A stretch of DNA of 47,495 bases, taken from IMG/VR virus record IMGVR_UViG_3300031703_000012, positions 1 to 47,495 of that record, one strand, 5' to 3'. The DNA comes from a virus. The notes under the pieces are model-generated. The model saw only the letters and a list, made by a program, of their open reading frames with translations. It was not told the DNA's origin and did not search any database. Made by a program: the position numbers and the translations under genes. Of the stretch, positions 1 through 47,495 are shown in pieces (within the stretch, counting starts at the first letter, position 1; each line of letters opens with the position of its first letter).

Positions 1-3000
1 CAGATGTCGCAAGTGTATATGGCGATGTTATTCCGCCTGACACTACATCAATCGTACCTACGTGATGGGCTGTCATAATACTTGTTAGCGTTATACTCGA
101 AACAGGTGCAACTGTTGCATTAAATGATTCAGTCGTATCAGTTCCTGGCGTCAATGTTTCAACGTAAGTACCATAGTCTTCTAAATTAACGATAGTAGCA
201 TTGATGTCCAACGTCAACCCAGTAACATCTAGTGATGACGGATTGACCGCAGTCACTGAGTATGGATTTCCTTCATGATACGAATCTGTATCGATAACTG
301 TAACCAATGCATTACTTATTAGATCAATTGAAAATCCATCAACGATAACAGTACTTGGTGATAAAACAGAGGGACTTGCTATACTTTCTGCAACTATAGA
401 GTCGTACACAAACTGAGTTTTATTAAACCAAATATCGACTCCGTCAATAGACGCAGATGGTGTCGTTAGATCATCTGTTACATTGCGGTGAGGGAATATT
501 GGATTGTTCACAGTTCCAACGTATGCCAAATCAGATGGCGTATTACTTAATCCAATATAATCTACATTGCAATTCCATAAGTTTCCATCAAGTCTTACTT
601 CATTGCCAAACTTATATGATGTTGAATTATTCCATGTGTCTATGTTGGCGTAATCGCTCGTTGCATCAAATAACGTTTCCAACTCAGATATATTATATAT
701 AACATTGTCTGCTTCGGTGTCAAGCAAATCGCCTGCTGTTAATAATGTAGTTACATTTTCTTCATATGATTTCACGTCAAATATAGGCGCGTTTACCTTA
801 TTAACAAACACTATATCGCTGCTGCTAAAATCAATAACAGATGGATTTAACACAACATCAGATGGAGTAATTTCGATTTCAGTCGATTCGGTTATGGTTG
901 TATCACCAAAGTTACCCTGTCTAAACATAAATTCTTCATCTATGTTAATCGTACTTCTGCCGTCGTTTATAAGTTTACTACGCGCAACAGATTGTATTAC
1001 AGACTTTGTACCTTTTGCCTTAATCACTCCTTGAAAAAACTTACTAACTGCTGTATCTGATAAACTTAACCTTGAAACCCAATCTCTGTTAACATTGTTA
1101 AGCATCAAATTCTCTGCTTTGGTAATTTGCTTATTGAACTTATCTACATTAAAATCGTAGAAATTTGAAATCTCTTCAACCGTTGAATCAAAGTTCTGCA
1201 TTATAGTATTATCTCTAACTAAGAATCCAGGCGCTTGCTTAGCACCAGTCCAGTTGCGAGTACGCTGACCAATCAATTTTAATCGCAGTTGTCTAACATT
1301 GGTTACATCATCAAACACGGTTTCATTAAATTGTGTTACATTATTGAATAGGAACGCATGTTCGTGTGTTACCATCGCAGTACCAATACTAGCAATAGCA
1401 GTCACGCCAGGCTTTGTTTCAACTGTCAATGAATTAGTATCTCGATTTATAAGTAAATCAGATGCTTCAATTGTATGTCGTCCTTCATTCAGAATGGAAT
1501 TTAACTTTCCAGGCAATGTATTATATTCTAACACAACATGTGATGTATTAGCAAATGATATTTTTCTGTCAATGGGAATAATATATGTATCATCTACCGA
1601 TGCGGTGATCGCCCATTGAGCAAAACTGAATGCTTTGCCATCTCCAGTTTTTCCAAATTGATAACCAACACTATCTAAGTATGCATAGTTACCACGTATA
1701 AAGTTATATACATCTTGTATGCGAACAAATTGTGCTTCATATTCTGCAATAGATACGACATCTGAAAAATATTTGTATTTCTTTATAGTCGCAGTATCAT
1801 TCAAATTAATATTAATATGATCATTTACATTTGATGTACGTGGTTCAAGGAATTTAAATTGTTGCTTATGATTAGTAATGCCATCTACTGTATAACTTGT
1901 TGCATTTTTTGTAATAGTAATATTACATGCAACATGAACATCTGATGGCGAACTAGTATACATTATCAACGGTGCATCCAGTTGATTTAATGTATACTTG
2001 CCATTGGAGCCAGTTTCGGTTTCAATCTTCATTAAATGAGGTGCTGTAAATCCACCCAATTGTTGCAGTAATCTCGTATCACTGAGAATATAATTAGTAG
2101 TAAAGACGTCATCAAAGAAATTTCTCTGAGCATATGATGTTTGTACTTGGTTAATACCAGGACGATATTGGGTACCATCATGGTTTACATTCGCATTAAA
2201 TGTTGCTTTCGCTGCCACATATCCAGGATATGTTTCTTTATCTGCAAGTTTCGCTGTTGCTGTTGCTGAACGTAATTCAATCGTTGGCTTAGTTTGGTAA
2301 TTACCTCCACGAGATGTTAACGTAACACCTATGATTTTAAAATTTAAATCGAAATCTAAGGTTGCAGTCGATTTGTAATATAAGCCGCCGCCGCTTATTA
2401 ATATCTCCGTATCGGGCTCAAATGATGAGTCACTTGATAACACAGATATTGAATCTATATACGCAGCCTTATTATTTGTATTGTCATACATCATAGTAGT
2501 AGTGATCAATCCTTTGGTGAATCTGTCAATATTCATTCCAGTGATGTTTGTAAATGATCCATGCACACTCGTTTGAAAGAAGTCTGTCCAGGCTTTGGTT
2601 GGATTTAATTTAACGACTGCATCGACCATCGCTGCATGACCCAATGAACTATTGCGCCATTCGAACTCAACTGGTGCCCAATCGCCAAATACAAATGGTG
2701 TTGCTTTATCGAGATCAGTGGGTGTGCCCAATACAACTGCTGGATCTTCCAATAATCCAGTAACAGTTACAGGACTTTTAGTTGCGAAGTCCCAGTAGTA
2801 TCTTGCGAAATATAAATCTTGCTTTATTGGTGTAGATGGTTCGCTAACCAATCCAGTGTTGAATGCACTTAACATTGCTGTTCGTTTAGTCGGATCAGTC
2901 CAACTATAGTTTTCATCCCACCATGAAGGCTTATCACTATATCCTAGCATATGCCAAGGTGTGATGTGAGGTGTCGTTGTACCAAACAATACATTGTACG

Positions 3001-6000
3001 CACCTTTCCAATGACCCGGAAGGTTAGATTTTAAATGACCTTCTGTGATTGAAATGGATGAATAATTCCACGTAGTTGAATCAAGTGCATCAAAATAGTT
3101 TGCTGGATTTAATGTAGTTTGTGCTGTCTTTGTGTACCAATCTTTAAAATATTTGTCTACGTAGTTGTCTATTTTATTTAATGTGTACCAAGTACCACGA
3201 TGTTGCGATGGTAAATATTTGACAAAACTATTCGCATAATGCGAATCTTGCTTACGCATTCCATTATACACACGAGTCTCTATGTCGTACAATACTGCCG
3301 CAACTGGATCAAAGTTAATGTCATTAATTTTTGCTAATTCAGCATTCGCCTTTAATGTATACACACTTCCATCATGTCCTATCAATTCATTAGAAAGCAC
3401 TTGAGGAACATATGTATGCGATAATCCAAGTTTAGCCATACTCGCTGGTACATTACTATCGGCATCCATTTGATAATAATATGATCTGATAGAAGTAAAT
3501 TGGATATCTGTGAATTCTACTGGAATAGAAATTAATGTTATCTTACTACCATCTAAAGTATAATCTTTGCCCAATGTTAATAGATGAGTGACTGCAATAT
3601 TATCACCATCTCTGTTATCTGTGCAATACAAATACATATGATCTTTTCTGAAATCATCATTGTTAAGTGTAATACCCAAATGATAGTCAACAGTACCAGC
3701 AATATATGCTACTTCCACATACTGTGATCGTTGCGAGTATAGCATATTTGAATTCTTATGAACTGCTGTTCCTTTATGTGATTGTGTCATCGCATCTATT
3801 ACATCTGTGGTCAATGCGCGAACATCGTTGTATGGTTTTGTTTTATATAAGCGTTTTGTTTGTGCCATGACACGCTGCTTAAATGACCACCAATCTCTTC
3901 CCTGTTCAAATAAGGCTGTTGCGATATTCATTTCATCAATTCCATAACACAAGTCATGCATAATGCTTATATCATCATGTAAAAATATTTCACCAGCATA
4001 TGATTTAACGATAATGCTGCTATGATAATTGTTATCACCAAACGCATCGCCCACAAATCCTGGCGTGCTTTCTATGATACTTAACCAATGTGATAATGTC
4101 TCTTGTATTGTAAATTCTGTTACCAACTCATTATTTGCATTATGTAGATGAACATCTGGTATTTGAGTTTGCTCAGCATTGCTGCGCGTTGTATCATTAT
4201 TGTAATATTCCACATCTATTGTAGCAAAATTAGATTGCTCATCAGCGACTTGGATATCTGTTATCTCTATTGTAGTTTCATTGATATCATATTCAGATGC
4301 TGGCAATTTTCTTCCATTAACATATACAGTATGAAAAAATTCATCCTGTGATAGGTTTGTTATGATGCGACCTCTGTTCAATACTGAATCAGATGCTGAA
4401 CCAAATTCAAGTACAAATGATACTTCATCTGGCAATGTGACTGTAATTTCTTCACCAATAACAGATGTCGGGAATATACTACCATCAGTATTGTAGAATG
4501 TTAAATCCTTTGCTGGTGTAATGTCGTGAAACACATATGATGTATCTTTGCCCAATATCAACTCTGGCTGATTTGTTCTACTTCGGTTGTATACACCTTC
4601 TGATAAAACTTCAGTTGTTGTTATATTGCCATCTCGCTCAAATACCAAGAACTCTTTGTCAACTCTCCAATTACCATACCCAACTGGAACAGTAATGATT
4701 GAGTCTTCTGCAAATAATTGAATACTGTCTTTAGCACCCATTGAATACGAACTAGGTATATATGTACTTGCATTGTTCATTCCTTTAACAAAGAAATAAT
4801 ATCCTGGGATCTCAGCAGCAACGTGTCCCATATCTCTTGAGTAGGTGTAGCGTTCTGTGAATAGATTATTTTCAAACACAATGTTTGCACCAGTGCCAGA
4901 ATCTTTATATGAGATTGCGAAATTCAATTCGCTATCAACTGTTCCAGTGCCAACTTTGTATGAAAACACCTTGCTACTTACAAATGAACTTCCATTGAAA
5001 CTACTTAATGATGTTCCTTCGTGATCGCATAATTTAAATAATGGCGCTGTGTTTGGCAGTGCTTTATTCTGTGCTAACTTAATTTCGCCATCGTAATACA
5101 TATCACTTTTTGTATATGCACCAGTTCCTGACAACGAATCGTTTAAAGTAACGAATGTATCTCCATCCGTAAATGTATATGTGCGTTCAACTTCTGTTAG
5201 TATATCGGCTGCTGCTTTGATGTATATACCATTCCCTGTTGCAATACGCGAACCTAATGCAATCCCAGTAGCGTCTAAATCAGACAGTACATAATCTACT
5301 TGTCCTTTAAACACAACATCAGTTGCATAATTTGCATGACCATGATCAGTCATGTGCATTAATGTATCAAATTGTATAATCGGACGCTTCGCTCTGTTTT
5401 CAATAGTACAACTATCTAGTGCGACAAACGAAGTAATTAGTGTTTCTAAATATAATATACTGTCCTTATGTACCCAGTGGTTTGCGCGTGACCACGAACT
5501 TGCAATATTGTCAGATGTATCTATTACAATATAATCTTTAATAGTATGTACTTGTGCTACCGATTCTATGGAATAACTATAAGGAGTAGTATCCGTGAAG
5601 AACTTTTGGCCAGTTGAATCTATTAGTAATTTAAAACTAATTCGAGTACCAACGCCTGTCACTAAATATGTATTATCTGCAATAGCAGCATCGTAACCAA
5701 TGAATTTTATTTTCAATCCATTGAACAACTCAACAGTATTTTCACTATCTGTAATTGTTCCTAGTGGTGCACCAGTGATAGTTGTTATCGGATTATCGTC
5801 GCCAGCAACCGAAAAGGTTGATTCATACACTGGGAGTTCTGCTGCCCAATAGTAAGAAACAAAATTTACAAATTTGTCTATGTTGATAGGCGGCGCATAT
5901 ACATATGCATTAGAGTTATATGCTGCATTATAACTATATTCATCAAAGTTCATTGCAACACTATTCGCGATATCACTAACTGAAATTGTATGTGTAACAT

Positions 6001-6304
6001 TGTCTAATTCGTCAGTAGTAATGATTCCAGGTTCTAATTGATGTGCTGTGCTGTTTGTGTTTAAATAATTATCATCATAACGAATTAGTGACTTACCAGA
6101 CATATTGCCTACAAATGCATCAACATTTTCCATGTCGCCTTTTGATATCATCTGATCAAATGTTGCGTCTAGCCATTTCTTGTTAAGGTCTGTCTTAAAT
6201 GGCGTAGGTAACTTATTTACAGATTTGATTTCATTTACAGGGTAATCACCAGATCTCTTCTTAGGATCTGCTTGCTCTTGTTTATTAGATTTATAATTTT
6301 CCAT
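1..6304 (-). CDS. Giant virion structural protein (probable baseplate), 3' end outside window
   Basis: An open minus-strand frame starts at ATG 6304 (protein MENYKSNKQEQADPKK...) and stays open to the window edge, giving at least 2101 residues. I checked the frame by hand at about ten places and found no stop. An AAGGTAAC ribosome site lies just before the ATG, overlapping the gp6 stop region, so it is translated with gp6. The protein is Asn/Thr/Asp/Tyr-rich and beta-like, with no signal peptide or membrane segment seen. Segments such as WNNSTSYKFGNEVRLDG (near bases 600-650) and QRTRNWTGAKQAPGF resemble very large structural proteins that follow gp6 in cyanophages and pelagiphages. In T4 this place is held by gp7-gp10, the outer wedge. 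Baseplate location is inferred from position; no enzyme motif was recognised. Confidence 0.8.
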   Translation of the reverse strand, partial: MENYKSNKQEQADPKKRSGDYPVNEIKSVNKLPTPFKTDLNKKWLDATFDQMISKGDMENVDAFVGNMSGKSLIRYDDNYLNTNSTAHQLEPGIITTDELDNVTHTISVSDIANSVAMNFDEYSYNAAYNSNAYVYAPPINIDKFVNFVSYYWAAELPVYESTFSVAGDDNPITTITGAPLGTITDSENTVELFNGLKIKFIGYDAAIADNTYLVTGVGTRISFKLLIDSTGQKFFTDTTPYSYSIESVAQVHTIKDYIVIDTSDNIASSWSRANHWVHKDSILYLETLITSFVALDSCTIENRAKRPIIQFDTLMHMTDHGHANYATDVVFKGQVDYVLSDLDATGIALGSRIATGNGIYIKAAADILTEVERTYTFTDGDTFVTLNDSLSGTGAYTKSDMYYDGEIKLAQNKALPNTAPLFKLCDHEGTSLSSFNGSSFVSSKVFSYKVGTGTVDSELNFAISYKDSGTGANIVFENNLFTERYTYSRDMGHVAAEIPGYYFFVKGMNNASTYIPSSYSMGAKDSIQLFAEDSIITVPVGYGNWRVDKEFLVFERDGNITTTEVLSEGVYNRSRTNQPELILGKDTSYVFHDITPAKDLTFYNTDGSIFPTSVIGEEITVTLPDEVSFVLEFGSASDSVLNRGRIITNLSQDEFFHTVYVNGRKLPASEYDINETTIEITDIQVADEQSNFATIDVEYYNNDTTRSNAEQTQIPDVHLHNANNELVTEFTIQETLSHWLSIIESTPGFVGDAFGDNNYHSSIIVKSYAGEIFLHDDISIMHDLCYGIDEMNIATALFEQGRDWWSFKQRVMAQTKRLYKTKPYNDVRALTTDVIDAMTQSHKGTAVHKNSNMLYSQRSQYVEVAYIAGTVDYHLGITLNNDDFRKDHMYLYCTDNRDGDNIAVTHLLTLGKDYTLDGSKITLISIPVEFTDIQFTSIRSYYYQMDADSNVPASMAKLGLSHTYVPQVLSNELIGHDGSVYTLKANAELAKINDINFDPVAAVLYDIETRVYNGMRKQDSHYANSFVKYLPSQHRGTWYTLNKIDNYVDKYFKDWYTKTAQTTLNPANYFDALDSTTWNYSSISITEGHLKSNLPGHWKGAYNVLFGTTTPHITPWHMLGYSDKPSWWDENYSWTDPTKRTAMLSAFNTGLVSEPSTPIKQDLYFARYYWDFATKSPVTVTGLLEDPAVVLGTPTDLDKATPFVFGDWAPVEFEWRNSSLGHAAMVDAVVKLNPTKAWTDFFQTSVHGSFTNITGMNIDRFTKGLITTTMMYDNTNNKAAYIDSISVLSSDSSFEPDTEILISGGGLYYKSTATLDFDLNFKIIGVTLTSRGGNYQTKPTIELRSATATAKLADKETYPGYVAAKATFNANVNHDGTQYRPGINQVQTSYAQRNFFDDVFTTNYILSDTRLLQQLGGFTAPHLMKIETETGSNGKYTLNQLDAPLIMYTSSPSDVHVACNITITKNATSYTVDGITNHKQQFKFLEPRTSNVNDHININLNDTATIKKYKYFSDVVSIAEYEAQFVRIQDVYNFIRGNYAYLDSVGYQFGKTGDGKAFSFAQWAITASVDDTYIIPIDRKISFANTSHVVLEYNTLPGKLNSILNEGRHTIEASDLLINRDTNSLTVETKPGVTAIASIGTAMVTHEHAFLFNNVTQFNETVFDDVTNVRQLRLKLIGQRTRNWTGAKQAPGFLVRDNTIMQNFDSTVEEISNFYDFNVDKFNKQITKAENLMLNNVNRDWVSRLSLSDTAVSKFFQGVIKAKGTKSVIQSVARSKLINDGRSTINIDEEFMFRQGNFGDTTITESTEIEITPSDVVLNPSVIDFSSSDIVFVNKVNAPIFDVKSYEENVTTLLTAGDLLDTEADNVIYNISELETLFDATSDYANIDTWNNSTSYKFGNEVRLDGNLWNCNVDYIGLSNTPSDLAYVGTVNNPIFPHRNVTDDLTTPSASIDGVDIWFNKTQFVYDSIVAESIASPSVLSPSTVIVDGFSIDLISNALVTVIDTDSYHEGNPYSVTAVNPSSLDVTGLTLDINATIVNLEDYGTYVETLTPGTDTTESFNATVAPVSSITLTSIMTAHHVGTIDVVSGGITSPYTLATS

Positions 6305-6312
6305 ATGTTACC

Positions 6313-9300
6313 TTAAATTGCCTTAATGTTTGCTTGTGTTATGCTAGTTACGATGTCGATATCTACGACAGTCGCGTCTGGTATGAATAACTCATCTGTC
6401 AATGGTGTTATTTGGAATAATGAACCAAATACACTAGTAGAACTTTCTGGTACTATTACGAATGAACTTATAACACCGATCAATTCGTTATGTACATATG
6501 CTGCCAATTCAGTGAAATAGAATGTCTCTCCGAAATCCCAAAGACCTATATCAAAGAAATTATTGATTGCAATAATCACTTTTGCCTTAATATCATTGTC
6601 TGTGAAATTCACGCCTGGAACTTTGATAACATTGAATCTTGCTCTCACTTCTGGATCTGCTACTGAACCAAATAATACTTTGTATTTAACTGGTCTATAG
6701 ATGATGGTATCACTCATTGCTTTCTTTGTATCAACCGAACTAGATTGGTTGAACTGTCTATTTATTTCATCTATAGTTGGTGGCTGTGGCTTACCAGAAA
6801 ATAAACGTGATTCCAACAACCAAGACTTGAAGGAATTATCATATTCCCTTGTCAATGTAAAGATATCAATAATGTTTGACAAACTAGGATCTACTATTTC
6901 ATTCTCTGCTGGGATATGTGTCCACTCAAATCGCAATGCGCTCTTTGATTCAGCGATACCCACTATATCAAAATATGCATCTGGATTGTCTGCGCGTGAA
7001 TCAGTAGAACTATCTAATAACGCAACGATGACTTTGTTTGATTGATATAATCCATTTGAATCTATATTATATCCCCATACATAAAATTTAACAAATGTAG
7101 CAGTTGTTGTATCATATAATTCAATGATGTCACGATTTCGTTTTTTAGTGAATTCATTGATATTGTATTCGTTTGTTAGATTCGAGAATTCAATTTGATC
7201 TGTTTCTATTTCATATCTAGATATGCGAGTAGTAACATCATAACCTGATCCTACTATCGCAGGAGTCACGTCGATTAACCACTTTAATGGACTAGTATCA
7301 ACTACTGGTGTAATTACTTCCCAATATGCAGGTATCGCTTCATATCTATATTTTAATTGGAATGCTGATTCACTAGTTAATCTTGCTATAATATCTGCTT
7401 TTTCTGCTGTTGTAAATTGTTTTGCAAATGATGGATAGATCATATCCAATGAAGCACCCGTTGGTATTTCAATATCAAATGCGATCGCGCCAGTACCAGT
7501 AATAGTTAATCCAGATGCTTCGCCCTGTGTGTCATCTATTCCTCTACCATTGGCAAATATACTTGATACTTTCGCCCAATATTCCTCACCGCCTGATGTG
7601 AATTTAACTAATGCACCTATCGTGATATATTTTAAGTAATGAAGTTGAGCAGAACCAACCCCTTGTATCACACTTTGATAGTCATTGAAATACCCAGTAG
7701 TTTTATCATTGGTCTGCCATGTAAATATAACAGCATTCGGACTTACTTCATTTATAATTTTAGTTCTTAATGCCTCAAATGATGTTTTGAAGTCAGAGTA
7801 ATACAAATTCAATAACTCATGATCATGTATCGCAGGCTTAATGTAATTTTCAAATACACTGTTGACAACAATATCATCAGTATGTTCTACTTTAGTGTCA
7901 GTTGAACGTGTAAGTGTACCGTCTGTGCCAAACAAATGTAGATTAGAATATGTACCAGTTGGATCATATAATTTAGCATAGCGACTATGTCCACTATGAG
8001 TTCGGTTGATGCTTTTTATTTTTAAAATATTCTCGCTTTGATTCAATAAAAAATTATTATAATCGTCTGCGGTAATCATTCTGTCTTGTGTTACGTAATT
8101 ACGTGGTGCGTTTGTTTTGATTGTATCTATTGTTTCTGCACTACTTGCATTAACTACTGAAGATTTTAATTGCAATCCAACTGTCATCGTATACGTGTTA
8201 CCATCTACACCGCTATAACTAATATTGATAGTTTTGTTTGATATATCGTCTGGACGCAATGTATAAGATATATTCTCACTTACACGATACCATACACGTA
8301 TGATATTCTTTGGGATAGTACCAAAATTCTCATCAGTGAACATAATACTTATCTGATTATTTGCTCGTGTCTTTACTGCGAATATTTCACCATTTGCCTG
8401 AATATTATTATAGATTTCATTGTGACCAAAAACACTATCGACCTTAGTCCATTCTGCTCCTATAGTACCATTTTCGTCAATTGACTGAACCCATACATCT
8501 GAATTATTAACGTTTGGAACATCTATGTCAAGTGAAAGATTACTGATAGGATTGTCTATTACAAAATCCTTATACTGCAATGCGCCCTGTTTGAATCCAC
8601 AGAAGAATCCAGATGTATTACTACTAACACCCTTGCCATCATTCTTATATATCAATGTAAATGCTGATGTTGGATTAGGAGTTGTTTCTGCCATGCTGCG
8701 AGATTGTCCGTTGTAATCTAAACTGATCACGTCAAACGATGAACTTGCTCCCGCTGCGGTTCCTTGAATTGAAAACTTAATTTGATCATTCGTAGCATTT
8801 AAATTATAATATTCAACTTGCTGACCAGCAATGTCAACATTAATTCTTGGTGTACCGAATTGATTTCCACTCGCAAATGCCGCATTCATAACAGTAATGA
8901 AATCATCTAGGTTATTGATGTTGGATGTGCTTTCATATCTAATTTCTTTACCAGCCAACGTAGTACCATCACTGCCGATTACAGTTTCATTAGTTTTTAC
9001 ACTAACTACTTTTAATTCACCGAATGCTGCTACGTTACGTCTCGGTTGATAACCTATGAATTCTGCCAATTTAAATACAGAATCTTGACGCACTGCTGTA
9101 CTCAAGAAGTTGTTACGAGTATTTAAATCTGCACGGAATGCTAAGTTGTGTCCGAACTGTGCAATAAGATCTAGTAGTGCAACGAATTCACTTGATTCAA
9201 TCCAGTCATTATAATTCTCTGGATACTTTGCTCGTACATAGTCAACCATCGTACTACGAATGGTAGTATAATCGTATGCTTGAAAATTCGCATTAATATA

Positions 9301-9366
9301 CGAATCATACACAACGGTATAATCTTCCGCTGCAAATAACTTTGATTGTCTTACTGATTGTGTCAT
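6313..9366 (-). CDS. 6: Baseplate wedge subunit gp6
   Basis: A 1017-residue T4 gp6-type wedge protein. In T4 gp6 dimers form the inner ring of the baseplate and hold the wedges round the hub. The N-terminal 110 residues carry the clear family signature: YDSYINANFQAYDYTTIR, the LLDLIAQFGHNLAFRADLN stretch, then FLSTAVRQDSVFKLAEFIGY. It is longer than T4 gp6 (about 660 residues) but near the length seen in marine T4-like phages. It lies 3 bases after gp25 and 8 bases before the giant structural gene, so the three form one transcription unit. Identity is secure; the extra length in the middle is not explained. Confidence 0.93.
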   Translation of the reverse strand: MTQSVRQSKLFAAEDYTVVYDSYINANFQAYDYTTIRSTMVDYVRAKYPENYNDWIESSEFVALLDLIAQFGHNLAFRADLNTRNNFLSTAVRQDSVFKLAEFIGYQPRRNVAAFGELKVVSVKTNETVIGSDGTTLAGKEIRYESTSNINNLDDFITVMNAAFASGNQFGTPRINVDIAGQQVEYYNLNATNDQIKFSIQGTAAGASSSFDVISLDYNGQSRSMAETTPNPTSAFTLIYKNDGKGVSSNTSGFFCGFKQGALQYKDFVIDNPISNLSLDIDVPNVNNSDVWVQSIDENGTIGAEWTKVDSVFGHNEIYNNIQANGEIFAVKTRANNQISIMFTDENFGTIPKNIIRVWYRVSENISYTLRPDDISNKTINISYSGVDGNTYTMTVGLQLKSSVVNASSAETIDTIKTNAPRNYVTQDRMITADDYNNFLLNQSENILKIKSINRTHSGHSRYAKLYDPTGTYSNLHLFGTDGTLTRSTDTKVEHTDDIVVNSVFENYIKPAIHDHELLNLYYSDFKTSFEALRTKIINEVSPNAVIFTWQTNDKTTGYFNDYQSVIQGVGSAQLHYLKYITIGALVKFTSGGEEYWAKVSSIFANGRGIDDTQGEASGLTITGTGAIAFDIEIPTGASLDMIYPSFAKQFTTAEKADIIARLTSESAFQLKYRYEAIPAYWEVITPVVDTSPLKWLIDVTPAIVGSGYDVTTRISRYEIETDQIEFSNLTNEYNINEFTKKRNRDIIELYDTTTATFVKFYVWGYNIDSNGLYQSNKVIVALLDSSTDSRADNPDAYFDIVGIAESKSALRFEWTHIPAENEIVDPSLSNIIDIFTLTREYDNSFKSWLLESRLFSGKPQPPTIDEINRQFNQSSSVDTKKAMSDTIIYRPVKYKVLFGSVADPEVRARFNVIKVPGVNFTDNDIKAKVIIAINNFFDIGLWDFGETFYFTELAAYVHNELIGVISSFVIVPESSTSVFGSLFQITPLTDELFIPDATVVDIDIVTSITQANIKAI

Positions 9367-9369
9367 AAT

Positions 9370-9744
9370 TTATAACTCGCCTGATTCACGGTCAAACTTT
9401 AATTCAAGTTCGGTTGCCGTCGTTGTCGGTATATACAATAATTCTATTATTACTGTCACCGTATGTTTATCTTCTTCTACCCTAACGATTTCACTTCTTA
9501 AATTGAAACGTGGGTCATAATTCACAATAATTGATACTTCCTGTTGAATTAAATCAACTGTAATATCATCTAGCGGCTGAAATACATAGTATGGCAAATT
9601 ACTACCAAACTCTGGATTCGTCCATTTCTCCCCTTTGCGGATTGAAAAATGATTACTCAAGTCTTGTTTAGCAAGATCTAGATCAGATAGTTGCTTACTT
9701 GTATTCTTTTCACCAATTGTGGTGTAACCGATTATTTTATTCAT
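9370..9744 (-). CDS. 25: Baseplate wedge subunit gp25
   Basis: A gp25-family protein (about 124 residues from the chosen start), the small lysozyme-like-fold wedge protein conserved in contractile systems. The motifs LAKQDLSNHFSIRKGEKWTN, PEFGSNLPYYVFQPLDD and NYDPRFNLRSEIV match the family core. The start is uncertain. ATG 9744 (MNKIIGYTTIGEK) fits the usual family N-terminus, but a late-promoter box lies only 5 bases upstream of it. An upstream in-frame ATG at 9789 has AAGGCGG 7 bases before it, but that sequence sits inside a terminator hairpin and adds a non-family-like 15-residue extension. It is the first gene of the gp25-gp6-giant-protein unit. Confidence 0.9.
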   Translation of the reverse strand: MNKIIGYTTIGEKNTSKQLSDLDLAKQDLSNHFSIRKGEKWTNPEFGSNLPYYVFQPLDDITVDLIQQEVSIIVNYDPRFNLRSEIVRVEEDKHTVTVIIELLYIPTTTATELELKFDRESGEL

Positions 9745-9749
9745 ACATA

Positions 9750-9757
9750 TATTTATG
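9750..9757 (-). promoter_or_regulatory. T4-type late promoter box for gp25-gp6-giant gene
   Basis: The minus strand reads CATAAATA, one base from the T4 late -10 consensus TATAAATA recognised by gp55. It lies just after the terminator that closes the upstream unit and before gp25, so it would restart transcription here. Its closeness to ATG 9744 would give an almost leaderless message. Confidence 0.5.
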
Positions 9758-9789
9758 CAAAAATTAACTACCGTGTTAATGACAGACAT

Positions 9790-9813
9790 AAAAAAACCGC
9801 CTTGTAGACGGTT
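9790..9813 (-). terminator. Rho-independent terminator after the HNH gene
   Basis: On the minus strand a 7-bp stem (AACCGTC / GGCGGTT, one G-U pair) with loop TACAA is followed by a run of T. It lies 30 bases after the HNH gene stop and separates that unit from gp25. Confidence 0.8.
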
Positions 9814-9843
9814 ATATCATGATGATCTATGAATATTTAAGTT

Positions 9844-10398
9844 TTATTGAAAACTTTCCATTTCTTCTATTCTAACATGCTCTGATGGCCAGTTAATATA
9901 ATCTAACCATTCAACTCGTGGGACTGTAATACCAAATGTCTTAGAAGAATAAGCAAGCGCGTGCCATGTAGGCTTCACAGGCTCACGAATAGGTCGCATT
10001 AATTTACTACCCTTCGCACCATTACACTTTTTACACGATGCTACACAGTTTGTCCAACTTGTACCACCACCGAGAGATTTTGGAATAACATGATCGATGG
10101 TTAATTTTTCATTATCAAACGGCTTAGCACAATACTGACACTCGTTTTGATCTCGTATGTATAAATTCCTTCGAGAGAACTTCGCTACAGTAGGTAATCT
10201 ATGATATCGATTCAATATAACGACAGACGGCATCTGCATTTCAAAATTAGCAGAATGCAACATAGTATCGTAACTATCTAGTATTACTATTTTATTTTGG
10301 AAATGTGCCTTTACTGCGTTCTGCCAACTAATAGTACTCAGTGGTAGCATAGACAATGGCTGTGCGTCTGCATTCAATAGCAGCACTCGGTGATTCAT
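9844..10398 (-). CDS. HNH endonuclease
   Basis: A 184-residue HNH nuclease. The zinc-ribbon and metal-binding core is complete: CQYC, then DHVIPKSLGG (about residues 102-111), W-x-N, and CKKCN. The N-terminus NHRVLLLNADAQPLS is typical of a family of free-standing bacterial and phage HNH proteins rather than an intron-encoded one. AAAGGT lies 10 bases before the ATG. It sits between the lysozyme-like gene and a terminator inside an otherwise pure baseplate operon, so it may be a homing-type intruder, or serve in DNA processing late in infection. The biological target is unknown. Confidence 0.85.
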   Translation of the reverse strand: MNHRVLLLNADAQPLSMLPLSTISWQNAVKAHFQNKIVILDSYDTMLHSANFEMQMPSVVILNRYHRLPTVAKFSRRNLYIRDQNECQYCAKPFDNEKLTIDHVIPKSLGGGTSWTNCVASCKKCNGAKGSKLMRPIREPVKPTWHALAYSSKTFGITVPRVEWLDYINWPSEHVRIEEMESFQ

Positions 10399-10410
10399 TA
10401 GGTAATACCT

Positions 10411-11133
10411 TTATATTGTATTCGCAGTAGTAACTATCTGTCGTTTTCTTGTTTGTGTTAAGTTTGGTAAAAATCTTTTTGTTTCGGCGTAGTAAACATA
10501 TTCCGCTTGCTGGCGTGCTAGTTTATCTGTCAATGCAGAATATTCTGTGCGCAGTGCCTGTAGTCCACGTTCTCGTAATAATGCTCGCTCGGTACGATTT
10601 CCATAATCACCCAACATCATTATCTTTGCAAGCGGCTGTGTTAACAGTCTATCGTATCCACTTTCAATTAATGCGGTTGCTATGTAATCCCACTTCTTAT
10701 CTATAATCAATTGAGACAAATCAAACGTCCTTGCAGTCGTTCCGACTTTAGTGAAATCACCAGTGAAATAATATAGACATAGTAACGCATCGTATTGTGA
10801 CTGACTCAATGTTTTAATTGCAAGTAGTCTCTTAAACCTTCGCTCTTTTGTTTTGAAGTCTTCTAGCCATTCACTATACGCTTCGCTTTCTAGTAATCCT
10901 ACACTATTAATTTTATCGTTGATAGTATTGTAACCTATTTGAGTGTCATTGTCAAGGGTTGTTTTGTACCCTCTCCACTCGAATCGTCTCAATGCAAAAT
11001 TAATAATATCACTACTTGCCTCAAATACACGTAGTTCTTGCTCTGTATCAACAACAGCAACGTCACTGATTGTCCAGCGAGAATAATCTATCACGGTTTC
11101 TGGTGTTATAGTAGTAGGTAATATAGTAGCCAT
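10411..11133 (-). CDS. Tail lysozyme-like protein (GH24/T4-lysozyme type), separate from gp5
   Basis: A 240-residue protein overlapping the gp5 stop by one base (TAATG). Residues about 41-70 resemble the T4 lysozyme active site: LRRFEW-(x7)-LDNDTQIGYNT puts Glu52 and Asp61 at the same spacing as Glu11 and Asp20 of T4 lysozyme, with Thr64 near the place of Thr26 after a short deletion. LSQSQYDALLCLYYFTGD and the RTERALLRERGL stretch match later lysozyme motifs. In T4 this domain is built into gp5; here it would be a partner protein that locally cuts peptidoglycan during tail penetration. The deletion next to the active site means activity is not certain. The 40-residue N-terminus is unlike lysozyme and may dock to the hub. 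Confidence 0.65.
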   Translation of the reverse strand: MATILPTTITPETVIDYSRWTISDVAVVDTEQELRVFEASSDIINFALRRFEWRGYKTTLDNDTQIGYNTINDKINSVGLLESEAYSEWLEDFKTKERRFKRLLAIKTLSQSQYDALLCLYYFTGDFTKVGTTARTFDLSQLIIDKKWDYIATALIESGYDRLLTQPLAKIMMLGDYGNRTERALLRERGLQALRTEYSALTDKLARQQAEYVYYAETKRFLPNLTQTRKRQIVTTANTI

Positions 11134-12260
11134 TATGTTTTGCCTTTCGCTGTCTTGATTGTTTCTTGTATCTTACTCGCACCTTTCCACGGATGATGCT
11201 CTGGTACTCTCGCAGACACACTTTCTGTAACTGTTTCGTTAGTATCTAATTGGTTAACGGTCGGCGACAATGCACTCACTGAACTATTCATATAAACCAT
11301 GCTAGCAGTATCTACACGATTTCCACCTGCTTTGTTATGAATATCATTCAATGCTTGTACTATCACATCAGTTCCACTTTTCATATTGATATTTTTCTTT
11401 GCTTCCATGTTGATGTTACCACCAGCATGTAAATTTAAATCTTCTGCTGCATGTATATTCACGCTTGCTTTACTATACATATCTATGTTGCCAGATTCGT
11501 CTAGTTCTATCCAAGCAGTGCCATCATGATTTGTAATGTATACAAATTTATTCGTATCGTCTAATAATATCTGTGCGCCTTGTCTAGTTCGCAATCTAAT
11601 GTTTTTACTGTCTCCGTCTGAATCGCCGTCATCCATTGTGAATACATGGCCATTTAATGTGGTTATCCCAAATACGTTACTTGGTGATTCTCGTCGTGCA
11701 CTAGACATACTATGACCACGGGAGTAATCATCTTGTAGTCCTTGTTTCTCCAACCATGCCTTCGCAATAGGATCAACGGGCTTCTTTACTTCATCGTCAG
11801 TATCAGTTGGATTCTTTTCACCAACTGGCTGAATAGTACCATCTTGTGATTCTGCGCTTGCACGACCACCCATCATGTGGTTTCTACTACGCGACATCAG
11901 TGACCCAACAATTATGCCTTGTTCTAATAATTCAACAAATGCAACTAGCACAGATGTTCCAACAGCAGGCGGTTGTGGCCACATACCATAACTTTTTGGT
12001 GTACCGTTTTCACTCGTGCCATCTTTACCATATGCCTTTTCATCATCAGTTACATCTGCTGCTGTTGTACCTGTAACGCCTCCATACGGAGTACACAATA
12101 AACAAATATGATCTACTTCACTATCTGCTAGCGAACCAAATTCACCGAATCGTACTGATACGCGACCAGTGTACATACTATCGGTATTATCAGTAACAAT
12201 GCCTACATATTGTCCAGCAGGGAAATCTTTGCCCCGTACTGTCTTAATATTAATTCCCAT
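11133..12260 (-). CDS. 5: Baseplate hub/spike protein gp5 (OB fold plus beta-helix, no lysozyme)
   Basis: A 375-residue gp5/VgrG-type spike. Residues 10-140 form the OB-like part (GQYVGIVTDNTDSMYTGRVSVRFGEFG, quoted here only as its start and end; then MWPQPPAVGTSVLVAF). Residues 215-315 show short repeated strands such as IDMYSKASVNIHAAEDLNL and HAGGNINMEAKKNINMKSG, the pattern of the triple beta-helix that pierces the outer membrane. The lysozyme domain that T4 gp5 carries between these parts is absent and a lysozyme-like gene follows directly. The start overlaps the upstream hub gene by 11 bases, suggesting coupled translation. Confidence 0.85.
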   Translation of the reverse strand: MGINIKTVRGKDFPAGQYVGIVTDNTDSMYTGRVSVRFGEFGSLADSEVDHICLLCTPYGGVTGTTAADVTDDEKAYGKDGTSENGTPKSYGMWPQPPAVGTSVLVAFVELLEQGIIVGSLMSRSRNHMMGGRASAESQDGTIQPVGEKNPTDTDDEVKKPVDPIAKAWLEKQGLQDDYSRGHSMSSARRESPSNVFGITTLNGHVFTMDDGDSDGDSKNIRLRTRQGAQILLDDTNKFVYITNHDGTAWIELDESGNIDMYSKASVNIHAAEDLNLHAGGNINMEAKKNINMKSGTDVIVQALNDIHNKAGGNRVDTASMVYMNSSVSALSPTVNQLDTNETVTESVSARVPEHHPWKGASKIQETIKTAKGKT

Positions 12261-14103
12261 TCTGTGATCCTATTTTTTTTAATTTTTGTTGAATTAAATC
12301 AGTAGACGAATTTCTATCGCGCATACCTTTCAACGATTGTGTAAACTTACCTAATTGAAATTTGCTCTCTACTTCTAATATTTTATATACACCACTTGAT
12401 GCAATATCAAGTCTACGTGCACCGCCAGTCTTTCCATTGTCTGGTAGATAATTAATGAATACAATCAATGAATCTTCGTCTAAATTTTCAATAAGCGTTT
12501 TGTAGGTTGTTGCCTTAACATACGATCCAGGTGTTCCCAACCAATACGGATCACCTTTGATAGTCATATCAAACATAATGTAATCATGACTTGCTGCATT
12601 TATTTCTGCCTGATCTGCTGCGGTTACTGAATTTGGTTCATCACTATTCTTCTGATCTTTTGAATCTGTTGTTGTTACAGTATATGCAATATTTTCAAGT
12701 TGTGTAATCGGTGATGAATTGTTTACCGATAACTCACTTAGATACGTGGGCACTTTTGATTTTACCCTAGTTGCTTCTCCACGACCCATGTCGCCTGAGA
12801 TTTTAGTATATGCAACACCATCAGATGGGTCACGAGTTAAATAAAACATCTGATTGAAATTTAAATTGAAGTCTAATACCTCTGAATTATTGCCAGCGAA
12901 TAAAAAATTATAAGACTTGTAGATAGGCAATAACTCAAGTCTTCTAGATTGGTATGATGCATTAATAGTAGCACTCTGTTGACTGCTTGGATCTGGACTA
13001 GGATTAGTATGCGCTGTATGTAAACTAATTGTCAATGTAATTATTTCTTGGTCTGAATTTGTATACAAATCCTTTACGTCTTTGTATGCTATTGTTGGTG
13101 TTACTTTTATGAAGTCATTTACATACATATCAAGATTAGGTTTTGATTTACCCGTATCGCCTTGATCTCTTCGTTGACTTGATGCATGTGATATTTTATT
13201 TTGTGTATTTTTATTTTTGGCTTCATTTTGACTAAATGTATTATAAAAATCTGGTACTCGCTTAGTCAACATTTCAGTAATATACTCTACTATATTTTTA
13301 TTCTTGAATATCATATACACCACTGCTTCAGGATTTAAATCGGTGGGGTGCCCAGTTCCAGTAATATCTGATTTCATGGAAGAATTGATATACTTCTCTT
13401 CAAACTTAGGATCTAGTTTAATTTCCCATTGTTTTGCATTTAGAACACTACCGTCAGTGATTTGTGTTTTTCGTATATTCTGCTCATGCTCATTCAACTC
13501 TATTTTCAGTTTATCTACAAATGATTTGACAGTGGTAATTCCTGACAACTTAATATCAGTTACGATTTTTGAACTCGCCACTGCTATCTTATGTTGATTT
13601 GCTCCCACAATGTTATATTGTGAACCTTCTGGACCAGCACTTGCATTGATGGTTGACATCAACATTGGATAATAGAATACGCCAGGAAATCTTTCTGGTG
13701 CAGAATTTGATACCTTTCTACCAATGAATTCAACTTTTAATACATATGTCGCAGTTTGCATAGTCGAAAACCCGAATGAATGACTGAGTTGCAATATTCT
13801 ATTTAATAATTGAAATCCACCTGGCTCATATATATCAAATTGAAATGCACCAGTTGTTGTATTACCAGTATCAGATCCGGGAGAAATCCTAGACTGTAGT
13901 ACTAAATTTTCTATTGAGTATTCTGATGTTTCTCCAGATGCAGCGATAATCACAGCCTTTTTGGTGATGACTGCGTTATTGTGATCTAATAGTCGCGGAT
14001 TATTAAATACATCTCTATTAACAATGTACCATGTAAGTTTGTATGTTGGACTATCAACTGTTGAACACCAGTTAGGTGTTACATCTATTCTACTTGTAGA
14101 CAT
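12250..14103 (-). CDS. Baseplate hub-type structural protein (gp27 position)
   Basis: A 617-residue protein with an AAGGTA ribosome site. It has no recognised catalytic motif. Features are an early GAFQFDIYEPGGFQLLNRI stretch, a Lys/Gln/Asn-rich middle (about residues 280-310), and a C-terminal IASSGVYKILEVESKFQLGKF segment reminiscent of hub proteins that sit under gp5. Its position directly before gp5, with an 11-base overlap, matches the partnership of gp27 and gp5 in T4. Similar proteins in marine T4-like phages are labelled virion structural protein. The gp27 role is inferred from context. Confidence 0.65.
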   Translation of the reverse strand: MSTSRIDVTPNWCSTVDSPTYKLTWYIVNRDVFNNPRLLDHNNAVITKKAVIIAASGETSEYSIENLVLQSRISPGSDTGNTTTGAFQFDIYEPGGFQLLNRILQLSHSFGFSTMQTATYVLKVEFIGRKVSNSAPERFPGVFYYPMLMSTINASAGPEGSQYNIVGANQHKIAVASSKIVTDIKLSGITTVKSFVDKLKIELNEHEQNIRKTQITDGSVLNAKQWEIKLDPKFEEKYINSSMKSDITGTGHPTDLNPEAVVYMIFKNKNIVEYITEMLTKRVPDFYNTFSQNEAKNKNTQNKISHASSQRRDQGDTGKSKPNLDMYVNDFIKVTPTIAYKDVKDLYTNSDQEIITLTISLHTAHTNPSPDPSSQQSATINASYQSRRLELLPIYKSYNFLFAGNNSEVLDFNLNFNQMFYLTRDPSDGVAYTKISGDMGRGEATRVKSKVPTYLSELSVNNSSPITQLENIAYTVTTTDSKDQKNSDEPNSVTAADQAEINAASHDYIMFDMTIKGDPYWLGTPGSYVKATTYKTLIENLDEDSLIVFINYLPDNGKTGGARRLDIASSGVYKILEVESKFQLGKFTQSLKGMRDRNSSTDLIQQKLKKIGSQNGN

Positions 14104-14112
14104 GCATTTACC

Positions 14113-14400
14113 TTATATAAAATCTCTTGGGACTTGTATAGTTAGTCCAGACTTAAAATCAATGATCGGATCTTTTAAGATGTCTTGATTGAATTCTGCG
14201 AATACCCACCACAAGTTGGCATTTGAAAATAAATCATACGCCAACAGATCGGGTCGCTCGTTGTACTTTGATTCCAGAGTTAATGAATATACATCATATA
14301 CTGATATATCACTGATGATAGATTCCATTACGTCAAGATATTTATTGTCTACAATTTCTGTATTCTTGTATACACTGTCTGTATCATATTGTACTGCCAT
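14113..14400 (-). CDS. 53: Baseplate wedge subunit gp53-like
   Basis: A 95-residue protein ending in the LysM-like pattern ERPDLLAYDLFSNANLWWVF, then DPIIDFKSGLTIQVP. This is characteristic of gp53-type wedge proteins and related small tail proteins of marine myoviruses. T4 gp53 is about twice as long, so only the core domain is kept. It lies one base after the previous gene and 9 bases before the hub gene. Confidence 0.78.
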   Translation of the reverse strand: MAVQYDTDSVYKNTEIVDNKYLDVMESIISDISVYDVYSLTLESKYNERPDLLAYDLFSNANLWWVFAEFNQDILKDPIIDFKSGLTIQVPRDFI

Positions 14401-14401
14401 A

Positions 14402-15043
14402 TTATATCATTCCATTTCTTAATGTACTACCACTTGCATAATTAGCAAATGAGAATTCGTTACTTACCTTTGCTGGATTTTGCTGCATCATCATTGTGAT
14501 AGATACTGCAAAACTTGTCGGTATTGATACTGGTGATGTGTCAGATGACGTACCAACTGGTACTTCAACTGTTATCAAATCTTCTGCGTCTGCAAATGTG
14601 TAATCAACGCCAGATACTACCACAGGAACATTATTATAATTGTATTCTCCGTATGCACTAAAGTGCAAAATTGGCGGTGGTGCGCCAGCAGTATTTGATG
14701 TTGTTCCATAATCCATTTTTGTCATTGCTTTTAAAAAATGCAAACATGCAATGTTGTACTTTGCTTCTGCTATTGTATTTGACACAAAATATGCCTGTAT
14801 ACTAATAGTAGGATTTGGCGTATTCACATAGTATTGTTGCTGATACACACTATGCGTTGTATCATATGTACCATAATTGGCTGAGAATGCTGCTTGCATC
14901 ATAGCAGGTGTGTACGGAAATATGATGCCATTGACATCTGCTAATTCCTTCAAGATACCTGTCTTGAATAAGTTTTTTGCCCATTGTGCATTTGCATCAC
15001 GCAATACTAATTTTGGTTTATTTTTACTTGGAATACCAGCCAT
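14402..15043 (-). CDS. Baseplate/tail-tube junction structural protein (gp48-type, tentative)
   Basis: A 213-residue protein starting MAGIPSKNKPKLVLRD; its ATG overlaps the upstream stop (TAATG). The segment GIIFPYTPAMMQAAFSANYG, followed by a THS motif and FLKAMTKMDYG, resembles cyanophage proteins encoded beside gp53 that cap the baseplate at the tail tube. The C-terminal half is beta-rich (VSIPTSFAVSITMMMQQNP). I am confident it is a virion protein of this group; assignment to gp48 or gp54 is weak. Confidence 0.6.
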   Translation of the reverse strand: MAGIPSKNKPKLVLRDANAQWAKNLFKTGILKELADVNGIIFPYTPAMMQAAFSANYGTYDTTHSVYQQQYYVNTPNPTISIQAYFVSNTIAEAKYNIACLHFLKAMTKMDYGTTSNTAGAPPPILHFSAYGEYNYNNVPVVVSGVDYTFADAEDLITVEVPVGTSSDTSPVSIPTSFAVSITMMMQQNPAKVSNEFSFANYASGSTLRNGMI

Positions 15044-15651
15044 TATCGTAATCTACCTTCGATGAAGTCAAAAATCTCTTGATCAAATTTACCAAAGAAT
15101 TTGGTGAATGTCTGTTTCTTCTCTTCAAACTCTGCTTCACTGCGCATAACTTCTCTGAAATCGCTCGCACTCATACCACCTTGCTCGGTTGGCATTGTGA
15201 TATAATATACACGATTTTCATCTTCTGTCTGTAAATTGTTCATATCATCTGGCATTGGAGCCAATACACCACCCGGCTTTAGTCGCCCAGCATCTTTTTC
15301 GCTGAACACTAATACGGTTGCTGTGTTACTCTTGTCTCTGCCTACCAATGAAACATCTGGACGATATGGTTGTGTATTAACAATATGATTTGCTGGTACA
15401 CCAAACATCTTAGACATGATCGATGCCTTTTCTTCAAAGGTGAATGGATCAGTCGAGAAATCATCTGCCATATGCATTGATTGCTGTTTCTTGCCAAATG
15501 TAGTAGCGATAAATACATTATCTGCACCAAACTTGTTAACTAATTTTTTATACAACGCAAAGTGCCCTGAGTGCATTGGCTGGAAACGTCCGCCATAAAA
15601 CACAGTGACTTGCTTTGCTATACTTTCTGTAATGATGTCTGATATACGCAT
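15043..15651 (-). CDS. Nucleotidyltransferase (HxGH superfamily) in baseplate operon
   Basis: A 202-residue enzyme of the cytidylyltransferase/NMN-adenylyltransferase type. The nucleotide-binding motif GGRFQPMHSGH is at residues 20-30 (His27, His30), and SASDFREVM near residue 163 matches the second, (S/T)xxxxR-like motif. Such enzymes join NMP to a phosphorylated substrate (NMN, pantetheine phosphate, glycerol-3-phosphate and others); the substrate here is unknown. It is the first gene of the baseplate unit, with a good TAGGAG ribosome site. The first residues, MRISDIITES, look like a T4 capsid-targeting peptide ending in an ITE cleavage site. Related genes occur in structural regions of other marine T4-like phages, but their role is not settled. 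Confidence 0.85.
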   Translation of the reverse strand: MRISDIITESIAKQVTVFYGGRFQPMHSGHFALYKKLVNKFGADNVFIATTFGKKQQSMHMADDFSTDPFTFEEKASIMSKMFGVPANHIVNTQPYRPDVSLVGRDKSNTATVLVFSEKDAGRLKPGGVLAPMPDDMNNLQTEDENRVYYITMPTEQGGMSASDFREVMRSEAEFEEKKQTFTKFFGKFDQEIFDFIEGRLR

Positions 15652-15675
15652 CTTAATAATCTCCTACTTATCATG

Positions 15676-15683
15676 TATTTAGC
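15676..15683 (-). promoter_or_regulatory. Candidate late promoter for the baseplate operon
   Basis: The minus strand reads GCTAAATA (6 of 8 to TATAAATA), 24 bases upstream of the nucleotidyltransferase ATG and its TAGGAG site. Spacing suits a late promoter but the match is imperfect. Confidence 0.4.
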
Positions 15684-15732
15684 CCAAGATAAACTATGTA
15701 CTTAATGATTTCACTGTAATAACGAATAAGAC

Positions 15733-15761
15733 TTGACAAACTGATCAAACTGATATATAAT
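15733..15761 (+). promoter_or_regulatory. Consensus sigma-70-type early promoter
   Basis: TTGACA at 15733-15738 and TATAAT at 15756-15761, separated by exactly 17 bases: a perfect consensus host promoter. It faces gp55 31 bases downstream and should drive the gp55-gp47-gp46 unit early in infection. Confidence 0.9.
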
Positions 15762-15792
15762 TGTACTAATATTAAACGGAGCAATAAACCTA

Positions 15793-16695
15793 ATGGCAAG
15801 AGATCCCTCTACACATTACTTAAAGAACAAAGAAATACTTAAAGAAATACATAAATCTAAAATGACTTTCTGCTGGTTAGCAGACGAGCAATATTTCCTA
15901 TTTGACCACATCGTAGAAGACTTCGATGAAATCAATGAAGAAACTATTCTGCTTGCAAAAGATGCACAAGCATCTAGGTTACAAAAGATTGCACACGAAG
16001 CAGAAGTGGTTCGATGGAATAATGGTGAATTAACCAAGAAAACTAAACCTAAAGCAGCCGAGTTCGCAGTGAGTATTGATTCTATCAAGACTACTGATAT
16101 AGTATTCCGCGTTATGGGCTATGATCATATTCCATTAGAAGCACGTAAGAAGACACCTAAAACAGTAGCAGATCATCATTCTCGCTGTAATTTTCCAGCA
16201 TATAAGCATCTTGCTATGGTTAATGATGAATGGACTGAAGTCGCTCGTTCTCATTGGGACGGTGAATTAGACACAGGTAAATTTAGTGTTACATGTGGTC
16301 ACACAACTGAACGCTTAGCGATGATGTATATGAAATTATGTGAACGATACTCTATGCGCGGTAACTGGCGTGGATACACATATGTAGATGAAATGCGTGG
16401 TCAAGCAATTTTACAATTGACAATGATCGGTTTACAGTTCAATGAACTTAAATCACAGAATCCATTTGCATACTTCACTACTGTAATCAATAACTCGTTC
16501 ACTCGTGTATTGAATCTAGAAAAACGCAATCAAAACATTCGTGATGATTTATTAGAAGAAGAAGGTCTAGAACCAAGTAACACTCGTATCTTCAACGCAG
16601 AATGGGAAGTACAGAAAACCAAATATATCCCTGCTGAGGAAACTGACGATGTCGAAGAATTACGGGTAATATCAGAAGAAGAAATCACAGAATGA
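15793..16695 (+). CDS. 55: Late-transcription sigma factor gp55, with a large internal insertion
   Basis: A 300-residue gp55-type sigma factor; T4 gp55 has 185. Residues 8-24 (HYLKNKEILKEIHKSK) align with the T4 N-terminus (NYVNNKELLQAI). Residues about 173-250 align with its sigma region-2-like core: GYTYVDEMRGQAILQL, NPFAYFTTVINNSFTRVL. Between them lie about 145 residues with no T4 counterpart, including CWLADEQYFLFDHIVEDF and a Cys/His/Trp-rich part (HHSRCNFPAYK, SVTCGHTTE). The end is acidic (EELRVISEEEITE) and I do not see the SLDFLYE-like sliding-clamp motif of T4. It should recruit host RNA polymerase to the TATAAATA boxes found throughout the window. GGAG lies 11 bases before the ATG. 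Confidence 0.85.
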   Translation: MARDPSTHYLKNKEILKEIHKSKMTFCWLADEQYFLFDHIVEDFDEINEETILLAKDAQASRLQKIAHEAEVVRWNNGELTKKTKPKAAEFAVSIDSIKTTDIVFRVMGYDHIPLEARKKTPKTVADHHSRCNFPAYKHLAMVNDEWTEVARSHWDGELDTGKFSVTCGHTTERLAMMYMKLCERYSMRGNWRGYTYVDEMRGQAILQLTMIGLQFNELKSQNPFAYFTTVINNSFTRVLNLEKRNQNIRDDLLEEEGLEPSNTRIFNAEWEVQKTKYIPAEETDDVEELRVISEEEITE

Positions 16696-16715
16696 CTGGA
16701 AAGGACGAATTATAA

Positions 16716-17747
16716 ATGAGTAAATTTTTTGATGAAGCAGTAATTTTCACAGATATACATTTTGGACTTAAAAATAATTCCAAGATGCATAACAATGATT
16801 GTCTTAACTTTATTAAATGGATGATAGAAGAAGCCCATAGTAGGAACATTAAAAAATGTTTCTTCTTGGGTGACTGGCATCATCACAGAGCGACTATCAA
16901 TGTGGGTACTTTAAATTACACAGTTGATGCGTTACAGATACTGAATGATAATTTCGACGAAGTACATATGATCATGGGAAATCATGATCTGTATTATCGT
17001 GAAAAACGAGATATCAACTCACTACCATTTGCAAATAAATATCCTAACATCAACATCATCAATGATGAAATCTTTGAAGAAGATGGTGTTGCATTTGTCC
17101 CATGGTTAGTTGATGATGAATGGAAGAAGTTGAAGGAATTAAAGTCTAAGTTTATTTTCGGTCACTTTGAATTACCAGACTTTTACCTGAATGCTATGAT
17201 TAAAATGCCCGATCACGGTGGATTAAAAGCATCAGACTTATCTAAAGCAGATAAAGTATTTTCTGGTCATTTCCATAAACGTCAGGAAAAAGGTAATATC
17301 ATCTATCCAGGAAACTGTTTCCCACATAACTATTCAGATGCATGGGATGATGATCGTGGTATCACTTTCCTAAACTGGGATGGCACATACGACTTTAAAA
17401 CATGGAAAGATGCACCTAAGTATCGCGTAGCAAACTTGAGTCAACTATTAGATGATGCTGGTAGTATATTGACAAATAACACACATTGTCGTATAATATT
17501 AGATATCAATATTTCATATGAAGAAGCAAATTATATTAAAGAAACATTTGCTGCCGATTATGATTTACGTGAAATATCGCTAATGCCGTCTAAGAAGGAC
17601 AATGTATCTGGCGAAGACTGGGATACGGATGGAGATATATCAGTAGAAAATGTTGACCAAATTGTTCTTACTCAACTTGGTGCAATTACATCTAATTCTA
17701 TTCGTAACGAAACTTTAATTTCAATTTATAACGACTTACACATATAA
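16716..17747 (+). CDS. 47: Recombination endonuclease subunit gp47 (Mre11-type)
   Basis: A 343-residue metallophosphoesterase of the Mre11/SbcD family. All metal-binding motifs are visible: DIH (Asp13, His15), GDWHHH (Asp53), GNHD (88-91), GHFE (about 148) and GHFHKR (about 182). With gp46 it forms the exonuclease complex that resects DNA ends for recombination-dependent replication. It has an AAAGGA ribosome site and lies 3 bases before gp46. Length matches T4 gp47 (339). Confidence 0.95.
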   Translation: MSKFFDEAVIFTDIHFGLKNNSKMHNNDCLNFIKWMIEEAHSRNIKKCFFLGDWHHHRATINVGTLNYTVDALQILNDNFDEVHMIMGNHDLYYREKRDINSLPFANKYPNINIINDEIFEEDGVAFVPWLVDDEWKKLKELKSKFIFGHFELPDFYLNAMIKMPDHGGLKASDLSKADKVFSGHFHKRQEKGNIIYPGNCFPHNYSDAWDDDRGITFLNWDGTYDFKTWKDAPKYRVANLSQLLDDAGSILTNNTHCRIILDINISYEEANYIKETFAADYDLREISLMPSKKDNVSGEDWDTDGDISVENVDQIVLTQLGAITSNSIRNETLISIYNDLHI

Positions 17748-17750
17748 ACT

Positions 17751-19523
17751 ATGCTAACTATTAAAAATGTAACTATTAAAAACTTTCTTTCTGTTGGTAA
17801 CGTCACTCAAGCCGTTACCATAAATGAAACTGGACTAACTCTAGTACTCGGCAATAATGTTGATATGGGTGGTGATGGTTCTCGTAATGGAGTAGGCAAA
17901 ACTACTCTTATTAACGCAATCTCATATGCACTATTTGGTAGTGCATTATTTAATATTAAAAAATCAAATCTTATCAATAAGATCAACAACAAACACATGA
18001 CTGTTACAGTTGATTTTGAAAAGAACGGTGCGCAATATCGCATTGAACGTGGACGTAGTCCTAATGTTTTTAAATTCTACGTAAATGAAGTAGATAATAG
18101 TGACATGACAGACGAAGGTCAAGGCGAAGGTCGCTTGACACAAGTTGCTATTGAAAAAGTCATTGGTATGACTCACACAATGTTCAAGCATATTATCGCC
18201 CTAAATACATACACTGAACCATTCTTGAGTATGCGTGCCAATGATCAGCGCGAGTTAATCGAACAACTGTTAGGTATTACTCAATTATCTGATAAAGCAG
18301 AATTACTTAAAGAACTTATCAGAACAGGTAAAGATAAAATACAAGAAGAAAATTATCGTGTTCGCGCAGTTGAAGATGCGAATGAGAGATTTAATGCAAG
18401 TATCAAAGATTTAGAACGTAGACAACGTCTATGGCATAGAACCAATGAAGAATCTATTACAGATCTTGAGTCAGATTTAATGGCGCTATACGAGATCGAT
18501 GTAGAAATTGAATTGGAAGCACACATTGCATTTGAAGCATACACAGCAAGAAAAAATAAATTTAATGCTTACACCAAGGATATTGCTAAATTAACAACTA
18601 CAGTTGAGCGTGAAAATAAACGCCTCATCAAAGCAGTTGAAGATTTAGATGCATCAATGGAACACAAATGTTACGCATGTGGACAAGAGATTCATGATGA
18701 AAAACATGAACAGATTCTTGAAACTAAAACATTGGCGGTTGCTGAATATAAAGAACAGATAGAGATAGATGTTGCTACTATTGAAGCATATACCAATGAA
18801 CTAAATAACATAGGTGATTTAGGCGTTGCACCTAAATTGTTTTATAATACCGCACAAGAAGCATATGAACATCAGAATAAGTTGTCTAATACCATCGCAT
18901 CTATTGAACGGAAGACAACGGAATCAGATCCGTATCAAGAACAAATTGATACATTAAAAGATACTGGGTTACAAACAGTTGATTGGGAAGAACTTAATCG
19001 TTTAACCGATATCAAAGATCATCAGGATTTTTTATTAAAACTATTAACAAACAAAGACTCGTTTATTCGTAAGCGTATCATTGAACAAAATCTACAGTTC
19101 CTTAATGTTCGTCTAGATCATTATATTACACAACTAGGACTACCACATGAAGTTAAATTTCAGAGTGACTTGTCTGTGAGTATTGTACAATTAGGACAAG
19201 ATTTAGATTTTGACAATTTATCTAGGGGTGAACGCAATCGTTTAATTCTAGGATTGAGTTGGGCATTTAGAGATGTATACGAGAGTATGAATTCTGCTAT
19301 CAACTTAATGTGTATTGACGAATTGATTGATTCAGGAATGGATAGTGTAGGTGTTGAAAGTGCGTTAACTGCTTTAAAGAAAATGGAGCGTGAACGTAAT
19401 AAAGATATTCTACTTATCTCTCACAGAGATGAATTGATTGGTCGTGTTAATAGTGTATTACAAGTTACGAAAGAGAACGGATTCACTACATTTAACACAG
19501 AGATGGAAGTAATTGATACATAA
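17751..19523 (+). CDS. 46: Recombination endonuclease subunit gp46 (Rad50-type ATPase)
   Basis: A 590-residue SMC-like ATPase. It has Walker A (NGVGKTTL, near residue 47), long coiled-coil arms, the zinc hook CYAC at about 306, the ABC signature LSRGERNRL near 490, and Walker B LMCIDELID near 520. Length is close to T4 gp46 (560). It partners gp47. The next gene starts on a TTG inside its last codons (11-base overlap). Confidence 0.95.
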   Translation: MLTIKNVTIKNFLSVGNVTQAVTINETGLTLVLGNNVDMGGDGSRNGVGKTTLINAISYALFGSALFNIKKSNLINKINNKHMTVTVDFEKNGAQYRIERGRSPNVFKFYVNEVDNSDMTDEGQGEGRLTQVAIEKVIGMTHTMFKHIIALNTYTEPFLSMRANDQRELIEQLLGITQLSDKAELLKELIRTGKDKIQEENYRVRAVEDANERFNASIKDLERRQRLWHRTNEESITDLESDLMALYEIDVEIELEAHIAFEAYTARKNKFNAYTKDIAKLTTTVERENKRLIKAVEDLDASMEHKCYACGQEIHDEKHEQILETKTLAVAEYKEQIEIDVATIEAYTNELNNIGDLGVAPKLFYNTAQEAYEHQNKLSNTIASIERKTTESDPYQEQIDTLKDTGLQTVDWEELNRLTDIKDHQDFLLKLLTNKDSFIRKRIIEQNLQFLNVRLDHYITQLGLPHEVKFQSDLSVSIVQLGQDLDFDNLSRGERNRLILGLSWAFRDVYESMNSAINLMCIDELIDSGMDSVGVESALTALKKMERERNKDILLISHRDELIGRVNSVLQVTKENGFTTFNTEMEVIDT

Positions 19524-19737
19524 TATACCAAAACCTAAAAAAAAGATTGGCATTGATAAACAACCTGTAATAACAGGCAATGCCACTCATCCAAGTCAGT
19601 TCGATGTTGATCTGGCTGGAGATGAGGATAATACTTTATGGGTTTATAAATCAAACCTACAGAGCGAGGAAATCACCCAAAGTATTGGTGCTGATATTCT
19701 ACAAAAATTAATAAGAGCCGTTAGTGGAAAAAAATAA
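19513..19737 (+). CDS. Small protein of unknown function downstream of gp46
   Basis: A 74-residue frame with no in-frame ATG, so it would start at TTG 19513, overlapping the gp46 stop by 11 bases with GGAAG a few bases upstream. The N-terminus is Lys/Pro-rich (IPKPKKKIGIDKQP) and the rest is mildly acidic. Its end overlaps the next gene by 14 bases. The tight overlaps on both sides support it as a real, co-translated gene. I do not recognise a family. Confidence 0.6.
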   Translation: MIHNIPKPKKKIGIDKQPVITGNATHPSQFDVDLAGDEDNTLWVYKSNLQSEEITQSIGADILQKLIRAVSGKK

Positions 19738-20182
19738 AATTACATATGACTGGACATACGAAGGTAATGTTATAGAAGCATTGCCGGATGGGTGTGAAGC
19801 ATTTGTGTATCTGATAACAAATACTGTTAGTGGTATGTTATATATAGGTAAAAAATTAGCAAAGTTTAAAACTACTAAACCACCACTAAAGGGAAAAAAG
19901 AATAAGAGACGTGGCACTAAAGAAAGTGACTGGAGAGAATATTTCGGCTCTAGTGATAGACTTAATGCAGACGTTGAAGCACTAGGTAAAGATAGTTTCA
20001 CAAGAGAAATTATTCATATGTGTCCTACAAGGGGCATTGCAAGTTACCTAGAAGCACGCGAACAGTTTGAACGCAGAGTACTTGAAACAGATGATTACTA
20101 CAATGGAATCATTAACGTTAGAGTAGGCGGATCAAAAGTTCTTAAAGAATACCTACAAGAAACTAAATCCTCGGGCTTATAA
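19724..20182 (+). CDS. GIY-YIG-like nuclease domain protein
   Basis: A 152-residue protein starting at GTG 19724. FVYLITNTVSGMLYIGKK (residues 27-44) matches the two half-motifs of GIY-YIG nucleases (FVY...YIG). Later DWREYFGSS, GKDSFTREIIHMC and YLEAREQFERRV give the usual Arg and Glu positions, and a basic patch KGKKNKRRG lies between. Similar small proteins accompany the gp46/47 genes of marine T4-like phages. It may act in host DNA breakdown or recombination; a homing role is less likely because it is packed inside the operon. Last gene of the unit. Confidence 0.65.
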   Translation: MEKNKITYDWTYEGNVIEALPDGCEAFVYLITNTVSGMLYIGKKLAKFKTTKPPLKGKKNKRRGTKESDWREYFGSSDRLNADVEALGKDSFTREIIHMCPTRGIASYLEAREQFERRVLETDDYYNGIINVRVGGSKVLKEYLQETKSSGL

Positions 20183-20190
20183 AATTATAC

Positions 20191-20218
20191 TTGACAATCA
20201 CTGAGAATCATGTATAAT
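20191..20218 (+). promoter_or_regulatory. Strong sigma-70-type promoter in front of a gene-poor region
   Basis: TTGACA at 20191-20196 and TATAAT at 20213-20218 with a 16-base spacer. No convincing gene starts within the next 700 bases, so it may transcribe an RNA from the region starting near 20225. Confidence 0.85.
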
Positions 20219-20226
20219 TATTACAT

Positions 20227-20345
20227 AAACAAACACACTTAAACTAAAAACTTAAACAAACACACTTAAACTAAAAACTTAAACAAACCTCTAAACTAAA
20301 AAACTCAATCACTTCGCTGTCCTCAGCACTTAAACTAAAAACTTA
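20227..20345 (+). repeat. A/C-rich direct repeats (27 bp)
   Basis: Two perfect, adjacent 27-base copies lie at 20227-20253 and 20254-20280 (unit begins AAACAAACACACTTAAACTA). A degenerate third is at 20281-20307, and a partial copy (CACTTAAACTAAAAACTTA) at 20327-20345. The unit has almost no G and little self-pairing. It begins right where transcription from the 20191-20218 promoter should start. Confidence 0.85.
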
Positions 20346-20939
20346 ATCACCTCGCATTGGCAAACCCCCTCAGAACCCTATAAAACTTAGATGGATGATA
20401 CTGTTACCGTATCCGTGATGAATCTGCCGCCTTTGGGGCGATGTCGATGGACTTCCACGTGTTTCTTTTGGTCATTGCACTGGTCTGACCAACCGAAAAG
20501 AGTAGGCTCTTCTGAACTATTGAAACCTACGAGTAGTCAAAATCCGACGATATGGAAATTGATGTTCTTGCGTTGCTTGAAGCAGCATGTAATAAGAGGT
20601 ACCGCGTAACCGCCTCCCCCAAGTGTAAAATTGGGTTTGTTATATCGAAGTGTGATTGGGTGATAGGAAAAAACTTTCTGTTCATTTAACAAATTTTTCA
20701 CTTTCGCTGCATAAGCGAAGTGTGGATCAAGATCCTGGAAAAATAGATAGTAGTTATAGAATAGCCCAATCATTGATATATAGTAATAACAGTTAGAAAC
20801 AATTAGATTAAAGAGTATAACAATAAGAAAAATACGAATGAGTGTAACGAATGAGATATTTTTTGAAGTTGTTCATTGCGAAGCAATGTTTATGTGATTA
20901 CATTATTATGTTGTTCCTTGAACCAAGATATGTTGTTCA
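20346..20939 (+). other. Gene-poor segment, possible structured non-coding RNA
   Basis: No convincing gene lies here. The part 20391-20660 is GC-richer than its surroundings (33 of 60 bases at 20401-20460). Hairpins seen by eye include GTAGG...CCTAC (20503-20530), GTTGCT/AGCAGC (20573-20587), CCCAA/TTGGG (20618-20635), CACTTTCGCT/AGCGAAGTG (20699-20722, one bulge), GGATC/GATCC and CATTGC-GAA-GCAATG (20874-20888). Nothing matches tmRNA, 6S, RNase P, SRP RNA, tRNA or a group I intron core. A non-coding transcript from the 20191 promoter is my best guess. Confidence 0.35.
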
Positions 20940-20947
20940 TATAAATA
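20940..20947 (+). promoter_or_regulatory. Late promoter (perfect TATAAATA)
   Basis: An exact T4 late consensus lies 21 bases before the ATG of the 162-residue protein, with an AAGGAG ribosome site between them. Confidence 0.8.
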
Positions 20948-20968
20948 TATATATAATTAAGGAGTTCT

Positions 20969-21457
20969 ATGAGTACAATGTCACTAAAAGAAAGATCACC
21001 AAAAGCAATAGAGTTTGAATCATTTAAGAATGATTTTATTAAGTTTACTATGGATGTGATTGAACAAGATAAAGGCGATGGTTGGCCTGTTTGTCCTTAT
21101 GCTCGTAAAGCAAGAGTCAATGGCGAAATTCAATTCATGGATGGTAGAGATTTGAGTTATTCAAAGTCTGCATTAGAGACATTTGATAAGAGTCAGTTTA
21201 AAATGGCTGTTTGTTGGATGGGAGATGATTGTGATATAGATGTACTAGATAGCATCACATCGGAAATGCGTGCGTTATATCCAGAACATCATTATTTTGT
21301 AAGTACTGAATTGAGTGGATTATTCGTTAAGAACTTTACTCGTATTATTATTGTACAGATAAAAGAAGACATAGAAGATCGTCGTAAAAAACTTATTAAA
21401 ACGAACTACTATGATTCATGGACACAAGAGTATTACGACGAAATAGTGAACGATTAA
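20969..21457 (+). CDS. Conserved-looking phage protein of unknown function
   Basis: A 162-residue soluble protein with a strong AAGGAG site and its own late promoter. Notable parts are WPVCPYARKARVNGEIQF (about residues 46-63, with a Cys-Pro-Tyr-Ala motif) and an Asp/Cys-rich CWMGDDCDIDVLD. No signal peptide or membrane segment. Its stop overlaps the end of the convergent gp26 -1 frame. I do not recognise the family. Confidence 0.8.
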   Translation: MSTMSLKERSPKAIEFESFKNDFIKFTMDVIEQDKGDGWPVCPYARKARVNGEIQFMDGRDLSYSKSALETFDKSQFKMAVCWMGDDCDIDVLDSITSEMRALYPEHHYFVSTELSGLFVKNFTRIIIVQIKEDIEDRRKKLIKTNYYDSWTQEYYDEIVND

Positions 21458-21660
21458 GATTCACTATTCCTCTCGTTGTATCGTTTGATGAACAAGTCTA
21501 TCATGGGCACTGGCATTGTCATCAATGATTCGTATGTCATTGCACCATGTGACATGATAAGAATATCCATATGATTTGAATTTAACTTAGTTAGATCATC
21601 TTGGTATCTGTCAAGTATATCAGGAATTTCGTGCGGCTGACTTGTTGCTATCAGCCTGCG
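21454..21660 (-). CDS. -1 frame extension of gp26 (gp51-like C-terminus of a frameshift fusion)
   Basis: Reading on in the -1 frame from the slippery site gives 68 further residues, from RRLIATSQPHEIPDILDRYQ to the stop at 21454-21456. The end (LIMSHGAMTYESLMTMPVP, then a Leu/Phe-rich helix and a basic tail) is strongly protein-like and recalls small hub-assembly proteins next to gp26 in T4-like phages (gp51 position). No good independent start is present: the first ATG would give only 38 residues without a ribosome site. I infer expression as a gp26-extension fusion. It fills the otherwise unexplained 200 bases. Confidence 0.6.
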   Translation of the reverse strand, partial: RRLIATSQPHEIPDILDRYQDDLTKLNSNHMDILIMSHGAMTYESLMTMPVPMIDLFIKRYNERNSES

Positions 21661-22481
21661 AAAAAATTTGACATATCGAGTTCTACCTCAGATTCCCATT
21701 CATGCGAACACGATTGACATACTGCTTTAAATTTGGTATCGATACCGTTATCGGATATCTTTTCAATATGATCTTTCATATCTTTATAATCGCTTTTTGA
21801 AATATTGTGCAACCATTCACGAATAGTTTCTATATCAGTTATTTCATTATCATCGTAGGTAACAGATACGATACAATTAACCATAAGATCAATTGTCAGT
21901 GTTGATATTTCTACAAATGTTTTTCCAAATTTTTCATTTCTTTCAGCATCAGATAATTCAGTATTAGCGAGTTCTTGTATCATTCTCTCTTGTTGAATTT
22001 GCTGTATCTGAATTAATGTTCTATCATTCACATTATATGGTTTCAATTTAACATTGAATTTATCTTGCAGAATCAAATTATTTGATACATCTATCGCCTT
22101 AACAGATCCTAGAATTCTGTTAATATCCATTTCAAGCATATTAAGTTCGCCACAAGACGGACATTTAATATCGATATCTATTCCATCCCCATAACTTGCT
22201 TTGCGTATTGCAAGTAGAAGAACCATTAAATCATTAACAGGCGTTGACTTAGGATCAGTGATATCTGGACAACACGAGGAAAGTAACGCAATCGTTGCTT
22301 CTCCGTTAAATAACGCATCTGGTGTCTTTGAGATTATTTCATCTCTTGCTGTCATTGGGTAGATTGCCAATTCACCGTCAGCACTTAATTTAGGCTTTTC
22401 GGTATAGTATTGTCCACCAGAAGGTAGACTTATGTACATTGATGGTATTTTATACGCTTTCAATAAAGGATTGTTACTCAT
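21651..22481 (-). CDS. 26: Baseplate hub subunit / tail assembly protein gp26
   Basis: A 276-residue gp26-type protein (T4 base plate family). I chose ATG 22481 (MSNNPLLKAYKIPS) because GGAG lies 10 bases upstream, whereas the longer frame to 22547 would cover the late promoter. It has two Cys pairs that could bind zinc: CPSCG near residue 106 and CQSCSHEW near 255. The N-terminal PSMYISLPSGGQYY is typical of the family. It is divergent to the tape-measure genes, as gp26/gp51 are to the hub genes in T4. The last codons contain a T TTT TTC slippery heptamer. Confidence 0.82.
   Translation of the reverse strand: MSNNPLLKAYKIPSMYISLPSGGQYYTEKPKLSADGELAIYPMTARDEIISKTPDALFNGEATIALLSSCCPDITDPKSTPVNDLMVLLLAIRKASYGDGIDIDIKCPSCGELNMLEMDINRILGSVKAIDVSNNLILQDKFNVKLKPYNVNDRTLIQIQQIQQERMIQELANTELSDAERNEKFGKTFVEISTLTIDLMVNCIVSVTYDDNEITDIETIREWLHNISKSDYKDMKDHIEKISDNGIDTKFKAVCQSCSHEWESEVELDMSNFFAG
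21660..21666 (-). promoter_or_regulatory. Slippery heptamer U UUU UUC for -1 frameshifting
   Basis: In the gp26 frame the codons AAT TTT TTC GCA GGC TGA end the gene. T TTT TTC fits the X XXY YYZ rule, and the overlapping A AAT TTT also fits. A -1 slip skips the TGA two codons later and enters a 68-codon open frame. This is the arrangement used by tail assembly chaperones such as lambda gpG/gpGT. Confidence 0.6.
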
Positions 22482-22494
22482 TTTTTCTGCTCCA

Positions 22495-22502
22495 TATAAA
22501 TA
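22495..22502 (+). promoter_or_regulatory. Late promoter (perfect TATAAATA) for tape-measure genes
   Basis: Exact late consensus 62 bases before the ATG at 22565, in the divergent gp26/tape-measure intergenic region. Confidence 0.75.
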
Positions 22503-22534
22503 GTAAGTAAAGTGATAATATAGGTGTGTATCTA

Positions 22535-22542
22535 TATTTATC
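22535..22542 (-). promoter_or_regulatory. Late promoter for gp26
   Basis: The minus strand reads GATAAATA (7 of 8), 53 bases before ATG 22481. Together with the plus-strand box at 22495 it forms a pair of overlapping divergent late promoters. Confidence 0.65.
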
Positions 22543-22564
22543 CTCATTAAATAGGTACTTAATT

Positions 22565-24625
22565 ATGGCAATAGAAGACGACATCAGGAAGATTCACAAT
22601 GATTATCCTTGGGCAAGTGAAGACACATTGGGGAAGATTGCCTCTAACACACGCACCGAGAATGCCAAATTAAAGAAAGTATTTCAATCATTGACAGGTG
22701 TTGAGTTTGATTATGATTCTGTTAAAAAAGAGTTTGAAGACGCTGAGGAATTATTTAAGAAAACTAACAAATTAATTACAAAGATGGAAGATGGAACTAA
22801 AAACATGTTCTCTGTCGTGTCGCGAGATACCGACCCATTAGAAGCAACCGCAGAACTATTGAAGATGAGCGTTGGGGCTATTTCTGCTACCGTTGGTGGT
22901 ATTACCTCTTTTACACAGTTTCTAGGTCCTAAAGCCGCAGCAGTGTCATGGGTGGTTGATGGGGCTGTGGGGGTTGGTGTAGCGGCAGTCGGTGTAGCGG
23001 CAATATATGCAAAACTTATGTCGGAGCAAGAAAAAGGATTAAGACAGGTAATTGATTATGGTGGTGTTGTTGGTGATATGTCGCAATATACTGAAATGAG
23101 AGGATCATTGGCAGGCGTTGGTATGAGTATGCAAGAAATGACAAAGGTCATGAATGGAAACAAAGCCATGCTTGCAAATCTGCCAGACGGTTTGATGAAT
23201 ACTACGAAGCAATTTATAGATTTTTCTGGAAAAGTAGAATCTGAAACATCAAAGACAATGGGCGATTTTGGTTATGGCGTTGAGCAAATGACTACAAGAT
23301 TGTTAGAAGAAGCCAATTTAATGTATATGTCAGGTGAATTGGAACAATTTGGTCAATTGACGAAAGATAAAATAAGAAAGAATTTCGAGTCAAGTAGTGC
23401 GATGACCACTTTCCTTGCAGAAAAATTTGGTAGTCAACGAAGTGCGTTATTAGCGATGAGAAGCGAAGCGATGACAAACATAGATTTCATGACAGCAATG
23501 TCAATGAATGGCGAATATCTAGCAAAGACATATGGTGAAAATGCAGCAGAGAATGTTAAAAATACTGGTGCAAATATAAAGATGTTATTCAGTACAGTAT
23601 TGGGTCCGCAGTTTGGGGAACAAACTGAGCAAGTGTTTAACAATATGTTGAAAGATATTAATATAGACGCATCTGTTTTAAATAACATGCCGACTGATAT
23701 GATTAATATGTTGAGTACACTGGGACCAGAGGTGTCTACTCAATTCAAAGATATAATGGAACAAGCGGGAACAGGAAAATTATCACAACCAGAATTGGTT
23801 ATGAAAGTAAAAGAATTAACAACATCAATATCAATGGCGAGTCCTAGATATGGAGATGACCCGATAGTGCAACAATCAAACGATTTAATAGCACAAGCGC
23901 GTATAGCACCAGAAGCATTTATGGATTTGACAGTAGATCAATTAGACGCTGGATTAGAGAGTGTCAAATCATTAACCGAGCAAGCAGATAGTTCAATAGA
24001 TGCAATAGATGCAGCAAGAGTTGGATTTAGAACAGTTGTGAACGAATTAACTCCAGGTTATGCACTTGGTGCAACTGCCGTTAAAGGCTTTTCAGGTGCT
24101 TTAGGATTAGTGCAATCTGCATTTGAATTTATCGGATTGATAAAGACAGAAGATAAGCCAATAGAACCCGAAGTTACCAATCCAGGCGCCAATATGTCTC
24201 AGAAGATGATGTCAAATGGCGGCGCTGGAAGTGTAGTAACAGACGAGAATTATGATGATATGTCAGATAATGTAAAAGAGGCATATGACGCATATAAGAA
24301 AGCACAAACACTAAAACAGAAAGCAGCATATGCTAATGCATATACTAATGCATATAATATTTTAAACAAGAATTTTAGTCCCGGACAATTTGCAGAAGGT
24401 GGCGGACCTGTTCCAATTCAACGACCTAATGGTAGATGGTATGCTAATATAAAAGATCCTAATTCACCTATAGGTAGTAAAAAAGTATATGTAGATGAGT
24501 TAAATGTAGTTGGTATGAAGTTTAACAATATGCACCAATTAGATAGTATGATTGGTAAAAAAATTAAAGAAATAACCGAAGTAATAGAAAAGACGGCAGT
24601 AACGGAGAATATGAATGGCGGATAA
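22565..24625 (+). CDS. Tape-measure-like tail protein, copy 1
   Basis: A 686-residue protein from ATG 22565; an upstream in-frame GTG at 22526 lies too close to the promoter. An N-terminal YPWASEDTLGKIA motif is followed by helical, coiled-coil-like sequence. A Gly/Ala/Val-rich, membrane-like stretch lies near residues 125-150 (SWVVDGAVGVGVAAVGVAAI), then a long Met/Gln/Asn-rich helical body, as in phage tape-measure proteins that fill the tail tube. It shares architecture with the next gene. The location upstream of the portal differs from T4, where gp29 is elsewhere. The tape-measure role is inferred. Confidence 0.65.
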   Translation: MAIEDDIRKIHNDYPWASEDTLGKIASNTRTENAKLKKVFQSLTGVEFDYDSVKKEFEDAEELFKKTNKLITKMEDGTKNMFSVVSRDTDPLEATAELLKMSVGAISATVGGITSFTQFLGPKAAAVSWVVDGAVGVGVAAVGVAAIYAKLMSEQEKGLRQVIDYGGVVGDMSQYTEMRGSLAGVGMSMQEMTKVMNGNKAMLANLPDGLMNTTKQFIDFSGKVESETSKTMGDFGYGVEQMTTRLLEEANLMYMSGELEQFGQLTKDKIRKNFESSSAMTTFLAEKFGSQRSALLAMRSEAMTNIDFMTAMSMNGEYLAKTYGENAAENVKNTGANIKMLFSTVLGPQFGEQTEQVFNNMLKDINIDASVLNNMPTDMINMLSTLGPEVSTQFKDIMEQAGTGKLSQPELVMKVKELTTSISMASPRYGDDPIVQQSNDLIAQARIAPEAFMDLTVDQLDAGLESVKSLTEQADSSIDAIDAARVGFRTVVNELTPGYALGATAVKGFSGALGLVQSAFEFIGLIKTEDKPIEPEVTNPGANMSQKMMSNGGAGSVVTDENYDDMSDNVKEAYDAYKKAQTLKQKAAYANAYTNAYNILNKNFSPGQFAEGGGPVPIQRPNGRWYANIKDPNSPIGSKKVYVDELNVVGMKFNNMHQLDSMIGKKIKEITEVIEKTAVTENMNGG

Positions 24626-26675
24626 AACACACACTATCGAAGTTGAAGGAATATCAATACAAATACCTAAATGGGCTAGTGAAGAAACACTCAGTAAAAT
24701 AGCAGAATTAACTGGTACATCTAATCTTATGTCAAGTGTAATAGCAAAGCATATAAAGACAGGTACGGTAAATACAGCACAGTTATCCGATGATATTCAA
24801 GGAATTGCAAAGGAATATGCTTCAAGTAATGAAGAAGTATCGATAGCAAAGAAAGAATCTCTAGACAAAAAACTAGTTGGTGCAGCAAAATCAACTAAAA
24901 ATGCGGTTGACAAATTTAGTAATACTGATGCACCACTTACTTCAATGGTAGATATGCTTGGCGATATGGTTGGGGCTATTTCTGGTAGTGCAAAGGGAAT
25001 GACAAAGGACATTGATGCAAACTCTAAGGCAGGGAAGTTATTAAAAACCGCAGGCATTGGAGTTGGTGCACTTGCCGGTACAGCATTAGCATGGGCAGGC
25101 TTTCAAGTCGGACAAATAGAACAATTTGCAAAAGCACAAGAGACTATGATAAATTCTGGTGCAATCATGTTTGGCGATACATCTCCATATGAAACATTGA
25201 AGCAATCAGCGATAGCATCAGGTCTAACATATACTGAATTAACCAAACTAGTTAGTCAAAATGGCGTTGCATTTCAGTCATTGGGCAATGGGGTATCAAG
25301 TGGTACGACTGCATTTACATCAATGTTCAAGTCGGTCAATGAGACAGGTGATAAATTTGGTGACTACGGTTTAAGATCGGCAGAAATGGCAGAAGTTTTA
25401 GCTGATTATGTAAACATACAGCGTATGACATTATCTAAAGATATGGCATTATTAAGCACTCAAGATAGTGTTGAATTAGGATTTCATAATTTGATGATTG
25501 AAACAACCGCATTAGCAAGTTTGACAGGTGAGAATAGATCAGAAATATTACAGAAACGCTTAGCCTCATTATCGCAACCACAAGTTGCAGCAGCATTGGC
25601 AACAATGGATAAAGCGGGAGGCGGACACGCAGAAGTAGCACGATCGTTCATATCACAATTTGCACTACTTGAAAGTTCTATGGGTCCTGTCGGAAAAGAT
25701 ATATCTGATAGATTTAATGATTATATCTTTAGAGTGGCAGACACCCCAGCAGATTTTGATATGGCAGTTGCATTGGGACCAGATTTGGCTACAGCACTCG
25801 ATGCTGCAAATAATGGATTCACTGATAGAGTCAATGAGGTGTTTAGGTCTGGCGATATAGATGGCGCAAATAAGATGCTCGTTAAAGAGATGGCAAAGAT
25901 GCGTGATGCAGAAGTAGGGTCAAGTAATGTAGTAGTTGGTTCGGTTCAGCATATCATTCAACAGTTGAAAGCTGGTGGTGTTATGGTAGACAAACAAATG
26001 AAAAAATTGATTGGTATGAGCAAAAGTGAGTACGCCACATATCTTAAAGAAATAGAAGAGAAATCAGTCACATCTGGTGCAATGACAGTCGCGATGAACA
26101 ATATGAAAAAAACATTCATGATAATTCAAGATGCGTTTGTTTATAACTTAGATGAAGCATCTAATATGGCAGAAAAACTTGCAAATGGATTGAAATCTGG
26201 AACAGAGTCTATGAAAAACTTATTAAACAGATCAAATGAACCAGAGACTAACTTGCTTTACAAGAAAGACGATGAAACATTTAAAGATTACCAGATTAGA
26301 CTTATGGAGTCTAGACTAGAGCAATCAGGCAACACAGATGAGTTGAAGGCGTTTAGAAAAAAGCACTCAATAACACCAATGACAGAAGGAAATATGCCAG
26401 AACCCACTGCCAATAATACAGGTACAGGTACAAGTAAAAGTACAAGATTGGATACACCAAATGAGAATGGCAGAATGACAGATACGAATAAAACAAAAAT
26501 GATGCAAGATCCTGTTAATATTGGGGATAATAAGATGTCGCAGCATATAGAAGAGATTATAAAAACAAAACAGCAAACTGTAGCGGTTCTCAACCAGATG
26601 AAATCCGCTATGAAGAGCATACAGAGATCTAATGACTATAAACGAGCAGTTGATAATACTAATAAAACGGCATAA
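24615..26675 (+). CDS. Tape-measure-like tail protein, copy 2
   Basis: A 686-residue paralogue of the gene before it, overlapping it by 11 bases. The N-terminal IPKWASEETLSKIAELT matches DYPWASEDTLGKIASNT of copy 1, and DMLGDMVGAISGSAKG matches LLKMSVGAISATVGG. A hydrophobic stretch lies near residues 141-165 (TAGIGVGALAGTALAWAGF). Long helices and a Lys/Thr/Asn-rich C-terminal linker follow. Both copies have the same length from their chosen starts. One may be the tape measure and the other a co-filling or ejected protein. Confidence 0.62.
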   Translation: MADKTHTIEVEGISIQIPKWASEETLSKIAELTGTSNLMSSVIAKHIKTGTVNTAQLSDDIQGIAKEYASSNEEVSIAKKESLDKKLVGAAKSTKNAVDKFSNTDAPLTSMVDMLGDMVGAISGSAKGMTKDIDANSKAGKLLKTAGIGVGALAGTALAWAGFQVGQIEQFAKAQETMINSGAIMFGDTSPYETLKQSAIASGLTYTELTKLVSQNGVAFQSLGNGVSSGTTAFTSMFKSVNETGDKFGDYGLRSAEMAEVLADYVNIQRMTLSKDMALLSTQDSVELGFHNLMIETTALASLTGENRSEILQKRLASLSQPQVAAALATMDKAGGGHAEVARSFISQFALLESSMGPVGKDISDRFNDYIFRVADTPADFDMAVALGPDLATALDAANNGFTDRVNEVFRSGDIDGANKMLVKEMAKMRDAEVGSSNVVVGSVQHIIQQLKAGGVMVDKQMKKLIGMSKSEYATYLKEIEEKSVTSGAMTVAMNNMKKTFMIIQDAFVYNLDEASNMAEKLANGLKSGTESMKNLLNRSNEPETNLLYKKDDETFKDYQIRLMESRLEQSGNTDELKAFRKKHSITPMTEGNMPEPTANNTGTGTSKSTRLDTPNENGRMTDTNKTKMMQDPVNIGDNKMSQHIEEIIKTKQQTVAVLNQMKSAMKSIQRSNDYKRAVDNTNKTA

Positions 26676-26683
26676 TTTAAAAG

Positions 26684-26691
26684 CATAAATA
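26684..26691 (+). promoter_or_regulatory. Late promoter for the head cassette
   Basis: CATAAATA (7 of 8), 31 bases before the portal ATG, with an AAAGG ribosome site in between. Confidence 0.7.
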
Positions 26692-26722
26692 CTATCATAA
26701 TGAAATTAAAAGGTAAATTACT

Positions 26723-28369
26723 ATGAGTTGGAAGAAGCATTTTCAGAAGCACGACATGAATCAAGCGGGTCAACAGACCAAGCAATCTAGATGGCAAAGT
26801 TGGCTACCAGAAGTATATTCTGGTATGCCGAATCGTACAGAACGCTATACGCAATATGATCAGATGGATCAAGATTCTGAAATTAACGGTGCATTGGATA
26901 CTATTGCAGAATTTAGTACACAGACAAGTCCTGAAACTAAATTGCCGTTTGAAATATTTTATAAATCAGAAGCAACTGATGCAGAAGTTTCTGCGTTATC
27001 CACTGCATTAAAGCAATGGTGTAACATAAATGATTTTGAGCGTAGAGCATTCAATATTATACGCGCAGCGATTAAATATGGAGATCATTTCTTTGTAAGA
27101 GATCCTGAGACGTTTAAACTATTTTGGGTTTCACCAGAAGATGTTACTAAGGCTGTTGTAAATGAATCAAATGGTAAAGAAATTGATCAATACATCATGC
27201 GCAATATCAACTTAAATTTGCATGATATGGTATTAACTGATACAAGAAATACTCAAAATATGGACATGCATAGTTCTCCAGGATTTACTAATACGACTAG
27301 TAACTCTGGATTATCTAGCAATCAAATGTCAGGAAATTCTAATGAAGAATATGCGGTTGACAGTTCACATGTTGTTCATATTTCAATGACTGACGGTATG
27401 ACTGCTAGTTGGCCCTTTGGTCAAAGTATACTTGAATCAGTATTTAAAGTATATAAGCAAAAAGAATTACTAGAAGATTCAATCATCATTTACCGTGTGC
27501 AACGTGCACCAGAACGTCGAGTATTCTATATCGATGTTGGTAATATGCCAGCACATAAGGCTATGGGATTCGTTGAACGCGTTAAAAATGAAGTTCATCA
27601 GACTAGAATTCCTAATAAAACTGGTGGTGGTAGCAGTGTAGTAGATGCTGCATACAATCCATTATCAATCATGGAAGATTATTTCTTTGCTCAAACAGCA
27701 GAAGGGCGTGGTTCTAAGGTAGAAGTACTGCCCGGCGGTGATAATTTAGGCGAGATTGATGATCTAAAATACTTCAATAATAAGTTATTGAGAGGTTTAC
27801 GTATACCGAGTTCGTATATGCCAACTGGTTCTGAAGATGGAACAGCGACATATAACGATGGTCGTTTAGGAACTGCATTGATACAAGAATATCGCTTTAG
27901 TAAGTATTGCGAACGTATTCAGTTATTGCTAGGTCCTGCATTAGATAATGAATTTAAAATGTTTTTGAAGTTCCGTGGAATTGATGTTACTAGTAGTTTG
28001 TTTGATTTAAAATTCGTAGAGCCACAGAGTTTCAGTAAGTACAGAGAGATTGAATTAGATTCAGCAAGAGCAGCAGTGTTTGGCAATCTAGAGGGTGTTG
28101 ATTATTTGAGCAGACAGTTCCTTCTGAAGAAATATCTTGGGCTTAGTGAGTCAGAGATTACAGAAAATGAAATGTTATGGCGCAAGGAAAATAACGAAGG
28201 TGGTGAATCTAGTGATCCAGGTAGTGACTTAGGTTCTATAGGATTGCGTGCTGGTGATGTTGATGGATTTGAAGCAACAGAATTAGACGATGAAGAGTTT
28301 GACGATGGTGACTTCGACGAAGTAACACCAGACATGGATGGCGAAGGGGAGATAGGTAATGAGATTTAA
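26723..28369 (+). CDS. 20: Portal vertex protein gp20
   Basis: A 548-residue T4-type portal protein, close to T4 gp20 (524). Recognisable parts include QDSEINGALDTIAEF, AIKYGDHFFVRDPE, ERRVFYIDVGNMPAHKA, the LPGGDNLGEIDDLKYF region, and FNNKLLRGLRIPSSYM with its neighbour. Twelve copies form the ring through which DNA enters and leaves and where the tail docks. The C-terminus is strongly acidic (DDEEFDDGDFDEV). It is the first gene of the head cassette and overlaps the next gene by 11 bases. Confidence 0.94.
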   Translation: MSWKKHFQKHDMNQAGQQTKQSRWQSWLPEVYSGMPNRTERYTQYDQMDQDSEINGALDTIAEFSTQTSPETKLPFEIFYKSEATDAEVSALSTALKQWCNINDFERRAFNIIRAAIKYGDHFFVRDPETFKLFWVSPEDVTKAVVNESNGKEIDQYIMRNINLNLHDMVLTDTRNTQNMDMHSSPGFTNTTSNSGLSSNQMSGNSNEEYAVDSSHVVHISMTDGMTASWPFGQSILESVFKVYKQKELLEDSIIIYRVQRAPERRVFYIDVGNMPAHKAMGFVERVKNEVHQTRIPNKTGGGSSVVDAAYNPLSIMEDYFFAQTAEGRGSKVEVLPGGDNLGEIDDLKYFNNKLLRGLRIPSSYMPTGSEDGTATYNDGRLGTALIQEYRFSKYCERIQLLLGPALDNEFKMFLKFRGIDVTSSLFDLKFVEPQSFSKYREIELDSARAAVFGNLEGVDYLSRQFLLKKYLGLSESEITENEMLWRKENNEGGESSDPGSDLGSIGLRAGDVDGFEATELDDEEFDDGDFDEVTPDMDGEGEIGNEI

Positions 28370-28547
28370 TGAATTAGCAATTGATGAAAGAAATGATGAA
28401 GACAAGTGGGATATTGACGATACTCGTCGCCCACGTCTGACTTTGAAGCATTTAAATAAGATTCGTAATAAGCGCGAATTGGCTAAAGCAGAATATGAAG
28501 ATGAGCAGTCTGTTAATACAGCAATGTATGGTAAGCCATCAGAGTAA
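28359..28547 (+). CDS. Small prohead-core-like protein (gp67 position)
   Basis: A 62-residue charged protein between portal and core gene, starting MRFNELAIDERNDEDK. The IDE at residues 8-10 fits the gp21 cleavage rule ((I/L)xE). Position matches T4 gene 67. The 11-base overlap with gp20 suggests coupled translation. The family is not recognised with certainty. Confidence 0.65.
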   Translation: MRFNELAIDERNDEDKWDIDDTRRPRLTLKHLNKIRNKRELAKAEYEDEQSVNTAMYGKPSE

Positions 28548-28556
28548 ATAAAAGTT

Positions 28557-28564
28557 GATAAATA
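28557..28564 (+). promoter_or_regulatory. Candidate late promoter in the 28548-28742 intergenic region
   Basis: GATAAATA (7 of 8). The 195-base gap also contains an AACGCG/CGCGTT hairpin (28605-28624), a short palindrome AGTATTAAATACT, and a second weaker AATAAATA near 28696. There is no clear terminator. The following gene has the strong leader AAACGGAGAATATAAAATG, also seen before the 33987 gene. Confidence 0.4.
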
Positions 28565-28742
28565 AAAGTAATAGATTGTATTATAATGTATTATTTTTAT
28601 AAAAACGCGATTTTAAACGCGTTATTGGCTAGTTATAGGCAAAAAGTATTAAATACTAATGTAATAAATTAGTTCCCTAGTAGCCTACGGGATTAAATAA
28701 ATAGATTTATAAAATAAAATTTTATTAAACGGAGAATATAAA

Positions 28743-29594
28743 ATGAGCGTACAAGATCGTTATTCAAAGATCATTGAGAGCCTAGTAAACGGAGAAGGTG
28801 AAGTTGCATCTGATTTGTTACATGAAGCTTTTGTAGACAAAGCTCGTGAGATCTGGTCAGGTCTTGTGGAGCAAGATGAAATCGTCGAAGATGACATTTC
28901 AGAAGAAGAGATTGAAGAATCTTATTTCGACGAAGATGTTGATTCATTCGAAGAAGAAATTGCAGCAGAAGAAGAGTATGCAATGGAAGACGAAGGTGAA
29001 GAAGAAGAATTTGATGCTGAAGGTGAAGCAGAATTCGAACTAGCATCTGACGATGAAATGGATATGGACATGGACGCTGAAGGCGACATGGAGCCAGAAT
29101 CAGAAGCAGGAATTGAAGACGCAATGTTAAGCGTTGAAGATGCACTTGCTGATTTAAAAGCAGAATTCGCACAGTTGATGGGCGATGATCTAGGTGATGA
29201 AGAAGAAGCAGGTTTATCTGACGAACTTCCAGCCGATGATTTCGCATCTGACATTGAGCCAGAAGCAGAAGAAGAGTTCGAAGAGCAGTTAGCATTCGAA
29301 TCTGATGAAGCAGAAGAATTAGAAGAAGCCGCTGATCTTACAAAGATTGGTAAAGATGGAATGCATCCTTCAGAAATGCCAGCAGGAGATGACGGTAAAG
29401 CATCACCAGTTGCAGGCAAAAATGACATGGGTGGAAAAGTAATTCCAACTGGCGCAAAAGGATCTGAAGGCTCTAAGAAAGGCTTATCAGACGAATCAGC
29501 AAAAGACATGGGTGTAACACATCCTGGCGAAGGCGCTTCATTGAAGCCAGAAACTCGCGGTCATGGTGCTGAGAAGCGCGGTATGAAACAATAA
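28743..29594 (+). CDS. Acidic prohead core protein (gp67/gp68-like)
   Basis: A 283-residue, extremely acidic protein. The first 45 residues (YSKIIESLVNGEGEVASDLL, then HEAFVDKAREIW) resemble the start of T4 gp67. Residues 46-200 are almost all Glu, Asp, Ala, Met and Ser (EEEEFDAEGEAEFELASDDE), and the C-terminus is Gly/Lys-rich. IIE and LHE near the N-terminus are possible gp21 sites. It would fill the prohead as a scaffold-core component and be degraded on maturation. Confidence 0.75.
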   Translation: MSVQDRYSKIIESLVNGEGEVASDLLHEAFVDKAREIWSGLVEQDEIVEDDISEEEIEESYFDEDVDSFEEEIAAEEEYAMEDEGEEEEFDAEGEAEFELASDDEMDMDMDAEGDMEPESEAGIEDAMLSVEDALADLKAEFAQLMGDDLGDEEEAGLSDELPADDFASDIEPEAEEEFEEQLAFESDEAEELEEAADLTKIGKDGMHPSEMPAGDDGKASPVAGKNDMGGKVIPTGAKGSEGSKKGLSDESAKDMGVTHPGEGASLKPETRGHGAEKRGMKQ

Positions 29595-29596
29595 AA

Positions 29597-30238
29597 ATGC
29601 GCAATACACTGAATGAACATTTAACTTTCGATCAAGCAAACATTGTTACTGAAGCTGTGGATAACGGCAAAGGTGGTAAGGATTTGTATATGGAAGGTAT
29701 TTTTGTTCAAGGTGATGCACGCAACCAAAATCAACGCGTATATCCAGCCTCTGAAATCAGACGAGCAGTTAATTCTGTTCAAGAAAAGATTCAAGGTGGA
29801 TATTCAGTGTTGGGCGAAGCAGACCATCCAGATGATCTACAAGTGAATTTGGACCGAGTATCACACATCATTGAAAAAATGTGGATGAACGGGAATGATG
29901 GTTATGGCAAGCTAAAATTATTACCAACGCCAATGGGCAACATATGTAAAACTTTGTTGGACAATGGTGTAAAATTAGGCGTATCGAGTCGCGGTAGTGG
30001 TAACGTAGGTGACAATGGTAATGTGTCGGAATTTGAAATTGTAACGGTAGATATCGTTGCGAATCCAAGTGCTCCAGATGCATATCCAGATCCACTCTAC
30101 GAGGCTATCATGAATGGCAGACGTAGCGACATTATTATGGATGTTGCGAAAGCTATAAATCACGATACAAAAGCCGAAAAGTATCTCCAGGAAGAGGTAC
30201 TTAAAATGATCAATAACCTAGATTTTAGGAGAAAATAA
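29597..30238 (+). CDS. 21: Prohead core protease gp21
   Basis: A 213-residue serine protease of the T4 gp21 (S77) family. The catalytic histidine is in GEADHP (His77) and the serine in GVSSRGSG (Ser130/131). DIVANPSAPDAYPDPL follows, as in other members. It cleaves core, scaffold and capsid after (I/L)xE and then itself. It lies 2 bases after the core gene, and its stop overlaps the gp22 start (TAATG). Confidence 0.95.
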   Translation: MRNTLNEHLTFDQANIVTEAVDNGKGGKDLYMEGIFVQGDARNQNQRVYPASEIRRAVNSVQEKIQGGYSVLGEADHPDDLQVNLDRVSHIIEKMWMNGNDGYGKLKLLPTPMGNICKTLLDNGVKLGVSSRGSGNVGDNGNVSEFEIVTVDIVANPSAPDAYPDPLYEAIMNGRRSDIIMDVAKAINHDTKAEKYLQEEVLKMINNLDFRRK

Positions 30239-31344
30239 TGGCAAATGCAATTGAACAACTCCTAAGTTCAGAAGTTCTTTCAGAAGAAGTTCGTTCTACA
30301 CTAACAGAAGCTTGGGAAACCAAGTTAACTGAAGCACGTGAAGAATTGACTAATGAACTTCGTGAAGAGTTCGCAACACGTTATGAAACTGACAAGCAGC
30401 AAATGGTGGAAGCACTAGACGCAATGATGTCAGATACAATTACAACGGAATTGCGCGAATTCGCAGCAGACAAAAAAGCAGCAGTAGAAGCAAAGGTGGC
30501 TTATGCAAGCCAAGTTGCAGAACATGCTAAGATGCTGGACACTTTTGTAATGGAAACTTTAAAGAAAGAAATTACAGAATTGCGCGATGATCGTAAACTT
30601 CAAGAAGGAAACTTTGAAAAGTTAGAAGACTTTGTAATGGAGCAACTAACTACTGAACTTAACGATTTCCACCAAGACAAACAAGACCTGTTAACAGAGA
30701 AAGTTAAATTGGTAAAAGAAGGCAAGAAAATGATTGCCGAGACGAAGCGTGAATTCATCTCTAAAGCAAGCGCAAAATTAGCGAGCATTGTTGAATCAAC
30801 AGTGACTGGCGAGTTAAGCACTCTTAAAGAAGATATCATGTTAGCTAAAGAAAACATGTTTGGACGCAAGATTTTTGAAACTTTTGCAACTGAATTTATG
30901 AGTTCACATTTAGCAGAAGGCACACAGGTTTCAAAATTGAGCCTTGAATTATTAGATATGAAAACTGCTTTGGCAGAATCAGCATCTACTATTTCTGAAA
31001 AAGAAACATTAATTGAATCAACCAACAAAAAACTAAAGCGAGTTAATGAACGCGCTGAACGTAATTCTGTAATGGCTGATTTATTAAAGCCCTTGTCGAA
31101 GGACAAGCGTGAGTTAATGTCGAATCTACTTGAAAGTGTTGCTACTAGCAAACTTACTGTAGCATATGACAAGTACATTGGTACGGTTTTGAATGAAACT
31201 GTTTCAACGACTAAACGCACTACGCAAAAACTTAATGAGTCTCGCACTAGCGAGGTCACAGGTGATAAAACTAGCACACACGATCAAAGTACTGAAAGTA
31301 ATGCAGATATCATTAACCTTAAAAAATTAGCTGGTATAAGCTAA
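30238..31344 (+). CDS. 22: Prohead scaffolding protein gp22
   Basis: A 368-residue, almost wholly helical, Glu/Lys-rich protein between protease and capsid genes. Several LTE sites near the N-terminus (TLTEAWETKLTEAREELTNE) suit gp21 cleavage. It is larger than T4 gp22 (269). The C-terminal 60 residues are Ser/Thr-rich and end IINLKKLAGIS, like the capsid-binding tails of other gp22 proteins. Confidence 0.88.
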   Translation: MANAIEQLLSSEVLSEEVRSTLTEAWETKLTEAREELTNELREEFATRYETDKQQMVEALDAMMSDTITTELREFAADKKAAVEAKVAYASQVAEHAKMLDTFVMETLKKEITELRDDRKLQEGNFEKLEDFVMEQLTTELNDFHQDKQDLLTEKVKLVKEGKKMIAETKREFISKASAKLASIVESTVTGELSTLKEDIMLAKENMFGRKIFETFATEFMSSHLAEGTQVSKLSLELLDMKTALAESASTISEKETLIESTNKKLKRVNERAERNSVMADLLKPLSKDKRELMSNLLESVATSKLTVAYDKYIGTVLNETVSTTKRTTQKLNESRTSEVTGDKTSTHDQSTESNADIINLKKLAGIS

Positions 31345-31361
31345 AAAGGAGTATACCTAAA

Positions 31362-32525
31362 ATGTCACAAAATTTATTTGAAAACTGGAACGTAACTAAA
31401 GACGCTCTAACTGACGGTTTAACAGGCAACAAGAAATCTGTAATGGAATCTGTGCTTGAAAACACTAAGAACTATTTAACAGAATCAGCAGCAACTGGTT
31501 CTACAATGGCAGGCAACATCGCTACTATGAATAAGGTAATTTTACCTGTTATTCGTCGTGTAATGCCTACCGTAATCGCTAACGAATTAGTTGGTGTTCA
31601 GCCAATGACTGGTCCTGTTGGACAAATTCACACATTGCGTGTGCGTTATTCTGAAGGCGCAGCAGGCGTATCAGCAGGCGACGAAGCATTGTCTCCATTC
31701 GCTATCGCTAAAGGCTATTCTGGTGATGCTACTACTGGCGGACCATCAGCAACTTCTGCTCTTGAAGCAACAGCAGGTCGTAAGCTTTCAATCCAAGTAT
31801 TGAAGCAGACTGTTGAAGCGAAGACACGTAAGTTGTCAGCACGTTGGACTTTTGAAGCAGCACAAGATGCTAACTCAATGCACGGTCTTGACGTTGAAGC
31901 TGAAATCATGCAAGCACTTGCACAAGAAATCACAGCAGAAATCGACCAAGAAGTTCTTACTTCTTTACGCGCTCTTGCTGGTACTGCAACTGACACATAT
32001 GACCAAGGCAACGTTTCTGGCGTAGCAACATTCGTAGGTGATCAACACGCAGCATTAGCAGTTTTGATTAACCGCGCAGCAAACTTGATCGCAGCACGTA
32101 CTCGTCGTGGCGCTGGTAACTACGTTGTAGTTTCACCAACTATGTTGACTGTACTACAATCTGCTACTACTTCTGCGTTTGCACGCACAACTGAAGGTCC
32201 TTTTGAAGCACCTACTAACACTAAGTTTGTTGGTATGTTGAACAACACTATGAAAGTATTTGTTGATCAGTACGCTTCTGACGCTACTCCAATCCTAGTA
32301 GGATATAAGGGTGACGGCGAAATGGACGCAGCAGCATTCTACTGCCCATATATTCCACTAATGTCTTCTGGTACTGTACTAGATCCATCAACATTCGAAC
32401 CTACTGTGTCATTCATGACTCGTTACGGTTATGTTGAGTTGAATAACCAGGCTTCATCTCTTGGTAATGCAGCAGACTACTTGGCTAAGATCGGCGTTAA
32501 CTCTGGCGCATTGTCTTTCCAGTAA
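31362..32525 (+). CDS. 23: Major capsid protein gp23
   Basis: A 387-residue HK97-fold capsid protein of the gp23 type, with an AAGGAG site. GPVGQIHTLRVRY, KLSARWTFEAAQDANSMHGL, EIDQEVL and GYVELNNQ are family landmarks. The probable gp21 site is NYLTE(41)-SAATGS, leaving about 346 residues. T4 gp23 has 521: the insertion domain of T4 gp23/gp24 is missing, as in divergent T4-like phages. A strong terminator follows at once, as expected for the most highly expressed gene. Confidence 0.94.
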   Translation: MSQNLFENWNVTKDALTDGLTGNKKSVMESVLENTKNYLTESAATGSTMAGNIATMNKVILPVIRRVMPTVIANELVGVQPMTGPVGQIHTLRVRYSEGAAGVSAGDEALSPFAIAKGYSGDATTGGPSATSALEATAGRKLSIQVLKQTVEAKTRKLSARWTFEAAQDANSMHGLDVEAEIMQALAQEITAEIDQEVLTSLRALAGTATDTYDQGNVSGVATFVGDQHAALAVLINRAANLIAARTRRGAGNYVVVSPTMLTVLQSATTSAFARTTEGPFEAPTNTKFVGMLNNTMKVFVDQYASDATPILVGYKGDGEMDAAAFYCPYIPLMSSGTVLDPSTFEPTVSFMTRYGYVELNNQASSLGNAADYLAKIGVNSGALSFQ

Positions 32526-32547
32526 AACCTAATTTTAAATTAGAAAT

Positions 32548-32574
32548 AAAAAACAGCCTTAGGGCTGTTTTTTT
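32548..32574 (+). terminator. Terminator after gp23 (works in both directions)
   Basis: A 7-bp stem AACAGCC/GGCTGTT with loop TTAG is followed by seven T and preceded by an A run, so it can also end the convergent minus-strand unit. Confidence 0.88.
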
Positions 32575-32585
32575 GTGGGCGATTA

Positions 32586-32906
32586 TTAAAGCCCCATTCG
32601 TATCATAAATGCATCTTCTTTGTTTTTGAAGAGGACCATGTAACCATGCCCATCGTGGGCGTACAGCATATCATCATTGACGATTATCTTATTGTCCGAA
32701 TTTTCTCCGTATAATACATCCATTTCGGCACCTGTCATAGTTCCGCCAATATATCTATCTACTATGATATATCTTAATTCATGCTTCCATCTTAGTTGTT
32801 CAATTTCGTTAACATCATTGATTCTAATAAAATAGGTATATCCATACTTGGATAATTTGAATCGTTTGTCTATTTTTGTGACTACATGAGGCTTAGTGTA
32901 TCTCAT
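32586..32906 (-). CDS. Small unknown protein, paralogue B
   Basis: A 106-residue protein, a clear tandem paralogue of the next gene upstream: KIDKRFKLSKYGYTYFIRI, DMLYAHDGHGYMVLFKN and EDAFMIRMGL have near-identical partners there. ATG 32906 lies one base from the preceding stop. Basic/aromatic and soluble; family not recognised. Part of a host-promoter (probably early) cassette; many such small early proteins alter host functions, but nothing here shows that directly. Confidence 0.75.
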   Translation of the reverse strand: MRYTKPHVVTKIDKRFKLSKYGYTYFIRINDVNEIEQLRWKHELRYIIVDRYIGGTMTGAEMDVLYGENSDNKIIVNDDMLYAHDGHGYMVLFKNKEDAFMIRMGL

Positions 32907-32907
32907 A

Positions 32908-33201
32908 TTACAATCCCATTTTCATCATAAATGCATCTTCTTCGTTTTTGAAGACGATGAAATATCCATAGTCATCGTATGCATAAAGCATGTCACGCTG
33001 TGTGATATGATATCCATATGCTGATTTTTCGTACAATGTATTCATTTCAGCATTGGTGATGATGTATAGTAATTTATATTGCTCCTTCAATATCTCCACA
33101 GTGGCGTAATCTTTAATTCTAATATAGCATATATATCCATATTTGGATAATTTGAATCGTTTGTCTATTTTTACGATAATATTAGGCTTAGTGTATTTCA
33201 T
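32908..33201 (-). CDS. Small unknown protein, paralogue A
   Basis: A 97-residue protein starting at ATG 33201 (MKYTKPNIIVKIDKRF), which aligns with the start of paralogue B; the longer frame to 33321 only overlaps the metallopeptidase gene. It shares KIDKRFKLSKYGY, an AEMNTLYE/AEMDVLYG motif and a closing FKNEEDAFMMKMGL with B. It overlaps the upstream gene by 14 bases. Function unknown. Confidence 0.72.
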   Translation of the reverse strand: MKYTKPNIIVKIDKRFKLSKYGYICYIRIKDYATVEILKEQYKLLYIITNAEMNTLYEKSAYGYHITQRDMLYAYDDYGYFIVFKNEEDAFMMKMGL

Positions 33202-33862
33202 AATAACTCGCAGTATATTTAAGTAACTGTTTAACTTGCTTTGCTTCCTTTGGGAAGATGGCACGATAACGAGCGTACACTGGTAGTTCATCAATGAACA
33301 TTTCTGGATTACGTAATGCATTCATTGGATCACTTGAGTATCTAATTTCAACAGATAGATCATGTCCGTAAGCCATTTGCTCATGAGGATCACGCAAGTA
33401 ACTACGCATCCAATCACGTTCAGTACCACCATTCTCTTTTAATTTCATTCCTTTTTGATGTCCAGATTGAAGAGTCTCAATTATTGATGGATTGATCTTA
33501 TCATACTGGTTGAAATGAATTGTCTCATGTGCAAGCATTTTCATTAAAATTTCTTTAAAAGAAACGGGTCCCCACATATTCTCAAGATTTTTTGAGTGTA
33601 ATATTACAGTGATTATTTTTCCATCGGTAGTTGACCAATCTGCCATTGCAGAAATCCATTCATTCTTATCAGCACGAGGTGCATGATTGACAATAAAATC
33701 AATAGACAACTCATCTATATTATTATAATTTAGAATATCTACTAATTCTTCTATGTCATCTACATCGTTATTATCTTCAAGAAACATTGAATACTCTATA
33801 TTAGATTGATCTATAATTTCTTCAATATCTGCAATAAGATTAGAATCTGGATTGATGTTCAT
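33188..33862 (-). CDS. HExxH putative zinc metallopeptidase
   Basis: A 224-residue protein from ATG 33862; a TTG 12 bases further upstream is an alternative. The zinc motif LAHETIHFNQYD lies near residues 111-122. Acidic N-terminus (NNDVDDIEELVDIL). HQKGMKLKENGGTERDWMRS and DPHEQMAYG resemble HExxH phage proteins of unknown substrate; the Glu in DPHEQMAYG could be the third zinc ligand. It is first in a minus-strand cassette under a host-type promoter. No signal peptide, so it should act in the cytoplasm. Confidence 0.72.
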   Translation of the reverse strand: MNINPDSNLIADIEEIIDQSNIEYSMFLEDNNDVDDIEELVDILNYNNIDELSIDFIVNHAPRADKNEWISAMADWSTTDGKIITVILHSKNLENMWGPVSFKEILMKMLAHETIHFNQYDKINPSIIETLQSGHQKGMKLKENGGTERDWMRSYLRDPHEQMAYGHDLSVEIRYSSDPMNALRNPEMFIDELPVYARYRAIFPKEAKQVKQLLKYTASYYEIH

Positions 33863-33892
33863 ATATTGTCTCAATAATTAACTTACTTTACT

Positions 33893-33921
33893 AGTTTACA
33901 GTAACATATCTTACTTGTCAA
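33893..33921 (-). promoter_or_regulatory. Sigma-70-type promoter for the metallopeptidase cassette
   Basis: The minus strand has TTGACA (33916-33921), a 17-base spacer, and TAAACT (33893-33898, 4 of 6 to TATAAT). It lies about 30 bases before ATG 33862, indicating early, host-polymerase expression in contrast to its late neighbours. Confidence 0.65.
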
Positions 33922-33930
33922 GTCTAATTT

Positions 33931-33954
33931 GATAAATACTTAAAAGCATAAATA
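33931..33954 (+). promoter_or_regulatory. Tandem late promoters for fibre block
   Basis: GATAAATA at 33931-33938 and CATAAATA at 33947-33954 precede the gene at 33987, which has the strong AAACGGAGAATATAATG start region. Confidence 0.65.
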
Positions 33955-33986
33955 AGTATGTATATAATGCATAAACGGAGAATATA

Positions 33987-34523
33987 ATGTCATCAGTAAT
34001 AAATCCAGATAATGGTTCACTACGCATATTAGGTACGATAGATACCCTTAGTGTAATCGGTACAGATCTTACTTTAACAAGTACAGCAGATGTTAATTTA
34101 GCAGCACCAGTATTTGGCGATGGTGCCTTAAATGTAGCAGGTGGTGGGTACATAGGTGGACACTTATATGTAAATGGTAGTATAGTTGCAGATGGTGATA
34201 TTGTTACGTTAGGTAATTCAGGATCAGGTGTTGTAATTGATGTAAGTCCTTCGGTTGCTGTGGCAACAATTAATGCCAATACTGGTGTATCATATCTTAA
34301 TCAAACAACCAGTTTAGCATTGTCGCTTGGTGATGGAACAGAAGGTCAATTAAAAGTTATTGCAGTAACAGGTACTCCAACTGGAACTATTGTTATAACA
34401 CCGACTACTCCAGTTGGATATACATCATTTAACTTGACAAATATAGGCGAATCTGTTACACTAGTATATACTGTTGTTGGTTGGATTGTTACGTCTAAAA
34501 ATGGTGCAAATATAATTGTATAA
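33987..34523 (+). CDS. Small virion surface/fibre-type protein
   Basis: A 178-residue Gly/Val/Thr-rich beta protein. AGGGYIGGHLYVNGSIVADG is the short beta-helix/trimerisation pattern common in marine phage tail and fibre proteins. The second half (GQLKVIAVTGTPTGTIVITP to the C-terminal NIIV) is a compact beta domain also common in such proteins. Structural location is inferred. Confidence 0.7.
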   Translation: MSSVINPDNGSLRILGTIDTLSVIGTDLTLTSTADVNLAAPVFGDGALNVAGGGYIGGHLYVNGSIVADGDIVTLGNSGSGVVIDVSPSVAVATINANTGVSYLNQTTSLALSLGDGTEGQLKVIAVTGTPTGTIVITPTTPVGYTSFNLTNIGESVTLVYTVVGWIVTSKNGANIIV

Positions 34524-34526
34524 ATA
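34519..34526 (+). promoter_or_regulatory. Late promoter overlapping a stop codon
   Basis: Perfect TATAAATA that includes the TAA stop of the previous gene. The 80-base leader that follows is an A-rich stretch with repeated (A)4-6-TAC/TAA units, then AAGGATG before ATG 34604. Confidence 0.7.
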
Positions 34527-34603
34527 ATAATACAAAATAAAAAATAAAAAATACAAAATACAAAATACAAAAACTCATATAGAGATATTGATAAGGATGA
34601 AAC

Positions 34604-36349
34604 ATGAGCATCAATACAAATCATACACGCAATAAAATAACAGCAACAGAAAATGATCTTGTGTTAGATACAGTTGATGCCACTAGCAACATAAATGTAT
34701 CAAATAATCGTATCACAGATCTACTTGATCCAGTTGATCTACAAGATGCAGTGACAAAGAGATTCTTAACAGACCAGTTGAATAATATACAAGGCGTATT
34801 AACGCAATTATCTCCTCAAAGTCCAGACAATATAAATCTTTCAACATTATCTATTTTAAATGGACAAACATATAGAATTACAGATTTCACACAGTCTGAT
34901 AATACAGCAACTGGGTTATCTGCATCTGCGGGACAGATGGTTAATAATGTTTTACGCTCAAATGATTTTTCAACAAATACACTTTCTACAGTGGGTCCAG
35001 GAAATTCTGGAAATGTGCAACTATTACACAATGAATCTATTGTATCAGAATCCACTCTAGATGATAGCAACAATAATGGCATAGTTGGTTCATTGATTAT
35101 ATCAAACAATGTAGATTATGGCACAATCACGGGCAATCCGCTAGGATTTCATGATGTATATAATGTCAATATAATAGGCGAAGAAGCACCAGAAGGTTGG
35201 AATAACATTCGTATTCGTCATGCATTGGCAGATTCTACTGAATCTTCTACAAATACATCTGTATGGTATAGTGATCAAAGTAATACACCATCGCCTGCAA
35301 TTACAAATGCTACCATAACGCCTAGTATTGCGACAACTGGTGTATTATATAGTTCAACAATCCCACATTATTCAAGTACACAGCAATTTGATATTACATT
35401 TGATGCAGCAAATTTAAGTGGTGATTTTTATCCGGCGACTGATACATTCATATTATCAGCAGGTGCCAACAATGCAGCAGCAGTAAATGCATTGAATAAT
35501 ATCACATATAACGATGCGAATATTACCACACCTCTACCGAGAAATTATTTAACCAATGGCACAACTACTAATATAACCACCATCACAACCATAAAAAATG
35601 CAACGGGAATTTCGACTACAAATGAAGGTCCTGCACTGATAGTTGATAATAGTTATTCAACCACACGTGTTGATTTTCCTATTGCTGAAAATGTATTATA
35701 TATGTCGTCATCATCGGTATCTGTTATACACGAAAATAACATATCAGTTAATGTCGTTGGATACGGAAGTGGTAGCGCAGTACGTTACGAAACAGTAGAC
35801 ACCGATACACCAGTTGATACATCGTTTTTGCAATTTAACAGTCAATCAAGTACGCTAGATATAAGTGATGCTACGATAGTAGGTGGCGTTTTAACGCATG
35901 ACATGACTGATTATTCTAATGGTTATTTGCCAGCAGGTCCTGATTTAAGTGACGGAAGAGCATCAGCACAGTATATTGAATTTGGATTTAATCGCACAGC
36001 AGTATCTAAATTCGCGATACAATGGAGTGGAAGAATATCAGGTTGTTGGGTCAAGATCCCAGGAACTAGTATAGATAACACTTCAACATTAAATGGTTGG
36101 CTAGATGTCAGATTGCCATATGAAGGTATTGGTATCCCTGGAGAAAATACATCAGCAAATGGCAATGGTACAAACGGCTGTGGATTAGCAGGCGTAATAA
36201 CTACGGGAAGCAATGTGAATAACGAAACAATTAATCTAACATTCGGTACAGAATCAAGTTCGAATGCAACTAACAATTTGATTTTGGTTCGTTTTAAATT
36301 GCAACAAGGTGATTCTATCAATAGCCTAACATTTAAGAAGGCAACATAA
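34604..36349 (+). CDS. Virion structural protein, fibre/baseplate type
   Basis: A 581-residue Asn/Thr/Ser-rich protein. The N-terminus ITDLLDPVDLQDAVTKRFL resembles the attachment segments of cyanophage fibre-like proteins. The middle is long, low-complexity beta sequence. The C-terminal 150 residues (WSGRISGCWVKIPG, GWLDVRLPYEGIGIPGE, NLILVRFKLQQGD) look like a folded head or receptor-binding domain conserved among marine phages. 4 bases separate it from the next gene. Confidence 0.7.
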   Translation: MSINTNHTRNKITATENDLVLDTVDATSNINVSNNRITDLLDPVDLQDAVTKRFLTDQLNNIQGVLTQLSPQSPDNINLSTLSILNGQTYRITDFTQSDNTATGLSASAGQMVNNVLRSNDFSTNTLSTVGPGNSGNVQLLHNESIVSESTLDDSNNNGIVGSLIISNNVDYGTITGNPLGFHDVYNVNIIGEEAPEGWNNIRIRHALADSTESSTNTSVWYSDQSNTPSPAITNATITPSIATTGVLYSSTIPHYSSTQQFDITFDAANLSGDFYPATDTFILSAGANNAAAVNALNNITYNDANITTPLPRNYLTNGTTTNITTITTIKNATGISTTNEGPALIVDNSYSTTRVDFPIAENVLYMSSSSVSVIHENNISVNVVGYGSGSAVRYETVDTDTPVDTSFLQFNSQSSTLDISDATIVGGVLTHDMTDYSNGYLPAGPDLSDGRASAQYIEFGFNRTAVSKFAIQWSGRISGCWVKIPGTSIDNTSTLNGWLDVRLPYEGIGIPGENTSANGNGTNGCGLAGVITTGSNVNNETINLTFGTESSSNATNNLILVRFKLQQGDSINSLTFKKAT

Positions 36350-36352
36350 CGA

Positions 36353-37396
36353 ATGGCTATTTCTGATATAAATAAAATTGATTTCTTGTGGAAGAAAGTT
36401 GGCTATGGCATAGCGAAGACAGATTCTACAACAAGTAAATCTGCCAGTAATGAATCAATTTCTAGTCCGTTGTTGCTACGCGGAGACACTATATGGACAG
36501 ATTCGCATTTAATACCATCAGTAAAGCCTCAAGCAAGTTCTGAATTAATACAAGTATATAGTGACTATCTTTCTAATACACTTGAATGTGTTATGGATAA
36601 TACGTCGACCCCAAATAGGACATGGAAAACTGATCAGACTGATTGGATACCAGTTGAATTTGGTTCTACATATCAATTAAAAGTTTATGTTGATACTCCA
36701 AATCAAACCGATCCTTCGACTACGGGCACTCGGCTATATCCAGATGGAACCAATAATGATGAATGGTTCTTTGATTATGTATCTGGTGTATTACATTTTG
36801 TTGGAGATTCATTGCCAGCATCAATGGTTGACGGAACAGTTGTATATGTAATAGGCGCAAGATATGTCGGTAATAAAGGACTAAGTGCGTATAGTCCAGC
36901 ATCAGGTTCTGGCGCGGTTTCAGGAACTATCCCAGCCGCAGAAATATTTGTTGCATCTGGTTCACAAGATTCATGGACATTATTGCATACACCAGCAAGT
37001 GCAGAAGCAATTGATGTATATGTATATGATGTATTACAGCGCCCAGGCGAAGTATTTTCACTAACAGGTGCTACTATAAACTTTACTGAAATGCCCCCTA
37101 ATGGTGCAGAAATCTATGTAAAATATAGATACCCATTTGCCGCTGTCACTGATAATTTAAATGATAGTATTGAAAACAGACACCTCAATTTAGAATACAC
37201 TAGTGATCAGTATGTAGGAGATGATGATCAAATAATTTTTGATATAAATCATGGACATAATGTACATAGTGTAATTGTTATAGTTAATGGTGCGATCCTA
37301 CCACCCCAAGAATATTCAATCTTGAATACTATATTGACATTAAATACAGCACCTACTAGTAGTGCTATCGTTGATATTCGGTATTTGCCAGTATAA
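36353..37396 (+). CDS. Virion structural/fibre-type protein
   Basis: A 347-residue protein. The N-terminal DINKIDFLWKKVGYGIAKT segment is typical of a group of cyanophage and pelagiphage structural proteins. The second half has two similar beta modules, EIFVASGSQDSWTLLHTP and DDQIIFDINHGHNVHSVIV, each followed by a ...YVKYRYP or ...VDIRYLPV ending, suggesting an internal duplication. The closing GTATAA is itself part of a late promoter. Confidence 0.7.
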   Translation: MAISDINKIDFLWKKVGYGIAKTDSTTSKSASNESISSPLLLRGDTIWTDSHLIPSVKPQASSELIQVYSDYLSNTLECVMDNTSTPNRTWKTDQTDWIPVEFGSTYQLKVYVDTPNQTDPSTTGTRLYPDGTNNDEWFFDYVSGVLHFVGDSLPASMVDGTVVYVIGARYVGNKGLSAYSPASGSGAVSGTIPAAEIFVASGSQDSWTLLHTPASAEAIDVYVYDVLQRPGEVFSLTGATINFTEMPPNGAEIYVKYRYPFAAVTDNLNDSIENRHLNLEYTSDQYVGDDDQIIFDINHGHNVHSVIVIVNGAILPPQEYSILNTILTLNTAPTSSAIVDIRYLPV

Positions 37397-37399
37397 ATA
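37392..37399 (+). promoter_or_regulatory. Late promoter overlapping a stop codon
   Basis: Perfect TATAAATA embracing the TAA stop of the preceding gene (…V-stop), the same arrangement as at 34519. A T-run follows. Confidence 0.55.
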
Positions 37400-37450
37400 A
37401 CTTTTTTTCAATCAAAACGTAATCATTATATTTAATGAGATACACACACG

Positions 37451-37504
37451 TATAAATACTACTGTTATTAAACAGTAACGAATTGACCACAATAGCGGTC
37501 AATT
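37451..37504 (+). promoter_or_regulatory. Late promoter and structured leader of the giant fibre gene
   Basis: Perfect TATAAATA at 37451-37458 followed by two hairpins in the leader: ACTGTT/AACAGT (37461-37476) and a perfect 8-bp stem AATTGACC/GGTCAATT (37481-37504). TTGGAG precedes ATG 37533. The hairpins would sit at the very 5' end of the message and may protect it or set translation level. Confidence 0.65.
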
Positions 37505-37532
37505 AATATATATATTGATTGGAGAATAATTC

Positions 37533-40500
37533 ATGGCTTTTAGACAGATTAAAGCACCCGCATTAGCGAACGCAGCAGTAGTAGTAGGCAAATTAGCAGC
37601 ATCATCAGTATCAGGTCAAACTGGTTCTGAGTCGGTAGCATCGCTAGACACCTTCTTATTACACAGCGCGTCGGACGCATCATTGCGCAAAGTAACAGCA
37701 GCAGACCTTATCGGTTCATATTCAACTAATGATTTAGCAGAAGGTACTAACAAGTACTTTACTGACGCCCGTGCACAGGCAGCAGTAGCAACTGATATTT
37801 CAAATGCAGTAGCAGCAGAAGCACAGATCGCTCGTGCAGCAGAACTTGCAAACGCAGGCGATATTTCAGCAGAAGCAGAACGCGCATTAGCAGCAGAAAT
37901 CGTACTCGCAGGCGATATTTCAGCAGAAGCAACTCGTGCAACAACACGTGAGAATGCAATCGAAACAGCTTATCAATCAGCTGATTTGGCATTGCAAACA
38001 CAAATAACAAACATCCTCGCTAACGTTGATCCAGCAGCATTGGATTCATTAGCAGAAATTGTTGCAGAATTTCAGTCATCAGATAGTGCATTGTCAGCAT
38101 CTATCACGGCTAACGCAACTGCTATCTCAAATGAAGTGGTACGTGCAACAGCAGCAGAAGGTGTTAACGCTGATGATATAGCAGCAGAAATTTCTCGCGC
38201 ACAAGCAGCTGAAGGTGTTCTTACATCAGCAGTATCAACTGAGACAGCAGCACGCATCGCGGGCGACAACGATCTTGACGCACGTGTAACAGCAAACGAA
38301 GGTGATATTGTTACATTGACTTCAGGTTTGGCAGCAGAAATCTCAGCAACAAACGCTGATGTTACTACTCTAACAACAGCGATCTCAACTGAAGCATCTA
38401 CAGCCCGTGCAGCAGAACTTGCAAACGCAGACTCTATTTCTGACGAAATGACAGCTCGTGCAAACGCAGACACAGCAGTACGTTCAGAATTTGCAGCAGC
38501 AGACGCACTACAAACTACAGCACTACAGGGTTATGCAGATACAGCAGAAGCAGACGCAATTGCAACAGCAGCAGCAGACGCAACTTCAAAAGCAGACACA
38601 GCAGAAGCAGATGCAATTGCATCAGCAGAAGCAAAAGACGTAGCTCGTGCAGTTACATCAGACGCAGCTGACACAGCACTAGATGGTCGTGCAACTACCC
38701 TAGAAACTGAAATGGACGATGCAGAATCACGTCTAACATTACTAGAAGAAGGCAACGGTACTGATCCACTAGATACAATCGCGCAAACATTTGCAGGCGG
38801 TATCAACGAACTACACACTGACACAAATGCAGTAGAAGTTCGTGTAACAGATGCAGAAGCAGATATTGCATCTAACGCATCAGCAATTGCTAACATTATC
38901 AGCAACACAGACGCAGCAGCACTTGATTCATTGACTGAGATTGTTTCAGCATTTGAAACAGCTGATTCTGCTCACACAGCAGCAATCAACGCAGCAGCAA
39001 CTGATCGTGCATTGATCCGTACAGAAGTAGGTATTTCTGAAGGTTTGATCACAACAGCATTGAATGAAGAAATTGCAACTACAGGCGGCGAAATCGCAGC
39101 ATTGCAGACAGCAGATTCAACAGAAGTTGCTAACCGTATCGCAGGTGATTCAGCATCAGTTGCAACAGCATCAGCAGACGCAACATCTAAGGCAGACGCA
39201 GCACTATTAGCAGCAGAAGCAAAAGACGTAGTACGTGCAGCAACAGCATCAGCAGACGCGACTACTAAAGCAGACGCAGCAGAAGCAGGTGCAATTGCAA
39301 CAGCAAGTACAGATGCAACAACTAAAGCAGACGCAGCAGAAGCAGATGCAATTGCATCAGCAGAAGCAAAAGACGTAGCTCGTGCAGTTACATCAGACGC
39401 AGCAGATGACGCATTATCTTTGCGTGCAACAGCACTTGAAGGCGACATGGAAACTGCACAATCTGATATCGTAACTAACGCATCAGATATTTCACAAGAA
39501 GCAACCGATCGCGCAGCGGCAGATTTAACTTTAACTACTAACTTAGCAGCAGAAGTTACACGTGCAACAGCAGCAGAACTTGTTCTAACTAATGGTTTAG
39601 CAGCAGAAGCATCAGCAGCCCGTGCAGCAGAACTTGCAAATGCAACATCTATTTCAAACGAAGTATCTCGTGCAACAGATAAAGACAACGCACATGACAC
39701 TGCAATCTCAACTAACGTTGGCAATATCGCAATTAACGCATCAGCAATCATCACCGAAGCAGGCATCGCAAGAGCAGCAGAATCTGCAAACGCAACTGCA
39801 ATCTCAGATGAAGAAACTCGTGCAGTAACAGCAGAAGGTGTTCTAACTGACGCAGTAGCAGCAGAAGTTACACGTGCAACAACAGCAGAAGGTGTAAACG
39901 CAACAGCAGTATCAGACGAAGAAACTCGTGCAATAGCAGCAGAAGGTGTTCTTACAACAGCAGTAGCAACTAACGCATCAGATATCGCAGCAAATGATTC
40001 AGATATCGCAACTAACGCATCAGATATCGCATCTAACGTAACAGCGATCTCAACTGAAGCAACTACAGCACGTGCAGCAGAAGGTGTTCTAACTGACGCA
40101 GTAGCAGCAGAAGCAACTACAGCACGTGCAGCAGAACTTGTTCTAACTGACGCAGTAGCAGCAGAAGCAGTAACATCTCGCGCAGCAGAACTTGCAAACG
40201 CAACAGCAATATCAGATGAAGAAACTCGTGCAACTGGAATTGAATCTGGTTTACGTACAGATGTTGACGCTAACTTAGCATCTATCAACAGCATTATTAG
40301 TAATACTGATCCAGACGCATTGGATTCATTGACTGAAATCGTAACTGCATTCCAGGATGCTGATTCAGATATCAATGGTGCAATTACTGCATTGGCAGCA
40401 ACGGCTTCAACAGATCGCGCAGCGATTCGTACTGAGTTCGCATCAGCAGATGGTGTACTAACAACTAACTTAGCAACTGAAGTATCTCGTGCAGTAGCAG

Positions 40501-43118
40501 CTGAAGGTGTTCTTACATCAGCAGTAGCAGCAGAAGCAGTAACATCTCGTGCAGCAGAACTTGCAAACGCAAATGCTATATCAGCAGAAGCAACTACAGC
40601 ACGTGCAGCAGAACTTGCAAACGCAACAGCGATCTCAACTGAAGCATCTACAGCCCGCGCAGCAGAATCTGCAAATGCAACAGCAATCTCAACTGAAGAA
40701 TCTCGTGCAGTAGCAGCAGAAGGTGTTCTTACAACAGCAGTAGCATCTAACGCAACAGCGATCTCAACTGAAGCATCTACAGCCCGCGCAGCAGAATCTG
40801 CAAATGCAACAGCAATTTCAGACGAAGAAACTCGTGCAATAGCAGCAGAAGGTGTTCTTACAACAGCAGTAGCATCTAACGCATCGGCTATCGCAGCAAA
40901 TGTAACAGATATCGCAGCAAATGTAACAGATATTGCAACTAACGAAACAGCGATCGCAGCAGAAGCAGTAACCGCTCGTGCAGCAGAACTTGCAAACGTA
41001 AATGCTATATCAGCAGAAGCAACTACAGCACGTGCAGCAGAACTTGTTCTAACTGACGCAGTAGCAGCAGAAGCAGTAACATCTCGTGCAGCAGAAGGCG
41101 TTAACGCAGCAGCAGCAGCAACTAACGCAACAGCAATCTCAGACGAAGAAATTCGTGCTACATTAGATGCAACTACTAAAGCAAATGAAGCTCAGGTAGC
41201 GGCGATTGCATCAGCAGAAGCTAAGGACGTTGCTCGTGCAGTAACATCAGACGCAGCAGACGTAGCAGAAGCAGCAACGCGTTTAGCGAATGATAATACA
41301 TTACAAGATAACATTAACGCAGAAGCAGTAACATCTCGTGCAGCAGAACTTGCAAACGCAAATGCTATATCAGCAGAAGCAACTACAGCACGTGCAGCAG
41401 AACTTGCAAACGCAGCGGTATCAGCAGCTAACTTAGTTGAAATGACATCTACACAATCAGGTGCTGGTTTAGCAACTGACGGTACTTATGTTGCTCCAAC
41501 TACATCAAACTTCCACGATACAGCTACATCTCTTGCAGATGCAGATATGAAGATTGATGCAGCAGTTAAAGCAGAAGAAGTTGCACGCATTGCAGCAGAT
41601 TCAACTCTAACATCTAACTTGGCAGCAGAAGCAACTACAGCCCGTGCAGCAGAACTTGCAAACGCAGGCAATATCACAGCAGAAGCAACTCGTGCAGCCA
41701 ATGCAGAGTTAGTTAACGCGAACGCAATTAGTGGTGTAGCAGATGATCTAGTAACAGAAGCAGCAACACGTTTAGCAGATGATACTACTCTACAGGGTAA
41801 TATTGACTCGTTGACAGCAACTGTAAACAATGTTATCTCTAACACTGATGCAGCAGCACTTGATTCACTTACAGAAATCGTAAGTGCATTCCAAGACGCA
41901 GACACTGATCTAACTACGTTAGTAACTGGCAACGCAACAGCAATCTCAGACGAAGAAGTTCGTGCATTAGCAGCAGAAGGCGCTTTGTCGAGTGCATTAT
42001 CAACAGAAGTTGATGACCGTATCGCAGGTGATTCAGCAGCAACTACCGATCGTGGAGCAATTCGTAGTGAATTTGCAACAGCAGATACAACTCTACAATC
42101 TAACATTGATACTAAGTTGGCATTATCTGGTGGAACAATGACTGGCAACGTTGCTATGTCAGGCGGATTGGTAACTGGATTAGGAACAGCAACACTTCCG
42201 GGTGATGCAGTATCTAAAGCAGTACTAGATGCAGCTATATCAGCACAAGATATGTCTCTTTATACAACAGACGATCTAACTGAAGGTTCATCATTATACT
42301 TCACAGATGCACGCGCACGCGCAGCATTGAGTGTTGTAGATACGGCTGGTAACGGATTAGCAGCATATGATTCGGCAACAGGTGTTATCACTATTGATAC
42401 TAACGAATCAGTATTAGACTTAACAGATGTATCAGATGTTGATTACACTGGTAAGGCAGAATACGTTCTAGCAGTTAAGCAAGACTTATCTGGTATGGAA
42501 CTTGTAGATCCACTAACAATCTTCGTAAGCAATGGTCGTCAGACTATCGCTGGTGACGGTGTTGCAACTACATACGCATTAACTATTGACGCGTCACAAG
42601 CGCAAGCAATGGTATTCGTAGGCGGTGTTATTCAAGATCCATCTACTCACTATACTATCGATGATAGTGCATCAACAATTACTTTCGTATCAGCAATTCC
42701 AACTGACACACAGGTAGTTGTAGTTTCACCACAGGCTGGATTAGATCCAGTATTGATAGATGGTCAGGTTACTTCTGAGAAACTTGCAGGAAACATCAAA
42801 GCCTTCACACAAGGAATAGACGTTTCAGCAGGAACATCTGGTAATGTTGTAGATACGTTTGACGGTACTGCTCATCGTTCAGCTAAGTATGTTATCCAAG
42901 TTAGTGATAGCGTATCAGGTGAATACGAGACTCGTGAAGCATTAGTTATTCATGACGGTACATCAGCATATATCACTGAATTCGCAATGGTTTACACTGG
43001 CGCTTCATTGATTGGTGATGCTTCTGTGGCAATGAACGGAACTAACGTTGAATTGACATATACTACTGATTCAGTTACTGCATCGGTTAAAGTGATCTCT
43101 ACTTACATCGACGTATAA
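37533..43118 (+). CDS. Giant Ala-rich repeat tail fibre (1861 residues)
   Basis: An N-terminal head domain (LAEGTNKYFTDARAQAA near residue 70) is followed by about 1400 residues of helical repeats of the type AISxEATTARAAELANA, which predict a long trimeric coiled-coil shaft. Four copies of a P/AALDSLTEIVxAFQ motif punctuate the shaft (about residues 163, 458, 923, 1436). The C-terminal 350 residues change to beta modules: a second EGSSLYFTDARA copy, then FVSNGRQTIAGDGVATTYAL and STHYTIDDSASTITF, probably the tip. GCA is used for nearly every shaft Ala. It is followed by a terminator. Confidence 0.85.
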   Translation: MAFRQIKAPALANAAVVVGKLAASSVSGQTGSESVASLDTFLLHSASDASLRKVTAADLIGSYSTNDLAEGTNKYFTDARAQAAVATDISNAVAAEAQIARAAELANAGDISAEAERALAAEIVLAGDISAEATRATTRENAIETAYQSADLALQTQITNILANVDPAALDSLAEIVAEFQSSDSALSASITANATAISNEVVRATAAEGVNADDIAAEISRAQAAEGVLTSAVSTETAARIAGDNDLDARVTANEGDIVTLTSGLAAEISATNADVTTLTTAISTEASTARAAELANADSISDEMTARANADTAVRSEFAAADALQTTALQGYADTAEADAIATAAADATSKADTAEADAIASAEAKDVARAVTSDAADTALDGRATTLETEMDDAESRLTLLEEGNGTDPLDTIAQTFAGGINELHTDTNAVEVRVTDAEADIASNASAIANIISNTDAAALDSLTEIVSAFETADSAHTAAINAAATDRALIRTEVGISEGLITTALNEEIATTGGEIAALQTADSTEVANRIAGDSASVATASADATSKADAALLAAEAKDVVRAATASADATTKADAAEAGAIATASTDATTKADAAEADAIASAEAKDVARAVTSDAADDALSLRATALEGDMETAQSDIVTNASDISQEATDRAAADLTLTTNLAAEVTRATAAELVLTNGLAAEASAARAAELANATSISNEVSRATDKDNAHDTAISTNVGNIAINASAIITEAGIARAAESANATAISDEETRAVTAEGVLTDAVAAEVTRATTAEGVNATAVSDEETRAIAAEGVLTTAVATNASDIAANDSDIATNASDIASNVTAISTEATTARAAEGVLTDAVAAEATTARAAELVLTDAVAAEAVTSRAAELANATAISDEETRATGIESGLRTDVDANLASINSIISNTDPDALDSLTEIVTAFQDADSDINGAITALAATASTDRAAIRTEFASADGVLTTNLATEVSRAVAAEGVLTSAVAAEAVTSRAAELANANAISAEATTARAAELANATAISTEASTARAAESANATAISTEESRAVAAEGVLTTAVASNATAISTEASTARAAESANATAISDEETRAIAAEGVLTTAVASNASAIAANVTDIAANVTDIATNETAIAAEAVTARAAELANVNAISAEATTARAAELVLTDAVAAEAVTSRAAEGVNAAAAATNATAISDEEIRATLDATTKANEAQVAAIASAEAKDVARAVTSDAADVAEAATRLANDNTLQDNINAEAVTSRAAELANANAISAEATTARAAELANAAVSAANLVEMTSTQSGAGLATDGTYVAPTTSNFHDTATSLADADMKIDAAVKAEEVARIAADSTLTSNLAAEATTARAAELANAGNITAEATRAANAELVNANAISGVADDLVTEAATRLADDTTLQGNIDSLTATVNNVISNTDAAALDSLTEIVSAFQDADTDLTTLVTGNATAISDEEVRALAAEGALSSALSTEVDDRIAGDSAATTDRGAIRSEFATADTTLQSNIDTKLALSGGTMTGNVAMSGGLVTGLGTATLPGDAVSKAVLDAAISAQDMSLYTTDDLTEGSSLYFTDARARAALSVVDTAGNGLAAYDSATGVITIDTNESVLDLTDVSDVDYTGKAEYVLAVKQDLSGMELVDPLTIFVSNGRQTIAGDGVATTYALTIDASQAQAMVFVGGVIQDPSTHYTIDDSASTITFVSAIPTDTQVVVVSPQAGLDPVLIDGQVTSEKLAGNIKAFTQGIDVSAGTSGNVVDTFDGTAHRSAKYVIQVSDSVSGEYETREALVIHDGTSAYITEFAMVYTGASLIGDASVAMNGTNVELTYTTDSVTASVKVISTYIDV
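37800..41800 (+). repeat. Coding repeats of the fibre shaft
   Basis: Degenerate repeats built from GAAGCAACTACAGCACGTGC-like and GCAGCAGAACTTGCAAACGC-like segments, reused dozens of times, with some blocks nearly identical over 60 or more bases (for example 40580-40640 and 41350-41410). The pattern suggests repeated unequal recombination inside the gene. Confidence 0.8.
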
Positions 43119-43157
43119 TCGTTAATGTAGTAGTTTAAATACTACGACTGAAAGAAG

Positions 43158-43187
43158 AAAAACGCCCGCATAACGTGGGCGTTTTTA
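43158..43187 (+). terminator. Terminator after the giant fibre gene
   Basis: A 12-bp stem (AAAAACGCCCGC / GTGGGCGTTTTT, one G-U pair) with loop ATAAC and a T-run. Confidence 0.9.
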
Positions 43188-43223
43188 TTTGTAAATTTTA
43201 TTTGTAAATAACAATTAACATGG

Positions 43224-43231
43224 TATAAATA
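43224..43231 (+). promoter_or_regulatory. Late promoter of the S74 fibre gene
   Basis: Perfect TATAAATA, continuing ACTACT as at 37451. The leader contains GTTAGTAAGATCTA (43246-43259), repeated in the leader of the last fibre gene. Confidence 0.75.
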
Positions 43232-43287
43232 CTACTACTACAAATGTTAGTAAGATCTAGCGAGTTGTTAAACAAAGGAATTTCAAT

Positions 43288-45330
43288 ATGTCAAGAAAAA
43301 TTAAAAAGAATGGTGTAATGACAAGTGTGTCATTAGATAAGAACAAAAAATATAAGTACGATGCAACAGGTGATTTAGTTGAATCAACTGGAACATTAGG
43401 CGATAACGAGATTTCTATATCTGGGTCTAAGTCATCGCTTCGTAGAGCAGCAGATATGGAACGTAACATTTCTATCTTAGCGACTACGATGTTGACAACC
43501 GATAATGGCGCAGGTATAGATTCGCCAGCAGAAGTAAAAGCAGCAGCAGCAACAGATGCAACGACTAAAGCAAATAATGCATTGGTATCAGCAAAAGCAT
43601 ATGCAGATCAAGCAGAAGCAGATGCAGAATCAGCAGCAAGTTCAGATGCGACTAGTAAAGCAAATAATGCAAAATCACAAGCAATTTCATCAGCAGCAAG
43701 TGATGCGACTACTAAAGCAAACGCAGCATTGGTATCAGCAAAAGCATATGCAGATCAAGCAGAAGCAGATGCAGAATCAGCAGCAGCATCAGATGCGACT
43801 ACTAAAGCAAATAATGCAAAATCACAAGCAATTTCAGCAGCAGCGAGTGATGCGACTACTAAAGCAAACGCAGCATTGGTATCAGCAAAAGCATATGCAG
43901 ATCAAGCAGAAGCAGATGCAGAATCAGCAGCAGCATCAGATGCGACTACTAAAGCAAATAATGCAAAATCACAAGCAATTTCAGCAGCAGCGAGTGATGC
44001 GACTACTAAAGCAAACGCAGCAAAGACAGCAGCAATTGCAGCAGTAACTAATGGCGCAGGCGCAGCATTTGATACTTTAGTTGAAATTCAGAATGCAATG
44101 GCAACCGATTCGGAACTAAGTTCAGCGATCTCAAGTGTTACATCATCAGCAGCGGCAACAGCATCGGCAGATGCAACTTCTAAAGCAAACGCAGCATTGG
44201 CAGCAGCTAAAGTATACGCAGATGCAAATGACGCAAATACTAATACATGGCGTGGTATTTCAAATAGTGTAACATCAACTAGCACGTCTATATCTGCATC
44301 ATCTGCCGCTGTGAAAGCAGCTTATGATCGGTCTTGGCCTGATACCAACACCACTTACTCTGTGGGTGACGGAGGCTTAACGCAGATCAACTTTACATCT
44401 GCTGATCATACTAAGTTAAATGGTATAGAGACAGGAGCTACAGCAGATCAAGATTTGTCAGCACTAGCACCAAAGGCTAGCCCAACACTTACTGGAACAG
44501 TCAATAGTCCGGGGTACTTTACCACTTCCTCATCTGCACATACTTTCACTACCCCACACGGTAATATCACCCTTGGTCCTGGAAATTCCTCTTGGGGGCA
44601 TATACAAACTGACCGTGGCCTGTTCTACATGAACAAAAGCGTTCATATTAATGGCGGGGTCTACAAATACACTGGTGGTGCTGAATACTGGCACCCCGAT
44701 AACGACGGTTCTGGCTCTGGCTTAGATGCTGATTTATTAGATGGAGTTCATGGTTCAAGTTACTTCCGTAGTGATACGGGTGTTATAAACCTACGAGCTA
44801 CATCTAACGCTGGCCCTTGCTTAATAAACTTCTCCGATAATATACCAGCAGAAGGCCAGAACGGAACTATAGCATACGTTCACTCAGACGGCAGTAGTTA
44901 CGGATCTGGTAATGCATTCAAGGTATACGGTACGGAAGCCTCAATGAGCTTTCATGTTGCTGGAACTGGCTTGTTTACAGGTAACGTTACTGCGTATTAC
45001 TCAGATGAACGCCTAAAGGACTTTGAGGGAACTATACCTAACGCCCTAGATAAGGTTAAGCAACTTAACGGTTACTACTACAAAGGAAACGATGTAGCAG
45101 CAACGTTCGGTTACGACACTGAAGAGCGTCAGGTAGGTGTATCAGCCCAAGAAGTTGAAGCGGTGTTACCAGAGATCGTAGTGGATGCAGCTATTGGTGA
45201 AGGGTATAAGACCGTCCAATACGACAAACTTGTACCTCTACTCATCGAATCTATTAAAGAACAACAGACTCAGATAGATGAACAGCAAGTTCAGATAGAT
45301 GAACTCAAGGCTCTAGTAGGAGGTGCGTAA
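43288..45330 (+). CDS. Tail fibre with C-terminal S74 intramolecular chaperone
   Basis: A 680-residue fibre. Residues about 90-330 are Ala/Lys/Asp-rich helical repeats (ATTKANNALVSAKAYADQA). Then come FTSADHTKLNGIETGATADQ, a receptor-type beta region (LDADLLDGVHGSSYFR), and from residue 568 the S74 endosialidase-type chaperone: Ser572-Asp in YYSDERLK, then GVSAQEVEAVLPEIV and a C-terminal coiled coil. S74 domains assist trimer folding and usually cleave themselves just before that serine. Codon use and GC content change near 44290. Its stop overlaps the next start (TAATG). Confidence 0.88.
   Translation: MSRKIKKNGVMTSVSLDKNKKYKYDATGDLVESTGTLGDNEISISGSKSSLRRAADMERNISILATTMLTTDNGAGIDSPAEVKAAAATDATTKANNALVSAKAYADQAEADAESAASSDATSKANNAKSQAISSAASDATTKANAALVSAKAYADQAEADAESAAASDATTKANNAKSQAISAAASDATTKANAALVSAKAYADQAEADAESAAASDATTKANNAKSQAISAAASDATTKANAAKTAAIAAVTNGAGAAFDTLVEIQNAMATDSELSSAISSVTSSAAATASADATSKANAALAAAKVYADANDANTNTWRGISNSVTSTSTSISASSAAVKAAYDRSWPDTNTTYSVGDGGLTQINFTSADHTKLNGIETGATADQDLSALAPKASPTLTGTVNSPGYFTTSSSAHTFTTPHGNITLGPGNSSWGHIQTDRGLFYMNKSVHINGGVYKYTGGAEYWHPDNDGSGSGLDADLLDGVHGSSYFRSDTGVINLRATSNAGPCLINFSDNIPAEGQNGTIAYVHSDGSSYGSGNAFKVYGTEASMSFHVAGTGLFTGNVTAYYSDERLKDFEGTIPNALDKVKQLNGYYYKGNDVAATFGYDTEERQVGVSAQEVEAVLPEIVVDAAIGEGYKTVQYDKLVPLLIESIKEQQTQIDEQQVQIDELKALVGGA
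43567..44007 (+). repeat. Three tandem 147-bp coding repeats
   Basis: Units begin at 43567, 43714 and 43861, each starting AAAGCAAA at 147-base (49-codon) spacing; the second and third are almost identical. In-frame gain or loss would change shaft length by 49 residues. Confidence 0.9.
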
Positions 45331-45853
45331 TGGCTTTACAAACCTCTGGAGAAATTAGATTCTACAGATTGCTGCTCACTTTGGAGGCGTAGGTTCCCAC
45401 TCGTTATCTGAGTACCATGCCTTAGCAGGTAAAGGTGTCTCAGGTATACCATCATCTGGTTCTATTAGATTCAATAATTTCCACGGCAAGAGTAATCAGG
45501 TGACTACAAGCGTTTGGGTTAGTAGTGGGCATAATGAGTCCACTTTCCAAGAGCTTGCGTATACAAACCCATATACACAAGGTTACTGGACGTGGGCTAA
45601 GGATATGTATTCTTTTGCCATATGGGACTATCCTGGAGTTGCAAACGTTAGTTACCACAGAAATAACGTTTCAGGTTCTTTAAGAGTTTACTCACATACG
45701 ATAGGAACTCGTCTCTATCAAAGAGGTTCTTACGCTTATCAGATAGGGTCTGGAACCAATGTATACTGGTTAAGAGTGTCTGATTATGTAACCTCTTGGG
45801 TAGACACTTCAGGCTACCAGAATCAAACCACCACAGCACAGATTTCAACTTAA
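45330..45853 (+). pseudogene. Adhesin-like tail protein with a frameshift
   Basis: The ATG overlaps the S74 fibre stop. The frame begins MALQTSGEIRFYR but then meets a stop at 45390. Restoring one base near 45367-45369 joins it to IAAHFGGVGSHSLSEYHALA, PSSGSIRFNNFHGK and on to TSGYQNQTTTAQIST at 45853, about 174 residues. MALxTSGxI...FGG...SLSEY and SSGSIxFxxFxGK is a familiar pattern of small phage tail-tip proteins. No slippery sequence lies at the break, so this is a real one-base deletion or a sequencing or assembly error. It may be the receptor-binding tip of the neighbouring fibre. Confidence 0.7.
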
Positions 45854-45870
45854 ACTAAGTTGTTAACATA

Positions 45871-45889
45871 TATAAATAATGCATAAATA
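45871..45889 (+). promoter_or_regulatory. Tandem late promoters of the last fibre gene
   Basis: TATAAATA at 45871-45878 and CATAAATA at 45882-45889. Confidence 0.75.
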
Positions 45890-45894
45890 CCATT

Positions 45895-45920
45895 ACGTTA
45901 GTAAGATCTAACGTTTTTTT
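45895..45920 (+). terminator. Terminator-like hairpin between late promoter and gene
   Basis: A perfect 7-bp stem ACGTTAG/CTAACGT with loop TAAGAT runs directly into seven T. It lies after the tandem late promoters and before ATG 45944, so it could act as an attenuator, or stop transcripts coming from upstream. Confidence 0.6.
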
Positions 45921-45943
45921 CGCGAAAAAGGAAACATAATATA

Positions 45944-47495
45944 ATGGCACAAAAAAGATTTTTAATAGATGCAGGTTTTGAAACTAATGCAGATTCAGTA
46001 ATCACTGGTAATTTAACAGTTGATACGGTTTTATTAGACGGACAAGACTTAGCATCAGCAATTGCATCAGCATCAGGCGGCGCAGTAGCACAATCAGTAA
46101 GCAAATCAGGCGACACCATGACAGGTGATCTAACTATGTCTGCTCATATCATACCTTCAATAGATTCAGACGGAACTACTGGTTATGACTTAGGTTCACC
46201 AACAATGAAATGGCGTGACCTTTACCTATCAGAAGGTTCACTTTATATTGATGGACAGAAAGTTATCGAATCTAATTCAGGTACGATCGTTGTTCAGGCT
46301 GATGTTAACCAATCGTTGACTACACAGGTAACAGGAACTGGTGTATTGACACTAGCATCTGCATCAACTGTTAACGTTGCAGCAACTCTACAAATGGCTT
46401 CTGGTAAGAAAATTACAGATGCAGACGGAACAGCAGTTAAGTTTGGCGATAAAGTTGATATGGATAATAACCAAATCATCAACTTAGCAGCACCAACTGA
46501 AGATGGACATGCAACCAACAAAACTTATGTAGACGCAGCAATCAATGGTCTTATTAACGGCGCACCTGGCGCATTAGATACACTAAACGAATTGGCTACC
46601 GCACTTGGCGATGATGCTAACTTCGCTGCTACAATCACCAATAGCATCTCAGTAGCGGCAGACGGCGCAACAATTAAAGCAGACGCAGCAGAAGCAGCAG
46701 CAATAGCAGCAGCAGCATCTTATACAGATACAGCAATTACTAACAATGTTGACTTCACTGGTTACGCACAAGAATCATATGTAGACACAGCAGAAGCAGA
46801 CGCAGTATCAGCAGCAGCAACAGATGCAACTACTAAAGCAGATGCAGCACAATCAGCAGCAGCAACAGATGCAACAACTAAAGCAGACGCAGCACAATCA
46901 GCAGCAGCAACAGATGCAACAACTAAAGCAGACGCAGCACAATCAGCAGCAGCAACAGATGCAACTACTAAAGCAGACGCAGCATTAGTATCAGCAAAAT
47001 CATACGCAGATACAGCAGAAGCAACAGCAGCAAGTGATGCGACTACCAAAGCAAATGCAGCACAAGCAGCAGCAATTGCAGCAGTAACTAATGGCGCAGG
47101 CGCAGCATTTGATACTCTAGTTGAAATTCAGAATGCAATGGCAACCGACGCAGAACTAAGTTCAGCAATCTCAAGTGTTACTTCATCAGCAGCAGCAACA
47201 GCATCAGCAGACGCGACTACTAAAGCAGACGCAGCAGAACTAGCAGCAATTAATGCAGCAGAATCTAAAGACGCTACTCGTGCAGCAACAGCATCAGCAG
47301 ACGCGACTACTAAAGCAGACGCAGCAGAACTAGCAGCAATTAATGCAGCAGAATCTAAAGACGCTACTCGTGCAGCAACAGCATCAGCAGACGCGACTAC
47401 TAAAGCAGACGCAGCAGAACTAGCAGCAATTGCATCAGCAGAAGCAAAAGACGTAGTACGTGCATCAGCAGCAAACTCATATGCAGACGCAGCAG
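45944..47495 (+). CDS. Tail fibre, N-terminal part (runs off the window)
   Basis: At least 517 residues starting MAQKRFLIDAGFETNADSVI, with AAAAAGGAAA upstream of the ATG. SGDTMTGDLTM (near residue 57), YDLGSPTMKWRDLYLSEGS and GAPGALDTLNELATALGDD are standard phage fibre and tail motifs. From about residue 280 it turns into Ala-rich helical repeats like those of the two fibres upstream. The tip is outside the window. Confidence 0.85.
   Translation, partial: MAQKRFLIDAGFETNADSVITGNLTVDTVLLDGQDLASAIASASGGAVAQSVSKSGDTMTGDLTMSAHIIPSIDSDGTTGYDLGSPTMKWRDLYLSEGSLYIDGQKVIESNSGTIVVQADVNQSLTTQVTGTGVLTLASASTVNVAATLQMASGKKITDADGTAVKFGDKVDMDNNQIINLAAPTEDGHATNKTYVDAAINGLINGAPGALDTLNELATALGDDANFAATITNSISVAADGATIKADAAEAAAIAAAASYTDTAITNNVDFTGYAQESYVDTAEADAVSAAATDATTKADAAQSAAATDATTKADAAQSAAATDATTKADAAQSAAATDATTKADAALVSAKSYADTAEATAASDATTKANAAQAAAIAAVTNGAGAAFDTLVEIQNAMATDAELSSAISSVTSSAAATASADATTKADAAELAAINAAESKDATRAATASADATTKADAAELAAINAAESKDATRAATASADATTKADAAELAAIASAEAKDVVRASAANSYADAA
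46821..47000 (+). repeat. Four 45-bp tandem coding repeats
   Basis: CAGATGCAAC recurs at 46821, 46866, 46911 and 46956, a 15-codon unit coding ATDATTKADAAQSAA. Confidence 0.85.
47211..47480 (+). repeat. 90-bp tandem coding repeats
   Basis: ACGCGACTAC recurs at 47211, 47301 and 47391; the first two 90-base units are nearly identical and the third diverges in its second half. Confidence 0.85.

Follow-up and report, generated by a model that had tools for sequence, protein, structure and literature searches.

The viral DNA analysed here, a stretch of 47,495 nucleotides (positions 1 to 47,495 of IMG/VR record IMGVR_UViG_3300031703_000012, hereafter the window), contains a single gene that, judging from its sequence, very probably gives rise from one start to two tail assembly chaperones, by −1 ribosomal slippage on the heptamer T TTT TTC. 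The gp26-type protein that it encodes would most likely be the short form, and gp26 joined to an extension in the −1 frame the long form. A programmed −1 frameshift joining gp26 to a gp51-like frame was the central claim of the original prediction, and it is supported by conservation at every locus compared, by purifying selection and by a profile match to T4 gp51. Genes frameshifted in this way are a kind already known from T4-like phages, and because related phages show the same arrangement the window adds a well-founded further case to it.

The gp26 gene lies on the minus strand (21651..22481) and encodes a protein of 276 residues with two conserved cysteine pairs. It matches the T4_baseplate family PF12322, the N-terminal domain of gp26 and gp51, at 77.3 bits against a cut-off of 24.5, the only match to this family in the window record, and also the baseplate hub family PHROG 150 (E 1.6e-24). 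Residues C107, C110, C255, C258, F273 and F274 are invariant in 19 sequences. The predicted structure (pLDDT 85.3) has 69 matches in BFVD at E ≤ 0.001, and many of the 50 listed carry the name baseplate hub or baseplate protein. Against the PDB nothing was found at E ≤ 0.001, the best match being at E 0.72, and a VIA-align comparison reached a Z of at most 6.4 (52 residues aligned), with no tail chaperone named among the matches listed.

The gene ends, on the minus strand, in TCA AAT TTT TTC GCA GGC TGA. The slippery heptamer (21660..21666) stands in the gp26 reading phase, two codons ahead of the gp26 stop, just as had been proposed. Among 25 open reading frames picked as likely genes out of 44 (11,514 codons in total), an in-phase T TTT TTY occurs once only, at codon 273 of 277 in gp26. 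The −1 frame extension (TAC-C, of the gp51 C-terminal type; 21454..21666, minus strand) comprises two phenylalanines, 68 residues and a stop. Counted from the re-read last base of the heptamer there are exactly 68 sense codons, as predicted, and then a TAA at 21456-21454; this stop and that of the convergent reading frame 20969-21457 overlap in the sequence TTAA. The frame had been correctly placed as ending at the stop of the convergent gene, but its protein end had been misread as ...MPVP, whereas it continues through MIDLFIKRYNERNSES.

Both the heptamer and the open −1 frame recur at all 50 loci compared, that is, the window and 49 others, duplicates included, which reduce to 34 distinct fusions and 33 distinct extension DNA sequences. 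A tblastn search with gp26 matched 62 phage records, most of them from jumbo phages related to T4, and 19 of the 62 were analysed; many of the others equal a chosen one in identity and score (60 matches were listed). Scans of IMG/VR contributed a further set of loci (L022-L051), five IMG/VR loci having a gp26 identical to that of the window, and scans with the gp26 of Vibrio 2.275.O and of XacN1 found no relative there. The heptamer is T TTT TTC in 48 loci and T TTT TTT in two (XacN1 and CM1), and past it the −1 frame continues without a stop for 68-80 codons. Between the heptamer and the gp26 stop there are anywhere from 3 to 33 nt, implying that conservation concerns the heptamer together with the −1 frame and not the zero-frame tail. 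When the −1 segment alone was used in tblastn, with E values allowed up to 1, it matched 17 phage records, all within the 62 that carry gp26. These matches are individually weak (E 1e-4, the best, to 0.1), and each abuts the end of gp26.

Could the open frame lie beside a T run by coincidence, or could a sequencing error have split a single gene? An open −1 segment does arise by itself, in 162 of 20,000 dinucleotide shuffles, a frequency that, with the single in-phase heptamer, speaks for more than chance. Moreover, 50 loci drawn from many records repeat the arrangement, and the −1 frame is under the purifying selection described below; these findings already contradict such an origin, and we put its probability at virtually nil. 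It is also conceivable that the fused frame arises by slippage of RNA polymerase on the run of T, and not on the ribosome. The site is indeed a T run, of seven bases in XacN1 and CM1. Six T, however, is short for polymerase slippage, and a terminal C and the codon phase, features favoured by tandem tRNA slippage, are kept in 48 of the 50 loci. We consider a transcriptional origin extremely unlikely.

The −1 frame is under purifying selection, as expected of a protein-coding sequence. Ten close pairs formed from the window and four members of its clade (L025, L027, L028 and L029), compared over the region past the gp26 stop, give −1 frame dN/dS values of 0.28, 0.30, 0.18, 0.06, 0.71, 0.67, 0.11, 0.62, 0.11 and 0.09, and differences at −1 codon positions 1, 2 and 3 number 98, 22 and 175, summed over these 10 non-independent pairs. 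The three high values (0.62-0.71) are a counterpoint to the frameshift reading. The pairs concerned have only 1 to 5.5 synonymous changes, and in two of them, L025-L028 and L027-L028, the dN/dS of the gp26 frame is lower, at 0.35; in pairs that include the window the gp26 frame gives 0.92-1.06. For another eleven sequences, which resemble CBB and BF, pN/pS is 0.16 in the −1 frame and 1.35 and 2.33 in the remaining two frames; stops number 0 in the −1 frame and 67 and 87 in those two. The comparison of synonymous and non-synonymous change that had been suggested as a check thus comes out in favour of coding, and contradicts the view that the −1 frame lacks constraint.

A coding −1 segment might equally be a small gene in its own right, translated by termination and reinitiation at or near the gp26 stop. 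In Phosso, BF, 121Q and XbC2 an ATG does occur at or just past that stop and a separate coding sequence is annotated, a start codon lies no more than five codons from the heptamer in 5 of the 33 distinct extensions, and in one locus (L011) the open −1 frame has an ATG ahead of the heptamer. In the other 28 extensions the first five codons include no start, yet conservation begins at the residues FFR, right at the heptamer. In the window the earliest ATG, GTG or TTG of the open −1 frame is at codon 31 of 68 past the heptamer, bearing out the earlier statement that no usable start exists. The first start is likewise at codon 31 in RaK2 (L006) and at codon 35 in L041, and in Cassandra (L007) and PA5oct (L008) the extension has no start codon anywhere. 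A separate gene would, moreover, leave the conserved, in-phase heptamer without a purpose. An independent gene with its own start had been named as an outcome that would count against the frameshift; it is represented by the relatives in which a separate hypothetical protein is annotated, but not by the large majority that has no early start codon, and we regard it as a very unlikely explanation. The open, conserved extensions of RaK2, Cassandra and PA5oct carry no annotation in their records.

The label of gp51-like given to the −1 frame held up when profiles were compared, with shuffles as controls. The 34 distinct joined proteins were combined into a profile which, aligned by hhalign with a gp51 profile built from T4 and five T4-type phages, scores 58.6 (E 1.4e-7, probability 94%) and aligns along almost all of the gp51 profile. 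The gp26 part alone scores 42.5, and fusions with a column-shuffled extension reach a maximum of 43.7 in 30 trials. Used alone, the extension scores 31.0 over 36 columns, whereas none of 60 shuffles exceeds 22.1, and it matches gp51 over its last ~35 columns only. PF12322 is found in both T4 proteins, as in the gp26 of the window, and spans residues 1-206 of T4 gp26 and 1-201 of the 249 residues of T4 gp51; since the family stops at residue 201, the C-terminus of gp51 is an extra part. It is these last ~48 residues, outside PF12322, that match the C-terminal half of the −1 extension. The extension itself is predicted to be helical (pLDDT 87.5), and its model has no PDB match below E 6.7.

Immediately downstream of the heptamer in the window is a predicted 7-bp RNA hairpin (21635..21656, minus strand), a putative stimulator of slippage. 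Its stem, GGCUGAU/GUCAGCC, begins 3 nt past the heptamer, closes an 8-nt loop and includes the UGA stop of gp26. The fold has a z score of −3.26 over 45 nt (0 of 300 shuffles) and of −3.50 over a longer stretch (1 of 200 shuffles). In a relative whose gp26 is 55% identical (L031), TTG stands in place of CTG and CAA in place of CAG; neither change alters the protein of the −1 frame, and together they preserve the third pair of the stem as U-A in place of C-G. This is the one double change among four distinct sequences, and as covariation it is not significant, being equalled in 123 of 500 shuffles. Short-range folds in 31 distinct sequences have a mean z of −1.0, and 9 are significant at p<0.05, six of them from the group of the window; the remaining 22 have no significant short-range fold, and the enterobacterial group has none at all. 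For eleven hand-picked sequences folded over 64-71 nt, z is −2 or lower in 7, including XacN1 (−4.16), and those above −2 include SCTP-2 (0.06) and CBB (0.19). Because folds are significant in only some lineages, we think an RNA stimulator likely in the clade of the window but not general; other lineages may perhaps have stimulators in other forms. In the IMG/VR group L034-L040, a long-loop stem, GCCUAAC/GUUAGGC (z −3.07), follows the heptamer at ~3811-3858 of L034 and is a candidate lineage-specific stimulator.

In T4, genes 26 and 51 are separate and divergently transcribed, in contrast to the one gene plus frameshift of the window, and gene 26 ends in GAG TTC TTT GAG TTA CTA TAA, without the heptamer. 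Vladimirov, Gautam and Davidson, in the abstract of their 2022 paper, reportedly describe several T4-like groups that keep frameshifting, and T4 as using genes 26 and 51. Loss of the slippery site had been put forward as a further observation that would speak against the frameshift, and in T4 and five phages of its type gene 26 does indeed end without the site; these phages without the heptamer, however, have a separate, full-length gp51. The original prediction had also seen a chaperone-type expression strategy as unexpected for a T4-type hub protein. The strategy is supported, but the surprise shrinks, given that T4 gp26 and gp51 are already listed as hub assembly chaperones in a T4 review (PMC3004832); as a counterpoint, this review also reports evidence for gp26 within the hub itself.

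The tail assembly chaperone genes of T4-like phages are the subject of Vladimirov et al. 2022 (Virology 566:9-15), as cited in passages of PMC10274946, PMC10885494 and PMC12846349, and an excerpt of the last, citing that work, describes poly-T slippery sequences as known in their TAC-N genes. The same excerpt describes a conserved −1 frame with a poly-T motif at the end of TAC-N for the tail assembly chaperone of the Vandenendeviridae, much as in the window; the motif there is GTTTTT, in other phage families, and the likeness is one of description (PMC12846349). No literature was found that connects frameshifting with the baseplate hub in jumbo phages, which says little, as Vladimirov et al. 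2022 lay outside the reach of the search.

Similar arrangements are present in phages whose sequences are distant from that of the window. In Vibrio phage KVP40 (gp26, ORF KVP40.0327) the end of gp26 has T TTT TTC, and in cyanophage C48C1 it has T TTT TTT, each with a −1 extension of like appearance; the stop follows the heptamer after one codon in KVP40 and immediately in C48C1, compared with two codons in the window. The C48C1 product named 'baseplate hub assembly catalyst' (L057 2277-2381) lies inside the gp26 −1 extension, its annotated start being internal to that extension. Sullivan 2010 (PMC3037559) describes cyanophage and marine vibriophage gp51 as being without the first ~200 residues, and such a short gp51 fits a −1 extension, since C48C1 and KVP40 show extensions of this kind on gp26.

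Extensions of gp26 of the gp51 type are also found in the Firmicute phages LIS04 (L058 2120-2425), SP-15 (L059 1817-2137) and GXN1 (L060 1850-2215), where they are open in the +1 frame. By hhalign the profile of these +1 extensions scores 27.8 over 45 columns against that of the −1 extensions, compared with a maximum of 13.0 in 60 shuffles, and differences between the LIS04 and SP-15 extensions at codon positions 1, 2 and 3 number 15, 10 and 34 over 55 codons. Near the gp26 stop all three phages have in common the bases CCCGATTY, read in the gp26 frame as NCC CGA TTY; by inspection, NCC_CGA is a candidate +1 frameshift site in these three phages. No paper on phage SP-15 was found among the literature matches listed.

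The gene orders around gp26 differ. LIS04 has tail tube, gp26 and tape measure, and SP-15 has tail tube, gp26, a short reading frame and a putative tail protein, both lambda-like. In the window, gp26 has both of its neighbours on the opposite strand and forms no operon with a recognised tape measure. The claim that it adjoins the tape measure holds for adjacency, in that the reading frame 22565-24625 (686 residues) is next to it, but this frame is transcribed divergently and no search identifies it as a tape measure: it has no match in the phage collection and none to a Pfam or PHROG family below E 0.1, and for it and frame 24615-26675 the best Pfam and PHROG matches are weak (E 0.17 or worse and 0.037 or worse, respectively). 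These two adjacent 686-residue frames are paralogues, with 26% identity over 396 residues (E 1e-17). A position directly upstream of the tape measure gene on the same strand, as found in LIS04 but not in the window, is a usual and not a defining trait of such chaperones, and T4 gene 26 likewise does without it.

How would the two forms be made and used? In phage lambda, according to PMC5009743, the tape measure protein is bound by a short form, gpG, and by a rarer long form, gpGT, which arises by a −1 frameshift at the 3' end of the short gene, as predicted for the window; the long form recruits tube subunits. The lambda gene order is unlike that of the window, and the likeness drawn here is one of arrangement. 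We infer that most ribosomes on the gp26 gene would terminate after gp26 and release the short form (TAC-N), and that a minority would shift into the −1 frame at T TTT TTC, presumably assisted in the clade of the window by the hairpin three bases downstream. These would read 68 codons in the −1 frame and attach to gp26 a helical domain that shares homology with the C-terminal part of T4 gp51 (TAC-NC), and the extension would exist in no other form than joined to gp26. By analogy with lambda, the tape measure protein may then be bound by many copies of the short form and few of the long, with the long form recruiting tail tube subunits.

Several jumbo-phage records miss the long chaperone form or split off a 'hypothetical protein', and the short 'gp51' entries of cyanophages are probably the frameshifted end of gp26. 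The aligned set of sites can be used to ask how much of the long form tail assembly needs. The chances seem to us about even that one homologous chaperone gene has retained its output of a short and a long product by three routes: −1 slippage in the window phage, the jumbo phages, KVP40 and C48C1; +1 slippage on NCC_CGA in SP-15, LIS04 and GXN1; and two genes, 26 and 51, in T4, the clade of the window adding a gp26 stop inside a stimulatory hairpin. Homologous genes may use different recoding solutions.
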